This document shows, piece by piece, positions 1-64,000 of a DNA stretch of 64,000 nucleotides. This stretch comes from Streptomonospora alba (GTDB lineage: Bacteria > Actinomycetota > Actinomycetes > Streptosporangiales > Streptosporangiaceae). The position numbers and the translations under genes were made by a program. Each line of letters starts with the position of its first letter. Position 1 is the first letter of the stretch. The DNA lies in NCBI RefSeq assembly GCF_000826685.1, contig NZ_JROO01000029.1:62001-126000 (forward strand), given 5' to 3'. The notes under the pieces were generated by a model. It worked only from the letters and a program-made list of their open reading frames with translations, was not told the DNA's origin and did not search any database.

Positions 1-188
1 GTCCTCACACCGAAACGCGCCCCGGTAGGTCGGAGCGTGCCCCGGTGGGCCGGTGCCCGCGAGCGCGCGGGCCCTGACCGTAGAGGTGCCGCCGCGGAGC
101 CGGGGACGGCGTAAGTCGATACCGCTGTCGTGGGGGCGGTTCGCCACGGGCCAGCATCGGCGTCCTACTCGATCGCCGCCCGTTTCCC
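1..188. other. no recognisable gene at left edge
   Basis: High-GC sequence with no reading frame of coding character on either strand that I can defend. It may be the decayed or truncated end of a gene outside the window. Nothing further can be said. Confidence 0.4.
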
Positions 189-253
189 GCGTTGATCTTG
201 TACCTGCGGTGACATGTGATCGCTCACAATGACCGCAGGTACAAGATCAACGC
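189..253. repeat. 22-bp perfect inverted repeat with 21-nt loop
   Basis: Arms 189-210 and 232-253 (left arm GCGTTGATCTTGTACCTGCG then GT) are exact reverse complements around a 21-nt loop. There is no flanking T-tract, and no well-supported gene ends next to it. It could be a bidirectional terminator, a REP-like palindrome or an IS-end relic. The arms are unusually A/T-rich for this neighbourhood, so chance is unlikely. Confidence 0.75.
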
Positions 254-810
254 TGATGCGGGCGGTGCCCTGGGAACAATTCGGGCAAGTCGGGCCCCTA
301 GTGGTCGGCAGTGCGCCCGGAGCGCGTCCATGCACGCGGAGCCGTCGGCGCCGCCCCGGATCTGCGGTGCCGTCGCCGCCTACGTCGGGCGCTGGGCCAT
401 TCGCCGGCAGCACCGACTCCTGCCCACCCCGGCCATCCGCCGCCCTCGCCGCCACCGTCAGGCGACGAACCCCGCGCCGGCAGAGCCGTCTTCCGCCTCG
501 GGAACCGTCCCTGCCCGGATGCCGTGCGCGCGAGCTCCAGGGGTGCGTCGGCCCATGCGGATGCGCCGCCCTTGACGGGACCGTCCCACGCCTACGCCCG
601 AGGGCACGGGTGTCTTCGAGGCGCGGCCACCTCTGACAGGGCGGGTCCAGGTGTACACCGCGATGGCCCCGTCGGCGAGTATGGCGAAGAGAGCGGGCAG
701 GATCTCCGTCGTGATTCGCCCGAACGCCTCTCGGGGGACGCTGCCCCCGCCTTGACCGGCGGCACGACTCGAACTCCGCCGCCAGCACGGACAACGACCC
801 GCCTCGCTGG
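254..810. other. 557 bp without a supported gene
   Basis: All frames are arginine/proline-rich shadows. A short minus-strand segment near 620-740 (containing ALFAILADGAIAVYTW) reads more like protein than its surroundings but has no start, no domain I recognise, and frames close around it. It is probably gene debris. Confidence 0.35.
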
Positions 811-1080
811 ATGCGCCGGCGCCTTGTCGTCGGCATGGTAGCCGTCCTGGCAATGATCACCGCAGTCCCCGCGGCTACCAGCAGCCGAGGTCGTCGTCCC
901 CGGGCAGACTGCCTTGGCCGCCTTCCGCGGGCGGAGGTTCTTCCCGAGACGGTCGCCGAATACGGCTGTGTCGGATTCACCGGAACGAGCCCTGGCACTA
1001 TGAGCTGCGTGACAGGGGCGATCGTGGTTGCCCAGCGGATGTATGCCGACCCCACCGAGGACCCGAGGACGCAGCAGTGA
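811..1080 (+). CDS. possible small exported hypothetical protein
   Basis: 89 codons. It begins MRRRLVVGMVAVLAMITAVP, which resembles a signal peptide followed by a short Ala-rich stretch. The stop overlaps the GTG start of the next gene in a GTGA arrangement (1077-1080), typical of translational coupling, and that is the main reason to list it. No domain is recognised, and the middle of the frame is arginine-rich like a non-coding frame, so it may be the remnant of an upstream operon partner. Confidence 0.3.
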   Translation: MRRRLVVGMVAVLAMITAVPAATSSRGRRPRADCLGRLPRAEVLPETVAEYGCVGFTGTSPGTMSCVTGAIVVAQRMYADPTEDPRTQQ

Positions 1081-2138
1081 CCGACAGTGAACCAGTGCGG
1101 GCGATGGCGGGGCCGGATGCGGCGGAGCCCGGAGAGGAGGGCGCCGACCGTCGCGACACCGGTTTCGGTACCCGGCGCGCGCGCATCCGCCGGGCACTTC
1201 GTATCGCTACCCGGCCGGGGCCCTGGAAGCGCGGCTCGGTGCTTGCGGCGCTGGCGCTGCTGCCGGGTCTGCTCATGCTGCTGCACGCGAAGATCCCGAA
1301 CCGGATCGGAGGCGTCGGCAGCCTGGTGGAGACCTTCCTGCCGTGGTTCGGCCTGTTCATCCCGGTGATGCTGGCGGGGGCGCTTTGGCGCCGCTCCGCC
1401 TCCGCGGCGGTCGCGCTGCTGCTTTCGGCGACGGTGTGGCTGAACCTCTTCGGCGGGCTGCTCATCGACAAGTCGCAGCCGGGCGGGGACCTTACAGTGG
1501 TCAGCCATAACGTCGGTGCCGAGACCCCCGACCCGGTCGGCACCGCCCGCGACCTCGCCGCCTCCCGCGCGGACCTGCTGGCTCTGGAGGAGATCACCCC
1601 TCAGGCGGAACCGCTGTACGAGAAGGAGTTGGCGAAGGCGTACCCCTACCACGCGGTGCAGGGCACGGTCGGGCTCTGGAGCAAGCTGCCGCTGTCGGAC
1701 ACCGAGCCGGTCGACGTCATGATGGGCGAAACCCGGGCGCTGCGCACCACGGTGAGCACGGACCACGGGCCGTTGGCGGTGTATGCGGCCCATCTGGGGT
1801 CCGTACGGGTGATGCCCAGAGGAGGCTATTGGACGGCCTCGCGGGACAGAGGCGCGCAGGCGCTCGGCACGGCCGTCGCCGCCGAGCAGAATGAGCGGGT
1901 GGTACTGCTCGGCGACCTCAACGGCACCGTCGACGACCGCGCGTTCGACAGGATCACCGCGCAGCTGGACTCGGCCCAGGAGGAGGCCGGGGACGGCTTC
2001 GGCTTCAGCTGGCCGGCGAAGTTCCCGGTGGCACGCATCGACCGGATCCTCGTCCGCGGCGTGGAGCCGGAGAGCTCGTGGGTGCTGCCGGCCACCGGCA
2101 GCGACCACCTCCCGGTGGCGGCCGCCATCAGCTGGTGA
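1077..2138 (+). CDS. VanJ-like membrane endonuclease/exonuclease/phosphatase family protein
   Basis: 353 aa. Three N-terminal hydrophobic segments (about residues 52-68, 80-98 and 103-122) are followed by an EEP-fold domain with recognisable motifs: SHNVG near residue 143, LEEI near 170, GDLNGT near 278, RIDRIL, and the terminal GSDHLP near 342. Membrane-anchored EEP proteins of this shape include Streptomyces VanJ, which is linked to teicoplanin resistance. They are thought to hydrolyse phosphodiester or pyrophosphate bonds of envelope precursors outside the cell. The GTG start overlaps the stop of the small frame upstream. Family and topology are well supported. The specific substrate, and any resistance role, is inference. 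Confidence 0.8.
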   Translation: MTDSEPVRAMAGPDAAEPGEEGADRRDTGFGTRRARIRRALRIATRPGPWKRGSVLAALALLPGLLMLLHAKIPNRIGGVGSLVETFLPWFGLFIPVMLAGALWRRSASAAVALLLSATVWLNLFGGLLIDKSQPGGDLTVVSHNVGAETPDPVGTARDLAASRADLLALEEITPQAEPLYEKELAKAYPYHAVQGTVGLWSKLPLSDTEPVDVMMGETRALRTTVSTDHGPLAVYAAHLGSVRVMPRGGYWTASRDRGAQALGTAVAAEQNERVVLLGDLNGTVDDRAFDRITAQLDSAQEEAGDGFGFSWPAKFPVARIDRILVRGVEPESSWVLPATGSDHLPVAAAISW

Positions 2139-2290
2139 ACACCGGGTAAGCCTCCGGATAGGGGCCGCACCTCACCTGGGTCGGCTGTCGCGGATCAAGG
2201 CGCCGTGGCCTGGCTGGGCGGACGCGGCCGGCTGCACCGGCGCTACGAGCACAAGTCCGCTGACGGAGGACCTCGGGCCCGCGGTGGTTG

Positions 2291-2716
2291 TCACTCCGGG
2301 GCCGCGCATGCGGTCATGAGGTCGGCCACCAGGTCACGCGGGTCGTACAGGCTGCGTGCGCCGTCGGTGATCACGCGTCTGGTGCCCGCGTCCAGGGGAG
2401 AGGTGGCGGCCCAGTCGGGTGTGGCGACGCTGAGTTCGATCTCCAGACCGGAGATAGTGCGCCAGCGCCACTCGGTGGTAGGACCCCAGGTGCGGGTGGT
2501 GACGAACGTGCCGAGCAGGCTCAGGGAGTCGGTGTTGTAGAGAGCGGGGTCGTCGCTCAAGAGGACGAGGTCGACGTCGGAGTCCTCGCGTGCCGCCGCT
2601 CGGGCCCACGAGCCGACAAGCAGGAGTCCGGCGACATCGGAACGGCGGCGCGCCCAGTTCGACGCCCAATCCTGCAGATCGGCGACCTCTTTTACACGCT
2701 GGCGCGAGACGGACAT
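2291..2716 (-). CDS. nucleotidyltransferase-fold (MNT/KNTase-like) protein
   Basis: 141 aa. It carries the nucleotidyltransferase signature GSWARAAAREDSDVDLVLL (about residues 36-54), with GS followed by the DxD metal-binding pair, and a later acidic residue in LEIELS, matching Pol-beta-type minimal nucleotidyltransferases. The start is preceded by GGAAGGGG at good spacing. Many such proteins are toxin-neutralising (MNT of HEPN-MNT) or of unknown target. No HEPN-type partner is visible beside it; the next gene on the same strand is an unrelated hypothetical. The fold is clear. The substrate is unknown. Confidence 0.7.
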   Translation of the reverse strand: MSVSRQRVKEVADLQDWASNWARRRSDVAGLLLVGSWARAAAREDSDVDLVLLSDDPALYNTDSLSLLGTFVTTRTWGPTTEWRWRTISGLEIELSVATPDWAATSPLDAGTRRVITDGARSLYDPRDLVADLMTACAAPE

Positions 2717-2826
2717 GCATCGGCCCCTTCCGAGTCCAGTGCTCTTCCCGGTGCGGGGGACGGCGTCGCTGTGGCACTGTCCCCCGCGGATGTGCTCGCC
2801 TCACCTGTGGGCGCCGGCGCCCGGGT

Positions 2827-3428
2827 TCAGTGGGTCGGCCACAGGTCGACGGCGTAGCGTTCTTTGCCGTCCAGTTTCTCGAGTTCCTCGCCCATGCGGT
2901 CGAGGTCCCAGTCTTCGTCGGCGGCCTGTAGTTCGATGTCCTGGGCCTCGCGCATGACAGCGTGATGGTTCCACCCCTGGACGCGCAGGTGGTAGGAGCC
3001 CGCGCGAGGAAGGGGGATCTCGGCTGCGATGCCGATGGTGCCCTGGTCGACATAGAGAACGCCCTCGGGGAAGGCGACGGTGAAGCTGTGCTCCTGCTCG
3101 GCGCCGTTCCCGGGTTCCCCCGAGGGTTGAGTCGACCAGACGGTGACATCGATCCGGACCTTGACGGTGGCATTGCCGCATTGCAGGACCATCCAGTGCT
3201 CGTCGGCCGCCGCGCCGGCGGAGATGGAGCGCTTGATCACGGCGCTGGAGCCGTCACGGTAGCCGCTACCTCCATGGAGGGACAGCATGCGGTGGTCAGG
3301 GACGGCCACCACCTGCTGCCGGGTGAACGGTTCGGAGGGTGCGTTCTCGTAGGGCATGGGCTTCCAGAGATACGGACGTAGAAAGGGTGGTCGTCGAAGA
3401 TGAGGTGCTCGTAATACGTCTCCTTCAA
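2827..3428 (-). CDS. hypothetical protein, probable 5' frameshift
   Basis: The C-terminal ~180 residues read convincingly, from KPMPYENAPSEPFTRQQ through IPLPRAGSYHLRVQGW to the end, and look like a beta-rich small protein with an acidic C-terminal helix. Upstream of about 3370 the same frame becomes Arg/Pro-rich. The neighbouring frame reads KETYYEHLIFDDHPFYVRIS from a TTG at 3428, with normal GC3 codon choice. A 1-nt indel near 3365-3370 would join the two. This is therefore either a sequencing error or a recently broken gene. No domain is recognised. It lies downstream of no clear operon partner. Confidence 0.5.
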
Positions 3429-3851
3429 TCGCCTCGCGCATCCTGATCGCCGTCCGCATCAACCAGCCGTGCCGAAGACCGTTGATCTTCGCCAGTGGAG
3501 GCGCCCTCACGGGTGGTAGCGGAGGGGTATTCATCGCAGTCGACCAGGGTCCCATCGCCCCTGGCGATCGGGGGTCACAGGCCGTGTCACTGGGCGGGGC
3601 AGCGGCCGCCTCACCCCCGTTCGCGCGGGGTCTCCGCAGGTCCCGTTCGGCGGTCAGCCGCCGCACCGGATCAGGCCCGCTCGGACGGCGAGCATGCCGG
3701 CTATCCAGTGAACGGGCGGGGGAAGACGGCCGCGGGCGAGGCCGCAGGAGCTGCATTCGGGTCCTCGGCGGAAAGAACGCAGAGCAGGTGTGCGACTCCC
3801 GCAGGCGCGCGAACTCCGCGCTCCACTCACCGGCCCCTCGGCGCTGGGGCG
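3429..3851. other. intergenic, no gene seen
   Basis: About 420 bp between the hypothetical gene and the end of the histidine kinase gene. A weak minus-strand stretch around 3430-3500 could be the lost 5' extension of the preceding hypothetical gene. Nothing else is supportable. Confidence 0.35.
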
Positions 3852-5081
3852 CTATCGCCGCGGTTTGCCGGGTTCCAGGTCGAGGATCGCCAGGGCCCCT
3901 CCGTCGGGATGGTTGGCGAAGGAGAGCCGGGCGCCCAGGACCTCGGCCTGGCCGCAGGCGATGGTGAGTCCCAGGCCGTGGCCGCCGCCTCCCTCCGGTG
4001 GGGTCGGGCCCTTGCGGAACCGGCCGGGCCCCTCCTGCAGCAGGGTGTCGGGGAATCCCGGCCCGAGGTCGTGGATGCGCACCCGGCTCCCGTCGATCTC
4101 CACGGTGACCGGCGGCGCGCCGTGGCCGAGCGCGTTGACCAGCAGGTTGGCCAGAATACGTTCCAGCCGCCGGGGATCGGTGGAGACCACCTGCTCCGAG
4201 ACGGACCGCACTGTCACATCGGGGCCGAACCGGGCGGCCCGGTGGCGGACGAACTCGGCGAGCGCGATGTCGCTGAGGTCGGGACGCTGCGTCGCGGTGT
4301 CCAGGCGGGCCACCTCCAGCACATCCTCGACCAGGGCCCGCAGCGCGGCGACCCGGTCGCGGACCAGTTCCGCGGGGCGACCTTCACCGAGCAGGTCGGC
4401 GGCGGTACTCAACCCGGTCAGGGGAGTGCGCAGCTCATGGGCGATGTCGGCCGTCACCCGCTGCTCGGCCGCGATACGTGCCTCCAGCGCGTCGGCCATC
4501 GCGTCGACCGCCCGCGCCAGCTCGCTCGCTTCGTCGCGCGCGCTTCCTCCCACGGCCTCGCTCACGCGCGTGCCGCGGTCCCCGGCGGCCACCCGTCCGG
4601 CGGCCGCGGCGACCCGGCCCAGGCGCGCCGACAGCCCGGCCCCCATCACCACCCCGGCACCCGCGCCCAGCGCGACCACCAACGCAGAACCGACCAGCAG
4701 CACCCGGTCCAACGCGGCCAGATCGTCCAGCCGGGGAGCGTAGGAGCTGCGCAGCGACAGGACCCGGCCGTCCGAGGTGGGCACGGCCGCCCAGACCGCC
4801 GTCGCGTCGTCGCCGTCGGTGATGGCGGTGGCCGTGTAGCCGTCGCCGGCGGCGTCGCGCAACCGGGCGGGCACCTCGGCGGAGTCCAGGCGGCTGTCCA
4901 GAGCAGGGCTGCCGGTGCGCTCGTAGGCGCGCAGCGCGAGCTCGACCCGTTCGGTCTGCAGTTCGCGGGCCTCCTCGGCCTGCTGGAACGCATACGCGTA
5001 GTGCACCATCAGACTCAACGCGACCGCGACCAGCGCGCTCACCACCGCGATGGTGGCGGTGATCCGCCAGCGCAGGCTCAC
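3852..5081 (-). CDS. cseC: CseC-like sensor histidine kinase
   Basis: 409 aa from GTG at 5081, which overlaps the response-regulator stop (GTGA, 5078-5081). TM1 is about residues 9-29, followed by an extracellular loop of ~95 residues, TM2 about 126-149, then HAMP. The DHp H-box ADIAHELRTP has its histidine near 215. The HATPase has the N-box NLLVNALGH near 312, DLGPGFPD near 338 and GHGLGLT near 367. Order and pairing match Streptomyces CseC, the envelope-stress sensor kinase that phosphorylates CseB to drive sigE. Here it is the last gene of a cseA-cseB-cseC-like operon. The symbol is by similarity of operon and sequence style only. Confidence 0.8.
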   Translation of the reverse strand: MSLRWRITATIAVVSALVAVALSLMVHYAYAFQQAEEARELQTERVELALRAYERTGSPALDSRLDSAEVPARLRDAAGDGYTATAITDGDDATAVWAAVPTSDGRVLSLRSSYAPRLDDLAALDRVLLVGSALVVALGAGAGVVMGAGLSARLGRVAAAAGRVAAGDRGTRVSEAVGGSARDEASELARAVDAMADALEARIAAEQRVTADIAHELRTPLTGLSTAADLLGEGRPAELVRDRVAALRALVEDVLEVARLDTATQRPDLSDIALAEFVRHRAARFGPDVTVRSVSEQVVSTDPRRLERILANLLVNALGHGAPPVTVEIDGSRVRIHDLGPGFPDTLLQEGPGRFRKGPTPPEGGGGHGLGLTIACGQAEVLGARLSFANHPDGGALAILDLEPGKPRR

Positions 5082-5767
5082 CGGTCGCCGCCCGCGAGCC
5101 GGTAGCCGAATCCGCGCACGGTCTCGATCCGGTCGGCGCCGATCTTGTTGCGGAGCCGCTGGACATGCACGTCGACCACCCTGGTGTCGCCACCCCACTC
5201 GTAGTCCCAGACGTTCTCCAGCAGGACGTCGCGACTGAGGACGGTGCCGGGCGACTGCGCGAACCGCAGCAGCAGCCGCATCTCGGTCGGGGTCAGGTTC
5301 ACCTCTTCGCCGCCCCGCAGCACCCGGACACCGTCCGGGTCGATCTCGACATCCCCGAAACGCAGCACGCCCCCCTCGGGCGGACCGCCGTCGGAGAAGC
5401 GTTCGGCGCGCCGCAGGGCCGCGCGCAGCCTCGCTGTCAGCACCGCGCTGTCGAAAGGCTTGGTGACGTAGTCGTCGGCCCCGGCCTCCAGCCCGACGAC
5501 GATGTCGACGGGGTCGTCGCGCGCGGAGAGCATCAGCACCGGCACCAGGCTCTCCTCCCGGATGCGTCGGCACAGGCTGACGCCGTTGAGGTGCGGCAGC
5601 ACCACGTCGATCAGCACCGCGTCGGGCGGCCGCGCCCGGAACAGCGCCAGCCCGTCGCGTCCGTCGGCGGCGGGGGTGACGCGGAAGCCGTCCCGCTCCA
5701 GGCTGAGGCCGGTGGTCTCGCGGATCACGTCGTCGTCCTCGACGAACAGCACGTGGGTGCCGGTCAC
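5078..5767 (-). CDS. cseB: CseB-like OmpR-family response regulator
   Basis: 229 aa. Receiver domain with acidic pocket near residues 10-12 (FVEDDDVIRET), phospho-acceptor D54 in VLIDVVLPH, and the conserved Lys in DDYVTKPFD. The C-terminal winged-helix (about 130-226) contains NLTPTEMRLLLRF and ends GFGYRLAGG. The N-terminus THVLFVEDDDVIRETT closely resembles what I know of Streptomyces CseB. A GAGAGGTG Shine-Dalgarno lies inside the end of the upstream lipoprotein gene, only 3 nt separate the genes, and the stop overlaps the kinase start. In Streptomyces CseB activates sigE, but no sigE is adjacent here, so its target promoter is unknown. Confidence 0.85.
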   Translation of the reverse strand: MTGTHVLFVEDDDVIRETTGLSLERDGFRVTPAADGRDGLALFRARPPDAVLIDVVLPHLNGVSLCRRIREESLVPVLMLSARDDPVDIVVGLEAGADDYVTKPFDSAVLTARLRAALRRAERFSDGGPPEGGVLRFGDVEIDPDGVRVLRGGEEVNLTPTEMRLLLRFAQSPGTVLSRDVLLENVWDYEWGGDTRVVDVHVQRLRNKIGADRIETVRGFGYRLAGGDR

Positions 5768-5770
5768 CTC

Positions 5771-6355
5771 TCAGTTCCCCCCGCCTGCTGTCTCGCTCAG
5801 CCGTGCGCCGTCCCACTCCAGCTCTGTGCGCGTGACGGCGCCGGGGCACACCTCGGAATCCGAGCCCGCCGCCCAGTCCGCGCGTTCGACCACGGGACCG
5901 CCGTCGTGCCACGCGACCTCGGAAGCGCCGTCCGCAGTGGTGTAGACCCGCTCGGCACGGTCCTCCCAGAGACGGTAGACGTAACCGGCGAGGCCCCCCG
6001 TGCAGGCGACCTCGCCGTCGCATCCCTGCACGTTCACCAGCGCGACCGGGACTCCGGCGCTGGGGAGTTCGTGGTAGCGCACGTACATCGGGTACCAGCC
6101 CGCGCCGTAGCCCTCGGTGCAGGGCCGCGCGATCGCGTCCTTGACCGTTTCGCTCACGCCCGGGTCACCGCGCAGCACGGCGACCGCGTCGAGGGTGCGC
6201 GTGGTCGTGGCGCCTCCGTCCTGGGGCGCGGAGGCCGAAGGGGTCGGCGCGGCGCCGGAGACGCGGACCCCGGTGTCGACGACGCCGCAGCCGGCGGCGG
6301 CCATCCCGGCGGCGGCGCAGAGCACAATGGCCGCCCTTCTCGTGGAATCTCGCAT
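5771..6355 (-). CDS. cseA: CseA-like lipoprotein
   Basis: 194 aa. Positively charged N-terminus, hydrophobic core and lipobox AAGC with the lipid-accepting Cys at residue 23, so it should be anchored on the outer face of the membrane. The mature part has several cysteines (CTEG, GCDGEVACTG, EVCPG) that could form disulfides. By position directly upstream of cseB/cseC homologues it corresponds to CseA, the lipoprotein that dampens the Cse response in Streptomyces. It is divergent from a cell-wall polysaccharide deacetylase gene. The CseA assignment rests mostly on synteny and the lipobox. Confidence 0.65.
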   Translation of the reverse strand: MRDSTRRAAIVLCAAAGMAAAGCGVVDTGVRVSGAAPTPSASAPQDGGATTTRTLDAVAVLRGDPGVSETVKDAIARPCTEGYGAGWYPMYVRYHELPSAGVPVALVNVQGCDGEVACTGGLAGYVYRLWEDRAERVYTTADGASEVAWHDGGPVVERADWAAGSDSEVCPGAVTRTELEWDGARLSETAGGGN

Positions 6356-6362
6356 CGCCGCG

Positions 6363-6391
6363 ATGCTACCCCCGCGCCGGTCGCTGTTACA
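6363..6391 (-). promoter_or_regulatory. candidate promoter for cseABC, leaderless
   Basis: On the minus strand TGTAAC (6391-6386), a 17-nt spacer and TAGCAT (6368-6363) lie with the -10 only 7 nt before the ATG of the lipoprotein gene. This implies a leaderless transcript. The -35 match is weak; the spacing is ideal. Confidence 0.45.
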
Positions 6392-6490
6392 CGATCGACG
6401 GAATTCCTCCGGGAGACCGCAATACGGCGTCAGCAGGACCGAGAAGCCCGGTTCCTAGCCTCCGGTGACGACACCAGAGGAGGCGAAACA

Positions 6491-7174
6491 ATGGGAATTC
6501 GATATTCCGGGCCGGTGCTGCTGGCCGCGGCCGTTCTTCTCGCGCTCACGTCGTGCTCGGCGGGGCAGTCCGCGCACACGTCGGGTTCGGAGACGGGAGG
6601 CGGCGCGCCCGTCGTCTTCCGGGCCGCCACCGACGATCCGGTCGTGTTCTTGACGATCGACGACGGCGCGGTGCGCGACGCGGCGATGACAACCGTCCTG
6701 AAGAAGGCGGAGGTACCCGCCTCGCTCTTCCTCACCAGCGACTACGCCGTCGATGAGCCCGAGTTCTTCCGCCGCCTGCGCGACGAGACCGGTTCGCGCA
6801 TCGAGGGCCACAGCATCGACCACTCCGATCTGAAGGGGCGGGACTTCGCCGACCAGAAGCGCCAGATCTGCCGACCCGCCCGGTCCTATACGAAAGCGTT
6901 CGGAAAACGGCCGCGCCTGTTCCGGCCGCCCTACGGCAGTTACGACGAAACGACACTCCGCGCGGCCGACGAATGCGGCGTCTCCCGTGTCGTCCTCTGG
7001 AGCGCCGAGATCAAGGATGGAACTATGTCGTTCGCCGCTGCCGACCGCCTGCGACCGGGCGACATCGTCCTGATGCATTTCGGAGACAATTTCCGCGAGG
7101 ATGTGCGGGAGTTCGTCACGCAGGCCGACCGCTCGGGCCTGCGCCCGGCGCTGCTTGAGGAACACCTCGAATGA
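6491..7174 (+). CDS. lipoprotein polysaccharide deacetylase (NodB domain)
   Basis: 227 aa, with strong AGAGGAGG Shine-Dalgarno 7 nt before ATG. Signal peptide with lipobox LTSC (Cys22). The NodB motifs are in order: TIDDG (55-59, motif 1 with the catalytic Asp pair), GHSIDHSDL (H107/H111, zinc ligands) and RPPYGSYD (145-152), then LMHF near the C-terminus. It should be an extracytoplasmic metal-dependent deacetylase of peptidoglycan or another wall glycan. It is divergent from the cseABC-like operon across a 135-bp intergenic region, so co-regulation by envelope stress is plausible but unproven. The C-terminal His motif is shortened to MHF, as in many actinobacterial members. Confidence 0.85.
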   Translation: MGIRYSGPVLLAAAVLLALTSCSAGQSAHTSGSETGGGAPVVFRAATDDPVVFLTIDDGAVRDAAMTTVLKKAEVPASLFLTSDYAVDEPEFFRRLRDETGSRIEGHSIDHSDLKGRDFADQKRQICRPARSYTKAFGKRPRLFRPPYGSYDETTLRAADECGVSRVVLWSAEIKDGTMSFAAADRLRPGDIVLMHFGDNFREDVREFVTQADRSGLRPALLEEHLE

Positions 7175-7292
7175 ACACGGCGCCTGACCCATCGTGCCGG
7201 GCCTTGCGCCCGCTCGCGGTCCGGCGGCGCCCTCTTCGAGGAATTCCGCAACGACGCCGTTGGGCGCGTTGCGCAGCCAGTGCGACAGCGAG

Positions 7293-7389
7293 GCCGCCGA
7301 GAACGGAAACGTCGGCGCGATCGCCGCTCTCGGAGCGCTGCTGTACGAGGACGCGCGCCGGGGAAGCCGAGGTCTGGTTCCGCCGGGCC
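7293..7389 (+). pseudogene. Sel1/TPR-repeat protein fragment, frameshifted
   Basis: One frame reads AAENGNVGAIAALGALLYED (7293-7352). A second frame continues AGEAEVWFRRA (7357-7389). Together they form one Sel1-like/TPR repeat unit broken by a small indel. No start, stop or neighbouring repeats survive, so this is a relic of a repeat-rich regulatory or scaffold protein. Confidence 0.5.
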
Positions 7390-8161
7390 GTGAGGGGGGA
7401 GGGGCAGTCCCGCACGGCGGGCACGCGAGGGATTTCGACGTCGACCTCCTCGACCCCCTGAGGACTCAGGCCGCGCGAGCGGCGCCGCGCCAGCGCCTTG
7501 AGCGCGGGTATGACCAGCCCGACCGCGCCGCACATCCAGTCCTTCGACATCCGCGCCCGGACGAGCGCCGCCCGTCACACCGGTCCTTGGCGGCCCGTCG
7601 GCGCCCCTCGCCAACAGCAGGTTACGGGCCGAGAGCGGTCTAGCGGCCAACGCGAGCGCGGGCGGGCTCTCGGCGTGGTCGGGCAGCGCGACGGCGCCGC
7701 GGTCCGACTCCAGAGGGACGCGGATAGCGGGCCGGCCCACCCGAGCAGGCCGAGAGCATCGCCAGGAGAGTTCGAGCGGTAGGGCGTGCCCAGCCCCGAA
7801 TCCGCTGCAGCGCGACGCGCTGCGGTGGCGGGCGGGAGCGCGACGTGTGCCAGCCAGTGCCCGCCCTCAGGCTGCTCGCACCCATGGACAACAGGGGCGC
7901 GAGCAGCCCACCTGCTTAAGAGCGGCCTAGCTAGCGGGGCCCAGGACTGCACCATAGTCGGGCGGGTGCGGCGCAGATCGACGCCATTTCGGGCCTATGT
8001 CACACTATGTGGTGATTGCCCTTCCTTGCGGTAGGAGGGCTCTTCAACTCAGACATCCCCCACACTTCCTCTCAGCGTTCTGCCGTCCCTGAGGCATTAG
8101 GCCCCATCATCGGTTCGCCCAATCGGCGGCGTCCGGTCCCGATGCCCAGCCCACTCAGCGC
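7390..8161. other. 770 bp of debris without a supported gene
   Basis: No frame has consistent coding character. A minus-strand stretch at about 7440-7550 beginning MSKDWMCGAVGLVIPALKAL could be the start of a lost small membrane protein, but the frame degenerates into Arg/Ser-rich sequence. The last ~150 bp probably contain the promoter of the glycosyltransferase gene. Confidence 0.3.
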
Positions 8162-10285
8162 GTGCTATCCCCGCTCGGCGCTCCGCTCACCACCACGGAG
8201 TCCCCCCGCTTGAGAATCGCGTTCCTGCTGCACAACGCCTATGGCATTGGCGGCACCATCCGATCCACCGTCAACCTCGCCACCGCCCTCTCCGAGCGCC
8301 ACGACGTGGAGATCGTCAGCGTTCATCGCCCGGCAGACGAGCCCAATCTCGTTGCCGGCCGCCCGCGCGTAGCACTGCGCTGGCTGCTGGATGTCCGCGA
8401 GGACAGCGGCGGTCCCGCCCACGATGCGCGCGAACGGCACCTGTCGGAGCTGCCCAACACCGTCTTTCCCGACCCCGACGTCGACAACGACCGCCGGATG
8501 CACTACACAGCGCTGCACGATGAGCGCATAGACGCCTACCTCCGCGACAGCGAGGCCGACGTCGTCATCGCCACACGGCCGATCCTCAACGGTTACCTCG
8601 CCCGCCATCGGCGGCGCGGTCAACTCCGTATCGGCCAGGAGCACCTGTCCATGGACGCCCACGGCGACCAGCTGCGCGAGGACCAGAACGCGGCCGTCGC
8701 CGGACTGGACGGCTTCGTCACTGTCTCCCAAGCCGACGCCGCCCAGTATCGGGCGGCCCTCCCCGGTGCCGCCGCCCGCATCCTGTGCATCCCCAACGGG
8801 GTGCCGCTTCCGGAAGTGGAACCCTCCACGCTGGACTCCAAGACGATCGTGGCCGCCGGGCGGCTGATCCGGATCAAGCGCTATGACCGATTGCTCGAGG
8901 CGTTCGCGAAGGTCGTCGCGCAATACCCGGACTGGACCCTGCGTATCTACGGGCGCGGGCGCGCACGGGCTGCCCTGCGCAGGCAGATCGACGAGATGGG
9001 CCTCAACGACAGCGCGATGCTGATGGGGCCCGCCGCGCCCATCGAGACCGAATGGGCGAAGGGCGCGATCGCTGCCGTCGCCTCGGACCGCGAGTCCTTC
9101 GGGATGACCATCGTGGAGGCCATGCACTGCGGCGTCCCGGTAGTGGGGACGGACTGCCCGTTCGGTCCCGCCGAGATCATCTCCCACGGGTCCACAGGCC
9201 TGCTTGTGCCGCTGGATGGCGGCGTCGACGCCTTCGCCCAGGCGCTGAGCCGGCTGGTTGCCGACGAGGAGGAGCGGCTCGCCATGGGCCGCGCGGCCCG
9301 CGCGGCGGCCGGGGCCTGGGCTCCCGAGGTGATCGCACGCCGCTATGAGGCGCTCTTCGAGGAGCTGGCGCCGCGTCGACGGACGCTGCCCCGGCTGTTG
9401 AGGAGCGGGAGCGCTCCCGCTCCAGCGCGGAGCCCCGCGGAACCTGCGACCGCCCGGGGGCCACGGGTGCGGGCGCGTTCAAGCGCGGACGCCCGGATCA
9501 TGCTGAGCATCGGCGCGGACTCCCTGCCCGCGGGCGAGTGGGACTTCCTCACCCGCCTCCGACGCGGGGAGGAGGAGATGCGCTTCCCGCTCCCGGCCGC
9601 GGATTCGCGAGGCCGCGTGCGGTTCTTCCTGTCGCCCGTGGTCGAGGCCTTCTCCGAGGGGCGTTGGGACTGCTGGGTTCTCCCGCGTGGAGGCGCGGGC
9701 AAGCGTCTTCGGCTCACGGCGGCACGGATCGAACAAGCGGGGCTGCTCCGGGGGCCGGGGCTCGTCCATGACGGCGACAGCGTGCGGCACTGCATCCCCT
9801 ACACCACCGCCGACGGGTATCTGGCGCTACGCGTGTGGAACCGTCCCGCCCACGCTGAGGTGGTTTCCGCCCGCCCCGACGATCTGGGCGTCCACGTCTC
9901 CGCCCGACTGCTTTGGGGCGGCCCCCCGGCCACACGGGACGCTCGGCTGCATGCCGTGCATCGAACGGAGTCCGCGTCGTCCTTCGAGGCAGAGGCGGTG
10001 CCTGACACCGACGATCCCGGATTGTTCCACGCGTTGGTGCGCCATGCCCCGGCCTGTCAGCGGCGCACCGGTGATGACGACATATGGGACCTCGTCCTGC
10101 GGCCCGGCCCGGGAGGGCCGACGGTCCCGCTCGGTCGCATCGGCGGCGACCTCGCCGACCGCAAGCGGGTCCACGTCTACGCGCCGAGGCGGTTGGACGA
10201 CCCCGCGCAGGGCCGCACTCGCGTGCGCCTGTTCTACACCGTCGACAACCATCTTGCGCTGGCGCATCGAGCCGAGGAGGTCTAA
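8162..10285 (+). CDS. GT4-family glycosyltransferase with C-terminal accessory domain
   Basis: 707 aa from GTG 8162; a TTG at 8210 with GGAG nine nt upstream is an alternative that starts at RIAFLLHNAYGIGG. Residues ~15-400 form a GT-B glycosyltransferase: GIGGTIRS near the N-terminus, VAAGRLIRIKRYDRLLEAF near 240, and the E-x7-E-type motif ESFGMTIVEAM near 311-321 that binds the nucleotide sugar. After a Pro/Ala/Arg linker (~400-440) a second region of ~265 residues follows, resembling extensions on actinobacterial wall-polymer glycosyltransferases. It is likely cytoplasmic and involved in surface glycan or teichoic-acid-like polymer synthesis. The sugar and acceptor are unknown. No partner gene is directly adjacent. 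Confidence 0.8.
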   Translation: MLSPLGAPLTTTESPRLRIAFLLHNAYGIGGTIRSTVNLATALSERHDVEIVSVHRPADEPNLVAGRPRVALRWLLDVREDSGGPAHDARERHLSELPNTVFPDPDVDNDRRMHYTALHDERIDAYLRDSEADVVIATRPILNGYLARHRRRGQLRIGQEHLSMDAHGDQLREDQNAAVAGLDGFVTVSQADAAQYRAALPGAAARILCIPNGVPLPEVEPSTLDSKTIVAAGRLIRIKRYDRLLEAFAKVVAQYPDWTLRIYGRGRARAALRRQIDEMGLNDSAMLMGPAAPIETEWAKGAIAAVASDRESFGMTIVEAMHCGVPVVGTDCPFGPAEIISHGSTGLLVPLDGGVDAFAQALSRLVADEEERLAMGRAARAAAGAWAPEVIARRYEALFEELAPRRRTLPRLLRSGSAPAPARSPAEPATARGPRVRARSSADARIMLSIGADSLPAGEWDFLTRLRRGEEEMRFPLPAADSRGRVRFFLSPVVEAFSEGRWDCWVLPRGGAGKRLRLTAARIEQAGLLRGPGLVHDGDSVRHCIPYTTADGYLALRVWNRPAHAEVVSARPDDLGVHVSARLLWGGPPATRDARLHAVHRTESASSFEAEAVPDTDDPGLFHALVRHAPACQRRTGDDDIWDLVLRPGPGGPTVPLGRIGGDLADRKRVHVYAPRRLDDPAQGRTRVRLFYTVDNHLALAHRAEEV

Positions 10286-10408
10286 CTGTTCTGGCCGAAA
10301 GGTTGGAATCGGTGGACGGGTGGGCCGCCGAGCGCGGCGTGGAACCAGTGGCGGTTGTAGCGGGGCGGCCATGCGGTGAGCGTGCTGCGGGCTTTCGCAG
10401 CCTGGTGA

Positions 10409-14054
<3,646 letters not shown>

Positions 14055-14111
14055 GGCATCGAATCTAGCCGCGCGCACCCGGTGCGGCGTCCGGGGAGCC
14101 GGCGCTTGGCC

Positions 14112-14133
14112 GCTGCTCATCGGCTGCTCATCG
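14112..14133. promoter_or_regulatory. tandem 11-bp repeat, candidate SARP-binding box
   Basis: GCTGCTCATCG occurs twice in direct succession (14112-14122 and 14123-14133). SARP regulators bind direct heptamer repeats with an 11-bp period just upstream of the -10 region. The pair lies between the divergent SARP and hydrolase genes, about 17 bp before a GAGTAAT element (14150-14156) that could serve as -10 for the hydrolase gene. Confidence 0.5.
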
Positions 14134-14184
14134 CCGCCCGGCAGGCTGCGAGTAATCGACACGAACCACGAGAAGGAGTCCGCG

Positions 14185-15072
14185 GTGGAACCGCAACCGC
14201 TCATCGAAGGATTCGACTACCGGCGCCTGCCCGGCGCCGACGGGGTGGAGCTCAACGCCGCCGTCGGCGGCGCGGGGAGCCCGATCGTGCTGCTGCACGG
14301 CTTCCCCCAAACCCACCTGATGTGGCGGCACGTCGCCGCCGACCTGGCCGCCGACCACACCGTGATCTGCCCCGACCTGCGCGGCTACGGCGACAGCGGC
14401 AAGCCCGCCGACGCCGGCGGCGGCGCGACGTATGCCAAGCGGACCATGGCCGCCGACGTCGTCGCGCTGGCCGGCGCGCTGGGCCACGACCGCTTCGCGG
14501 TGGCCGGCCACGACCGCGGCGCCCTGGTAGCACTGCGCGCCGGGCTGGATCACCCCGGCGCCGTCACGCACGTGGCCGCGCTGGACGTGCTGCCGGTGCC
14601 CCAGATGTGGGAGGCGCTGCACGGGCGCGCGGGGGCGGTGGGCTTCCACCTGTACCTGATGGCCCAGCCGGCCGACCTGCCCGAGAAGCTCATCGCCGGC
14701 GCGCCGGAGGCGTTCTTCGGCCACTTCCTGGACAGCTGGTCCCAGGACCCCGCCGCCATCCCGCCGCGGCTGCGCGAGGTCTATGTGGCCAAGTCCGCCG
14801 CGGCGGTGGACTCCATCGTCGCCGACTACCGCGCCTCGGCCGGCGTCGACGCCGACCTCGACGAGGCCGACCAGCGGGCCGGTCGGCAACTGGCGATGCC
14901 GGTGTCGGTGCTGCAGCAGGACTGGGGGGCGGTGCTGGGCTACGACGCCCCGGCGATGTGGCGGCCCTGGGCGCCCGACCTGCACCACGTCACGGTCTCC
15001 TGCGGCCACTTCATGGCCGAGGAGGCCCCGGCCGAGGTCGTCAAGGCGCTGCGGGCGCTGCTGGCGCGCTAG
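14185..15072 (+). CDS. alpha/beta-hydrolase, haloacetate dehalogenase/epoxide hydrolase-like
   Basis: 295 aa. The GTG start at 14185 is chosen because of AAGGAG six to nine nt upstream. Motifs: oxyanion HGFPQTHLMW (38-47), PDLRGYGDSGKP (63-74), nucleophile elbow GHDRG with Asp110 in place of Ser, and a late CGHFMAEE supplying the base. An Asp nucleophile and the HGFPQT pattern are typical of fluoroacetate/haloacetate dehalogenases and epoxide hydrolases, which act through a covalent alkyl-enzyme ester in the cytoplasm. It is divergent from a large SARP regulator, its most likely controller. Family assignment is strong; the substrate class is inference. Confidence 0.8.
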   Translation: MEPQPLIEGFDYRRLPGADGVELNAAVGGAGSPIVLLHGFPQTHLMWRHVAADLAADHTVICPDLRGYGDSGKPADAGGGATYAKRTMAADVVALAGALGHDRFAVAGHDRGALVALRAGLDHPGAVTHVAALDVLPVPQMWEALHGRAGAVGFHLYLMAQPADLPEKLIAGAPEAFFGHFLDSWSQDPAAIPPRLREVYVAKSAAAVDSIVADYRASAGVDADLDEADQRAGRQLAMPVSVLQQDWGAVLGYDAPAMWRPWAPDLHHVTVSCGHFMAEEAPAEVVKALRALLAR

Positions 15073-15074
15073 CG

Positions 15075-15640
15075 GGATCGGCGCGGGCACCGCCGCCGGC
15101 GGCGCACCTGGCGGAGGGCGTTGCCGAGGTTGTTCCAGGCGGCAGCTTCGCGGCGGGTGTCGCCGGCGGTGTGTGCGGCTTCTTGGGCGACGCGGGGGAT
15201 CTGCTCCCACTCGGTGAACCGGCGCCGCTGGTCCAGGTATCGGCCAGGTGCAGGGGCGGATGGATGGCTGTGCGGGTGTGGCCGGTGGTCCTGGCGGTGT
15301 GTGGCGCCTCGGTCAGGGTGGGGTGTTCCTCGTCCAGCCAGGTCAGGGCGTGCTGCCGGTCGTCGAACACCTCGGTTGCCTGCTGGCCGACAGTGCCCGC
15401 AGGTGATCGTCGGCCACCTCGGCCAGGGCGGCGTAGGCATCCAGAAGCCGGGTCAGGGCCGGTTCGCGGCCGGCGGGCGGGCCGGGATGGTTTCGAGCGT
15501 AGTCGGCGGCCAGGTCGTGCATGGCCCACCGGTGGGGCGCGGGCCGGGGGAGCAGACGGGCTGTGGCCAGTTCCTCCGGTGGCGGCGCAGCGCGTCGGCG
15601 AGTGCGCCGAATGCACGGCTGGGCATTTTCATCCCGGGGG
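15075..15640 (-). pseudogene. NB-ARC/TPR regulator C-terminal relic
   Basis: Three minus-strand frames carry successive pieces of an AfsR-like TPR domain: WLDEEHPTLTEAPHTARTTG, then TEWEQIPRVAQEAAHTAGD, then REAAAWNNLGNALRQVRR. A piece around 15,530 (PHRWAMHDL in another frame) would belong to the preceding winged-helix/TPR junction. Several frameshifts and lack of a start make it non-functional. It ends against the hydrolase gene, convergent with it. Confidence 0.6.
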
Positions 15641-15704
15641 GATAGGAGAGCGTGTGAAGTTCCTGGTTGAACGGTTTGCTCTGGGCAATCGGCCTTGCAG
15701 GCAT

Positions 15705-16397
15705 CTATCGGGTCCGTAGTGACAGTTCGTTGTGTCGTTGCTGGTCGAACGGCAGGGGCAGGGATAGGTAGCCGTTTTCGGGGTTGCGGACGTAGTCGAG
15801 GTAGTCGCCCGCTTCCTCGAAGGCGTTCTCACCGATGACGAGTGCGCCGCTGCGCAGGTGGGGGTGCAGCAGGTCGAGGACGGGGCGGTAGAGGCTGAAC
15901 GCGCCGTCGAGTAGGACCAGGTCGATAGTGTCGTCGAGGTCGTAGCGCAGGGTGTCGAGTGCATCGCCGACGCGGATGTCTACCAGGTCGGCCATGGTGG
16001 CGGCCTGCAGGTTTTCATGCGCCCGTGCTGCCTTGGTGGGCTCCAGTTCGGTGCTGATAACTCGGCCGCCGCTGTTGTCCCGCACGGCCGCAGCCAGATG
16101 GATGGTGGAGACGCCGAAGGACGTGCCGAATTCGACGATGCTCCTGGCGCCGCACGCGCGGGCGCAGACGTAGAGGAACCGACCGAATTCCGGTGAGACG
16201 CTCAGGAAATGCTGGGAGAGCTGCTGGTAAAAGCCCTGGTAGTCCTTTGCCTCGGCGTCGAGTAGCTCGCTGATCACCGCGCTGCTCGACTCGGCTTTGT
16301 CGGTCCATTCGCTCAGCAGGTGGCGATCGGTTGTCTCGGCCTCGGTGAACAGACGCTGTAGCGTTTCCGCGACCGGATTGGTCGTCAACGAGTCCAT
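15705..16397 (-). CDS. class I SAM-dependent O-methyltransferase
   Basis: 230 aa. The start at ATG 16397 is preceded by AAGGAGAAGT. SAM motif I is IVEFGTSFGVSTIHLA, followed by an acidic residue ending strand 2 (STELEP) and DLVLLDGAF for the metal/substrate side. This pattern fits the catechol/caffeoyl-CoA-type O-methyltransferases (Methyltransf_24). It probably methylates a small hydroxylated metabolite in the cytoplasm. It stands between a pseudogene and the siderophore-interacting protein gene, all on the minus strand, with ~100 bp gaps, so an operon is uncertain. Confidence 0.8.
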   Translation of the reverse strand: MDSLTTNPVAETLQRLFTEAETTDRHLLSEWTDKAESSSAVISELLDAEAKDYQGFYQQLSQHFLSVSPEFGRFLYVCARACGARSIVEFGTSFGVSTIHLAAAVRDNSGGRVISTELEPTKAARAHENLQAATMADLVDIRVGDALDTLRYDLDDTIDLVLLDGAFSLYRPVLDLLHPHLRSGALVIGENAFEEAGDYLDYVRNPENGYLSLPLPFDQQRHNELSLRTR

Positions 16398-16499
16398 ACT
16401 TCTCCTTCGCGTCGAAAGCCGACAGATCGGTGTCGGGCGGATTCCTTCAGGCCCAAAGGTCTTGGACACTCGGCTCGCTCTGGCGCTGACGTATGCCGG

Positions 16500-17243
16500 T
16501 TAGTCGAGCCCGCTACGTCCCTGCGCCCAGTAGGCCTTGGCTTTGATCTGTCGGGGCTGTCGGGGCTGTCGGGGCTGTCGGGGCTGTCGGGGCCATCGGC
16601 GGGCATCGCGTCGAAGAGCGTGCACCGTCGCTGCGTCGCCGCTGACGACGAGGTCGAAGGGCGCGGCGGATGCTTCGGCCTCGTCTCGTGCCTGGTGAAC
16701 CAATGGCGCCCGGTCGGCATTCTTGGGGACGATCGCGCACTGCGCGGCCAGTCCCAGATCGCCCAGCACGGCTGCGAGCTCGGCGGGATCGGTCGCTTCA
16801 AAGATGTGCCGCACATCTCCGTTCACCGTGCGCAGCGCGCAGGCGAGCCCGACGCTGGACTCGTCACCGACGAACACCGTCCGAGCAGACAGACCGCGCA
16901 GATCGCTCGAGCGACGTGGCCCGAACACCTCGCACGTATCGCCGGTCTTGACCCGACGAAACCATCGGGCAGCAGGGCCGTCTCCGTGGGGGAACGCGAT
17001 CAGCTGCGTCGCACCATTGGCGGGGTCCCACCAGATCGGGGTATAGGCTCGCATGCCCAGTGTTCCGCGCTCCGGCCGGAACTGCAGCTTCGCCCCCGGC
17101 ACCCAACTCACCGAGCGAAACGCCTCGGACTGCAACTCGACCTTCAGGAAATCCGACGAACAGCGATTGACCTCCGTCACCTCCGCGGCGCTCAACAGGG
17201 CACCGCCGGCCAGATCCGCCAACCGTTCGGTCATCTTGGTCAT
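16500..17243 (-). CDS. siderophore-interacting protein (FAD-dependent ferric reductase)
   Basis: 247 aa from ATG 17243 (GGAG six nt upstream). N-terminal FAD-binding barrel with RAYTP near residue 66 (the RxYT FAD motif), then a NAD(P)H-type domain with VFVGDESSVGLAC near 123. The C-terminus KAYWAQGRSGLD is typical of ViuB/SIP proteins, which reduce Fe(III)-siderophores in the cytoplasm to release iron. Just before that tail the protein carries a PRQ tripeptide repeat encoded by five exact 9-bp units, where family members have a unique segment. It is divergent from an AraC regulator, a common pairing for iron-responsive genes. Confidence 0.85.
   Translation of the reverse strand: MTKMTERLADLAGGALLSAAEVTEVNRCSSDFLKVELQSEAFRSVSWVPGAKLQFRPERGTLGMRAYTPIWWDPANGATQLIAFPHGDGPAARWFRRVKTGDTCEVFGPRRSSDLRGLSARTVFVGDESSVGLACALRTVNGDVRHIFEATDPAELAAVLGDLGLAAQCAIVPKNADRAPLVHQARDEAEASAAPFDLVVSGDAATVHALRRDARRWPRQPRQPRQPRQPRQIKAKAYWAQGRSGLD
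16551..16595. repeat. 9-bp minisatellite inside a coding region
   Basis: Five perfect tandem copies of TCGGGGCTG, flanked by partial copies. The 9-bp unit keeps the frame and encodes PRQ repeats in the siderophore-interacting protein. Copy number could vary by slippage without frameshifting. Confidence 0.9.
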
Positions 17244-17298
17244 CGTCGTCTCCGTCGTCGCTGGGTAAGACCACGCTAATGTGACCAAGCTGCGGAAT

Positions 17299-17327
17299 GT
17301 GGCCAACAATGGCCGTGAATTGGCCAC
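17299..17327. promoter_or_regulatory. inverted repeat GTGGCCAA-N13-TTGGCCAC, candidate operator
   Basis: Perfect 8-bp arms at 17299-17306 and 17320-17327 lie between the divergent siderophore-interacting protein gene and the AraC gene, 33 bp before the GTG preferred as the AraC start. Position and symmetry suit an autoregulatory or iron-responsive operator. Confidence 0.5.
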
Positions 17328-17359
17328 TCGGTCGCGACGAGGGTTACCAAGAGGACGAC

Positions 17360-18163
17360 GTGGCAGACGACGACATCACCGGCGAGCCGGCAACCGATGG
17401 CCCCCCGTTGCTGGTCGTCTCGGGCTCGGCCTTCGATCAGGGCCTTGTCCTCGACGAACACCAGCACCCCTGCCACCACATGATCATCTGGTCGGCAACG
17501 GCCACTATCACCATGCGCACCGGTCACCGCGACTGGCTGGTTCCACCGACCCACGGGCTCTGGATACCTGCGGGCACCTCCCACGCGGCCGAGGTGATTC
17601 GCCCTGGGCACAGCTACGGCATTCTGCTGAGTGTCGATCGATGCCCGAGCATCGGGACCGAGACCACCGGCGTCCTGATCACTCCTCTGATCCGCGAACT
17701 GATCATCCACATCGACCAGGACCCGGCTCCGGCCCCCACGCGCGCCTACGCCGAGGCCTTACTACTCGCGCTGCTCGAACCGGTACCCAGCAAGAGGTTC
17801 CACGTGCCGCTGCCCGACGACCCCCGCATCCGGACCATCGCCGAGGCCCTTGTCGCTCATCCCGCCGACGGACGCGACCTCGCTACCTGGGCTGACAACA
17901 TGAACACCAGCGTCCGAACGATCACCCGCCTGTTCACCCGCGAGACCGGGATGACCTTCGCGCAGTGGCGTGCCCGCGTCCGCATCCGCGCAGCGCTCAC
18001 CCACCTCGCGCGGGGGAGATCGGTCGGCGCCACCGCCAGAGCGGTCGGCTACCGCAAACCCGGTGCCTTCTCCGAAGCATTCCGCCGCCACACCGGCCAA
18101 CACCCCGCCATCTACCACCACATCAGCAGCACCGATGTCTCATCAGGCGAGGTCGCGGTTTGA
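17360..18163 (+). CDS. AraC-family transcriptional regulator
   Basis: 267 aa from GTG 17360, chosen because GAGG lies 5-8 nt upstream and an operator-like palindrome sits just before it; ATGs at 17297 and 17312 in the same frame would extend it by up to 21 residues. An N-terminal cupin-like sensor (EHQHPCHHMIIW, then WIPAGTSHAAEV) is followed by two C-terminal helix-turn-helix units (LATWADNMNTSVRTITRLF and the second containing AVGYRKPGAFSEAFRRHTG). It is divergent from the siderophore-interacting protein gene, so it probably controls iron acquisition and itself. Confidence 0.8.
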   Translation: MADDDITGEPATDGPPLLVVSGSAFDQGLVLDEHQHPCHHMIIWSATATITMRTGHRDWLVPPTHGLWIPAGTSHAAEVIRPGHSYGILLSVDRCPSIGTETTGVLITPLIRELIIHIDQDPAPAPTRAYAEALLLALLEPVPSKRFHVPLPDDPRIRTIAEALVAHPADGRDLATWADNMNTSVRTITRLFTRETGMTFAQWRARVRIRAALTHLARGRSVGATARAVGYRKPGAFSEAFRRHTGQHPAIYHHISSTDVSSGEVAV

Positions 18164-18670
18164 TCAGCAGGGAAGACGACCATCGGGACCGCATCTTCTC
18201 CTGACACGAGTCAGGTCGAAAGGACGGGCCGACGAGGGTCGGGCTGCGATCGCGGCTTTCTTCGAAGGCCTGGAGAACGACGAATTCGGCATCTGCCGCC
18301 TCCCCGAATGGCGCTCCGTTGTGTCGCGGCCGGCACGGCATCGTCGCCGACTGAACTCTCGGACGGTCGACCGGCAGGTTGCGTCTCTTGAAACCCTGAA
18401 GCCCTGAAGCCCGGTGGAGACGGAGGCCATGAGGCGGGCCGGCTCGGCAACTTGCCCTGCCGCGCCCGGCGAGCCCTCGCTGTCGGCCGTGCGTGCCTGC
18501 CCCATCCGAGTGGAGGCCGCCGGCCGCCGAGTACGTCGCGGGCTCGGCCGCCCGTGCGCCGATCGCGGGTTCGTTCCCCCGATTCGCAGAGTTTCCTGTG
18601 AGTGGAAGGCCGCAGAGCCGGGCGGCGACGCCACGGCGCTCGGATGGGGCTGCCGTCTTCTGGGAGGTCT
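18164..18670. other. 507 bp, no supported gene
   Basis: Frames are short or Arg-rich. A plus-strand stretch near 18,235-18,310 (AAIAAFFEGLENDEFGI) looks locally protein-like but lacks start and context and may be debris. The last ~50 bp carry the promoter of the following ABC operon. Confidence 0.35.
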
Positions 18671-18687
18671 CTCAGAAGTCCTCAGAA
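18671..18687 (+). promoter_or_regulatory. direct repeat CTCAGAA with 10-bp period
   Basis: CTCAGAA at 18671-18677 and 18681-18687, 33 bp upstream of the ABC ATPase start. OmpR-family regulators bind tandem half-sites spaced 10-11 bp. The operon encodes such a regulator as its third gene, so this is a candidate autoregulatory site. Confidence 0.4.
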
Positions 18688-18719
18688 ACCGGCCGGATCG
18701 GCTCGGCAGGATCGGCCTC

Positions 18720-19634
18720 ATGACAACGATCGAGGTACACGGACTGACCAAGCGGTACGGTCCCCAGACCGTGGTGGACGACGTGTCCTTCACCGTCGGG
18801 TCGGGGCAGGTGACCGGTTTCCTCGGCCCGAACGGCGCCGGCAAGTCCACGACAATGAGGATGATCCTGGGGCTGGCTGCCCCTGATCGGGGGTCCGTCA
18901 CCATCGGCGGCCGCCGCTACGGCGACCTCCCGGTGCCGCTGACCGAGGTGGGCGCGCTGCTCGACGCCGGCGCTGTGCACGGCAGCCGGAAGGCCTACGA
19001 ACACCTACTGGCGCTCGCGGTGAGCAACGGCTTGCCTCGGCGCCGGGTCCACGAGGTGCTCGCCCGTACCGGGCTGGAGGACGTCGCCGGCAAACGAGCC
19101 GGAGGGTTCTCGCTCGGCATGCGTCAACGGCTCGGCATCGCGGCGGCCCTACTCGGTGAGCCGGAGGTGCTGATCTTCGACGAGCCTGTCAACGGGCTCG
19201 ACCCGGAGGGCATCCGCTGGGTGCGAGGTTTCATGCGCTCGTTGGCCCGCGAGGGCCGGACGGTGCTGGTGTCGAGCCACCTCATGAACGAGATGGTGGA
19301 GACCGCCGACCACGTGATCGTGATCGGCAGGGGAAGGCTCCTCGCGGATACCGGCATCGGTGAGCTCATGCGTGCCGACGGTGACGGCACCGTACTGCTC
19401 CGCACGCCCGACCGGGAGGCTTTCGCGCTCCGGTTGACCGCCGCCGGGGCGGCCGTACGCGAAGGTTCCGAGTCCGCACTCGTCGTCTCCGGTATGACGA
19501 GCGGCGAGATCGGCAAACTCGCCGCATACGACGGCATCGTGCTCACCGAGCTCACGCCGCAGCGACCGTCGCTGGAGGACATCTTCATGGCGATGACCAG
19601 GGACAGCCTCGACTACCAAGGGACCGCCGCATGA
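18720..19634 (+). CDS. ABC transporter ATP-binding protein
   Basis: 304 aa. Walker A GPNGAGKST (39-47), signature FSLGMRQRL in place of LSGGQ, Walker B VLIFDEPVNGLD and the switch SSHLM. The variant signature and single NBD are typical of exporters of the BcrA/DrrA type that pump peptide or lipid-like antibiotics. The ATG overlaps nothing upstream, GGCAGGA is a weak Shine-Dalgarno, and the stop overlaps the permease start (ATGA). First gene of a four-gene operon with permease, response regulator and kinase, which suggests the exporter responds to the compound the kinase senses. Confidence 0.9.
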   Translation: MTTIEVHGLTKRYGPQTVVDDVSFTVGSGQVTGFLGPNGAGKSTTMRMILGLAAPDRGSVTIGGRRYGDLPVPLTEVGALLDAGAVHGSRKAYEHLLALAVSNGLPRRRVHEVLARTGLEDVAGKRAGGFSLGMRQRLGIAAALLGEPEVLIFDEPVNGLDPEGIRWVRGFMRSLAREGRTVLVSSHLMNEMVETADHVIVIGRGRLLADTGIGELMRADGDGTVLLRTPDREAFALRLTAAGAAVREGSESALVVSGMTSGEIGKLAAYDGIVLTELTPQRPSLEDIFMAMTRDSLDYQGTAA

Positions 19635-20431
19635 GCTCGCTCGCCGCTTCGTCCGACGTGACGTTCGCTCACACCGTCCGCGCGGAGTGGGTCAAGTTCC
19701 GCAGCCTGCGTTCAACCTGGTATGCGCTGGCCTGCCTCCTCGCAGTGGGGCTGGGGATCACGGCCCTGACCATGGACCATGTCGGGCAGGAGTATGCGGC
19801 CATGACGGCCGCGGAACGACGGGATTGGGATCCCACCAGCCTCAGTCTGAGGTCACACCTCGTCGCTCAGTTGGTCATCGGTGCGCTGGGGACGCTGGTG
19901 GTGACCTCCGAGTACGCGACCGGTCTGATACGGACGTCGCTGATCGCCACGCCCAGCAGGCACCGAGTGCTGGCGGCGAAGCTGGTGGTGACCGCCGGCG
20001 TCGCCGTGGTCGTCAGCCAGGCGCTGATGTTCGCGGCCTTCTTCATCGGGCAGGGCCTTCTCGCCGCCCAAGGTGTGCCGAACGCCGGGCTGGGCGACCC
20101 GGGTGTGCTGTCAGCCGTAGCGGGCGCGGGACTCTATCTCTCGGCGATCGGGCTGCTCGCGGTCGGCCTCGGCACGATCACGCGGGCCACGGCGGGAGCG
20201 TTCGCCACGCTGGTCGGGATCGTCTTCCTGGTGCCTTCCTTGGCTCCGCTCTTCCCCTCCTGGCTCCAGTGGCTCCTCGACTTCTGGCCGGGTGCGGGCG
20301 CGACCGCTATCGTCGCGACCGTGCCCGATCCCGCCTACCCGCATCCTTGGCTCAACTTCGCCGGCATGTGCCTCGGCGTCGCTGCTGTGCTCGCCGCCGC
20401 TTTCGTAGTCTTGCGGCGCCGCGACGTGTGA
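19631..20431 (+). CDS. ABC transporter permease
   Basis: 266 aa with six hydrophobic segments: one near 24-42, then a pair around 75-135, and three between 160 and 255, ending LRRRDV. It lacks its own ATPase domain and follows the ATP-binding gene with a 4-nt ATGA overlap, so the two form the exporter. The family resembles ABC-2 permeases of bacitracin/daunorubicin-type systems. The response regulator starts 71 nt downstream. Confidence 0.85.
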   Translation: MSSLAASSDVTFAHTVRAEWVKFRSLRSTWYALACLLAVGLGITALTMDHVGQEYAAMTAAERRDWDPTSLSLRSHLVAQLVIGALGTLVVTSEYATGLIRTSLIATPSRHRVLAAKLVVTAGVAVVVSQALMFAAFFIGQGLLAAQGVPNAGLGDPGVLSAVAGAGLYLSAIGLLAVGLGTITRATAGAFATLVGIVFLVPSLAPLFPSWLQWLLDFWPGAGATAIVATVPDPAYPHPWLNFAGMCLGVAAVLAAAFVVLRRRDV

Positions 20432-20502
20432 TACTCGCTGATGGGCCATCCGGGGATCCGGGCGTTCCCATCGTGGTCGGCGTGGGGAGCTCAGGACAGG
20501 CG

Positions 20503-21213
20503 ATGACGTTCCGAGAAGATGCCGAGCGGCTGCTGGTGGTCGACGACGAGGCGACCGTCCGCGAGCTGCTCTCCGCGGCGCTGCGTTTCGCCGGATTCGA
20601 GGTGACCACCGCGGCGACCGCCGCCGATGCGGTCGCCGCGGCCACCGGGGAGCCTCCCGACCTGGTGCTGCTCGACATCATGCTGCCGGACACGGACGGA
20701 TTCGACGTGGTCCGGCAACTCCGTGAAAAGCGCTCGGAAAGCCGCGGCGGGCCGGTGCCCATCCTCTTCCTCACCGCCCGGGACCAACAGGCCGACAAGG
20801 TCACCGGCCTCTCCCTCGGCGCCGACGACTACGTGACCAAACCGTTCGATTTGGAGGAGCTGATCGCCAGGATCCGCGCGATCCTGCGCCGCACGACGGG
20901 CCTCCAGGCCGACGTGCTGAGGGCGGGCCCTCTCGCCCTCGACCCCGAGGGACACCAGGTGACGCGGGCGGGACAGCCCGTCCGCATCTCCCCCACCGAG
21001 TTCCGCCTCCTGCGCTACCTGATGGAAAACGCCGGACGCGTGGTGTCCAAGGCACAGATCCTCGACCGGGTGTGGCGCTACGACTTCGGCGGCGACACCA
21101 ACATCGTCGACACCTACATCTCCTATCTGCGGCGCAAGGTCGACACCGAAGAGCCCAAGCTCATCCACACCGTGTACGGGGTCGGCTATGTCCTGCGGGA
21201 GCCCCGGCGATGA
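20503..21213 (+). CDS. OmpR-family response regulator
   Basis: 236 aa. Receiver with DDE near the N-terminus (LLVVDDEATVREL), phospho-acceptor in LVLLDIMLPDTDGF, and the Lys of DDYVTKPFD. The winged helix carries RISPTEFRLLRYLMENAGR and ends HTVYGVGYVLREP. Third gene of the ABC-kinase operon; its stop overlaps the kinase ATG. It probably activates the operon, and a 10-bp-period direct repeat lies upstream of the first gene. Resembles TrcR/PrrA-type regulators. Confidence 0.9.
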   Translation: MTFREDAERLLVVDDEATVRELLSAALRFAGFEVTTAATAADAVAAATGEPPDLVLLDIMLPDTDGFDVVRQLREKRSESRGGPVPILFLTARDQQADKVTGLSLGADDYVTKPFDLEELIARIRAILRRTTGLQADVLRAGPLALDPEGHQVTRAGQPVRISPTEFRLLRYLMENAGRVVSKAQILDRVWRYDFGGDTNIVDTYISYLRRKVDTEEPKLIHTVYGVGYVLREPRR

Positions 21214-22676
21214 GGCGCGTCATGAGCCGACTCTCGCTGCGGGCCAGGCTGCTGCTGCTCACCACGGGCCTGCTGCTGGCGGGGTTGACCCTCGTCAGCG
21301 CTGTGGTGTCCGACCGCCTGGAGCGCTACCAGCTCGGCCAGCTCGACAGCCAGCTGCGCTCGTTCACCGCGCTCATCTCCCGCGCGTCGACCGCCCTGCC
21401 GTCCGGGGCGGATCCGGTGACCGCTTACCCGGAGCGCCTCCAACCCGCCCTCGACATGTTCGGGGTCCCTTACCTGGTGCACCTGGACGCGGACGGCACG
21501 ATAGCCCGAGATATCCAGTCTTCCCGGCTGGACAAAGCGAACTTGCCGCCACTCGGCGATCTGCGCGCAATCCCCGCCGAAGGGACACCAGTCACCCTGC
21601 GCGCCGCTGACGGCCGGGAACGCTGGCGGGCCGTCGCCCGGGCGGTCCCGGGGGCGGGCGAAACGGTCATCGCTGCCACACCGCTCACCGAGCTCGATGC
21701 CACGATCGCCCGCCTTCGGACAACCAGCCTGGTCAGCGGCGCGGTCCTCCTCGTATTGCTGAGCGGGGTCGGCTGGTTCGCCCTCGGCCGAGGCCTGCGG
21801 CCGCTGCGGCGGATCGAGCACACGGCGGCGGCGATCGCCGGCGGCGACCTCACCCGGCGCGTCCCCGACATCGCCGCGCCCAGCACGGAGATCGGGCACC
21901 TCGCGGCATCGCTCAACACCATGCTCGGCCAGCTTGAACGGGCCTTTGCCGACCGGGCCGCATCCGAGGCCCGGATGCGCACATTCGTTTCGGACGTCAG
22001 TCACGAGCTTCGCACCCCGCTCTTCGGCATCAAGGGCTCGGCCGAGCTCTACCGGATGGGCGCGCTGCCGGAACGGGCCGACGTCGACGAGACGATGCAC
22101 CGCATCGACCGAGAGGCAACACGCCTCGCCGGCCTCGCCGAGGGCCTGCTGCTGCTCGCCCAGCTCGACGAAGCGCCCGAAGAGCAGCTCGATCGGGCCC
22201 CGATGGACCTTCGCACCCTCGCCAATGACGCCCGGCACGATCTGCGCGCCCTGGACCCCTCGCGTCCGATCGAACTTACCGGCCCGGGAGGCGACGGTCC
22301 GCCCGGCCCCGCCCAGGTCCACGCCGACGAAACCCGGCTGCGGCAGGTCGTGACCAACCTCGTAGGCAACGTCGCCACCCACACCCCACCGGGCACCCCC
22401 GTCCGTATCGGAGTAGGTACCGAGGACGGCGCGGCATTGCTCGAGGTGGCCGACGAGGGTCCGGGAATGGCCGCCGAACAAGCGGGCCGCGTCTTCGACC
22501 GCTTCTACCGCACCGACCGCTCCCGGAGCCGCTCGGACGGAGGGAACAGAGGGCTCGGCCTCGCCATCGCCCGCTCCCTCGCCCGTGCCCACGGCGGCGA
22601 CGTCGAACTGGAAACCGCCCTTGGCGAAGGCGCCCGCTTCCGGCTGACACTGCCGCTACTGGACCAAGCCGCATGA
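21210..22676 (+). CDS. sensor histidine kinase
   Basis: 488 aa. TM1 near 12-32, an extracytoplasmic domain of ~130 residues, TM2 near 167-187, HAMP, then DHp with H-box VSDVSHELRTPLFG. HATPase N-box VTNLVGNVATH, G1 VADEGPGMA, F-box VFDRFYRTD and G2 RGLGLAIARSLA. The start overlaps the regulator stop (ATGA). The long periplasmic-type loop suggests direct sensing of an external ligand such as an envelope-active compound. The operon mates are an ABC exporter, so antibiotic sensing is the inferred role. Confidence 0.9.
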   Translation: MRRVMSRLSLRARLLLLTTGLLLAGLTLVSAVVSDRLERYQLGQLDSQLRSFTALISRASTALPSGADPVTAYPERLQPALDMFGVPYLVHLDADGTIARDIQSSRLDKANLPPLGDLRAIPAEGTPVTLRAADGRERWRAVARAVPGAGETVIAATPLTELDATIARLRTTSLVSGAVLLVLLSGVGWFALGRGLRPLRRIEHTAAAIAGGDLTRRVPDIAAPSTEIGHLAASLNTMLGQLERAFADRAASEARMRTFVSDVSHELRTPLFGIKGSAELYRMGALPERADVDETMHRIDREATRLAGLAEGLLLLAQLDEAPEEQLDRAPMDLRTLANDARHDLRALDPSRPIELTGPGGDGPPGPAQVHADETRLRQVVTNLVGNVATHTPPGTPVRIGVGTEDGAALLEVADEGPGMAAEQAGRVFDRFYRTDRSRSRSDGGNRGLGLAIARSLARAHGGDVELETALGEGARFRLTLPLLDQAA

Positions 22677-22770
22677 AGGTTCCCGCTTTTGCGGACGCGT
22701 GACCGAGGGACCGTGATGCGGCGGTCCATGCGGACCGGGCCCCCTTGGTCGTAACCGCCTCCGACCCGCC

Positions 22771-22941
22771 CTAGAGGATCCGGCGCGGCATCTCGAGGGC
22801 GTACACGGTCGACTCGATGTCCAGTCCTGCTGAGCTCCAGCGGAACTCGGTCCGCAGCGGCCCGGCGGCCCGCGCGGTGGCGATGTCGGGCCGCCACCGC
22901 CCTCACGAGGGCACATCCGTGAGCAGCTGCCACACTTGCAT
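22771..22941 (-). pseudogene. SRPBCC/polyketide-cyclase-like gene with internal stop
   Basis: A single minus-strand frame reads MQVWQLLTDVPS, TGA, then GRWRPDIATARAAGPLRTEF and onward to a TAG. The order VWxLLTDVPSWxRWRPD is that of SRPBCC ligand-binding proteins, so the TGA replaces the conserved Trp codon (TGG to TGA). The C-terminal half is also missing. It is probably a recent nonsense mutation combined with truncation. Confidence 0.6.
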
Positions 22942-22982
22942 CGAGAAGTCTTCTCCGGGTGTTCTGGGGGAGTTGAGCGCCG

Positions 22983-23349
22983 CCGGGCATCGGTTCCGAG
23001 CGGGTCGGGATCCGGCTCTCGCCGGGTGCCGTGTTGCAGGACGCGGTCGACACCGAGGTCCCCGACCTCTACGGTGCGCTGCTCGACGCGCTCGCGCCGC
23101 TCGGCCCCGCCTATGTCCACCTCGAAGCCACCGCCGACGAGGAGACCCTGGTCGGCCTGGGGCGCGCCTGGCCGCGCCGCTGGTCGTCACCCCGGGCTTC
23201 CCGACGGGGGCGACCCCCCGGACCGCAAGAGCGCGGACCACCGGCTGGACCCGGGTGCCGACCTGATCTCGTTCGGCCGCGCATTCCGGGCCACCCCCGA
23301 TCTGGTGGAGCGCCTGCGCGCCGACCTGCCCCTGAAGGAGGCGGACTAA
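22983..23349 (+). pseudogene. Old Yellow Enzyme C-terminal fragment, frameshifted
   Basis: Frame 1 reads GIGSERVGIRLSPGAVLQDA and on to YVHLEATADEETLVGLGRAW. A second frame adds PLVVTPGFP. A third gives LDPGADLISFGRAF and DLVERLRADLPLKEAD with stop at 23,347. These are consecutive blocks of the FMN barrel of alkene reductases, broken by two indels and lacking the N-terminal half. An intact relative is encoded at 53,297-54,412. Confidence 0.75.
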
Positions 23350-23472
23350 TGCGGAGCGACCTCTTCGTATAGGGCCCGCTCGGGTGCATGGACGGTTCCG
23401 GTCGCCACAGCCTCGGCTCCGCGATGTAGCAACTCCGGACCCCGCAGAACTGTTGTCGGCGACCGTTCTCGG

Positions 23473-24264
23473 CTACCTCTTGCGCGCCAGCCCGCAGTAC
23501 TCGTCCATCTCCCGGGCTCGGCCGACTTCCGCCGGTTCCGGATGCCACAGCGGACAGGACACGATCCCGGGCTCCACAAGCTCCAAACCGTCGAACAGCC
23601 CGGCCATGCGCTCCGGTGTACGCAGGTGGTAGACGGCCGATCCCGCCTCGTTCCACCGGCGGACGGCTTCTTCCATCGCTTCACCGGTGACGGCGCTCGT
23701 GCTGTGCACGATCGCCAGGTAACTGCCCGTGGGAAGTGCGCCCAGAAGATGGTCGATGATCGCCTTCGCCTCGGTGTCCTCGCCGACGAACGGCAGGACC
23801 CCGAACATCGTGATGGCGACCGGTCGGTCCAGGTCGAGGGTTGCGGCGGCCTTGTCCAGGATCGTGGCGGGGTCGCGCAGGTCGGCGTGGATGTAGTCGG
23901 TCGCTCCCTCGGCGGTCCCGACGAGGAGGGCGCGTGCGTGGACGAGGATCAGCGGGTCGTTGTCGACGTAGACGATCCGGGCGGCGGGATTGGCGCTCTG
24001 GGCGACCTCGTGGGTGTTGTCGGCGGTGGGTAGGCCGGTACCGATGTCCAGGAACTGGTCGACGCCCTGCTCGGCGAGGTAACTGATCATGCGAACCAGG
24101 ACGGCGCGGGTCGCGACGGCGATGTCGACGATCTCGGGCAGGACGCCCACGATCTGGTCGCCGGCTTCCCGATCTGCGGAGTAGTTGTCCTTGCCGCCCA
24201 ACCAGTAGTTCCAGATGCGGGCGGAATGGGCTTGGGAGGTGTCGACGGGGGGTGGGGTGTTCAT
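23473..24264 (-). CDS. DUF574-type SAM-dependent methyltransferase
   Basis: 263 aa from ATG 24264 (an in-frame TTG at 24273 is possible). It contains the family hallmark ARIWNYWLGGKDNYSADR near the N-terminus, then QFLDIGTGLPTADNTHEVAQ for SAM binding and VYVDNDPLIL. This family is strongly expanded in actinomycetes. Members are cytoplasmic and mostly of unknown substrate. No purine-rich Shine-Dalgarno is visible upstream, so a leaderless mRNA is possible. It stands alone among gene relics. Confidence 0.85.
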   Translation of the reverse strand: MNTPPPVDTSQAHSARIWNYWLGGKDNYSADREAGDQIVGVLPEIVDIAVATRAVLVRMISYLAEQGVDQFLDIGTGLPTADNTHEVAQSANPAARIVYVDNDPLILVHARALLVGTAEGATDYIHADLRDPATILDKAAATLDLDRPVAITMFGVLPFVGEDTEAKAIIDHLLGALPTGSYLAIVHSTSAVTGEAMEEAVRRWNEAGSAVYHLRTPERMAGLFDGLELVEPGIVSCPLWHPEPAEVGRAREMDEYCGLARKR

Positions 24265-24460
24265 GTGCACCAAACGTCGGAAAGGAGGGGAATCCCAAGC
24301 ATAGTGCTGCGACCGACATGTGCACCGGGGCGGATCAGACCGCCCTGCGGATCAGTCCGGCGCCGGCCCGTCCCGCTTCGTTCGGCTCTGACACCGTGGC
24401 AGGCGAAGAACGACGCGGGCTCGCGGTGCGCTCGCGTGGGCGGGCATCGCGGGCGGCGCG

Positions 24461-24540
24461 GTGCTGGTGGAGGGAGACTCCACCGCAGGCAAGACCCGCA
24501 GCCTCCTGCACGCGCTGCAGCAACAACTGGCGGCCCGGCC
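24461..24540 (+). pseudogene. P-loop NTPase fragment
   Basis: VLVEGDSTAGKTRSLLHAL is a Walker A (GDSTAGKT) in the context seen in actinobacterial NTPase/TPR proteins. The reading frame ends within ~30 codons where IS5-like sequence on the opposite strand begins. No start or Walker B survives. Confidence 0.45.
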
Positions 24541-24544
24541 GCGG

Positions 24545-24725
24545 TCTCCCAGAGGCCGTAGCGCTCGCAGGCCGCGCCGGGGGACGACGGTTCTGGTGCG
24601 GTAGAGGATCGCGTCGATGATCCTGCGGTGGTCGGCCCACCGCTTGCCATTGGGCGGGTTGTCGGGCATAAGCGGGGCGAGCAGGGTCCACTCGACGTCG
24701 GTGAGTCCGAAGCGACCGGACACGG
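24545..24725 (-). mobile_element. IS5-family transposase N-terminal remnant
   Basis: Minus-strand sequence reads RFGLTDVEWTLLAPLMPDNP, then RWADHRRIIDAILYRTRT and, after a shift, ERYGLWETA. This is the conserved N-terminal domain of IS5-type (DUF4096) transposases. It is truncated on both sides and frameshifted. Confidence 0.65.
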
Positions 24726-25038
24726 CCCTCGCAGGCGGATCGGCATAAAGATGGCCTCTGGCTTGCGGAAACGTGGACCAGGGGTCATCTGTCTTCCTCA
24801 GCTCGAGGGGCCTGTTGCACGCACCTACCTCACCACGTTGCGCCTCGCGCTCGTCGGGGTGGTGGTCGGTGCCGCCGTCGGAGCAGGAACAGGCATGTGG
24901 TGGACGATGGGGGTGCTCGGCGGAACGTTCCCCGGCGTCGCGAGGCGGTTCGCTCGCAGGTAGCGCTGAGCCGTCAGGGTGGGTGGCCGATCCCGGCGCC
25001 GACATCGACAGAGCCGACCGCCACGACGCTCGCGATGC
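24726..25038. other. intergenic with possible membrane-protein tail
   Basis: A plus-strand frame at about 24,815-24,963 encodes one strongly hydrophobic segment (LRLALVGVVVGAAVGAG) and stops at 24,963. It lacks a convincing start and may be the end of a lost membrane protein. Otherwise nothing is seen. Confidence 0.3.
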
Positions 25039-25740
25039 TCACTCGCCGGGGCTGACGAGTCCGGTCTCGTATCCGATGATCACGAGCTGGGCGCGGTCGC
25101 GCGCGTTCAGCTTGCCGAGGATGCGACTGACGTGCGTCTTCGCCGTGAGCGGCGACATGTAGAGCGACTCGCCGATCTCGGAGTTGGTCTTGCCACGTGC
25201 GACCTCGGCGAGCACTTCGCGCTCTCGCTCGCTCAGGACATCGAGAGGACCCGATTCGCCGGGACGATTGATCGGTCGGCGAACGAAGTCGGCGACCAAC
25301 CGCTTGGCCATCGCCGGTGAGATGAGGACGTCACCGTCGGCGGCGGCGACGATGGCCTCGAGCAGGAGTCGCGGTGGGGTGTCCTTGAGCAGGAAACCGG
25401 AGGCACCGACTCTGAGCGCCTCGTAGACGTACTCATCGAGCGCGAAGATGGTGAGCACGAGCACCTTGGTGGCGCTGAGCCGTTCGTCGCCGCAGATCGC
25501 TCGCGTCGCGTCGAGCCCGTCCATGCGAGGCATGCGGATGTCCATCAGCACGACGTCGGGGCGTGTCCGCCGGGTCTCGGCGATCGCCTGCGCGCCGTCG
25601 CCGACCTCACCGACGACCTCGATGCCGGGTTCGTTGGCGAGCAGTGCCGCGAACCCGCGGCGCACCAACTCCTGGTCGTCGACGAGCAGCACGCGGATGT
25701 CGCGCCTCGCCACGGCAGGCGCGTCGAGCCGAGGGGTCAT
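25039..25740 (-). CDS. NarL/LuxR-family response regulator
   Basis: 233 aa. Receiver with LLVDDQELVRRGF, phospho-acceptor Asp in VVLMDIRMPRMDG and Lys in GFLLKDTPP. The C-terminal LuxR helix-turn-helix reads VLSEREREVLAEVARGKTNS, EIGESLYMS and KTHVSRIL. The ATG overlaps the kinase stop (ATGA, 25,737-25,740). It is last in the kinase-regulator operon and follows a MacB-like exporter operon on the same strand, its likely target. Codon context is rich in GATCG and differs somewhat from its neighbours. Confidence 0.9.
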   Translation of the reverse strand: MTPRLDAPAVARRDIRVLLVDDQELVRRGFAALLANEPGIEVVGEVGDGAQAIAETRRTRPDVVLMDIRMPRMDGLDATRAICGDERLSATKVLVLTIFALDEYVYEALRVGASGFLLKDTPPRLLLEAIVAAADGDVLISPAMAKRLVADFVRRPINRPGESGPLDVLSEREREVLAEVARGKTNSEIGESLYMSPLTAKTHVSRILGKLNARDRAQLVIIGYETGLVSPGE

Positions 25741-26876
25741 GCCTCCCACCCGCCGGGTATTTGGTACGGCACGAACGCGTGCACCGTGAACCCGCCGTTG
25801 TCGGCGGGTCCGGCGTGGACGGTGCCACCGAGGAGCTCCGCTCGCTCGCGGATCGCGACCAGACCGATGCCGGTGCCCGGCGTCGTAGCGTGTGCTGTTG
25901 CCGGGGCGTCGTTCGACACTGTGACGTGCACGCCGCCGTCTGCGTGCCGGAGCCGGACGATCGTGGGGACGTCGCCGGCGTGGCGGGCGACGTTGACCAG
26001 GCACTCGTGCACGATGCGGTGCACCGTCACCACGGTGCTCTCCGCCACGCCCGCAGGATAGTGGCCGTCCTCGACCACCTCGACCTCCCTCGAGTGCCCG
26101 GCGGCAGCGACGACGTCGCTGAGGGTGGTGGTGGCCGCCGGTATCGGGCGAAGTGGGACCGACTCGTCGGACCGGAGGAGCCCGAGGAGGGATCTCAGCT
26201 CGTCGAGCGATCGTCTGCCTGCGTCGTTGATCTCGACGAGCGCAGTATGAGCAGCGGCGGGATCGCGCTCGAACCCGTGGGCGGCGATGCCGGACTGGAC
26301 GGTGATCGCCGACAGCGAATGGGCGACGATGTCGTGCAGGTCGTACGCGATGCGAAGGCGTTCCGCCTGGAGCCGCTCGGCGACATGGCGTTCCAATCTG
26401 TCGGCTCGACGCCTCAGGTTGGAGCGACGGGCGTCGGCGGCGGCGATCGGGAGCAGGAGAACGGCTGAGTAGGTGACCCATTCGAACCAGAACGGTTCAT
26501 CACCGGCCTGCGCCGCGAAGCCGGCGACGGCGATCGCGACGAACGATCCGAACCAGATCACAGAGCGATCGTCGCTCCGGCGCACGAGACGGAACAGCGC
26601 CACGGCGAGCATCGGTGCCAGCGCGACCGGGCTGGAGGTCCATACGAAGCTGACGACGGCCAGCACACCGATCGCCACGACGGTGACCCGACCGAACCGA
26701 CCGGCGACGACGAGCAGCACCGCGGCGACGGCCGCGATCGCGATGCCTAGGAGCTGCCGTCCGGCCAGGACGTCCGGATCGAGGACGAACACGCCGATCG
26801 ACACCGCCAACGCGGCGACGAGCGCAGCGAGATCGGCGCGACCGGTGCGACCGGTGCGGTGGTCCGTATGCGTCAT
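25737..26876 (-). CDS. NarL-type sensor histidine kinase
   Basis: 379 aa. Four to six N-terminal transmembrane segments with almost no external loop (about residues 15-145), then HisKA_3 dimerisation with YDLHDIVAHSLSAI carrying the phospho-His, and a compact HATPase (VHECLVNVARHAG, then GTGIGLVAIRERAELLGG). The absence of an external domain suggests intramembrane sensing, as in kinases next to peptide-antibiotic exporters. It forms an operon with the regulator by 4-nt overlap. A strong hairpin separates it from the exporter genes upstream. Confidence 0.9.
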   Translation of the reverse strand: MTHTDHRTGRTGRADLAALVAALAVSIGVFVLDPDVLAGRQLLGIAIAAVAAVLLVVAGRFGRVTVVAIGVLAVVSFVWTSSPVALAPMLAVALFRLVRRSDDRSVIWFGSFVAIAVAGFAAQAGDEPFWFEWVTYSAVLLLPIAAADARRSNLRRRADRLERHVAERLQAERLRIAYDLHDIVAHSLSAITVQSGIAAHGFERDPAAAHTALVEINDAGRRSLDELRSLLGLLRSDESVPLRPIPAATTTLSDVVAAAGHSREVEVVEDGHYPAGVAESTVVTVHRIVHECLVNVARHAGDVPTIVRLRHADGGVHVTVSNDAPATAHATTPGTGIGLVAIRERAELLGGTVHAGPADNGGFTVHAFVPYQIPGGWEA

Positions 26877-26930
26877 GGCACTATCCTCGTCGCAACCGAT
26901 GGCGGGCGCGTACTCCGACGGGAGGTCTCT

Positions 26931-26967
26931 GCACCGGGACCGGTCGTGGGCCGCCCGGTCCCGGTGC
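26931..26967 (-). terminator. 13-bp perfect hairpin after ABC operon
   Basis: Arms 26931-26943 and 26955-26967 are exact complements with an 11-nt loop, beginning 15 nt after the permease stop on the minus strand. There is no T-tract, which is usual in high-GC actinomycetes. It separates the exporter operon from the kinase gene start at 26,876. Confidence 0.65.
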
Positions 26968-26981
26968 TGGAGCTGGGCGCA

Positions 26982-29512
26982 TCAGCGGTCCCGGCTCACC
27001 AGCTCGAGCACAGGCACCCGGGAGACCCGGAACGCGGGCCACGCTGCAGCGACCACGCCCGCTGCGACTGCGACGATCAGCGTCACCGCCAGACGGAGCC
27101 AGGGTACGACGACGGACGGGATCTCCGCGCCTCCAGCGACATCGATCATCGCCCCGCCGAAGCCGGCTCCGACGGCGATACCGATCGATGCTGCAACGAA
27201 CGACAGGAGTGCCGCCTCGAGCCGCACGATGCGCCGCAGCTCCCGCCGAGACGCCCCGACCGCTCGCAGCAGCCCGATCTCTCCCGAGCGTTCATTGATC
27301 GCGAGCGCCGTGGTGTTGGCGACTCCAAGAAGCGCGATGAAGCTCGCCAGAATGAGCATCCCGTCGATGAAGTTCCCGAACGCAGCGATCTCGCTCCCGC
27401 TGCTGGCGACGTGTTCTTCCTGGGTCGCCAGGAACGCCCCGGGCGTATCTCGGACCAGGGCACTCACGTCTTCCTCGGCGTCCGCCACCGCTCCGTCGGC
27501 GAGGTCGACGAACACCTGCGCATCGAGCAGACGACCGACCGAGCCGTCGAGTGTCGCACGGTCGACGAAGTACGCTGGGGCTTCGAAACCGCCGGTGCTC
27601 CTCTCGACCACGGCAACGATCGGCGCTTCGATGGTCGATCGTTCGAACTCGACCTCCAGGGTTCCGCCAAGCCGCGCCGGGTCGTCACCGACCACGGCCA
27701 CGCCTCCCGAGCTCAGATCGGCGAGGTCGCCGGCGATCGGGTCGAGGTCGTACATGGTGGGCAGTGCCGTCGGGTCGATGCCGCCGATCGCCTGGGCTTT
27801 CCCGGCCACTACCCCTTCGGCGATCGACAGCGCAGTTACCGAGTCGACGTCGGGCAGCTCTGCTATCCGGCCGGCCAGGGTGGGGTCGATCGTCGAGAAG
27901 TCGGGGGTCGCCGACGTGACCACCAGATCCGCCCGCAGTCCCTCACGGACGTCCGTTCCCACCGCGCTCGTCAGTGAGCTCGCGAAGATCGAGAACACCG
28001 TCACCATCGCCGTTCCGAGCATGAGCGCGAGCGCCGTCGATGCCGATCGACGGGGGCTCGCAGCCAGGTTGCCCGTTGCGATCGAGCCAGACACACCGGC
28101 GGCGCGGCGGGCCGCCGGAGAGCTCCAACGTGCTGAAGCTGTCACGATCGCCGGGCCGCACAGCACGAGCGCCGGGACAATGGCAGCAGCGAGCATGAGC
28201 CACACTGGGTTCGAGTCCACCACAGCCACAGCTCCTCCAGCGATCGCCGCCGCGGCAAGCACGAGTCCGCTTGCAGTCCGCGCTCGGCTCACGACCCGGG
28301 GTTCCGCCGCGCTCTCGCGCAGCGCCTCGATCGGTGGTGTCGCCGCCGCGCGGCGAGCCGGGATCCATGCCGAGAGGATCGTTGCGCCGATACCGACGGT
28401 CGCGGCGATCGCGATCGAGATCGGGCTCACGATCGTCGGCCCGGTGATCAGGCTGACCCCGGTGAGTCCGACGACCCAGCGCAGCGCGCCCACTCCCGCG
28501 ACCCCGCATACGAGGCCGGCGAGCGTGGCGATCGTTCCGACGAACGCCGCCTCGATCACCACTCCGCCGAGCACTTGGCGTCGCTCCGCACCGACCGCAC
28601 GCAGCAGTCCCGACTCCCGCCGGCGGCGGGCGACAGTGAGCGCGAACGTGTTGAAGATGATCGTCACGCCGATCAGAATCGCGACCACGGCGAAGGCCAG
28701 AAGGAACACGTTCAGGAACTGCAGCGGTGACGTCGCGGCGTCCTGCATCGTCCGGATGTAGTCGGGTCCGTCGACGACCTCGGCATCGGACAGCGCCGAC
28801 AGTCGGCCGAGCACCTCGGTGCGGTCGGCACCCTCCGCGACGTCGACGAGCACCTCGGTCGGCGCCGCCATGTCGAGCCAGGCGGACGCCGCTCCGTCGG
28901 GCAACAGAACCGTTCGCTGCAGCGGTGCCGCGTCCGCAGACGCGAACGTCGCGATACCGGTGATGGTCGCGTCGTGCATCCCCGTCGCGGTCAGGACCTG
29001 TACGACGTCACCCGGAGCCACGCCTGCGTCATCGGCGAGTGATCGATCGATCACGATCTCTCCGACCTCGGTCGGTGGTCGCCCGCTCGCGAGCCGGAAC
29101 GGATTGAGCGCCGGGTCGGCGACCCAGTTGCGACCGACGTCGCTCGCCGTGCCGGTTCCGACCGTCGATCCGTCGACGACCAGCTTCGCGAAGCCGGACC
29201 ATTGCGAGGCGGCCCTGTCGACGCCGTCGACCGCAACCACGCGCTCGGTGATGTCGGGATCCAGTGATTGCCGAACCGACCTGGCAGGATCTCCCGGTCC
29301 TCCGCCGGGCTCGCCGAGGGAAACGCCTTGCACCACGGCGTCCGTCCCGGCGAACGCTTCGGCGATATCGCTGGCCGCTCGGCCGCGCATCGAGTCGGCC
29401 AGCACCAGCGTCGCGACGAGGAACGCCACCGACAGTGTGATCGCCGTGCCCGTGAGCAGGAACCGACCCCGGCTCGCGAACACGCTCCGAGCCGCGCTCC
29501 GCACCATCTGGC

Positions 29513-29516
<4 letters not shown>
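26982..29516 (-). CDS. MacB/FtsX-type ABC transporter permease
   Basis: 844 aa. Two FtsX-like units: TM1 near 17-40, a large extracytoplasmic domain, then three TM segments near 255-385; a second set begins near 470 and ends with three TMs near 720-835. The N-terminus RGRFLLTGTAITLSVAF is typical. It should work with the ATPase encoded immediately upstream (ATGA overlap 29,513-29,516) as a mechanotransmitting exporter or lipid/peptide extruder in the membrane. The kinase-regulator genes downstream point to drug or peptide response. Confidence 0.9.
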
Positions 29517-30304
<788 letters not shown>

Positions 30305-31014
30305 GAGACCTCCGATGAGTGGTTGGTGTCCACCACGATGCCGACGGGCCGCCGGCGGCCGCCTCCGCCCGCAGGAGGTGACGCGTACTCGCACGGAAGT
30401 ACATGAGCGACCGAACGGCCGACCTTGGTGGGAGAGTCCCGCGCACGCGGGACGGGAATGGATCCGGTGGGGGATCGGGACACGCGTCACAAGGAGTTTC
30501 CCGCGCACGCGAGGTCGAGTCCCACTGATGTGGGGATGGGATGGCCGCGTTCGGGCGACCCCGCGACCGTCGCCTCGAGCTCCGGGGACGCGGTGACGGA
30601 CTGCAGGGAGGTGCGGTGTTTATGTACGTTCTGGGGCAGTCCGAGGTCGCGCCGCTTCCGTGGTCGGAGCGGGGCGTTGAGGCGCGCCTGGCTGGGAGTG
30701 GCGCGGTCTCCCTCGGTGGCCGACCGTGCGGGAGCGTTTCGCCGTGCAGTTCGGACGGGTGCCGTCTGCCCGCCAGAGGGCCCGCCACGAGGGTCGTGTA
30801 GCGGCTGGCGTGGGACCTGGGTGAGTCCATGGTCGGGCGGGCGGAGGTGATCGTGGGTGGACGGTCGCCCGGGCGGCTGCCGAATTGCCCGCTGGGCCGG
30901 TAGCGCGTTGACCTGCAGCGGCGACGGAGTCCGAACTTGCGAGCACACGTGGAGCACACGCGGCCCCCAACTGAGGGTCAAGCGAGCGCACGAAAGCCGA
31001 TCACCTGAGGTGAT
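30305..31014. other. 710 bp without a supported gene, beside tRNA scar
   Basis: No coding frame is convincing. Two imperfect copies of TCCCGCGCACGCG lie 62 bp apart (30,437 and 30,499) but nothing else suggests a CRISPR. The region lies between the exporter operon and the tRNA 3'-half and may be residual DNA of an integrated element. Confidence 0.35.
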
Positions 31015-31059
31015 GGGCGCACCTGGCAGGATTCGAACCTGCGGCCGTCGGATTAGAAG
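31015..31059 (-). other. 3' half of a tRNA gene (Arg-TCT-like), probable att scar
   Basis: Read on the minus strand this is anticodon loop CTTCTAA, stem TCCGA, variable loop, T-arm GCAGGTTCGAATCCTGC and acceptor strand CAGGTGCG. The 5' half is absent: the sequence before the anticodon loop does not pair with TCCGA. Tyrosine-type integrases recombine in the anticodon loop and carry a copy of the tRNA 3' end, so a 45-nt block of exactly this extent is a classic attachment-site footprint. The anticodon reading TCT (Arg) is likely but rests on the loop alone. Confidence 0.75.
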
Positions 31060-31097
31060 TGCATTCTAATTGTTTCTCACGCTGCCAAATAATTCTG

Positions 31098-31846
31098 CTA
31101 CCTGCTATTTTATCCGCCGGATCTCGGGGCCCGAGGGTCGTTCCCGCGATGTCGGTCGATCAGCGCAACGCGGTGGACAATCTGATGCTGCTGTGCCCTT
31201 CCTGCCACAGCAGGATCGATAAGAACTCGGGCGCCGACTATTCGCCGGAGGAACTCCGTACTGTCAAGGAGCGGCACGAGTCCTGGACCCGCGCGCTCCG
31301 CAGGGCTGGCGCGGCCGGAACATCCGCTACCCCCACATCGACTTCGTCAACCTGCCCCGCATCGCGATGCTGCCCGGCGGGGAAGAACTCCTGCGGATCT
31401 GCGACGAGATCGGCCTGGATCCCGAGAGAGCGTTCCGCAACCAGGGAGCGCGGTCGGGCGTCTTCGCCAACCGCGCTCGAGCGGTATTCGAGAACTGGGG
31501 CGAGCGCGCAGTGGACCTCGACCCGTCCGCCCCGATCCAGGTGCAGCCGGGAATGGTGGTCGCGTTCGACTCCCCGATGCGGGCCCACAACGTCAAGCGG
31601 GCGCGGCAGTCGGCCCCCGTCAGCGGCTCCATCAAACGCGATCCGCATCTACGGTTCGCCTATGGCGACCGGACCGTCGCCGTCCGCTTCGACCCGATCG
31701 GGCTGACCACAACGACCTCCCTGACGACCCTGGGAACGGCAGAGAAGGAAGATGTGACCTATGCGGGGCTCGGGACAGTCGTCGCGGCCACCCAGGACCA
31801 GATCCATATTTCGGGTGTCTTGCAGCGGCTGTGGTTCCGCCGGTAA
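31098..31846 (+). pseudogene. HNH-endonuclease-domain protein, truncated and frameshifted
   Basis: The first frame carries the C-terminal half of an HNH motif, NAVDNLMLLCPSCHSRIDK then YSPEELRTVKERHESWT. A 1-nt shift near 31,300 leads to a second long frame, NIRYPHIDFVNLPRIAMLPG through to a stop at 31,846, with good coding character. The first half of the HNH domain is missing exactly where sequence from the tRNA scar begins, so the N-terminus was probably lost in the recombination. Function before decay: possibly a restriction-type DNA endonuclease. Confidence 0.6.
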
Positions 31847-32125
31847 GGCGGTCTCGCTCAGTCATGTCCGAGCGGCCCGATCGCACGCGGGTACCAGGCC
31901 CCGCGGCGGCGGCCGACTCCGGCCATCAGCGTCCTGTGCCCGATGCCGTCCACTGGTCGACACGCTGAACGACGCCTCGGCCCTGTGCCCGGGATCGGCC
32001 GGAGGGGTGTGCATCATCGGCGGAGGTGCAGCGAGCATCTCGACCACGAAGTTCCTGGCCGGGCGCATGTGGGTGCCCCAGGTGTGGCACGCCACCGCCC
32101 CCACCGGCTGCTGCCTGAACAGCCC

Positions 32126-32740
32126 TCATTCTGCGCTCGTCGAGTTCTGGAGAACGGCGGAGACCGCGGTAGCAAGCGTCTCCTCTTCGGCCTGCGAGAG
32201 TGCATCAATCGCGGGAAGCGCTCTTTGTAGTGCGAGGCCTTTGAGAACGGTTCCGAGGAAGCGCGCATGCCGAGGCGCTTCGGACCGCGAAAGGAATCCC
32301 TCGTCCGCCAGTGTGTTCAGCCATCCCTCGATGCGCCGCTGGCCATCGCTTTCGATCGAGAGGTAGGCCTCGCGTACCGCTGGTGTCTGTTCGACGGCGA
32401 CGAAGGTGCTGATGGTCGTGAGCATGGCGTCACGTGCCTGCTGGCCTGCGCCGGCCTGGACCAGTACCTGGCGGAGGCTTCGAAGGAGGCGCTCGTGTGC
32501 GGGCAGCGATGCGTCGAGCATCCACTCCGCGGGGGCCAGCCAGTCGCCGATGCGCTCCATGACCTGGTCTCTGAGCTGCTGTTGCGTGGGGAAGTGGTGG
32601 CGCATCGATCCGATGCTGACCCCGGCACGGGCAGAGACGGCCCGCACGCTCAGGCGTGCGGTGACGCCGCCCTCGGCGATGATCATCGCAGCTGCGACGA
32701 GGATCCGCTCACGGGTATCGAGCGGTGACCGTTCAGTCAT
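32126..32740 (-). CDS. TetR-family transcriptional regulator
   Basis: 204 aa. N-terminal helix-turn-helix LSVRAVSARAGVSIGSMRHH (about 29-48) followed by FPTQQQLRDQVM, then an all-helical ligand domain. It is divergent from the small membrane protein and CPBP protease genes, with a 30-bp imperfect palindrome between them that is a likely operator. The ligand is unknown. Upstream SD-like AGGAGG precedes the ATG. Confidence 0.85.
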   Translation of the reverse strand: MTERSPLDTRERILVAAAMIIAEGGVTARLSVRAVSARAGVSIGSMRHHFPTQQQLRDQVMERIGDWLAPAEWMLDASLPAHERLLRSLRQVLVQAGAGQQARDAMLTTISTFVAVEQTPAVREAYLSIESDGQRRIEGWLNTLADEGFLSRSEAPRHARFLGTVLKGLALQRALPAIDALSQAEEETLATAVSAVLQNSTSAE

Positions 32741-32759
32741 ATCGACCTCCTGTTGCCCA

Positions 32760-32789
32760 CTAGTATACCGTGCTAGTACGGTGTACTAG
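32760..32789. promoter_or_regulatory. TetR operator candidate CTAGTATACCG-N8-CGGTGTACTAG
   Basis: Arms 32760-32770 and 32779-32789 match at 10 of 11 positions around an 8-nt centre that itself repeats CTAGTA. It lies 20-49 bp upstream of the TetR start and 44 bp upstream of the divergent gene. It stands out as AT-rich in a GC-rich neighbourhood. Confidence 0.65.
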
Positions 32790-32832
32790 CTTGCGGCGAG
32801 TCCGCAGCGCACGCTTGAAGCCAGGGGGAGCA

Positions 32833-33483
32833 ATGATCGATCGCCTACAGAAGCGCCTTGCCCTTGCGCGTGCCGAACCAGGGGACGGTCGCGATCTTGC
32901 GCGGTACCGGTGGTGGCAGGTCCCCGGTCGCGCGCTGTTCCACCTGGATCCGGGCGGCTCGGGCCCACCGGTTCATTACACGGTGGACGTGAGGCATTGG
33001 GGGAACCAGGCCGCCGGAACCGTGCAGGCGCAACTCTTCCGCGACGGGCGGCAACAGGCCGTCAGCAAACTGCCCGCAGCCTTTGCCGTCGAGGGCGGGG
33101 TGATCGAGGTTGCGATGAGCGCTGTGGGGATGAAGCGCTGCCACTACGTGCCCCACCACGGTGCCGCACGACAGCTACGCCCCGATCCTCGATCTGCCGA
33201 GGGCCTGCGGGCGCGCTTCGAAGACCGCCACCCCGTGGCCAGCCGATGGGTCGGTGTCGCCTCCGTCATGACCCTGACGGCCGGTGTCGGGCTTTTGGTG
33301 TTACAGGTTATCGACCCGCTATCGAATGTGCCGCCGGTCGAGGAGCATTTCGGTCATATCGAGGCGCCGTTCACGCTTCCGCTCTGGTTGAACACCGCTT
33401 CGGCGGTGCTGGCGGCGACAGCAAGCACGGAGCGGGCGTTGAGACTGCGCTACCGCTGGTGGATCGACGCGATTGGGAACTGA
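32833..33483 (+). CDS. hypothetical protein with C-terminal membrane segments
   Basis: 216 aa. ATG 32833 is preceded by GGGGGAG. The first ~135 residues are soluble-looking and contain YRWWQVPGRALFHLDPGG. Two hydrophobic segments follow near 141-160 and 180-195, and the protein ends RYRWWIDAIGN, so YRWW occurs at both ends. No family is recognised. The stop is 2 nt before the ATG of the CPBP protease gene, so the two are co-translated. Divergent from a TetR gene that probably represses both. Confidence 0.7.
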   Translation: MIDRLQKRLALARAEPGDGRDLARYRWWQVPGRALFHLDPGGSGPPVHYTVDVRHWGNQAAGTVQAQLFRDGRQQAVSKLPAAFAVEGGVIEVAMSAVGMKRCHYVPHHGAARQLRPDPRSAEGLRARFEDRHPVASRWVGVASVMTLTAGVGLLVLQVIDPLSNVPPVEEHFGHIEAPFTLPLWLNTASAVLAATASTERALRLRYRWWIDAIGN

Positions 33484-33485
33484 TC

Positions 33486-34370
33486 ATGCCTTTCAATGAC
33501 AATGGAACTAACACGCGGCGATTCGGGGCGCACCTCTCCCTGAGCCGGTGGAAGCCGATTATCGTGATCGCCATCCCCCCGATCGCGATGATCGCATTGC
33601 AGATCGCCTTGTTCCAGGTGGCCGGGCTGATCGACGGAAGCAGCGGTCAGTCCGGGAAAGTTACTCCACTGCAACTGCTCGCAGTGAACCTCAGCATGAG
33701 CCTCACCGGTTTGCTCGCCGTGCCGCTCATTGCGCGGCTGGCGAACGTTCCCTGGCGTGTGGTGCTGAGCTATCCGCGGAAATTCGACCGCCGTCGCCTC
33801 GCTGTGTACTTGCTCTGGGCGCTTTTGTTCACCGTTCTCGGAAACGCGGGATTGGCGACCTTTGCTCTCGATCACACCCCTTGGGTGGGATTCGGTATCA
33901 CCGGAACCACGATAGCTCTGCTCGTGGTCATTTTGTTGACCACTCCGTTCACGGCGGCAGCAGAGGAGCTCATGTTCCGGGGTGCGATGATGCCGGCCGT
34001 GGCCTCGTGGGTGAGACCCGAGCGACTTGCGCTGGGGTCGGGCGCTGTGGTTTCCAGCTTCGTGTTCGCTGCTTCCCATTTCGCATCGGATCCGTGGCTG
34101 TTCGGCTACCACGTCTTCTTGGGGTTGGCCACGGCTGTGATGGCCATCCGTAGCCAAGGGCTGGAGGCGCCGATCGCGTTCCACGTGGCCAACAACGCCT
34201 TCACCGCGGTCCTGAACGCCTTCCTCGCAGACGGGGGTGCCTTCTCCGTTGAACGCGGCTCCGGATCCGGTGGGCCACATCTGTTCATCCCCGTCGTCTT
34301 TGTGCTGGCAACACTGGTTGTCGTCTGGGTGCGCGAGGGGCGGGCGAGGACGGCGAGCGTGAACGGATGA
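33486..34370 (+). CDS. CPBP-family intramembrane metalloprotease
   Basis: 294 aa with about seven transmembrane segments. The Abi/CPBP motifs are in order: AAEELMFRGAMM (EExxxR, metal-binding glutamates) near 158-169, FAASHF near 196, and HVANNAF near 235. Members are CAAX-protease-like (Rce1) and in bacteria are linked to bacteriocin immunity and regulation. It follows the upstream gene with a 2-nt gap. The partner gene has no known prenylation motif, so the substrate is unknown. Confidence 0.85.
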   Translation: MPFNDNGTNTRRFGAHLSLSRWKPIIVIAIPPIAMIALQIALFQVAGLIDGSSGQSGKVTPLQLLAVNLSMSLTGLLAVPLIARLANVPWRVVLSYPRKFDRRRLAVYLLWALLFTVLGNAGLATFALDHTPWVGFGITGTTIALLVVILLTTPFTAAAEELMFRGAMMPAVASWVRPERLALGSGAVVSSFVFAASHFASDPWLFGYHVFLGLATAVMAIRSQGLEAPIAFHVANNAFTAVLNAFLADGGAFSVERGSGSGGPHLFIPVVFVLATLVVVWVREGRARTASVNG

Positions 34371-34536
34371 GATCGATTCTCTTCGACTGTTCTGGAGCGC
34401 GAAGTAGCCGCCGTATCGGCGGTCGTTTCCGTCTGAGTACAGGTCGTCGCGAGCAGGACGTAGATAGTGACGGGGACGCCGCGCCATGTCGCGCTGCGCC
34501 GGTGGCGGTCGGCCCGTTTCGTTGTGGACCAGCGCT

Positions 34537-34785
34537 GGTGCTGGAGAAGGAGCGGAGCCGACCAGGGTCGTCCGCGCGCTCGGCCTGCACACGCGCAGCG
34601 TCAAGGTGATGAACCGGCGCGGCCTGCCGGATCGGCTCCTCGCGTGCGGCCGGCGGGACCGCTCGGCGGAGGCTTCGCCGGCGTCAGAAAGCCGTCTCCG
34701 GAGCGGCTCGGCACCGCACATCCCTACGTGGTCGCGATCCCTCAGCCCACCACCGACCGCCTGCTGACCAGAGCTGATTCAAAGT
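34537..34785 (+). pseudogene. FAD-dependent monooxygenase fragment (copy 2)
   Basis: DNA encodes LVLEKE, then in another frame [20 protein letters not shown] and NRRGLPDRLLACGRR, then [17 protein letters not shown]. These are the same blocks as the relic at 10,427-10,660 but with a longer middle part and no GxGxxG start. Frameshifts and truncation at both ends show it is dead. It is followed immediately by an IS481 relic. Confidence 0.65.
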
Positions 34786-34796
34786 CGGTGATCGTC

Positions 34797-35055
34797 TTAG
34801 TTGTATGAGGGCTGGAGGTTGGTTACACCGACGTGCAGACGTGAGGCCGGAGGTCGACCGCCGGCGGCGCTGTGGGGCCGATGGTGGTTGTCATGGATGT
34901 TCCAGGTCGCCAGAGCCGCGGCGCGCTCCTCCTCGCTGTCGTAGGCCCGGGCATAGAGCACCTCTTCGGCCATGATCCGCTGGTAGTGCTCGACCTTGCC
35001 GTTGTGGCGGGGCGTGAACGGCTTCGTCCGGCGATGCTTCGTCGAGGCGGTGACC
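34797..35055 (-). mobile_element. IS481-family integrase C-terminal fragment
   Basis: Minus-strand frame ends KHRRTKPFTPRHNGKVEHYQ, then RIMAEEVLYARAYDSEEERA and NHHRPHSAAGGRPPASRL, stop at 34,797. This is the end of the DDE/rve integrase core of an IS481-type transposase, including the catalytic-Glu region (NGKVEH). The rest is lost beyond about 35,055. Confidence 0.75.
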
Positions 35056-35398
35056 ACGCGGGCGCTGGCTCTGCCGATCGGTACGGGGAAGTGCTCGTCG
35101 CGCCCGCCGTGCGGACGGCTTCCTCGGACTCTCGCTCGGAGACCTCCCCTCATGTCGAGCAACGAGGGATCCGAGCTGCCCACGCGATCCGGAACGTCCG
35201 GAGACAACGTCTGCCACCAGCCCTTCTTCGGGCCACGAGGCATGAGACTGTCCTTCCGATATGGAGACCCTTGCGATCCCGCACGGCTCTCGTCGTGTCC
35301 GGTCCCGGTGATGTCGGCGCGATCCGTCTCGTGGATGCCCGCGAGACGGTGCTGGACATCTACTGTCCTTCGGCGTCCCGGGCGGAGTCCGTGGGGTC
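35056..35398. other. 343 bp between IS relic and MerR gene, no gene seen
   Basis: Frames are short and Arg/Ser-rich. A minus-strand segment starting MPRGPKKGWWQTLSPDVPD (35,243) has the look of a transposase N-terminus but fuses into the IS481 frame without coding character, so I leave it unassigned. Confidence 0.3.
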
Positions 35399-36100
35399 TT
35401 AGAGCGCGAGCCGGTACGCCTGGCGCAGCACCTCGACCTGGGCGGGGTTGTAGAGCTCGGTGACCGCCTGGACGAGGTCCTGCAACGAGGTGCGACTGCC
35501 GACGCCCAGCGGTGGGGTCCGCGTGCCCGGGTACTGCTCGTGGATCGTGCGGAGCGCGGGAGCCAGACGCGCGGCGACGGCCCGGATCTCGTCGGCGGTG
35601 GCGTCCGACGCCAGCTCGTCAAAGGCATCGTCGGCCTCCCGGTGGTGCGCGACGATGGCCCGCATGTCCTGCAGGCCCTGCTCGTCGTAGACCCGGGCGC
35701 TGATCATGACCATCGCGCGATCGGCAGGCGTGAGATCGTCCGCGACGTCGGCGAACCCGGCGGGGACGTCGGGATCGGGGCAATGGCGTAGGAGGTCGGC
35801 GATCTCGGCGCGCAGCTCCTGCTGGTGGGCGATGGAGGCGGCGAGCTGGGAATCGAGGGTGCGGAGCGTCTGCGTGAAGGCCTCACCGGATTCCTCGAGC
35901 TCTGCGATGCCCGACAGCGGCATCCCCAGCTCCCGCAGGCGCGCGATCTGCAGCAGGCGCACGAGATGGGAGGTGCCGTACTCCTTGTAGCCGTTCCCGG
36001 CCCGGGCGGGCTCCTCGAGGAGTCCGATCGCGTGATAGTGCCGGACGGTCTTCACAGTCGTGCCCGCGAGCTCAGCGAGCCGGCGCGTGCTCCAGGCCAT
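35399..36100 (-). CDS. MerR-family transcriptional regulator
   Basis: 233 aa from ATG 36100. N-terminal MerR winged helix: TRRLAELAGTTVKTVRHYHA then GLLEEPARAGNGYKEYG, followed by a dimerisation helix and a ~130-residue C-terminal ligand domain. No cysteine cluster of metal sensors is present. Divergent from the S9 peptidase gene across 135 bp, which it may regulate. The two genes form a block lying between two IS481 relics. Confidence 0.85.
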   Translation of the reverse strand: MAWSTRRLAELAGTTVKTVRHYHAIGLLEEPARAGNGYKEYGTSHLVRLLQIARLRELGMPLSGIAELEESGEAFTQTLRTLDSQLAASIAHQQELRAEIADLLRHCPDPDVPAGFADVADDLTPADRAMVMISARVYDEQGLQDMRAIVAHHREADDAFDELASDATADEIRAVAARLAPALRTIHEQYPGTRTPPLGVGSRTSLQDLVQAVTELYNPAQVEVLRQAYRLAL

Positions 36101-36234
36101 CAGCGGTCGCTCAGCAGGTCGGGCATGAGGCCATCCTCCCCGCTCGGACCGGGGAAGGGAAGGCCGTCTTTGACTCTGCCCCCAGGGCATCGTTTTGGCT
36201 GAGGGCACCGATCGCACCTCGCCGAAGGAGCCCC

Positions 36235-38130
36235 ATGACCGTGCGTGCCACGTCCGTCCCCCGCCGATTCGAGGCCGAGGACCTGTTCCGCGACCCCGCC
36301 TTCTCCCACCCCGTGATCTCCCCCGACGGAGCCTGGCTCGCATATTTGGCGCCGGCAGGTGGGCGGAAGAACGTCTGGGTGCGGGGGATCGATCAGGAGC
36401 AGGAGGAGGCCCGCTGCGTCACCCACGACTCCCGACGAGGGATCCTCACCTTCTTCTGGTGCGACGATCCCCGTTGGCTGCTCTACCTCCAGGACACCGA
36501 CGGGAACGAGGATTGGCACCTGTTCCGGGTGGACCTCGAGCATCCCGAGGCCGCACCGCAGGACCTGACCCCTCTGGAGCCGGGGTCGCGGGTGTTCTCC
36601 GCGGAGCCGATGCCCTCTCGGCCCGGGACAGTGCTGGCCACCATGAACCAGCGGCCCGCGCGCCTGGACATGTTCCTGATCGACGTGGGCTCCGGCGAGA
36701 TCACTCTGCTGCACGAGCAGACCGAGGCCGGGGTGGACCTGCTGCTGGACCGGGATGGCGAACCGGCATTCGTCTCCCGGGTCACCGAAGACGGGAGCAC
36801 CGAGTTCTGCACGATCGACCCGGACTCCGGGCAGCAGCGCCTGCTGCTGCGCGCCGGCGGGGCCGAGCAGCCCATAGGGGTCGAGGTGCAGCGCTCCACA
36901 CCCGATGGCACGGGCCTCATCCTGAGCCTCTATCTCGAGGGCGATGACCTGCAGCTGGTGCGCATCGACCGGGAGACCGCGGAGGTGAGCGTGCTGGCCG
37001 CCGTCCCGGGGCGGAGCCTGGACATCATGAGCGTGCTGGCCCCCGGTGTGCTGCCACCCACCCTGTTCACCGATCGTGCGACCGGGGAGATCCTCGCCGC
37101 CCGCTTCACGGGGCCCCGCCCCCACATCGAGGTGGTCGACCCGCGCTTCGCCGAGGTGCACGCGGCGCTGGCCGCGCTCTCGGACGGCGTGCTCGACTCC
37201 CTGAGCTCGGACACCTCCGGGACGCGCTGGGTCGCCACCTTCCTCCACGACCGCGAACCGGAGGCCTGGCTGTACAACCACGCCACCGGCCGCAGCCGCC
37301 GCCTGTTCCAGCCCTACCAGCACCTGGACACCGCACATCTCGCGCCCATGGAGCCGGTCCGGCTCCTCGCCCGGGACGGGCTGCCGCTGCATGGCTACCT
37401 CACCCTTCCCGTCGGCATTCCCGCCAGGAAGCTGCCGCTGGCGCTTGTGGTCCACGGCGGACCGTGGGCGCACGACAGCTGGGGCTTCAGCGCACAGGTC
37501 CAGTTCCTGGCCGACCGCGGCCACGCCGTGCTGCAGGTGAACTTCCGCGGATCCTCCGGCTACGGCAGGCGCCACACCCTCGCAGCGCGCGGCGAGTTCG
37601 CCGGCGCCATGCACACGGACCTCCTGGACGCGGTCGACTGGGCCGTCGACCGCGGCATCGCCGACCCGGACCGCGTGGGGATCATCGGCGGCTCCTACGG
37701 CGGGTACGCCGCTCTCGTCGGTGCGGCCTTCACCCCGGAGCGCTTCGCCGCGGCCGTGGATCTCGTCGGCATCGCGGACCTGTCGAGCTTCCTGCGCAGC
37801 TTCCCGCCCGTGAGCCGTCCGTACATCGCGAGCGGCTGGCTCGCCTACGTCGGCGACCCCGACGACCCCGCGCAGGAGGCGGACATGCTCGCCCGCTCCC
37901 CGATGAGCAGGGTCGACGCGATCACCACCCCGCTGCTGATCGCCCACGGCGCGAACGACGCCCGGGTGCGGCGCGAGGAATCGGACCGGATCGTCACCTC
38001 GCTGCGCGATCGGGGGGTCCCTGTCGAATACCTGCTGGGCCAGGACGAGGGCCACGGCTTCGGCAACCCTGAGAACGAGATCCGCCTGCAGCGCGCGATC
38101 GCCGCGCATCTCGCCCAGCACCTGGCCTGA
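36235..38130 (+). CDS. S9-family prolyl oligopeptidase/acylaminoacyl-peptidase-like hydrolase
   Basis: 631 aa. N-terminal beta-propeller (~1-380) with repeated strand patterns such as HPVISPDGAWLAYLAP, then an alpha/beta-hydrolase domain: HGGPWAHDSWGF for the oxyanion side, nucleophile GGSYGGY with Ser487, Asp575 in HGANDARV, and His607 in DEGHGF. There is no signal peptide, so it is cytoplasmic. It cleaves short peptides or related small amide/ester compounds. The start follows AAGGAGCCCC. Divergent from a MerR regulator. A second, decayed S9 peptidase gene lies 1.1 kb downstream on the other strand. Confidence 0.9.
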   Translation: MTVRATSVPRRFEAEDLFRDPAFSHPVISPDGAWLAYLAPAGGRKNVWVRGIDQEQEEARCVTHDSRRGILTFFWCDDPRWLLYLQDTDGNEDWHLFRVDLEHPEAAPQDLTPLEPGSRVFSAEPMPSRPGTVLATMNQRPARLDMFLIDVGSGEITLLHEQTEAGVDLLLDRDGEPAFVSRVTEDGSTEFCTIDPDSGQQRLLLRAGGAEQPIGVEVQRSTPDGTGLILSLYLEGDDLQLVRIDRETAEVSVLAAVPGRSLDIMSVLAPGVLPPTLFTDRATGEILAARFTGPRPHIEVVDPRFAEVHAALAALSDGVLDSLSSDTSGTRWVATFLHDREPEAWLYNHATGRSRRLFQPYQHLDTAHLAPMEPVRLLARDGLPLHGYLTLPVGIPARKLPLALVVHGGPWAHDSWGFSAQVQFLADRGHAVLQVNFRGSSGYGRRHTLAARGEFAGAMHTDLLDAVDWAVDRGIADPDRVGIIGGSYGGYAALVGAAFTPERFAAAVDLVGIADLSSFLRSFPPVSRPYIASGWLAYVGDPDDPAQEADMLARSPMSRVDAITTPLLIAHGANDARVRREESDRIVTSLRDRGVPVEYLLGQDEGHGFGNPENEIRLQRAIAAHLAQHLA

Positions 38131-38149
38131 GCCGAGCAGGGCGAAGAGG

Positions 38150-38495
38150 ACAGTGGACAACCCGATCCCGACGCCGACGCCGCTGCGCCGGAGGCGTTCC
38201 GCCCGGTTCTCGACCACCTCCGGGACCTCCTGCGCAGGGCTCTCCCGGATGCAGAGGAGATGACGGCGTACAACATGCCAGGATTCGCGGCACGGTCGTT
38301 GCGAGCTACGCGGCGTTCTGCAAGCAGGTCGGGCTGTACTTTCTCGCCCCTGCGATCTCAGCTCATGCCGAAGAGATCGCAGAAGCGGGTCTGAAAGCGA
38401 GCAAGATCGGCGTCACCTTCTCGCCGCGCAAGCCGGTCCCGGATGGTCTCGTGATAAGGCTCGCACGAGCATCACGCAAGCACGTTGACGGCTGA
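38150..38495 (+). pseudogene. DUF1801 (YdhG-like) protein, frameshifted
   Basis: Frame 1: FRPVLDHLRDLLRRALPDAE then EMTAYNMPGF. After a 1-nt shift near 38,285 it continues GTVVASYAAFCKQVGLYFLA, ending RLARASRKHVDG with stop at 38,493. The two parts are consecutive in DUF1801 proteins (FATPAYKVP-like ligand-binding fold). No start codon is preserved. Confidence 0.65.
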
Positions 38496-38536
38496 GGCGC
38501 TTTGCCGCAGATTCGCGTGGCTCCGGCGCTACGAGG

Positions 38537-39265
38537 TGTCAATGTGAGGTCTCAGGACTTCCTTTACCGTTCGTTCTCAGGACACGGTTGACCACCATGC
38601 GGCATGATCACCGGTGAATCGAAGACCGGCGTCGTGGGGCGAGCGTGGATCAGCAAACATTGGCGGAATACCGCTACAGGGCGGTGTGCGAGGTTCTGGG
38701 CGGATCACCGATCGGTGAGGTCGCAGCGCGCTACGGAGCGTCCCGCCAGTCACTGCACACCTGGAAGAACCGGTTCCAACAGGACGGCATGAAAGGCTTC
38801 GCCGACCGCTCCAGGCGCCCCCGCACCAGCCCGAGCCGCATTTCCGCCGAGGTCGAGGCGCTAATCTGCCGGCTGCGACGGGAGCACCCCCGCTGGGGCG
38901 CCCGGAGGATCGGCCACGAGGTCGGCCGACACGGCATCGATCCGGCGCCCTCGCGTGCGACCGTGCACCGCGTGCTGATGCGCAACGGGCTGATCGATGG
39001 CCAGTCTCAACAGCACAAGCGCACCTACAAGCGGTGGCAGCGCCAGGAGCCGATGCACCTGTGGCAGCTCGACATCGTCGGCGGCGTCCCGCTGGCGGAC
39101 GGCCGCCGGTGCAAGATGGTGACCGGCATCGACGATCACTCCCGGTTCGTGGTCATCGCGCAGGTGGTCGCGGTGCCGTCGGCCCGGGCGGTGTGCCAGG
39201 CGTTCACCGCGGCGATGTGCCGCTACGGCGTGCCCGCCGAGGTGCTGACCGACAACGGAGAGCGC
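38537..39265 (+). mobile_element. IS481-family element, 3' truncated
   Basis: The transposase starts at GTG 38645: MDQQTLAEYRYRAVCEVLGG, helix-turn-helix EVAARYGASRQSLHTWKNRF, then rve core LWQLDIVGGVPLADGR (first Asp) and GVPAEVLTDNGE (second Asp). It ends at about 39,265, where the sequence abruptly becomes the antisense of an S9 peptidase gene. The left terminus is likely near TGTCAATGTGAGG (38,537). The catalytic Glu and right end are missing, so it is inactive. Confidence 0.75.
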
Positions 39266-40997
39266 TGCGGCCATGCCCAGATCGCCGTGGGAGTGGTCGA
39301 GGAACGCCTTGCTGCGCACCGGGGTGCCCCGGCCGTCGAGCGCGACGACCGCGAACCCGAGCGCGGCCAGCGCCTCGGGCTCCCCGGTGAACAGGTCGCC
39401 GAACGCCGGTGAGGCCCGGTGGATGTTGGGCCCGGGGTAGGTGTGGTCGACGACGGGGTAGCGCCGCGCCGGGTCGAAGCCGTGCGGGCGCCACAGAAGC
39501 CCGTAGATCGGAGTCTGCCCGTCCGCCGCCGTCGTCCGGAACCGCTCGGGCGGGCTCCAGCCGACCGCCTCCAGCGCGGTCGCGTTCGGAGCCTCGAGTT
39601 CGACCAGCACCTGGCCGTCGTCGCCGAGCACCCTCGTACGGGGCGGGCGACGGTCGAAGCGCGGTCGACGATGTAGTCGCCGCGGGTTGGGCCGACCGCG
39701 TCGTGGTCGAGGTCGTCGTCGGTGACCCGCACGAACCCCCCGCCGTCGAGGTCCACCCGGCAGATCTGACGGACGTAGGGGTCCTCGTTCAGCCCGTTGG
39801 CCAGGAACAGCACCTGGCCGCGCTCCTCGGCGACCCGCAGGACCCGGCGGACCAACCACTGCCCCCCGGTGACCCGTCCGAGCAGCTCGCCGTCGGAGGA
39901 GTAGCGGTACAGGTGACCCCAGCCGTCGCGCTGGGACCACCACAGGATCTCCCCCGAGTCCAGGATGCGTACTCCGGGCGGGGCGTGCAGGTACGGCGAG
40001 GGATCCCCCCGAGTCCGGCCGGTCTCGGTGACCAGCGTCGTCATCGCACCGGTGCCCGGGTCGAGGCGGCGCAGCTCGAGCGTGCGCCCGTCCCGGGACT
40101 GGTGCAGGACGTGGACGGCGTCCTACTTCTCCCCCGACCACCACCGCCGGTCCAGCGTAGGGGGAGGTCAATACCCCCGGCCCGCCGGACGCGGCCACGT
40201 TCTGCCCGGTACGGATGTCGAGGACGTGCCACGTCATCGTCGCCTGGGCTTCGTCGCCGGGCATCGGGTAGCGGATACGGTGTGCCACCGGCCGCCCGCC
40301 GCCGGACGGGGCCGGCCTCCACCAGGACCTGCTCTGGCAGCTCGCGCTGGTCGATCCGGTGGGTGACCAGCCTGGTGGAGTCCGGCGACCAAGCCGCCAC
40401 CAGCACAGAGTCCAGTCCCAGCAGGGGCAGCTTGACCTTCGTGGCCGCTTCGGGAAGCCCGCCGTAGTCCCGGTGCGGCTCGGCGTCGTCGGTGAGCGCG
40501 AACTCCTGCTGCCCGTCCCGGCTGCGCACCCACACGTTGCCGTCCCGCCGGAACGCTACCCACGCCCGGTCCGGCGAGACGATCTCCCCCGGCCCCACCG
40601 GAGGGCTGTCCTCTACCTGCGTGCAGGTCCCGGTGCGATCCGACCACTCCCACCGCGCGTCGAAAGCCGAGAAACGGATCACTTCGGGATTCCGGTCGGG
40701 GACCTCGAACTCCACGGAGGTGAGCGGCAGGTCGTCGGCCTCCACCGCGCGCCCGGACGTCTGTGACAGCGCTGCGGCGAGCCGCTCGTGGTCGAACGCG
40801 TCGCGCCTGGTGCCCGCCGCTGGGTCGACCAGGACGCACCGCGGCCCGGACCAGTACCGGAACCGAGCACCGTCCTCGGACTACTGCGGTACCACCGCGG
40901 CCTGCGGGACCAGTCGGGCCCGGTACGGCGCGAGCATCTGTTCCGCGCGCGCATAGTCGATGTCGGTGAGGTGGATGCGCCCGGCCGGGTCGATCAT
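39266..40997 (-). pseudogene. second S9 (DPP-IV-like) peptidase gene, multiply broken
   Basis: The gene begins at ATG 40997 (MIDPAGRIHLTDIDYARAEQ) with SD AGGAGAAAGG. It has an in-frame TAG about 38 codons later, then a long open stretch with VEFEVPDRNPEVIRFSAFDA and FALTDDAEPHRDYGG. Frameshifts fall near 40,310, 40,130 and 39,660. The last part reads RYPVVDHTYPGPNIHRASPA and VVALDGRGTPVRSKAF, the start of the catalytic domain, and is then cut by the IS481 remnant at 39,265. Nucleophile Ser is lost. This is a clear dead gene. Confidence 0.8.
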
Positions 40998-41063
40998 GTC
41001 GGAGCCTTTCTCCTGATGGGACTAGCTAGACGCATCAGGAACGCATCCGAAGGGACGGCCACG

Positions 41064-41490
41064 ATGAACGAGATCCGCCAGGAGTCCCGGCGCCACGACG
41101 CCGAAGCGCCGGATCCGGACCGAGGCGGGGAACACCAGGGGCGGACGGACCTCTCGTTCCTCGCCCCGCCCGGCGAGCTGGCCGACTGGCGCATGGTCCT
41201 CGCCTACGAGGCCGGTGCGACCAGCGGGGCCCTGGCGTAACTTCCGGGCACACCCGGCGAGCTCGCGCGGCGGTGCGACCTTGACGAAGGGGCGCTGCGC
41301 GCGGTGCTCGGCCATCTGGTCGCCTACGGGATCCTCACCGCGGACCACAACGGACGGCACGCGTTCGCATCCGGAGCTCCACGGGGGCCGAGCACACGAC
41401 ACTGCTCCGTCACGCCGCCGCGATCCGGCGCTGGTCCGGCCCGATCGGCTCACGGCTGCGGGACCGCACGGCCCACCACGCCGGAGGGCA
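41064..41490 (+). pseudogene. methyltransferase N-terminal half (winged helix), split gene
   Basis: Reads MNEIRQESRRHDAEAPDPDR, LADWRMVLAYEAGATSGALA, a stop, then PGELARRCDLDEGALRAVLG and HLVAYGILTADHNGRHAF. After a further shift comes TLLRHAAAIRRWSG. This is the dimerisation/winged-helix half of a Methyltransf_2-like enzyme. The SAM-binding half is found just downstream on the opposite strand. Confidence 0.6.
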
Positions 41491-41539
41491 TGACACACCC
41501 CTGGTACGGACCGCAGATCGCTCCGCCCCCTGGCGGCCG

Positions 41540-41985
41540 CCGCCCGGCGTTCGGCCAGGGCCAGGCCGGGTAGTCCCCGGCACTGTGCGCGTCACCGACG
41601 TCGGTCCACACCAGCATCTGGAGCCCGAAGTCCGCCGACACCTGGTCGCGGCCGCGCATGTAGCTGACGATCGCCACACCGCCTTCCGGGCTGAAGACCG
41701 TCCGCAGCCGCCATGTTGGTCACCGTTGAGCAGAACACGAGGTCGAACGGTCCCGGCGCGAGGGTCGTGGCGAGGTCGCCGGCGAACAGCTCCACACCCT
41801 CCTCCTGGAAGTCGTTGCGTGTCCGCGCCTCGTCAACCACCCGGGTAAGGTCCTGCACTGTCGGGCGCCGCCCGCGCCGGGCGAACTCGCGCGCGTGCTC
41901 ACCGTGGCCACCCCCCAAGATCGAGGATCCGCTCCGCGTGCGGGAAACCGCGCAGGCACACGTCGACGACCACCGGTGAGGTCTG
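41540..41985 (-). pseudogene. methyltransferase SAM-binding half, inverted
   Basis: Minus-strand reads VVVDVCLRGFPHAERILDLG, GGHGEHAREFARRG (SAM motif I DLGGGHGE), VELFAGDLATTLAPGPFDLV and, after a shift, GVAIVSYMRGRDQVSADFG. These blocks follow naturally on the N-terminal half encoded at 41,064-41,490 on the plus strand, so the 3' half appears to have been inverted in place. Frameshifts inside confirm loss of function. Confidence 0.6.
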
Positions 41986-42075
41986 ACCTGGACCTTGGGG
42001 GTACGCGTGCACCCGTGGAAAACGTGCGCTACCTACTTTGCTTCCGGCCAACATCTGTCAGTTCCGGGCTCTCCG

Positions 42076-43017
42076 CTACCCGGCCGACGCGCGACGGTAC
42101 TGGCTGGGGCGGAGGCCGTATTCGCGGTGGAAGGCTGAGCTCAGGGCGTAGGAGCTGGAATAGCCGACCTCGCGCGCGACGGACTCGACCGTGGTGTTAT
42201 CGCGCGCGAGGAGATCGGCGGCCACGCACAGCCGCCAGCTGGTCAGATAGGACATCGGGGGCTCTCCCAGCAGGTCGGTGAATCGCCGTGCCAGCGTGGC
42301 GCGCGAGACATGAGCCTGATGAGCCAGCAGTTCAATGGTCCATGGCTGGTGAGGAGCATCGTGGATGGCTGCGAGCGCGGTCCCCACTATCGGATCTGAG
42401 CTTGCCTGATACCAGCCGGGGGCCTTCGCTTCGGGGGTTACGAACCAGTCGCGCAATGCGCCGACCAATACCAGATCGAGCAGCCGATCCAGAATGGCCT
42501 GCTGGCCAGGCTCGTCGCGAAGGATCTCGTCCTCCAGCAGTTGCAGTGCCGCGGTTCTCTGGACCGCGCGCGGTACCACCAGCACGCGCGGCAGGGCACT
42601 TAACAGGCGGTCGGCCACGCGTCCCGTGACGGTGAAGGATCCGGTCAGCATGGCGTCATCGGCATCCAGCTGCGTTCCGCACGTACGAGTGCCCAACGCG
42701 ATGCTGTCTGCGGCATTGCCCGCGGCGTCAAGGCAGACGCCGTTCGCGGTCTGGATGTACATGGGCGCGGGGCTCGCCTCAGGGTCGCTGGTCACGTCGA
42801 AGGGGGCCGGGCCGACGATGACGGCTATGTCTTGGGGCTTCAGCCGGTGGGGTTCGGTGCCGTCCACGATCCATGCGTGGCCGCGGAGCATCGTGACCAG
42901 GGACAGGGAAGCTCGTTCCGCGAACGTGGCGGACCAGGGCGGGTTTGCCAAAGTCCGGCCCAGCAGCGCTCCGGATGATCGGATGTGGTTGAGCACATCA
43001 GTCAAGGTATCCACCAT
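42076..43017 (-). CDS. AraC-family transcriptional regulator (cupin_6 sensor)
   Basis: 313 aa. The N-terminal half has the pattern of AraC_binding/cupin_6 regulators (SLSLVTMLRGHAWIVDG, then LKPQDIAVIVGPAPF). The C-terminal helix-turn-helix pair is WTIELLAHQAHVSRATLARR and VESVAREVGYSSSYALSSAF, HREYGLRPSQYRR. It is divergent from the quinone-reductase gene 77 bp away, the usual arrangement for a sensor controlling a detoxifying reductase. Confidence 0.9.
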   Translation of the reverse strand: MVDTLTDVLNHIRSSGALLGRTLANPPWSATFAERASLSLVTMLRGHAWIVDGTEPHRLKPQDIAVIVGPAPFDVTSDPEASPAPMYIQTANGVCLDAAGNAADSIALGTRTCGTQLDADDAMLTGSFTVTGRVADRLLSALPRVLVVPRAVQRTAALQLLEDEILRDEPGQQAILDRLLDLVLVGALRDWFVTPEAKAPGWYQASSDPIVGTALAAIHDAPHQPWTIELLAHQAHVSRATLARRFTDLLGEPPMSYLTSWRLCVAADLLARDNTTVESVAREVGYSSSYALSSAFHREYGLRPSQYRRASAG

Positions 43018-43094
43018 GCCACGTTAGACGGCGGATTATCCATATGAGACCGCTGGCGATTCTCCGTCTCACGGGAATCGTGTGTGATGGGCGC

Positions 43095-43892
43095 ATGAAC
43101 TCCTTTCATGAGCCGACGCCAGGCCGTGCCCACTGGGTATACACCCACCCTCGACACGATTCGCTGAACCGGCACCTGATCCGCGCTGGGAGCGCCGCAC
43201 TGTCCGAACAGTATGAGGTGACCGTCTCCGACCTCTACGCTGACGGGTTCGACCCGGCGCTCAGCGAGCGCGACCTGGGCGGCCTGTCCGGAGTCCCCGG
43301 AAACCTCGCTGAGCTCACGGGCGAGGCCTATGAACGGGGAGAGGTAGAGCCCGAGGTGAGGCGGGAACAGGAGAGACTCGCCGCCGCCGAGCTGCTGGTG
43401 CTGCAGTTCCCGCTCTGGTGGTACGGACCTCCGGCGATGCTGAAGGGGTGGGTCGACCGGGTGCTGCAGACAGGGTTCGCCCAGGGTGAGCTCGATGACT
43501 CCACAGGTCTGCCGCGCCGGTACGGGGACGGGCGTTTGATGGGACGGAAGGCGCTCATCATCGTCACCGCCGGCGATGACCAGCGCACATTGGGGCCGCG
43601 CGGCGTCAGCGGCGATCTGGAGTCGCTGCTGTTCCCGCTCACCCATGGCGCCCTGTGGTACGTGGGGATCGAAGCGCTGGACCTTCACGTGGTCTACGAT
43701 GCGGACGGCATTGACGGTGCGGGACGCCAGCAGCACGCCGAGCGCCTCATCAAGCGGATCGCCGACCTGTCCGGCGAGTGCAGCCGCCCATTCCGCCGGC
43801 TGCTGGACGGAGACTATGACCGGGAGACCCGGGCCCTCCACGAGGATGTCCACCCCGGACGCACCGACCTCGCCATCCACTACAGAGACTGA
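43095..43892 (+). CDS. NAD(P)H dehydrogenase (quinone), flavodoxin-fold
   Basis: 265 aa from ATG 43095. The flavodoxin-like FMN/FAD fold of the NQO1/KefF family shows WVYTHPRHDSLNRHLIRAG (phosphate loop region), LVLQFPLWWYGPPAMLKGWV near residue 105 and GRKALIIVTAGDD near 150. Such enzymes do two-electron reduction of quinones and electrophiles in the cytoplasm. Divergent from an AraC regulator. An in-frame GTG/ATG-type start further upstream (43,044) is less likely because it lacks a Shine-Dalgarno and family alignment. Confidence 0.85.
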   Translation: MNSFHEPTPGRAHWVYTHPRHDSLNRHLIRAGSAALSEQYEVTVSDLYADGFDPALSERDLGGLSGVPGNLAELTGEAYERGEVEPEVRREQERLAAAELLVLQFPLWWYGPPAMLKGWVDRVLQTGFAQGELDDSTGLPRRYGDGRLMGRKALIIVTAGDDQRTLGPRGVSGDLESLLFPLTHGALWYVGIEALDLHVVYDADGIDGAGRQQHAERLIKRIADLSGECSRPFRRLLDGDYDRETRALHEDVHPGRTDLAIHYRD

Positions 43893-43923
43893 GCGAATCA
43901 GAAAGAACGACGCCCTGGACCAC

Positions 43924-43938
43924 GCGGGATCGTCCCGC
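43924..43938 (+). terminator. short hairpin after quinone reductase gene
   Basis: GCGGGA-TCG-TCCCGC, a 6-bp stem with 3-nt loop, 32 nt after the stop. No T-tract. Weak candidate. Confidence 0.3.
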
Positions 43939-44209
43939 ACTGTTCCGAGCGGGCATCGATCTTCGGCAGGTAGTCGCTCGCCAGCTCCAGCTCGACCCGG
44001 TCGAATCGCTCCGGCGCGGCGACGGCTGCGGAGGCGGCTCTGCCGATGCGCAAAGGATGGGTTCAACGACTTCTAAGACGACAGGAACTTTGGGCGTGCC
44101 TTCGGCACACTCAACCGGATGTGACCGCCAGCCCTCGTATCCAGCCGTACATGACAACACCGCGCCGTCGGCCTGTTTCCTCAGGTCGGCGGCGCTTTTC
44201 TGGTACGCC

Positions 44210-44330
44210 CGGCATGGGCAGTTGCTTGGAGGTGGAAGTCCTCTCGGGGAAGCGGCGGTGCTAACCCCGAGCCGGAGGCAACGGCGTCACTGTGAGGTGG
44301 GGTCGGAAGGAAGCCCGAGGCGGTAGATGT
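44210..44330 (+). ncRNA. group II intron domain I-like fragment
   Basis: The sequence GTGGAAGTCCTCTCGGGG, the segment GGTGCTAACCCCGAGCC and then GTGGGGTCGGAAGGAAGCCC have the conserved look of domain I of bacterial group II introns. No reverse transcriptase follows in this orientation. It abuts an IS3 end at about 44,336. Assignment is from memory of the family pattern only. Confidence 0.45.
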
Positions 44331-44335
44331 CAAGT

Positions 44336-44570
44336 CAATTGAGACAGTGGGCTGATCAAAGGTTTTGTGGTGTGGGGTCGGGGCGTTTGGCGGGGTCGTT
44401 GATCCAGGCTTCCTGGGGGATGCGGGGTGGGCGGGGGCGGCGGGAGAAGCGTTCGGGGTGGGCGGTGTAGGCCTTGTCCAGGGCGGTGGCCCGCTGGGCG
44501 CGGACGTGCTCGGCGGTGCCGAAGTGCACCGAGGCCGGGGTGTGGTAGCCGATGCCGGAATGTCTGTTGA
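44336..44570 (-). mobile_element. IS3-family transposase C-terminus, exon downstream of intron scar
   Basis: Minus-strand frame LNRHSGIGYHTPASVHFGTA, EHVRAQRATALDKAYTAHPE and PPRIPQEAWINDP ends with TGA at 44,356. This is the end of an IS3-type rve transposase. The terminal TGTCAAGTCAATTGAGACAG near 44,336 is probably the IS end. The reading frame joins directly to the 3' end of a group II intron at 44,571. Confidence 0.7.
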
Positions 44571-45200
44571 GTCGGCCTGGAGCGCGGTGCTGGCGTTGCC
44601 GCCAGTCCGTTTCTCCAGGCCGCTCGCCGAACCCGCCGTGCGCCTCGCGACGCAGCGGGCTCTCCACAAGTCCCGTGCCTGGGGTCGCGTTTGCGCTCAT
44701 CCCGCCGTCGGCCAGGGTGGGGGGATCGCTGCTCCCCGGTAGCGGTAGCGCGTGGTGCGTACCTTTGCGGCGTCGAACAGTTCCCGTTCCTGGCCGTGGG
44801 GCCACCACCGGCCGCCGCAGTAGCGGCGGCGGAGGTTCTTCCAATTGGCCTTGGGATGCTTACGCCGCAGCCATCCGATCACCCTGTGCCAGGTGCACTG
44901 GCTCAGGTTGGAATGCGGCGTGGGAGACCCCGGGCCGGAAGTAGGCGCACCAGCCCCGCAGCAGCCGGTTGAGCAGCAGGGCATCAAGCGGCTGGTTCTT
45001 GTCCAGTCCGCGGCACCACATGCGCACCTTGACCATCGCGGCCTTCACGGCCTTCACGGCCTTGCGCGAGGGATAGGTGTAGACGTAGTGCCGTTGGGTT
45101 CCTCGCTTGCGGTGGCGCTGGATGCGCCAGCCGAGGAAGTCGAGGCCGTTGTCGATGTGGGTGATCAGTGTCTTATCCTCCGACAGGCGCAGACCCATCG
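44571..45200 (-). mobile_element. degenerate group II intron with maturase C-terminus
   Basis: From 45,198 downward the minus strand encodes LSEDKTLITHIDNGLDFLGW, KKxQxRHYVYTYPSRKAVKA-like basic sequence, RLLRGWCAYFRPG, then after a shift HRVIGWLRRKHPKANWKNLR and TTRYRYRGAAIPPPW. This is the maturase/X domain end of a group II intron reverse transcriptase. Domain V follows at 44,629-44,662, and the intron ends CCGAC at 44,571. The catalytic RT domain and the 5' part are deleted. Confidence 0.75.
44629..44662 (-). ncRNA. group II intron domain V
   Basis: 34 nt on the minus strand: GAGCCCGCTG, CGTC, GNRA loop GCGA, GGCG, CACGGCGGGTTC. Length, terminal GAGC/GTTC pairing and tetraloop match the domain V consensus. 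Confidence 0.7.
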
Positions 45201-45204
45201 GGCT

Positions 45205-45316
45205 CGCCCTTGCGGGGGCCTTTCAACCGGGTGATATCCCAGGTGAAGACCTGTCCGGGGCCGGTGGCGCGTAGTTCGGGCACGGTGCGCGCGGGGTGGG
45301 TGGCCTGGCGGCGGCG
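45205..45316 (-). mobile_element. IS3-family integrase core fragment
   Basis: Minus-strand reads HPARTVPELRATGPGQVFTW then DITRLKGPRKG, the start of the rve core with the first catalytic Asp (TWDIT). It ends where intron maturase sequence begins. Together with the fragment at 44,336-44,570 it suggests that an IS3 transposase gene was host to the group II intron. Confidence 0.65.
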
Positions 45317-45609
45317 AGGCCGTGGCCTCCGTCGGTTCCCGGGGCGGCTCCTACGACAACGCCTTGGCCGAAGCGTTCAACAGCTTGTTCAAGGCCGAAC
45401 TGATCCGCAACAAGGGGCCCTGGAGGGGTATCGACGACGTCGAGATCGCCGTCGCCGAGTACATCGACTGGTTCAACCAGCGGCGCCTCCACGGAGAGCT
45501 CGGCCACCTCCCACCGGCCGAGTTCGAGGCACTGCACGCAACGTCCGCCGCCCCACAAGCACCCCTGAAAACCAGCCAACCCACTCTCCACAGAACTCGG
45601 GGCTTGACA
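45310..45609 (+). mobile_element. IS3-family transposase orfB C-terminal fragment
   Basis: Plus-strand frame SRGGSYDNALAEAFNSLFKA, ELIRNKGPWRGIDDVEIAVA and EYIDWFNQRRLHGELGHLPP is the third-Glu region and C-terminus of an IS3 transposase (DNALAE motif). The likely IS end CTTGACAG is at 45,602-45,609. The N-terminal part is absent. Confidence 0.75.
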
Positions 45610-45828
45610 GTTCGCCATGCAATGCAGCTATCGCGATGGAAACCTGGCCCTCGACAGCGACTACTGGATCGTTGGCGATTCCTCCTATATAATGCTCGAC
45701 CTCCCCGGGGAGCACCCGGACGGGGCCCCGGAGAGGCTGGAAGGGGGACTCGACTCCTCCGGCCGCCATGGCTTCAGCGTTGAGAAGATCTCGGATGAAG
45801 CGCAGCCGCCTCCCGTGTGACGGGCGGC

Positions 45829-45849
45829 GCGGTTCCCCTTGGGAACCGC
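45829..45849 (-). terminator. 9-bp perfect hairpin after ABC permease gene
   Basis: GCGGTTCCC-CTT-GGGAACCGC, arms 45829-45837 and 45841-45849, 33 nt beyond the permease stop on the minus strand. No T-tract. Confidence 0.65.
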
Positions 45850-45881
45850 CCCGCCCCCGGCGGCTCAGGGCACGGCGCCCC

Positions 45882-48419
45882 TCACTCGCTCGCGAGTGCC
45901 CCGGTGATCGAGGCGCCCGCCGCCTTGCGGCCCGGCAGCACCGACGCCAGCAGGCCCGCGGCCACGGCGACACCGATGAACACCGCGATCTGCGCGACCG
46001 GCAGGGTGAACACCATGCTCTCCAAGGCCGTGGTCCCGGCCGCCCAACCGAACACGATGCCCAGCAGGATGCCCACGCCCGCGCCGATCAGGCACAGCAC
46101 CACGGCCTCGATGCTCAGCATCCGCCGCAGCTGTCCTCGGGTCAGCCCGAGCGCCCGCAGCATCGCCGACTCGCGGGTGCGCTCCAGCACCGACAGCGCC
46201 ATCGTGTTCGCGATGCCGAACACGGCGATGATGATCGCCAGGCCCAGCATGGCCGCGATGGCCAGGAAGGCGATGTTCAGCATGTCGTCGAACTGGGCCC
46301 TCATCTCTGCCATCGAGCTCACGCCCACCTTGGGGGCGTCGGCGACCGCGTCGTACACCGCGTCGCGCACCTGCTGCGCCGAGGCGTCCTCGGCCCCGTC
46401 CACCAGCACGCCGGCGGCGCCGTCCACGTCCGGGAAGGCCTTCTCGAAGTCCTGGGGGGCCAGGGTCACGCCCCCCATGCCGCCGCCGTCCTTCAGGACC
46501 GCGGCGATCTCGTACTCCTGCTCACCGTCCTCGGTGGCCAGCGGGAGGACGTCCCCGGCCTCGCGGCCGCCCGCGTACTCCTCCGACACGGCGACCTTGC
46601 CGGGGCCCATGTCGGTCAGCGACCCGGAGACGGCGTCGCTCTTGATGTCCTCGCCGAGCGTGGCGCCGATGTAGGAGCGGACGGCCAGGTCGCCCGAGGC
46701 GTCGTCGCTCTCGGTGGAGGTCCGCCGCCGCTCGACGACGGTGCCGATCGCGTCGGACTCCTCCAGCGCGTCCACCGCCGATTGCGGGACGACCGCGTCG
46801 GGATCGTCCAAGGACGCGCTGATCCGGTAGTCGGCAGGGAACTGCTCGGCCAGCCTCTCGTCCATCGTGGTCTTGAGCGAGGCGCTGACCACCGCGTAGC
46901 CGGTGATCAGCGTCGCCCCCACGGTCAGGGCGATCATCGCCGTCGCCGCCCGCTTCGGGCTGCGCCGCGAGTTGTCGGCGGCCAGCATGCTCGCCACCCC
47001 GATGCGCCGCATGGCCGGCGAGACGGCCGCGACGACCGCGCGCACCAGCAGCGGCGACAGGACCACGACGCCGACGAAGCAGACCAGCCCCGCCACCGTC
47101 GTCAGCACCATGCCGGTCGGGCCCGTCCTGTCGCCGTCGGTGGCCGCGAACACGATGCCGCCCGAGATGAGGAACAGCACGGCGCCGACCGTGATGCGCA
47201 CCCAGCCGATGCCCTTCTCCAGGCCCTGCGCGGTGGCGCTGGTGCGCAGCGCCGCAAGCGGCGGTACGCGGGTGGCGCGCCAGGCCGGCAGCAGCGCTGC
47301 GCCGAGCGCCATCACGGTGCCCACGGTCATCCCGACGACGACCGGCAGGACGCCCACGACCAGCGGTTGCGAGGCGTCGGCGCCGAGCGCCTCGCCCCCG
47401 AAGGCGAATCCGGCCCAGCCGGTCCCCACACCGACGGCCACGCCCACCGCGGAGGCGACCAGGCCCACCACCAGCGCCTCGGTGAGCACGCTGAGGAACA
47501 CCTGCCCGCGCGCCGAGCCCACGCACCGCAGGAGCGCCATCTCCCGCTGGCGCTGGGCCACCAGGATCGCGAAGGTGTTGTAGATGACGATCGCGGCGAC
47601 GAAGACCGAGATCAGAGCGAACAGCATCAGGCCGACGGTGAGCACCTGCGTGTCGCCGCCCGCCGCCGCGGCGAGCCGGTCGCCGTAGGCGTCGCCGGTC
47701 TCCACGTGGGTGTCCGACCCAGTGACGCCCTCCACGGCGCGGACCACCTCGGCGTCGGTGACGCCCTCGGCGGCCCTCGCGTCGATCTCCGAGTACCCCT
47801 CGGCGCCCGTCATCTCCCGAGTGGTGTCCTCATCGAAGGCGACGACCCCCCGGTAGCTGAGTTCGCGGTCGACGCCGAAGTCGATCAGCCCGCTGACGGT
47901 GAACTCGTGCCGCTCGTCCTCGGAGTCGAGCACGGTGACGATGTCGCCGACCCCGTACCCCGTGGCGTCGGCGCTGGTGGTGGCCAGAGCGACCTCGCCG
48001 GAGCCCTCGGGCAGGCTCCCCTCCGCGGGCTGGAACCGGGTGTCGGGTCCCACACTCATGCCGATGGTGGGAACGGACCCCACGGCGCGCCCGTCCTTGT
48101 CGAGCAGCGGGGCGTCCCCGCGGGTCATGCCGCCGGCCGCGGCCACCTCGGGAAGGTCGCGGACCTGTTCCAGCGTGTCGGCGGGCAGCACGGGCGCCGG
48201 CGCCTCCGGGTCGGCGGGGGCGCCCTCGTCCCATGCCGGGATGGCGACGGCGGCGTACTCGTCGGCCGCCCCCAGCACCTTGGTGCTGTACCCCTCCTCG
48301 AGGGTGTCGCCGAACACCTGGGTCCCGGTGACGAACATGACGCCCAGGGCGATCGCCAGGGCGGTGGTGACCAGCCGCGCCTTGTGCATGCGCAGCCCGG
48401 CCAGGGTCGTGCGCAGCAT
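45882..48419 (-). CDS. MacB/FtsX-type ABC transporter permease
   Basis: 845 aa from ATG 48419, overlapping the ATPase stop as TGATG. N-terminal TM (LVTTALAIALGVMFVTG), an extracytoplasmic domain to ~250, three TMs to ~375, then a second FtsX unit with TMs near 465-480 and the last three from ~720. AIVIYNTFAILVAQRQREMA and NTMALSVLERTRESAMLRAL are characteristic. Forms an exporter with the ATPase encoded upstream. A strong hairpin follows the stop. Divergent from a kinase-regulator pair. Second MacB-like system in the window and only distantly similar to the first. Confidence 0.9.
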   Translation of the reverse strand: MLRTTLAGLRMHKARLVTTALAIALGVMFVTGTQVFGDTLEEGYSTKVLGAADEYAAVAIPAWDEGAPADPEAPAPVLPADTLEQVRDLPEVAAAGGMTRGDAPLLDKDGRAVGSVPTIGMSVGPDTRFQPAEGSLPEGSGEVALATTSADATGYGVGDIVTVLDSEDERHEFTVSGLIDFGVDRELSYRGVVAFDEDTTREMTGAEGYSEIDARAAEGVTDAEVVRAVEGVTGSDTHVETGDAYGDRLAAAAGGDTQVLTVGLMLFALISVFVAAIVIYNTFAILVAQRQREMALLRCVGSARGQVFLSVLTEALVVGLVASAVGVAVGVGTGWAGFAFGGEALGADASQPLVVGVLPVVVGMTVGTVMALGAALLPAWRATRVPPLAALRTSATAQGLEKGIGWVRITVGAVLFLISGGIVFAATDGDRTGPTGMVLTTVAGLVCFVGVVVLSPLLVRAVVAAVSPAMRRIGVASMLAADNSRRSPKRAATAMIALTVGATLITGYAVVSASLKTTMDERLAEQFPADYRISASLDDPDAVVPQSAVDALEESDAIGTVVERRRTSTESDDASGDLAVRSYIGATLGEDIKSDAVSGSLTDMGPGKVAVSEEYAGGREAGDVLPLATEDGEQEYEIAAVLKDGGGMGGVTLAPQDFEKAFPDVDGAAGVLVDGAEDASAQQVRDAVYDAVADAPKVGVSSMAEMRAQFDDMLNIAFLAIAAMLGLAIIIAVFGIANTMALSVLERTRESAMLRALGLTRGQLRRMLSIEAVVLCLIGAGVGILLGIVFGWAAGTTALESMVFTLPVAQIAVFIGVAVAAGLLASVLPGRKAAGASITGALASE

Positions 48420-49189
48420 CAGGACTCCAGCTTCAGCAGTCGGTCCGAGACGGTCTCGGCGGTGGGCGCGTGCACCTCGTCGACCAGCTGCCCGTCGCGC
48501 AGGAAGATCACCCGGTCGGCGTAGGAGGCGGCCATCGGGTCGTGGGTGACCATCACGATGGTCTGGCCCATGTCGCGGGCGGAGTCGCGCAGGAAGGACA
48601 GCACGCCGGCGCCCGAGCGCGAGTCGAGGTTGCCGGTGGGCTCGTCGGCGTAGACCACCTCGGGGGCGCCCAGTAGGGCCCGGGCGACCGCTACGCGCTG
48701 CTGCTGGCCGCCGGAGAGCTTGGACGGCAGGTGGTCCAGCCGGTCGCGCAGGCCGACCACGTCGATCAGCCGCTCGAAGCGCTCCCGGTCCACCTTGCGC
48801 TTGGCGATCTGCGCCGGCAGCAGGATGTTCTGCTCGGCGGTGAGCATCGGCAGCAGGTTGAACGACTGGAAGATGAAGCCGATGCGGTCCCGGCGCAGCT
48901 GGGTGAGCTGCCGGTCGTTGAGCCGGGTGATGTCGGTGCGGCCCAGGTGCACGGTGCCGGAGCTGGCGGTGTCCAGCCCGGCCAGGCAGTGCATCAGGGT
49001 GGACTTGCCCGAGCCCGAGGGGCCCATGATGGCGGTGTAGTGGCCTCGGGCGAATTCGACGCTGACCCCGTCGAGCGCCCGGACGGCCGAGTCGTCGACC
49101 CCGTACACCTTGGAGAGGCTCCGTGCGATCACCACGGGGGGTGCCTGTGTGCCGTCGTCGGGTGCGGCCACCGCTGCGGTCTGGCTCAC
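48419..49189 (-). CDS. MacB/LolD-type ABC ATPase
   Basis: 256 aa, GTG start. Walker A GPSGSGKST, Q-loop FQSFNLLPMLTAEQN, signature [16 protein letters not shown], Walker [14 protein letters not shown]-loop MVTHDP are complete. It partners the overlapping FtsX permease. The 440-bp divergent intergenic region to the kinase gene carries two CCGAC-N4-GTCGG palindromes that may tie the exporter to that two-component system. Confidence 0.9.
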   Translation of the reverse strand: MSQTAAVAAPDDGTQAPPVVIARSLSKVYGVDDSAVRALDGVSVEFARGHYTAIMGPSGSGKSTLMHCLAGLDTASSGTVHLGRTDITRLNDRQLTQLRRDRIGFIFQSFNLLPMLTAEQNILLPAQIAKRKVDRERFERLIDVVGLRDRLDHLPSKLSGGQQQRVAVARALLGAPEVVYADEPTGNLDSRSGAGVLSFLRDSARDMGQTIVMVTHDPMAASYADRVIFLRDGQLVDEVHAPTAETVSDRLLKLES

Positions 49190-49437
49190 GTCTCGTTGCT
49201 CCTGCTGTCGTGGGTCTGGCGGGTCCGGAGCGTTCGCGTACCGCGACCGGGCGTGCTCCGGTGCGGTCCGGCTCCGAGGTCGGACGGTGTTCCGGTAACC
49301 GGCGGGTTCGCGGCCCGGGCACCGCCCGTGACCACGCTAGGTGCGCCGGGGTGCCCGGAGCCTCGGCCGCGCAGCCGATTTCGGCGATGGCCGAAAGGAG
49401 GGGGCGCGGCCCGGTCCGGAGCCTTGGGCGGGGTCCC

Positions 49438-49563
49438 GGTACCGACTTTCGTCGGTACCCGCCCGGCGGGGCGGCGGGGAGCCGGGGCGCCGGGGCGCCG
49501 GGGCCGCAGAGCGGCCGTGAAGGCGCCCGTGCGCTGGGCGCGCACCGCACCGACGTTCGTCGG
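49438..49563. promoter_or_regulatory. two CCGAC-N4-GTCGG palindromes between divergent operons
   Basis: GGTACCGAC-TTTC-GTCGGTACC (49438-49459, perfect 9-bp arms) and CCGAC-GTTC-GTCGG (49550-49563) share the core CCGACNTTCGTCGG. They sit between the ABC exporter and the kinase genes. The repeated motif at two positions argues for a protein-binding site, plausibly of the NarL-type regulator, over a terminator. Confidence 0.5.
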
Positions 49564-49616
49564 CCCGCGGGGGGGGACGCCCTTCACCAGGGCGAACGGA
49601 GCCCGTCCCCGCAGCC

Positions 49617-49622
49617 TAGACT
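49617..49622 (+). promoter_or_regulatory. -10 element TAGACT, leaderless kinase mRNA
   Basis: TAGACT ends 7 nt before the GTG at 49,630, which lacks a distinct Shine-Dalgarno. This is the usual layout of a leaderless actinobacterial transcript. The -35 is not clear. Confidence 0.4.
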
Positions 49623-49629
49623 CCGGGGG

Positions 49630-50904
49630 GTGTTCTATGGGGAAGGCGAGGAGCGGCGCCTGCGCGCCGCGTTCGGAGACGGATCGGTCCGGCTGTGGAA
49701 GTGGTGGTGGGAGCGCCGCCACCGGCTCGCCGACTGGTTCCTGGCCGTGTGCGCCTTTCCCTGGAACGCGCTGTTCACCCTGGCGCCCGACGGGAACCTG
49801 ATCAGGGCCCTGACCGCACCCCTGCTCGCGGTGGGCATGCCCTCCCCGCTCCAGTTCGCGGTCCTGGGCACCCAGGCCCTGGCTCTGGCCCTGGCTCTGG
49901 TTCTGCCCGTCGCGGTCTCGCTCACCCTCCTGGTGCGCCGGACCCGCCCGAACTGGCTGATGAGCACCGCCCTGGTGCTCCTGCTGTTCTTCGGCAACCC
50001 CGTGCCCTGCATGCTCGGCCTGTACTCCTACGCTTCCTGGTTCACCGACCGGCGGCGGCTCGCCCTGTGGAGCGCGCTGATGGTGGCGGCCGTCGCGGGC
50101 GCCTCCCTGGTGTCGCAGAACCGCATCGCGGTGACCTTCGTCTTCCTCGTCATGGGCGTCGCCCTGCCGCTCACCCTGGGACTGTGGGTGGGCACCCGCC
50201 GCCAGCTGATCGGCAACCTGCGCGAGCGCGCCGAGCGCCTGGAGCGCGAGCAGCACCTGCTGGCCGACCGGGCCATCAACACCGAGCGCACCCGGATCGC
50301 CCGCGAGATGCACGACGTGGTGGCGCACCGGGTCAGCATGATGGTGCTGCAGGCCGGCGGACTGGAGGTGAACGCCCCCGACGAGCGCACCGCCGAGGCG
50401 GCCGGGCTCATCAGCACCACCGGGCGCGAGGCGCTGGGGGAGCTGCGGGAGATCCTGGGCGTGTTGCGCGAGTCCACCGACGGGCCGGGGGAGGCGCCCA
50501 CCGCCCCCCAGCCGGTCCTGTCCGACCTGGCCCGGCTGGTGGGGGAGTGGCGCTCGGCCGGCATGGGCGTGGAGTTGGTCACCGGGGGCCGGCCCCGGCC
50601 GCTGCCCGCCCAGGCCGAGCGGACTGCCTTCCGGGTCGTGCAGGAGGCGCTGACCAACGCTGGCCGGCACGCGCCCGGGGCCGGGGTGCAGGTCAGGGTC
50701 GACTACGGGGAGCGCGACCTCGAGGTGGCGGTGTCCAACGAACCGCGCCCGCCGGGCGCGCCCGAGCCGCCGAGGGGCGGGGGGTACGGCCTGGCAGGGC
50801 TGCGCGAGCGGATCGTGCTTGCGGAGGGGACGCTGACCGCTGGGCCCTACCCGGACGGGGGCTGGCAGGTGCGGGCTGTGTTGCCGCTCACCGGGGACGG
50901 CTGA
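49630..50904 (+). CDS. NarL-type sensor histidine kinase
   Basis: 424 aa from GTG 49630. N-terminal ~60 residues are cytoplasmic, then five to six closely spaced TM segments (~65-195), HisKA_3 with RIAREMHDVVAHRVSMMVLQ (phospho-His), and HATPase with RVVQEALTNAGRHAPG and GYGLAGLRERI. Minimal external loops suggest sensing within the membrane or through a partner transporter. The response regulator follows 101 bp later on the same strand, and a MacB-like exporter is divergent. Confidence 0.9.
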   Translation: MFYGEGEERRLRAAFGDGSVRLWKWWWERRHRLADWFLAVCAFPWNALFTLAPDGNLIRALTAPLLAVGMPSPLQFAVLGTQALALALALVLPVAVSLTLLVRRTRPNWLMSTALVLLLFFGNPVPCMLGLYSYASWFTDRRRLALWSALMVAAVAGASLVSQNRIAVTFVFLVMGVALPLTLGLWVGTRRQLIGNLRERAERLEREQHLLADRAINTERTRIAREMHDVVAHRVSMMVLQAGGLEVNAPDERTAEAAGLISTTGREALGELREILGVLRESTDGPGEAPTAPQPVLSDLARLVGEWRSAGMGVELVTGGRPRPLPAQAERTAFRVVQEALTNAGRHAPGAGVQVRVDYGERDLEVAVSNEPRPPGAPEPPRGGGYGLAGLRERIVLAEGTLTAGPYPDGGWQVRAVLPLTGDG

Positions 50905-51005
50905 GGCCCACGCGGCCCCGGCTATGCGCTAGCGGCGCGCGTGGCGGGGGGAGCGCGCCGGAGCGCGGTGCCCGCGTGTGCAGGCAGTGACGGGGAAGGC
51001 GGCCG

Positions 51006-51656
51006 ATGATCCGCACGGTGCTGGTCGACGACGGGCAGCTGGTCCGCTCGGGGCTGAAGATGATCCTGGAGGCGGCCGACGACATCGAGGTGGTCGGCGA
51101 GGCCTCGGACGGCGCCGAGGCCGTGCGCGTCGCCCGCGAGAGCGGGCCCGACGTCATGCTGCTGGACATCCGCATGCCCGGGGTGGACGGCCTGAGCGCG
51201 ACCGCCGAGCTGGCCCGGCTGCCCGCAGTCCCGCCCCGCGTGGTGCTGCTGACCACCTTCGACCTGGACCAGTACGTGCACCAGCCGCTGCGCGCGGGGG
51301 CCGTGGGCTTCCTGCTCAAGGACACCCCGCCCCGCGACCTGATCGGGGCGGTGCGCACCGTTTACGAGGGCAACGCGATGCTGGCGCCGAGCGTGACCAA
51401 GCGGATGCTGGAGCGCTTCTCCGCCTCCGCCGCGCCGGCCGGCGACGAGGCCGGGAAGCGCCTGTCGGTGCTGAGCGAGCGCGAGCGCCACGTGCTGGTG
51501 GCCATCGCCCGGGGGATGGCCAACGCCGAGGTCGGCAAGGAGCTGGGCATGCGCGAGGCGACGGTCAAGGCGCACGTCAGCCGGATCCTGTCCAAGCTGG
51601 AGATGACCAACCGGGTCCAGGCGGCGATCCTGGCCCACGACGCCGGGTGGGCCTGA
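51006..51656 (+). CDS. NarL/LuxR-family response regulator
   Basis: 216 aa. Receiver: VLVDDGQLVRSGLKMILE, with GQ where most family members have QE/QA after DD, phospho-acceptor in VMLLDIRMPGVDG, Lys in GFLLKDTPP. LuxR helix-turn-helix: VLSERERHVLVAIARGMANA, EVGKELGMREATVKAHVSRI. Pairs with the kinase just upstream. Likely target is the divergent ABC exporter, given shared palindromes upstream of both. Confidence 0.9.
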   Translation: MIRTVLVDDGQLVRSGLKMILEAADDIEVVGEASDGAEAVRVARESGPDVMLLDIRMPGVDGLSATAELARLPAVPPRVVLLTTFDLDQYVHQPLRAGAVGFLLKDTPPRDLIGAVRTVYEGNAMLAPSVTKRMLERFSASAAPAGDEAGKRLSVLSERERHVLVAIARGMANAEVGKELGMREATVKAHVSRILSKLEMTNRVQAAILAHDAGWA

Positions 51657-51685
51657 GCGCAGCACGCCGGGTCCGGGCCCCGGGG

Positions 51686-52038
51686 TCAGCTCCGGGAACG
51701 GGCGAGCGCCTTGCCCAGATTGGACACCCCGGCCTCCAGCGCCCCCCGCCCCACCAGGCGGAGCCCCAGGAACGCGCCGATGATCGAGCCGAAGCAGAAC
51801 ACCTCGGCCATGTTGTCGTCGGTCCAGCCGGCCATGCCCACGTAGTCGTCGGGGACCCAGGCCTGTCAGGACATCGCCAGGGCGTGCAGCGCGTACACGG
51901 TCAGCGCCATGGCGCCCGCGGCGGTGAGGGGCTCCAGTAGCCGGGGCAGACGCTCGGCGACGCGGAGGCACCCGGCCAGCACGCACATGGCCACGCCCAC
52001 GCCCCCGGCCATCTCGATGGTGGTGGAGGTGTGCGGCA
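51686..52038 (-). pseudogene. membrane acyltransferase/DUF418-like C-terminal relic
   Basis: One minus-strand frame reads MPHTSTTIEMAGGVGVAMCV, LEPLTAAGAMALTVYALHAL, then TGA and resumes VPDDYVGMAGWTDDNMAEVF, IIGAFLGLRLVGRGALEAG, ending at 51,686. The pattern PHSST...GSMALTLYxLH is that of the C-terminal membrane part of DUF418/heparan-acetyltransferase-like proteins. It has an internal stop and is cut upstream by IS3 sequence. Confidence 0.5.
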
Positions 52039-52043
52039 TGCTC

Positions 52044-52164
52044 GGTCGTGTGCTCGGTCGGCTCGACGGGGGACTCCTATGACAACGCGCTGGCCGAGGC
52101 GTTCCACTCGTTGTTCAGGGCCGAGCAGGTACGCAATCTGGAGCCCTGGCAGGGCCTGGAGGAG
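52044..52164 (+). mobile_element. IS3-family transposase fragment interrupted by IS630
   Basis: Reads GDSYDNALAEAFHSLFRAEQ then VRNLEPWQGLEE, the third-Glu region of an IS3 transposase similar to but distinct from that at 45,310. It stops exactly at the left end of the IS630 element. Confidence 0.7.
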
Positions 52165-53300
52165 CTAGTGTGCTGCGCCTGAAATCCGTTTCATTTCGGA
52201 GATGGCGAAGACGGGGCGGCCGAAGAAGGCCGAGTTGACGGTGACCGAGGCCGACCGCCGGGAACTGGTGCGCGGAGCGCGGGCGGCGACCTCGACCCAG
52301 GCCTACGCGCTGCGCTGCCGGATCGTCCTGGCATGCGCGGAGCCCGGCGCGTTCAACAAGGACGTGGCCGCCGAGTTGGGGATCTCCGTGCCGACCGTGG
52401 CCAAGTGGCGGGGCCGGTTCATCGAGCACGGCCCGGCCGGGCCGGCCGATGAGCCCCGGCCGGGCCGGCCGCCCTCGATCCTGCTCGACCAGGTGCAGCA
52501 GGTCGTAGAACTGACCTTGGAGCAGACCCCGCCCGATGCCACCCACTGGTCGCGGGCCTCGATGGCGCGGCGCAGCGGGCTGAGCCGCTCGACCATCGGG
52601 CGGATCTGGCGCCATTTCGACCTGAGGCCGCACCGCAGCGAGGGCTTCAAGATCTCCACCGACCCGCTGTTCGTGGAGAAGGTGGTCGACGTGGTCGGGC
52701 TGTATCACCATCCGCCCGAGCGGGCGGTGGTGCTGTGTGTGGACGAGAAGTCGCAGATGCAGGCGCTGGACCGCTCCCAGCCGGTGACGGGCGATGATGC
52801 CGGGCGCCCCCGAACGGGCCACCCGCGACTACGTCCGCCACGGCACCACCAGCCTGTTCGCCGCGTTCACCATCGCCGACGGCACCGTCATCACCGAGTT
52901 GCACCGCCGCCACCGCGCGGCCGAGTTCAAGAAGTTCCTCACCAGCATCGACACGGCGGTCCCGGCCGAGTTGGACATCCACCTGGTCTGCGACAACTAC
53001 GCCACGCACAAGACCCCGACGGTGCAGCGGTGGCTGGCCCGCCGCCCCCGCTTCCATGTGCACTTCACCCCGACCGGCTCCTCCTGGCTCAACCAGGTCG
53101 AGCGCTGGTTCGCCTATCTCACCGCCCAGCTCACCCGCCGCGGCGTGCACACGAGCGTGGCCGCGCTGGAGAAGGACGTGCGCGAGTGGATCGGGCACTG
53201 GAGCACCGCGCCTCGCCCGTTCGTCTGGCGCAAGACCGCCGAGGAGATCCTCGACTCCCTCGCCCGATATCTACAACGGATTTCAGGCGCAGAACACTAG
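52165..53300 (+). mobile_element. IS630-family insertion sequence with 26-bp terminal repeats
   Basis: Left end CTAGTGTGCTGCGCCTGAAA plus TCCGTT (52165-52190) and right end (53275-53300) are inverted repeats with one mismatch. Both outermost bases read CTAG, consistent with IS630 insertion at a TA dinucleotide duplicated on integration. The element fills the gap between an IS3 fragment and the 3' end of the Old Yellow Enzyme gene. Confidence 0.85.
52202..53300 (+). CDS. IS630 transposase, frameshifted near 52,795
   Basis: The first frame (52,202-~52,795) encodes the N-terminal helix-turn-helix (NKDVAAELGISVPTVAKWRG) and the first catalytic Asp in VLCVDEKSQMQALDRSQPV. The second frame from ~52,794 gives MMPGAPERATRDYVRHGTTS, VCDNYATHKTP with the second Asp and SSWLNQVERWFAYLT with the Glu, ending at 53,300. 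In related elements DRSQPV and LPMMPG are continuous, so a 1-nt indel separates the frames. It could be programmed frameshifting but is more likely inactivation. The stop TAG lies in the terminal repeat. Confidence 0.8.
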
Positions 53301-54412
53301 GCGGAGCCGGTCACCGCGGGGTAGTCCGTGTATCCCTCCGCGCCACCCGCGAAGTGCGTGTCGCGGTTGTCGGCGGCGAGGGGGTGGCCGTTGGTGAATC
53401 GGTCGACGAGGTCTGGATTGGCGATGAAGGGGGCGCCGAAGGAGACCGCGTCGGCCAGTTGCCGTTCGAGGATCTCGTTGCCGCTCGCTTGTGTGAAGCC
53501 GAGGTTGGCGATGACGGCGCCGTGGTAGTGGGCGCGGTAGCGGGTGAATGCGGTGAGGGTGTCGTCAGTTCCCGTGTCGGGTTCCGGGCCGAGGAGGTGG
53601 AGGTAGGCCAGGTTGCTGTCGTTGAGGCGCTTGAGGAGCTGGTCGTACTCGTCCAGCGTCTCGGCGTCCGCTGTGAAGGCAGGCCCGTGATTCCAGTAGG
53701 GCGAGAGTTTGATTCCGATGCGGTCGCTGCCCCATACGCTGCTGACGGCGTCCACGACGTCGAAGAGGAACTGGGCCCGCTTCTCACTGCTGCCGCCGTA
53801 GGCGTCGGTGCGCTGGTTGAGCCGTGGGTTGAGGAACTGGGCCACGAGGTGGGACACCTGCGCGTGGATCTCCAGACCGTCGAATCCGGCGCGCAGGGCG
53901 TTGGCGGCTGCCTGCCGGTAGGTGCTGATCGTGGTGGCGATCTCTGCGGCGCTCAGGGCACGTGGGGTGAGGGAGTCCTTCGGGCCGTCGGGAGTGAAGG
54001 ACATCTCGTGGGGATTGATTGCTGAAGGGCCGGCGGGGAGCCTGCCGCCGTGGTGATCCGGGTGGGAGGCGGCGCCGACGTGACCGAGTTGCGAGACGAT
54101 CCTGCCTCCCACGGAGTGCACGGCTTCGGTGACCTTGGTCCAGCCGGCGGTCTGGGCGTCGGTGTAGATGCCTGGGACGTTGATGAAGCCGATCGCGTCC
54201 GTGCTCACCCAGGTCCCTTCGCTGATGATCAAGCCGGCGCCAGCGCGCTGCGTGTAGTAGGTGGCGTGCAGGGCGGTGGGGGCCAGTTCCTCGTTGCTGG
54301 CCCGAGCGCGTGTCATGGGAGCCATGACGACGCGGTTGGGCAGCTTGAGCGCGCCCAGCTGAACGGGCTGCAGGAGGGGCTGGGTGCTGGGTGCTGAGGT
54401 CTGGTGGGACAT
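53297..54412 (-). CDS. Old Yellow Enzyme family alkene reductase
   Basis: 371 aa from ATG 54412 (AAGGAG six nt upstream). FMN-binding TIM barrel: LPNRVVMAPMTRARA near 33, GLIISEGTWVS near 69, SQLGHVGAASHP near 114, FDGLEIHAQVSHLVAQFLNP near 188 where the usual His-x-x-Asn pair reads HAQVSH, and LDEYDQLL near 262. It reduces activated C=C bonds of enones, quinones or nitroesters with NADPH. The catalytic-pair change (HAQ for HGAN) is notable. The TAG stop is formed by the IS630 end and target TA. First downstream neighbour is an NADP-binding reductase on the same strand. Confidence 0.9.
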   Translation of the reverse strand: MSHQTSAPSTQPLLQPVQLGALKLPNRVVMAPMTRARASNEELAPTALHATYYTQRAGAGLIISEGTWVSTDAIGFINVPGIYTDAQTAGWTKVTEAVHSVGGRIVSQLGHVGAASHPDHHGGRLPAGPSAINPHEMSFTPDGPKDSLTPRALSAAEIATTISTYRQAAANALRAGFDGLEIHAQVSHLVAQFLNPRLNQRTDAYGGSSEKRAQFLFDVVDAVSSVWGSDRIGIKLSPYWNHGPAFTADAETLDEYDQLLKRLNDSNLAYLHLLGPEPDTGTDDTLTAFTRYRAHYHGAVIANLGFTQASGNEILERQLADAVSFGAPFIANPDLVDRFTNGHPLAADNRDTHFAGGAEGYTDYPAVTGSA

Positions 54413-54477
54413 GCGGATCTCCTTCGTGGCGGAAGTCACTCCTCGTGGGCTTGAGGAGCACGAGCGGGTTGGTGGGA

Positions 54478-55080
54478 TCAGTCCTGCTTGAGGGCGTGGA
54501 GGGCGGACAGGGGGCCGCCGAGCTGGATGAGGCGTCCTCCCTCTCGCAGCGTTCCGAGGTCGACGGGAGCGAAGCCGAACTGGGAAGTCAGGTCTCTCAC
54601 GGTGTTCTTGGCATCGGCGTCGTCGCCGGCGAGGAACAGCACCTGCCGCCCCGCCTCGTGGCGGGGATCGGGTGCGATGAACTGCGCGTAGAGGGAGTTG
54701 AACGCCTTGACCACGCGCGCTCCGGGAAGCAGGGAGGACACGTATTCGCTCCCGGTGAGGTCGCCCAGATCGGCGATCGCCGGGTGCGGGGAAAGGGAGG
54801 CGAACTGGTTGGTGGCGTCGATGACGACGGTCTTGTCCAGGCGGGGGAGCCCGGCGACGGCGTCAGGAATCCGCGGCCAGGGGACCGCGAGCACGACGAG
54901 GTCCGCGGCGGCGGCCTCCGCGGGGGTCGCGGCTGCCGCGAGCGCGCCGAGATCCTCGACCAGCGGGGCCAGGGAGGCCGGCCCCCGGCTGTTGCTGAAC
55001 ACGACCTCGTGGCCGTGACGGATCGCGTGCCGGGCGATGGCCTGGGCTATCGCTCCGGCTCCGAGTGTTCCGATCTTCAT
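54478..55080 (-). CDS. F420- or NADP-dependent reductase (Rossmann, pyrroline-carboxylate-reductase-like fold)
   Basis: 200 aa. Starts MKIGTLGAGAIAQAIARHAI, a GxGxxA dinucleotide site, then VVFSNSRGP (2'-phosphate recognition), VVLAVPWPRI, VIDATNQF and RVVKAFNSLYA. The family (NADPH:F420 oxidoreductase-like) acts on small redox cofactors or dehydrogenated substrates in the cytoplasm. Its ATG overlaps the stop of the medium-chain oxidoreductase gene (55,077-55,080), and the Old Yellow Enzyme gene follows 65 nt later, so the three form one operon. Confidence 0.85.
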   Translation of the reverse strand: MKIGTLGAGAIAQAIARHAIRHGHEVVFSNSRGPASLAPLVEDLGALAAAATPAEAAAADLVVLAVPWPRIPDAVAGLPRLDKTVVIDATNQFASLSPHPAIADLGDLTGSEYVSSLLPGARVVKAFNSLYAQFIAPDPRHEAGRQVLFLAGDDADAKNTVRDLTSQFGFAPVDLGTLREGGRLIQLGGPLSALHALKQD

Positions 55081-56108
55081 CGGGCGGCCCCGTTTCCGGA
55101 GCCGGCCGTCCGCGGTGTGGTGAGCAGGACGGTTCCGCTCTTGGCCGGGCGGCGGGCGTGCTCGACGGCCGCCTTGAAGTCGGCGAGGTCGTAGCTGGCC
55201 GCGGCTTCGAGCAGGTCCGGCGTGTTCTGCGCCAGGTCCTGGGCGAAGGCGACGTCCTGGGCCCGCTCCCCGGGGGTGCGGCTCATCCAGCGCAGTATCG
55301 ACATTCCCCGCACCGTCAGCGCCCGCGCTATGAGGGGCAGCGCCTCCAAAGATGTCGTGCCGGAACCCAGCTGCCCGTAGGAGATCAAGGTGCCGCCGTC
55401 GGCGAGCAGTTCGGCAAGGTCCTGGGTCATGGCACCGCCGACACAGTCGAGGACCACCTGGACACCCCGCTCACCGGCGTGCAGGCGGACTTGTTCCCGC
55501 CAGTCGTCGTCGCACGTCGCGATCACGGGCTGGGAAGGGTACGACCTCCGCACCTTCTCGGCACCGGAGGTGCTGCGCACGAGGTTGATCAACTGCAGGT
55601 CGTGCCGGATTGCAGCCGCGCTGACCAGCCTGCCGACGGACGAGCTGGCGGCGGTCTGGAGGACGGGACCCGCCTGACCGCGCAGGGCTTCCTCCACCGC
55701 GCGGTACAGCATGCGCAGCGTCAGCGGGTTGACCAGCATCAGGGCTGCGGTCTCGTCGCTGACTCCGTCCGGCACCGGCACTGCCAGATCGGCCGGGACC
55801 ACGACGAAGTCGCTCCATGTTCCCGGCACCGGGAAAACCGCCACCCGCTGCCCCAGGCGCGGTGCGCGGACGTCTGCTCCGACGCTCTCGACGACGCCCA
55901 TCCCCTCCACTCCGGGAGTCCGGGCACCCGACTGCTGTTCCGGCTGCCCCGGCAGACCCTCCACACCGATCAGGTCCCCCGGATGGACGGGCCGGACCAG
56001 CATGCGAACCAGAACCTCTCCGCTGCCGGGAGCCAGCCAGCGGGTCTCCTCGCTCAGCGCGAGTACCTGTGTGGCATCCCCTTGCCGCGTGTACTCCACG
56101 GTGCGCAT
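55077..56108 (-). CDS. medium-chain quinone/enoyl oxidoreductase
   Basis: 343 aa from ATG 56108 (GGAGGTG five nt upstream). GroES-like N-terminal domain with VRPVHPGDLIGVEG near 38-52, then Rossmann domain with QTAASSSVGRLVSAAAIRHD near 150 and VQVVLDCVGGAMTQDLAELL near 222. No zinc-binding cysteine cluster, as in zeta-crystallin-type quinone reductases and mitochondrial enoyl reductases (MECR). First gene of a three-gene redox operon. Divergent from a TetR gene with a clear palindromic operator. Confidence 0.85.
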   Translation of the reverse strand: MRTVEYTRQGDATQVLALSEETRWLAPGSGEVLVRMLVRPVHPGDLIGVEGLPGQPEQQSGARTPGVEGMGVVESVGADVRAPRLGQRVAVFPVPGTWSDFVVVPADLAVPVPDGVSDETAALMLVNPLTLRMLYRAVEEALRGQAGPVLQTAASSSVGRLVSAAAIRHDLQLINLVRSTSGAEKVRRSYPSQPVIATCDDDWREQVRLHAGERGVQVVLDCVGGAMTQDLAELLADGGTLISYGQLGSGTTSLEALPLIARALTVRGMSILRWMSRTPGERAQDVAFAQDLAQNTPDLLEAAASYDLADFKAAVEHARRPAKSGTVLLTTPRTAGSGNGAAR

Positions 56109-56125
56109 AGGCACCTCCATCCACT

Positions 56126-56149
56126 TTTTAATGATACGCATCATTAAAA
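56126..56149. promoter_or_regulatory. 24-bp palindromic TetR operator candidate
   Basis: TTTTAATGATACGCATCATT then AAAA, palindromic at 22 of 24 positions, 18 bp upstream of the oxidoreductase ATG and 59 bp upstream of the divergent TetR ATG. It is strikingly AT-rich. It overlaps the expected promoter of the redox operon, so repression is likely. Confidence 0.75.
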
Positions 56150-56207
56150 TTGAATGATGGGAGGTAACATTGAAAATGTCAAACACTGCCGACACAGGAG
56201 GGCGGCC

Positions 56208-56807
56208 ATGCCGCGGATCACCAGGGAAGACAAGGCCAGGAACCGGCAGCACATCGTCGAGGCGGCCGGGCGCATGTTCCGCTCGCAGGGCGTCGATGCC
56301 GTAGGGATCGCCGAACTGATGAAGGAAGCGGGCCTGACCCACGGCGGCTTCTACAACCACTTCGCGTCCAAAGGTGATCTGGCCGTCGAGGCGTGCGGCG
56401 CCTCGTTCCAAGCCTCTCTGGGCTCCCTGGACCACATCCTTGGGGAAGGCGCCGATCTCACCGGCCCAGCGCTGAAGCGAGTGGTGGACAACTATCTTTC
56501 GGCCGCCCACCGCGATGCCTCGGACGGCGGCTGTCCCTCCGCCTCCCTGGTCACCGACGCCGGACGGCACAGCGACACGGTCCAGAGCGCCTACGCAGCC
56601 GGCGTGGAGGGGTACCTCACCGGCTTCGCCGAGGAGTTCGCCCGCGAGCACGAAGGGGAGATCACCTCACAGGAGGCGCGGGAGCGCGCGGTGCTGCTGC
56701 TCAGCCGACTCGTAGGGGCGATGGCCCTCGCCCGCGCCGTGAGCCACGTCCAGCCCGAACTGTCCGACGAGATTCTGCGGACCTGTCGCGCCCACGCTCT
56801 CGACTGA
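56208..56807 (+). CDS. TetR-family regulator of the reductase operon
   Basis: 199 aa from ATG 56208 with AGGAGGG upstream. Helix-turn-helix VGIAELMKEAGLTHGGFYNH then FASKGDLAVEAC (about 32-63). Ligand domain contains GGCPSASLVTDAGR, seen in TetR_C_16/YxaF-type regulators that respond to electrophiles; the single Cys in GCP is a possible sensor residue. Divergent from the three-gene redox operon with a shared palindrome. Confidence 0.9.
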   Translation: MPRITREDKARNRQHIVEAAGRMFRSQGVDAVGIAELMKEAGLTHGGFYNHFASKGDLAVEACGASFQASLGSLDHILGEGADLTGPALKRVVDNYLSAAHRDASDGGCPSASLVTDAGRHSDTVQSAYAAGVEGYLTGFAEEFAREHEGEITSQEARERAVLLLSRLVGAMALARAVSHVQPELSDEILRTCRAHALD

Positions 56808-56917
56808 CGGCTTCGCGTTCTCCAGCCCTGCGATGTCCCGTCCGGCGGCGAGCCGCACCATCACGGCATCGGCATCACCCGAGTCCACGGCGGGCGGATG
56901 GATCAAGGTGGCCCGAC

Positions 56918-57044
56918 TACTTCGTCCACTGGCGGTGGTGACCGGGATTGGTCGTTGACCGGCACCACAGGAGCCGGATGAAGCGAGAGTTTCACGTCCG
57001 GATCGGAGGGAGCCGGGAGGGGAAGTTCCTCCCGGCTACCCGAC
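56918..57044 (+). mobile_element. group II intron 3' end with domains V and VI
   Basis: A residual maturase C-terminus DYFVHWRW-stop (to 56,941) is followed by intron RNA. Domain V is exactly 34 nt (56,971-57,004): GAGCCGGATG, AAGC, loop GAGA, GTTT, CACGTCCGGATC. Domain VI pairs GCCGGGAGG with CCTCCCGGC and leaves a bulged A at 57,038, seven nt from the terminal AC at 57,044. The upstream intron body is gone. Confidence 0.75.
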
Positions 57045-57084
57045 TCAATGGAGGCGAATCGCGCCCACACTCGCAGTCAGCAGG

Positions 57085-57705
57085 TCATGCCTCTGGCGAC
57101 TCCGGGCTGCAGACCTGCACGCGCAGACTGCGGTCCATGGCGGCGAAGGCGCGCTGCACACACCGGGGCAGGTCGCCGGGGGCGCCTTCGGGCAGCCACT
57201 CCTCCAGCGCGCCGCGCCAGGTGGTCACCGAGAACTCGACGAGCAGTCGCGCCTCAAGGCTGTCCGGGGCACCGATCCGGCGCCTGATCTCGGCCTGGAT
57301 CTCGGCGCAGTGCCGCAGGGAGTGCCCGTTCAGCGCGGGCGAGCGCTCGATCAGTTCCAGGGTGGCGGAGAAGCGCGGATACCACTCCTCGTCCATGCGG
57401 TCGAGGGTGGCCAGAACCGCGTCGCGCAGGATGTCGGCCAGCCGTCCGGACTTCTCCGTCTCGTCGAGGACCGGCAGGAAGGTGCTCCAGAACCACTTGA
57501 CAGCTGTGAACGCCACATCCTCCTTGGAGCGGTAATAGCGGAAGAAGGTCCGCCGCGATACCTCGACCTCCTCCAGGAGCGTGTCGAGCGGCGTGTTGTC
57601 GAAGCCGTGCTCGCTGAACAGCGCGAGGGCGGTTTCGGCCAGGGCCTGGCGGGTGCGTAGCTTCCTGCGTTCGCGAAGCGAGGAGGGCGGGTCGGCGGTC
57701 GTCAT
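57085..57705 (-). CDS. TetR-family transcriptional regulator
   Basis: 206 aa from ATG 57705. Helix-turn-helix [20 protein letters not shown] then [12 protein letters not shown] (about 38-69), typical of TetR/AcrR. C-terminal ligand domain helical with no obvious motif. Divergent from a medium-chain oxidoreductase gene with a short GCCACA-C-TGTGGC palindrome between them. In-frame upstream ATGs are possible but unlikely because they would run through the promoter. Confidence 0.85.
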
Positions 57706-57760
57706 CCACTCCAGCGTAGCGGAGATGCCCCTGCGGAGCTTATGCTTCATTGGAGCAAAT

Positions 57761-57773
57761 GCCACACTGTGGC
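57761..57773. promoter_or_regulatory. GCCACA-C-TGTGGC operator candidate
   Basis: Perfect 6-bp arms around one base, 56 bp upstream of the TetR ATG and 27 bp upstream of the oxidoreductase GTG. Confidence 0.5.
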
Positions 57774-57799
57774 GCTTTCCGTCTAAGGAGGAGGCTTCC

Positions 57800-58732
57800 G
57801 TGCAGGCACTCGTGGTGGACCACAGCGCGTCGGCGCATCTTGCGCTGGCCGAGGTGCCCGACCCGGCGCCCGCGCCGGACGAGGCGCTGGTGCGGGTAGA
57901 GGCGGTCTCGCTGAATTACGGCGAGGTCAAGGGTGCCACCGATCCGCAGACGCCCGAGGGCACAGTGCTCGGCTGGGATGCGGCAGGGGTGGTGGTCAAG
58001 GCCGCGGGCGACGGCTCGGGGCCGCCCGAGGGGACCCGTGTCGTCACCCTGGGCGAGACCGGCTGGGCGGAACTGCGCGCGGTGCCGACCACTCTGCTCG
58101 GTGGGGTGCCCGAGGGCTCGGACCCGGGCGTCGCCAGCACCGTTCCGGTCGCCAGCTTGAGCGCGTTGCACGTATTGCGCCGCATGGGCCCGCTGCTCGG
58201 CCGGCGCGTCATGGTCACCGGCGCCTCCGGTGGAGTCGGTCGCTACGCGGTGCAGCTTGCCGCCCGAGCGGGTGCGGAAGTGGTGGCGACCAGCCGGAAT
58301 CCCACCCAGGCGGATGGTCTGCGGGCGCTGGGAGCACACGAGGTCTACTCCGAACCGGCCGCCGTGCTGCGGCCCGTAGCCGCGGCGCTGGACAACGTCG
58401 GAGGTCAGCAGCTGGTGGACACCTTCGCCGCATTGGACGCCGGCGGAACGGTGGTGAGCGTGGGCCGCTCGTCCGAAGCCGAGGCCGTCTTCGCGCCCGA
58501 GGCCCTGCTGGGCAATGAGGGACGGCACGACAGGTCCATCCGTACGTTCTTCCTGTTCTCCGACCCGGCCGCGGACTTCTCCGCCGACCTGACCTGGCTG
58601 TCCGCCGAGGTCGCCGCGGGCCGCCTCGACCCGGGGATCAGTTGGCGCGGTTCGTGGACCCGTTGTGAGGAGGCGGTACAGGCGCTGCTCGGCCGTCGCC
58701 TGCACGGCAAGGCGGTGCTGGACATCGACTGA
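57800..58732 (+). CDS. medium-chain NADPH:quinone oxidoreductase
   Basis: 310 aa from GTG 57800 (AAGGAGGAGG upstream). GroES-like domain with [15 protein letters not shown] near 33-47, Rossmann site [20 protein letters not shown] near 140 and [15 protein letters not shown] near 218. No structural zinc cysteines. It should reduce quinones or alpha,beta-unsaturated carbonyls with NADPH. Controlled in all likelihood by the divergent TetR. Followed by debris of a short-chain dehydrogenase and ISAs1. Confidence 0.9.
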
Positions 58733-58816
58733 CCCGATGCTGGGCGTCACCGCAGTCGACCAGTGGAAGTGCCCGGTGGGCCGTGATCCCGCCTCTCGAT
58801 AGGATCGCCCCACCGA

Positions 58817-58963
58817 TACTTCGCCCGCGAAGGCGCCCGGGTCCTGCCCGCGGCTGGGACCCAGGACCGGCTCAAGGCGGTGACCGAGGAGATCCGGGCC
58901 GCGGGCGGCACCGCCGACTACGCTACGTGGCGCGCAGCCTGGGCGACGCCGACAGCGTGCGCG
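58817..58963 (+). pseudogene. short-chain dehydrogenase N-terminal fragment
   Basis: Frame 1 FAREGARVLPAAGTQDRLKA then VTEEIRAAGGTADYA, continued after a shift by SLGDADSVRAA. This is the beta2-alpha3 part of an SDR Rossmann fold. The GxxxGxG start and catalytic part are lost, and the sequence runs straight into an ISAs1 transposase piece. Confidence 0.6.
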
Positions 58964-59202
58964 CCGCCGACTACCTGCTGACCGTCAAGGCCAACCAGCC
59001 CACACTGTTCGCCCGGGTCAAAGCGTTGCCGTGGGCCGCAGGCACCGGTGTTGGAGGCCACCCGCGAGCGCACGCACGGGAGAACGGAGGTGCGCACCGC
59101 CTCCACGGGCCGGGTGGGACGCAGCTATGCCTACCTGGTCACGAGCCCGCTGGCTGAGCGCCTCACGGACGGGGAGTTGGCGCACCTGGCGCGCGGGCAC
59201 TA
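58964..59202 (+). mobile_element. ISAs1-family transposase fragment
   Basis: DYLLTVKANQPTLFARVKAL then, after a shift, VLEATRERTHGRTEVRT and a stop-terminated tail. YLLxxKxNQPxLF is diagnostic for ISAs1 transposases. Fragmentary and fused to SDR debris on its left. Confidence 0.65.
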
Positions 59203-59310
59203 AGAACTCCTAACGAAATGATCTCCGAGGTGAATGGATCGCTCCAGGACCGGTGATCCGGAGGTGCGGGCTGCCCGCGGCCGCAGCCGTGGGCAGCCCC
59301 GAACGGTGGG
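59203..59310 (+). mobile_element. IS5-family terminus, left inverted copy
   Basis: AGAACTCCTAACGAAATGAT and the following ~46 bp match, with several mismatches, the reverse complement of 61,563-61,629 at the start of the IS5 transposase. After about 59,280 similarity to the transposase start fades. It borders the 3' end of the oxidoreductase gene at 59,317. Confidence 0.7.
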
Positions 59311-59316
59311 ACAAGC

Positions 59317-60222
59317 TCAGATACAGACCACGATCTTCCCCCGCGTGTGTCCCCGCTCGGCGTATGCGTGCGCTTCCGCGATCCGTTCGAGCGGGTAGGT
59401 CCGCTCGATGCGCGGTGTGTAGCGGGCTTGCCGGCCGAGTTCGCCCGCTTCGGCGAGGAGCGTGGAGTCGTTCTCCGCGTTGGCCAAATGCACACCCAGG
59501 CGATGCGCGTTGGCGTAGTCGGCGATCGTCGACACGCGGACAGGGTCGCCCACGATCGCAATGAGATCGGCCAGAGACCCGGAGGCCGCAGTGTCGAGGG
59601 CGATGTCGACACCGTCCGGAGCCAGGGCGGCGAGGCGTTCCGCGAGGCCAGTGCCGTAGGTGGTGGGAACGGCTCCGAGAGAGGTAAGAAACTCGTGATT
59701 GCGCTCGCTGGCCGTCCCGATCACGGTGGCGCCCTGAGCCACCGCGATCTCGACCGCAGCACTGCCCACTCCTCCGGCGGCGCCCTCGATGAGCAGAGTG
59801 CGCCCCCGCAGGGGCCCGAGCGCCTTCAGCCCGCCCATAGCGGTCACGGATCCCAGACCGGCGCCGGCGGCCTCCTCGTCGGTCCACGTGGTGGGCGCGT
59901 GGGCCCAGGCCGAGAGCACGGCCAGCTCCGCCGTCGCGCCGGTGACGCCGCCCAGCCCGAAGACACGGTCGCCGATGCTCACGCCCTGCACGCCCTCACC
60001 GGTCTCGTCGACCACGCCGACGGCATCACGCCCAGGAATCGCGGGCAGGTCCACGGGGAGCACCTCGTGCACCGCACCGGAACGCACCTTCCAGTCGACG
60101 GGATTGACGCCGGCCGCCGCAACGCGGATGCGGACCTCGCCGGCCCCGGGATGCGGGTCCGACACCTGCTCGACCATGAGAGTCTCTACACCGCCGTACT
60201 CGTGATAACGGACTGCGCGCAT
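59317..60222 (-). CDS. medium-chain NADP-dependent oxidoreductase
   Basis: 301 aa from ATG 60222. N-terminal MRAVRYHEYGGVETLMVEQV and VNPVDWKVRSGAVHE near 45, Rossmann IEGAAGGVGSAAVEIAVAQG near 149, ALDTAASGSLADLI near 208. Zeta-crystallin/quinone-oxidoreductase type without zinc ligands. Divergent from a MerR regulator across a perfect 20-bp dyad. Both lie between inverted IS5-type ends (59,203 and 61,629), so the pair may have moved as a cassette. Confidence 0.9.
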   Translation of the reverse strand: MRAVRYHEYGGVETLMVEQVSDPHPGAGEVRIRVAAAGVNPVDWKVRSGAVHEVLPVDLPAIPGRDAVGVVDETGEGVQGVSIGDRVFGLGGVTGATAELAVLSAWAHAPTTWTDEEAAGAGLGSVTAMGGLKALGPLRGRTLLIEGAAGGVGSAAVEIAVAQGATVIGTASERNHEFLTSLGAVPTTYGTGLAERLAALAPDGVDIALDTAASGSLADLIAIVGDPVRVSTIADYANAHRLGVHLANAENDSTLLAEAGELGRQARYTPRIERTYPLERIAEAHAYAERGHTRGKIVVCI

Positions 60223-60313
60223 GACGTTCTGCCTTTCCAACACGGCCTGCACCGGCCGTTCGTGAGATCAGTGGGGTGAATGTTCGGCGAGTGCCGACGC
60301 CCGCTACGCTAGA

Positions 60314-60333
60314 ACCTGACGTTGACGTCAGGT
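60314..60333. promoter_or_regulatory. MerR-type operator ACCTGACGT-TG-ACGTCAGGT
   Basis: Perfect 9-bp arms around 2 nt. On the minus strand it lies between TTGCAC and CTAGCG with 19-bp spacing, the over-long spacer typical of MerR-activated promoters, reading toward the oxidoreductase gene. Confidence 0.75.
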
Positions 60334-60368
60334 GCAAGTCGGGCGGGCCGCCCGACAGAGGAGGACCG

Positions 60369-60740
60369 GTGCGCATCGGTGAGGTCGCCGAAAAGGCGGG
60401 AGTGAGCGTCCGGGCGCTGCGCTATTACGAGGAACAGGGTCTGCTCCAGGCGGGCCGCAGTCCCGGCGGCCAGCGGCATTACCCCGACACTGCCGTCGGC
60501 CGAGTCCGGCTGATCCAACAGCTGTATGCCGCGGGCCTCCCGAGCAGAGTGGTCCGCAAGGTGCTGCCGTGCGTGGACTCGGGTGAAGTAAAAGCGCCCC
60601 CGGCACTCCTGGACCAGATGGCGGCCGAGCGTGTCCGCGTCGACCAGCGGATCACCGACCTGCTCGCTGTGCGCGACCGGCTCGACGACGTGATCGCCGT
60701 CGCGCGGGACCCTGATTCCGACTGCTCTCACGTGGAGTGA
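60369..60740 (+). CDS. MerR-family regulator of adjacent oxidoreductase
   Basis: 123 aa from GTG 60369 (AGAGGAGG upstream). Winged helix: IGEVAEKAGVSVRALRYYEE, QGLLQAGRSPGGQRHY; then a dimerisation helix and short C-terminus with two cysteines (PCVDSG and DSDCSHVE) that could sense electrophiles or oxidants. Resembles the small MerR proteins paired with alcohol dehydrogenase/quinone reductases (AdhR/NmlR group). The stop is 4 nt before sequence of the IS5 transposase stop on the other strand. Confidence 0.9.
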   Translation: MRIGEVAEKAGVSVRALRYYEEQGLLQAGRSPGGQRHYPDTAVGRVRLIQQLYAAGLPSRVVRKVLPCVDSGEVKAPPALLDQMAAERVRVDQRITDLLAVRDRLDDVIAVARDPDSDCSHVE

Positions 60741-60743
60741 AGG

Positions 60744-61629
60744 CTACTGCCGCAATGACTTCAGACGTCGCCAGCAGATGAGTGCGCATCCGAGGGTGAG
60801 GAAGGCTTCGTGGATGTCGTCGCGTATCTCCCAGCGGATGCGCAGGCGGCGAACCAGTGCAGGTGCGCGAACGCGCGCTCGACGACCCAGCGTTGGGTGC
60901 CGAGGCCGGAGCCGTGCTCGGTGCCGCGGCGGGCGATCAGCGGTTTCACGCCGAGGTCCCAGACCAGGCAGCGGTACTTGTCGTGGTCATAACCGCGGTC
61001 GGCCAGCACAGCGTCCGGGCGGCGTCGGGGCCGGCCGCGCTTGCCCCGCACCGGCGGCACGGCTTGAAGGAGTGGGATCAGTTGGGTGACGTCGTTACGG
61101 TTGCCGCCGGTCAGGGTGGCGGCGAGCGGGATGCCGGTGGTGTCAGTGATCGAATGGTGCTTGCTGCCGGTTCTGCCCCGGTCGACAGGGCTTCGTCCGG
61201 TCTTGGCTCCCCCTTTAACGCCCGGATGCGCGAGCCGTCGACGGCCGCCCGGGAGAAGTCCAGGGCATTCGCGCGGCACAGCTCGGCCAGCAAGACCTCG
61301 TGGAACCGGGGCCACACCCCGGCCTCGGTCCACTCGGCCAGGCGGCGCCAGCAGGTCCTACCCGAGCCGAAGCCGAGTTCCTGCGGCAGATGTTCCCAGG
61401 CGATCCCGGTGTGCAGCACGAACAAGATGCCCTGGAACACCAGCTGGTCCGGACGCCGCTTGCGTCCCGGATGCCGAAGCCGACGCTCCACCTTGGGCAG
61501 CAGCGGCCCGAGCACCGCCCACAGCTCGTCATCGACTTCCCACGGTTTCGGCCGCGCCACCCCGCACCCCTCGGATCATCAGTCCTGGAGTGATCCAACC
61601 ACCTCGAAGATCATTTCGTTAGGAGTTCT
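60744..61629 (-). mobile_element. IS5-family (IS427-like) element, one end missing
   Basis: The transposase spans two main frames on the minus strand: orfA from about 61,560 (PWEVDDELWAVLGPLLPKVE, WEHLPQELGFGSGRTCWRRL) and orfB (SITDTTGIPLAATLTGGNRN, LADRGYDHDKYRCLVWDLG, ARRGTEHGSGLGTQRWVVER). They join at AAAGGGGG near 61,215, a plausible slippage site. A further 1-nt deletion near 60,855 displaces the last 40 residues (RLRIRWEIRDDIHEAFLTLG). The right terminal repeat is at 61,563-61,629. No terminal repeat is seen beside 60,744. Confidence 0.8.
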
Positions 61630-61697
61630 AAGCCTTTGCCACATTGGTGTTCGGGCTGCTCGGAGGGTGTACGGCGTGGCGTGGCCACGAACAAGTG

Positions 61698-61860
61698 GTC
61701 GGGTAGCCGGGAGGACCCCTCCCGGCCCCCACAGATCCCGGCGTGACGGTCTCCCGTCGCCGGGCTCCTCTCGATCTCACCATCAGAACTCGGGAACCCA
61801 CCGCCAGTGCGCGAAGAACCGCGCATGCCGACGAACCGCCCGCCTCCACGCCGCGTGCGC
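61698..61860 (-). mobile_element. group II intron 3' end with maturase tail
   Basis: Minus-strand maturase end ARFFAHWRWVPEF-stop, then domain V of 34 nt (61,734-61,767): GAGCCCGGCG, ACGG, loop GAGA, CCGT, CACGCCGGGATC; domain VI GCCGGGAGG/CCTCCCGGC with bulged A seven nt from the terminal AC at 61,698. Domain VI is nearly identical to that at 57,005-57,044, so the two relics came from closely related introns. Confidence 0.7.
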
Positions 61861-62250
61861 CTTCTGAAGGTCCTCAACCGCATGCGGCTGGGCACGGGCT
61901 TCGACCCCGTCACCGGCAAGGTACCGGTGCCCACCGAACGCACTGTCGCCGAACTTCTTCTGCCGACCTCGACCCCCAACATCCTCGCGGCGGCCGGAGC
62001 CGCTCACGCCGAAGCGATCGCCGCCCACACCAGTCCCGCCCCCCGGCGAGCCCGACAACGTGCCCCGAACGCGAGCACCGCCGCCGACGCAGCTCTCCAG
62101 CGACCCTGCCGCGCCAGGCGCCCGGAGCGGTAGCGGTGTGCGAGCCGCGTAGGGCTTTGCCGTCGACGAACAGCACGGCAGCCTGCTCGGCGGCGCTGAG
62201 CCGGCTGAGTACGGCCGGGTCCTGTTGCGCCCGGGTCCTGTGCAGGCTCT
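61861..62250. mobile_element. rearranged ISAs1 remnants
   Basis: The plus strand near 61,885-61,960 reads LGTGFDPVTGKVPVPTERTV, which resembles the N-terminal linker of ISAs1 transposases. The minus strand near 62,135-62,225 reads RLSAAEQAAVLFVDGKALRG, the first-Asp region (VDGKALRGS). The two pieces are in opposite orientation, suggesting an inversion inside a dead copy. Confidence 0.4.
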
Positions 62251-62272
62251 GATCCCAGGAAGGATACAGAGC

Positions 62273-62450
62273 ATGGCAGCACCGATGAAGTACAGCGACG
62301 AGTTGCGTGAACGCGCCACGCGCATGGCGTTGGAAGCGATCGCGGCCGAGGGCCAGAGGATGGGGCCGATCCGCCGCATCGCAGACCATCTGGTGTTCAT
62401 TCGGACGGTTGCCCACCCGGTTGCAGGTTGCCGAGGCAACTTTGATGAAT
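62273..62450 (+). mobile_element. IS3-family orfA N-terminal fragment
   Basis: MAAPMKYSDELRERATRMAL, EAIAAEGQRMGPIRRIADHL is the helix-turn-helix start of an IS3 orfA. The recognition helix is then lost by frameshift and the frame stops at 62,452. Confidence 0.65.
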
Positions 62451-62503
62451 AGGGCACCGGCGACGGAAATTCCGCTGGGGAAAGGGTTATACCTGTGCCA
62501 TAG

Positions 62504-63229
62504 CTATGTCAGCGCTGTCAGGTCGAAGGTGCCCGGAGGGCCCGAGAGGCTTGCCTTCGCTTCGACTCCGAAACGGTCAAGGATCTCGACCTCTCCTGCC
62601 TCGATTCCGTCCAGGGCTAGTCGAACGAGGTAGTCCGGTTCGATCATCGGGTCCTCAGGGAGAGAAATTCCGGAATCCTTCATGGCTTCTTTCAAGGTTT
62701 CGCTGGCCACGAGCCCCGGGACGAAAGCAGCCACTAGAGTTCCCTGGTCAGCCAACTCCACCCGCACCCCGTTAGTGAGTCCCCACTGTGCGGATTTGGC
62801 GGCGGCGAGGGCGGTGTTGCTCTCGACGGTAGTCCAAGCCACTGCTGACAGGACGTTGAGGATAGCGCCGCCACCATTGCTGGCCAGCACGGGGGCAAAC
62901 GCCCGGATCATGGCAAGTGTGCCGAAGTAGTGCGATTCCATCAGCTGCCGGACTACATTGAGGTCTCCGCTGACGAGGCTACCGATGCCCATGTAGGCGC
63001 CGTTGTTGATCAGCAGGTCGACGTCGGTGGCGACCTCGGCGGCGGCTTCGATGGACGTCTGGTCGGTGATGTCGACATGGAGCACTTCGGCACCAGGGAT
63101 ATCGACAAGTTCCGGGCGGCGAGCCGTGGCATAGACCTTCGCCCCGCGGCGCAGGAGTTCGATGGCGAAGTGGCGGCCCATCCCGCTATTGGTGCCGGTG
63201 ACGAGGGCTGTGGATCCTTGTAGCTGCAT
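62504..63229 (-). CDS. SDR-family protein lacking the catalytic tyrosine
   Basis: 241 aa from ATG 63229. NAD(P) site TGTNSGMG (11-18), then HVDITDQTS near 51 and LLINNGAY near 72. Ser128 of the catalytic set is present (ILNVLSAVAW), and Lys145 too, but the position four before Lys, normally Tyr, is Leu141 (NTALAAAK). Classical dehydrogenase chemistry should therefore be impaired. It may act as a redox or ligand sensor, use another residue, or be decaying. The frame is otherwise intact. Divergent from a TetR gene with two identical operators between. Confidence 0.8.
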   Translation of the reverse strand: MQLQGSTALVTGTNSGMGRHFAIELLRRGAKVYATARRPELVDIPGAEVLHVDITDQTSIEAAAEVATDVDLLINNGAYMGIGSLVSGDLNVVRQLMESHYFGTLAMIRAFAPVLASNGGGAILNVLSAVAWTTVESNTALAAAKSAQWGLTNGVRVELADQGTLVAAFVPGLVASETLKEAMKDSGISLPEDPMIEPDYLVRLALDGIEAGEVEILDRFGVEAKASLSGPPGTFDLTALT

Positions 63230-63278
63230 AAGTTCCTTATCCGACCTGGACTTGCGGGCTGCCCTGCGAGACAGATAA

Positions 63279-63332
63279 TGACCCATCGGTCATCTTAAGT
63301 CGACAGTGGATCACAAGATGACCGACTGGTCA
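63279..63332. promoter_or_regulatory. paired TGACC-N4-GGTCA operators
   Basis: TGACC-CATC-GGTCA at 63279-63292 and TGACC-GACT-GGTCA at 63319-63332, forty bp apart (about four helical turns), between the divergent SDR and TetR genes. One overlaps each likely promoter, giving joint repression. Confidence 0.75.
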
Positions 63333-63351
63333 ACTTGTTAGGATGGTGCGC

Positions 63352-64000
63352 ATGACGCTGCCTGCCCGTTCGCTGCGCTCAGACGCGGCGCGAAACCGAG
63401 AACTGCTCCTCGCTGCGGCAGAGGAGGAGTTCAGCAAGCGGGGCATGGACGCCTCGATCGCGGATGTCGCTCGCCGTGCGGGCGTGGCGAAGGGGACCGT
63501 CTTTCGACACTTCGCCACGAAGGAGGAACTGGTCGCCGTGGTCGTAGGCGGTCATTTCGACTCGCTCAGCGCCGTCGCGGGGGAGTTGCTGGAATCCGCT
63601 GATCCTACGGGTGCGCTGCTGGAGTTCCTGGCTGTGGCGGCAGAACAGTTGCAGCACCAGGATCTTGTGTTCTTGCGGGCGGCCACGGAAGGAGATCCAA
63701 AAGTGACCGAGTGTCGGAATCAGCTGCATGTGAGGACCAATGCGTTGGTCGAACGCGCCCAGGAAGCCGGTGGAATCCGATCTGACGTCACTGGGCCCGA
63801 TATCCTTATGATCCTCTGCGCTCTCGTTCACACCGTCGGGCTCCAGGCGGGACAATCGGCAGATTCATTGCAGCGTCACCTCATCATCCTCTTCGACGGA
63901 CTGCGGCCCCAGGGTGCTTCTCCATTGCCGGGTCCAGGTAACTATTCAGCCGGTGGCGGGTCACGGGCAGCGCAAAGTCGGTTGACGACGGGGACGCACC
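63352..64000 (+). CDS. TetR-family transcriptional regulator (3' end beyond window)
   Basis: Open from ATG 63352 (or 63343 in frame) through the window edge, 216 codons without a stop. Helix-turn-helix ASIADVARRAGVAKGTVFRH then FATKEELVAVVV near residues 38-70. The C-terminal part has the SdpR/TetR_C helices and RAATEGDPKVTECR. The last ~30 residues seen are Gly/Ser-rich, so the natural stop may be close beyond the edge. Divergent from the atypical SDR gene. Confidence 0.85.
   Translation, partial: MTLPARSLRSDAARNRELLLAAAEEEFSKRGMDASIADVARRAGVAKGTVFRHFATKEELVAVVVGGHFDSLSAVAGELLESADPTGALLEFLAVAAEQLQHQDLVFLRAATEGDPKVTECRNQLHVRTNALVERAQEAGGIRSDVTGPDILMILCALVHTVGLQAGQSADSLQRHLIILFDGLRPQGASPLPGPGNYSAGGGSRAAQSRLTTGTH

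Follow-up and report, generated by a model that had tools for sequence, protein, structure and literature searches.

A probable passenger-carrying IS5-family element with a MerR-regulated oxidoreductase in Streptomonospora alba

Results

Inverted ends and layout of the unit

We analysed a window of 64,000 nucleotides from Streptomonospora alba (contig NZ_JROO01000029.1, positions 62,001 to 126,000) and found one transposable unit of about 2.4 kb at 59,204-61,628. It consists, in this order, of an IS left end, an oxidoreductase gene, a divergent merR gene, an IS5-family transposase and a second IS left end. Judged from sequence comparison, the unit is very probably a passenger-carrying IS5-family element similar to the transporter ISs, with the MerR-regulated oxidoreductase as fixed cargo. 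The first-pass annotation had read this layout either as a transposable cassette that carries passengers or as a pair of opposed ISs of which one had been deleted. The former was borne out by recurrence of the unit with both ends, by one empty site and by matching flanks in three of four complete copies. The latter appears to be the most likely origin, although the cassette is the present form of the unit.

The inverted arms were found at 59,200-59,260 and 61,572-61,632 (61 nt, 89% complementary, separated by 2,311 nt). Among the inverted pairs listed for 58,000-64,000 the runner-up measured 31 nt at 71%. The pair had been correctly placed in the first-pass annotation, but the homology is longer than the approximately 66 bp given there: with gaps, 97 bp aligned at 85% (59,200-59,296 against 61,536-61,632), reaching the first transposase codons. 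Both outer termini of the unit match the left end of the IS and do not form a left/right pair. The left terminus is a 93-bp stub of the IS left end (59,204-59,296, plus strand, beginning GAACTCCTAACGAAATGATC), and the right terminus (61,536-61,628, minus strand) was identified by the same sequence comparison as an IS left end inverted with respect to it. TAA precedes the left end (59,201-59,203, plus strand) and the same TAA follows the right end (61,629-61,631, plus strand); this candidate target duplication was read from the sequence and from the flanks of other copies. The oxidoreductase, the MerR regulator and the IS5-family transposase were all identified between the arms, as annotated.

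The IS copy and its transposase

The IS copy occupies 60,751-61,628 on the minus strand, as defined by open reading frames, profile matches and comparison with a complete copy. The latter was found on a Streptomyces plasmid (locus L034, NZ_CP109461, 1,491-2,378); it is 888 bp long, runs from GAACTCC to GGAGTTC and has TTA on both sides. The window copy has an intact left end at 61,628, and its right side now adjoins the end of merR. Here it stops inside the right inverted repeat: CGCAATGACTTC is retained and GAACTCCTAA is lost, so that the outer 10 bp are gone, in agreement with the missing inner terminus of the first-pass annotation. As the internal right end has no tip, only the outer pair of left ends would be able to act. 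The junction between the merR end and the tipless IS right end (60,741-60,758, no strand assigned), which recurs in other genomes, also provides the transposase stop.

The window transposase is split into two overlapping frames. Frame A lies at 61,560-61,111 on the minus strand, and frame B, probably entered by a -1 shift, terminates at 60,761: a single base is deleted after 60,851, which throws roughly the final 30 codons out of frame. Comparison of the frames in the window and in genome G067 fits a -1 shift. Joined in this way near GTTAAAGGGGG, the G067 frames gave a 272-aa transposase scoring 229.5 bits against the IS5-family profile NF033580 (cut-off 110). The two window frames scored 91.9 and 94.4 singly, below the cut-off. 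Among the four complete copies, that of G067 is the sole one whose transposase is unbroken. We found no second IS match in the window's genome (110-contig assembly; 40 of 337 candidates scored). Given the one-base deletion and the lack of another listed IS copy in the genome, the window unit is probably now immobile. Neither was a source IS for the left stub found among plasmids, where nothing exceeded 85% over most of the stub; the best piece was one 35-bp stretch at 91%.

Passenger genes and their putative promoter

The first passenger (59,317-60,222, minus strand) encodes an oxidoreductase of 301 aa, identified from its open reading frame and its ADH_N and ADH_zinc_N_2 domain matches. Profile matches place it with the zinc-type alcohol dehydrogenase/quinone oxidoreductase-like, NADP-dependent enzymes. 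The second (60,369-60,740, plus strand) encodes a MerR-family regulator of 123 aa, identified from its open reading frame and family matches. Both proteins fell below the cut-offs of specific NCBIfam models.

Promoters of the MerR type hold a dyad within a long spacer of 19-20 bp. Between the two genes we found the dyad ACCTGACGTTGACGTCAGGT (60,314-60,333), overlapped by putative promoter elements TTGCAC and TAGCGT with a 20-bp spacer. The putative MerR-type promoter of the oxidoreductase (60,306-60,337, minus strand) was read from the sequence and from conservation of the dyad, which an alignment by eye showed in most of 34 copies. Neither promoters nor terminators were returned by standard scans of 59,150-61,700. 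The dyad is also largely kept in several copies that have no MerR (e.g. L040, L044, L060 and L195), where another regulator may act on it. In the host, the MerR protein probably responds to an electrophile or to redox stress by inducing the oxidoreductase. Family resemblance would give the cargo a role in quinone or reactive-enal reduction under a SoxR-like MerR switch.

Recurrence at other loci

The first-pass annotation had suggested a search for the 2.43-kb unit at other loci. The unit was found with both ends in three other genomes, G067, Nocardiopsis xinjiangensis and Streptomyces himastatinicus. G067 carries the equivalent of 59,200-61,632 at 96.9%, with both ends. N. xinjiangensis (NZ_ANBE01000012) carries 59,279-61,629 at 96.6% together with the oxidoreductase-side end, which is only about 20 bp long and has an N just inside it. 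In S. himastatinicus (NZ_GG657754) the match was in two pieces, at 91.3% and 93.9%. The junction between the merR gene and the tipless IS is identical in all three, and it is recognisable in remnants from Streptomyces shenzhenensis (L046), Micromonospora (L048), G294 (L148) and Nocardiopsis alborubida (L150), which argues that the junction is ancestral.

The oxidoreductase-side IS end was recognisable at 14 of the loci collected. Its distance to the oxidoreductase stop was 113-118 bp in 11 of them and 59, 78 and 123 bp in the other three. Ends were sought by a pattern allowing at most five differences, so more eroded ones, such as that of L197, were missed. All-against-all comparison of 1.4-kb flanks, on the left side only, covered these 14 loci together with L197 and L148, which have no recognisable end (n=16), and only L041 and L193 were alike.

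A second Streptomonospora genome, G004, carries the oxidoreductase-MerR pair at 98% identity with one IS end, a different left flank (GAA instead of TNA) and no transposase; its sequence passes straight from ...CTGCCGCA to CTGAGCC. Because the junction is ancestral, G004 is best read as a deletion of the transposase. We had considered it as an empty site for the right-hand IS, which would make the enclosure fortuitous, and dropped this once complete units sharing that internal junction were found in other genomes. On the right, G004 and the window have the start of another IS in common (91% over 68 bp). The two may accordingly go back to a single insertion whose left side was later rearranged. 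The common right-flank IS points either to such a shared insertion or to a preference of the unit for that IS end.

Target flanks and an empty site

Matching 3-bp flanks were found in three of the four complete copies: TAA/TAA in the window and in N. xinjiangensis, and TTA/TTA in S. himastatinicus. The G067 flanks, TAA/TTA, differ, so candidate target duplications, which the first-pass annotation had proposed to look for, were present in most but not all complete copies.

The N. xinjiangensis unit interrupts the final codons of a methyltransferase gene and lies between ...GGCCGTAA and TAAGCCCTGA.... With a single TAA the gene is restored, reading to ...GVGRKP and then a stop, and its product matches Methyltransf_19 over profile positions 4 to 267 of 268. 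In the occupied gene the end of the element gives the stop (L147, 4,460-4,480), with K-N-S-stop replacing K-P-stop, so that only the last residue is affected. Two of 40 Nocardiopsis genomes, a set that includes N. xinjiangensis itself, were uninterrupted across the junction, with gap-free matches at 86% over 331 and 316 bp. Weaker junction matches in other genomes (66-78%) were paralogue-like and were left out of this count. TAA on both sides and an uninterrupted gene in relatives argue that the N. xinjiangensis unit arrived whole, with a 3-bp duplication.

Empty sites, also proposed in the first-pass annotation, were therefore obtained cleanly for the N. xinjiangensis copy but not for the other three. 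For S. himastatinicus none was found among 248 genomes, in which matches ended before the junction or were one-sided, and for G067 the 41 genomes searched yielded nothing beyond G067 and a chance match of 22 bp. Nor was a pre-insertion site found for the window unit, whose flanks hold a weak ISAs1-like remnant on the left and the start of another IS on the right. The oxidoreductase-MerR pair was not seen at the window's locus without IS ends; G004, with its single IS end, came closest to this.

Neighbourhood of the unit

A weak ISAs1-like transposase remnant (58,940-59,200; 16.6 bits, cut-off 70) adjoins the left end of the unit. The right end is adjoined by approximately the first 65 bp of another IS, which starts GCCTTTGCC (61,628-61,695). 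Pieces of this IS flank the unit on both sides in G004 (L036, 7,205-7,450 and 9,022-9,285); further copies occur in G000 and G004, and copies with both ends lie elsewhere in G004.

Redox genes were seen around the unit. To its left are an FMN oxidoreductase of the 'old yellow enzyme' type (53,297-54,439), an F420-type NADP oxidoreductase (54,478-55,080) and two zinc-type dehydrogenases. One of these (approximately 55,077-56,100, assigned without a family scan) lies beside a TetR-type regulator, and the other (57,581-58,732) beside a TetR gene at 57,085-57,765. A short-chain dehydrogenase (62,504-63,286) lies on the other side of the unit. A short open frame at 62,225-62,452 reads KYSDELRERATRMALEA... 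and resembles the start of an IS3-type OrfA; family scans gave it no support.

Distribution and decay of the copies

Related loci were collected with conserved peptide patterns, from which the best 80 of 149 were taken and which may favour intact enzymes, and with DNA-similarity searches of the family, of Streptomyces and of the class, from each of which at most 30 loci were taken. Occurrence was patchy: matches were found in 26 of 341 genomes of the family (E <= 1e-60), in 51 of 392 Streptomyces genomes (E <= 1e-200) and in 11 of 394 genomes of the class, from 3 of 137 genera (E <= 1e-200). These counts refer to the gene pair or parts of it, with IS ends present or absent.

Compared with the window, oxidoreductase DNA was 98.3% identical in G004, 97.9% in G067, 97.4% in N. 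xinjiangensis and 94.7% in both G294 and S. himastatinicus. The corresponding values for a 1,251-bp piece of rpoB were 96.6, 89.2, 86.6, 85.0 and 83.1%. Such values indicate that the unit was transferred between genera.

We built a tree of 79 oxidoreductases of full length and at least 80% identity (the IS-ended loci L209 and L117 therefore lie outside it), with identical copies collapsed before counting. The window, G004, G067, N. xinjiangensis and S. himastatinicus formed a clade (98/92; bootstrap unsettled). These five, the nearest of the IS-ended copies, are nested in a star-like group of 50 rows in which Thermomonosporaceae, Micromonosporaceae, Pseudonocardiaceae and Mycobacteriaceae are represented too. 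The group takes in every one of the 12 IS-ended rows of the tree; in its other 38 rows no end was recognisable. The remaining 29 rows of the tree, most of them from Streptomyces, form a separate group without IS ends. Placed on the tree, the IS label required seven changes, a number as low as which was reached in none of 500 shuffles; repeated loss of the end would give such a pattern.

A full-length open oxidoreductase was present in 34 of 37 distinct loci whose oxidoreductase DNA was at least 88% identical. A near full-length MerR match remained in 14 of the 37 (at L057 and L144 contig ends beside the gene made MerR unscorable) and both transposase halves in four, only one of which, G067, could be read through with a single -1 shift. 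Oxidoreductase dN/dS against the window was 0.14-0.34 in 32 comparisons. Selection on the enzyme would best explain the preferential survival of the oxidoreductase, with the reservation that the peptide-pattern search may favour intact enzymes.

Discussion

The comparisons indicate that the unit moved as one piece, with its ends and its duplication. We propose that a -1 shift would join the two overlapping frames into one transposase acting on a pair of IS left ends in inverted orientation, and that insertion at T-N-A would duplicate 3 bp, or 2 bp should the final A belong to the element. The unit would have begun as two diverged, opposed IS copies flanking the oxidoreductase-MerR pair. One copy would have shrunk to the 93-bp stub and the other would have lost its inner end, so that only the outer pair of ends was still mobile and the cargo became locked in. 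Between the left end of the window unit and the right ends of the remaining complete copies, identity was 84.5-86.5%, and the reverse comparison gave 84.6-86.7% (N. xinjiangensis in one direction only), which suggests two different founding IS copies. We infer the use of two left ends and an origin as a composite transposon.

It might be argued that the right-hand IS landed separately and later next to an ordinary gene pair, with the left stub as an unrelated relic, and the G004 pair without transposase does resemble an empty site. A chance enclosure of this kind is very improbable, given that the truncated IS-MerR junction and both ends occur together at other sites in three other genomes and that one whole unit has an empty site. 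We also hold it most unlikely that the window shows an ordinary composite transposon of two complete opposed ISs, one of them since decayed. The opposed left ends do differ by about 15%, as separate IS copies would, yet the one-sided stub and the same lost right tip are found in 4/4 complete copies, which argues that the collapse preceded the spread, and no copy with two full ISs was seen.

A third possibility is spread of the pair by plasmids or by recombination of larger segments, with the IS as a fellow traveller. Transfer between families needs a vector anyway, and one Streptomyces plasmid carries a related pair (76.5%) that has no annotated IS genes next to it. The one site that is empty in relatives speaks against this as the sole mechanism; in addition, the left flanks are dissimilar as far as the IS end itself, and none of 72,556 plasmid records held 80% of the unit in one place. 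We consider it very improbable as the full explanation. Plasmids or larger segments are possible carriers of the unit between cells, with movement as a passenger-carrying IS element being the reading that we prefer.

Transporter ISs (tIS) are described, in the passages of PMC9330008 and PMC3129680 that deal with them, as IS derivatives with passenger genes. Like these, the unit has one transposase and passengers without a transposition function inside one inverted end pair (here the oxidoreductase and MerR), and it moves as a whole, as its recurrence with both ends and its one empty site indicate. It differs from them in its two left ends, in the fossil right end inside and in its probable composite-transposon origin. 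A tIS is expected to have the normal left/right end pair of its parent IS. Since the unit has a left end on either side and has lost the right tip of the IS, we say that it works like a tIS. With composite transposons, as outlined in part of PMC9330008, it shares two opposed IS-derived ends around passengers. Composite transposons have two ISs, each with most or all of its transposase, whereas here one IS is a 93-bp stub with no transposase and the other has no inner end.

The transposase is of the DDE type typical of the IS5 family (NF033580). In its two overlapping frames and in the length of the free copy (888 bp, compared with 832-865 bp) the IS resembles the IS427 group as characterised in the relevant section of PMC3281130, which gives the target duplication of the group as nearly always 2 bp. 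The unit is unlike that group in carrying passengers and may be so in its flanks, which match over 3 bp (TAA or TTA) in three of four copies, or over 2 bp with the final A assigned to the element. Oxidoreductase-MerR pairs with no IS end recognised in their rows also exist, mostly in Streptomyces and at 78-82% identity; they resemble the unit in the homologous oxidoreductase and, often, in a divergent MerR and a similar dyad. A full-text literature search found no description of the unit, the comparison having been made outside the IS collection ISfinder. On this sequence evidence the architecture of the unit is unusual, and its movement is well supported.

A broader scenario is that the unit with two left ends seeded the MerR-controlled oxidoreductase across several actinomycete families, and that hosts repeatedly kept the enzyme, and often the operator, while the regulator, the transposase and the ends eroded, making many seemingly chromosomal copies of the star-like group domesticated cargo. 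We regard this as evenly balanced; with 38 of the 50 rows lacking a recognisable end, descent of the whole group from the unit stays hypothetical.

The unit provides a case of an IS spreading a regulated redox gene, and not drug resistance, among environmental actinomycetes. Besides one empty site, it offers a range of decayed copies, which show the part of the unit that hosts keep. Its fossil right end suggests a way in which the collapse of a composite transposon can yield a unit with locked-in cargo.
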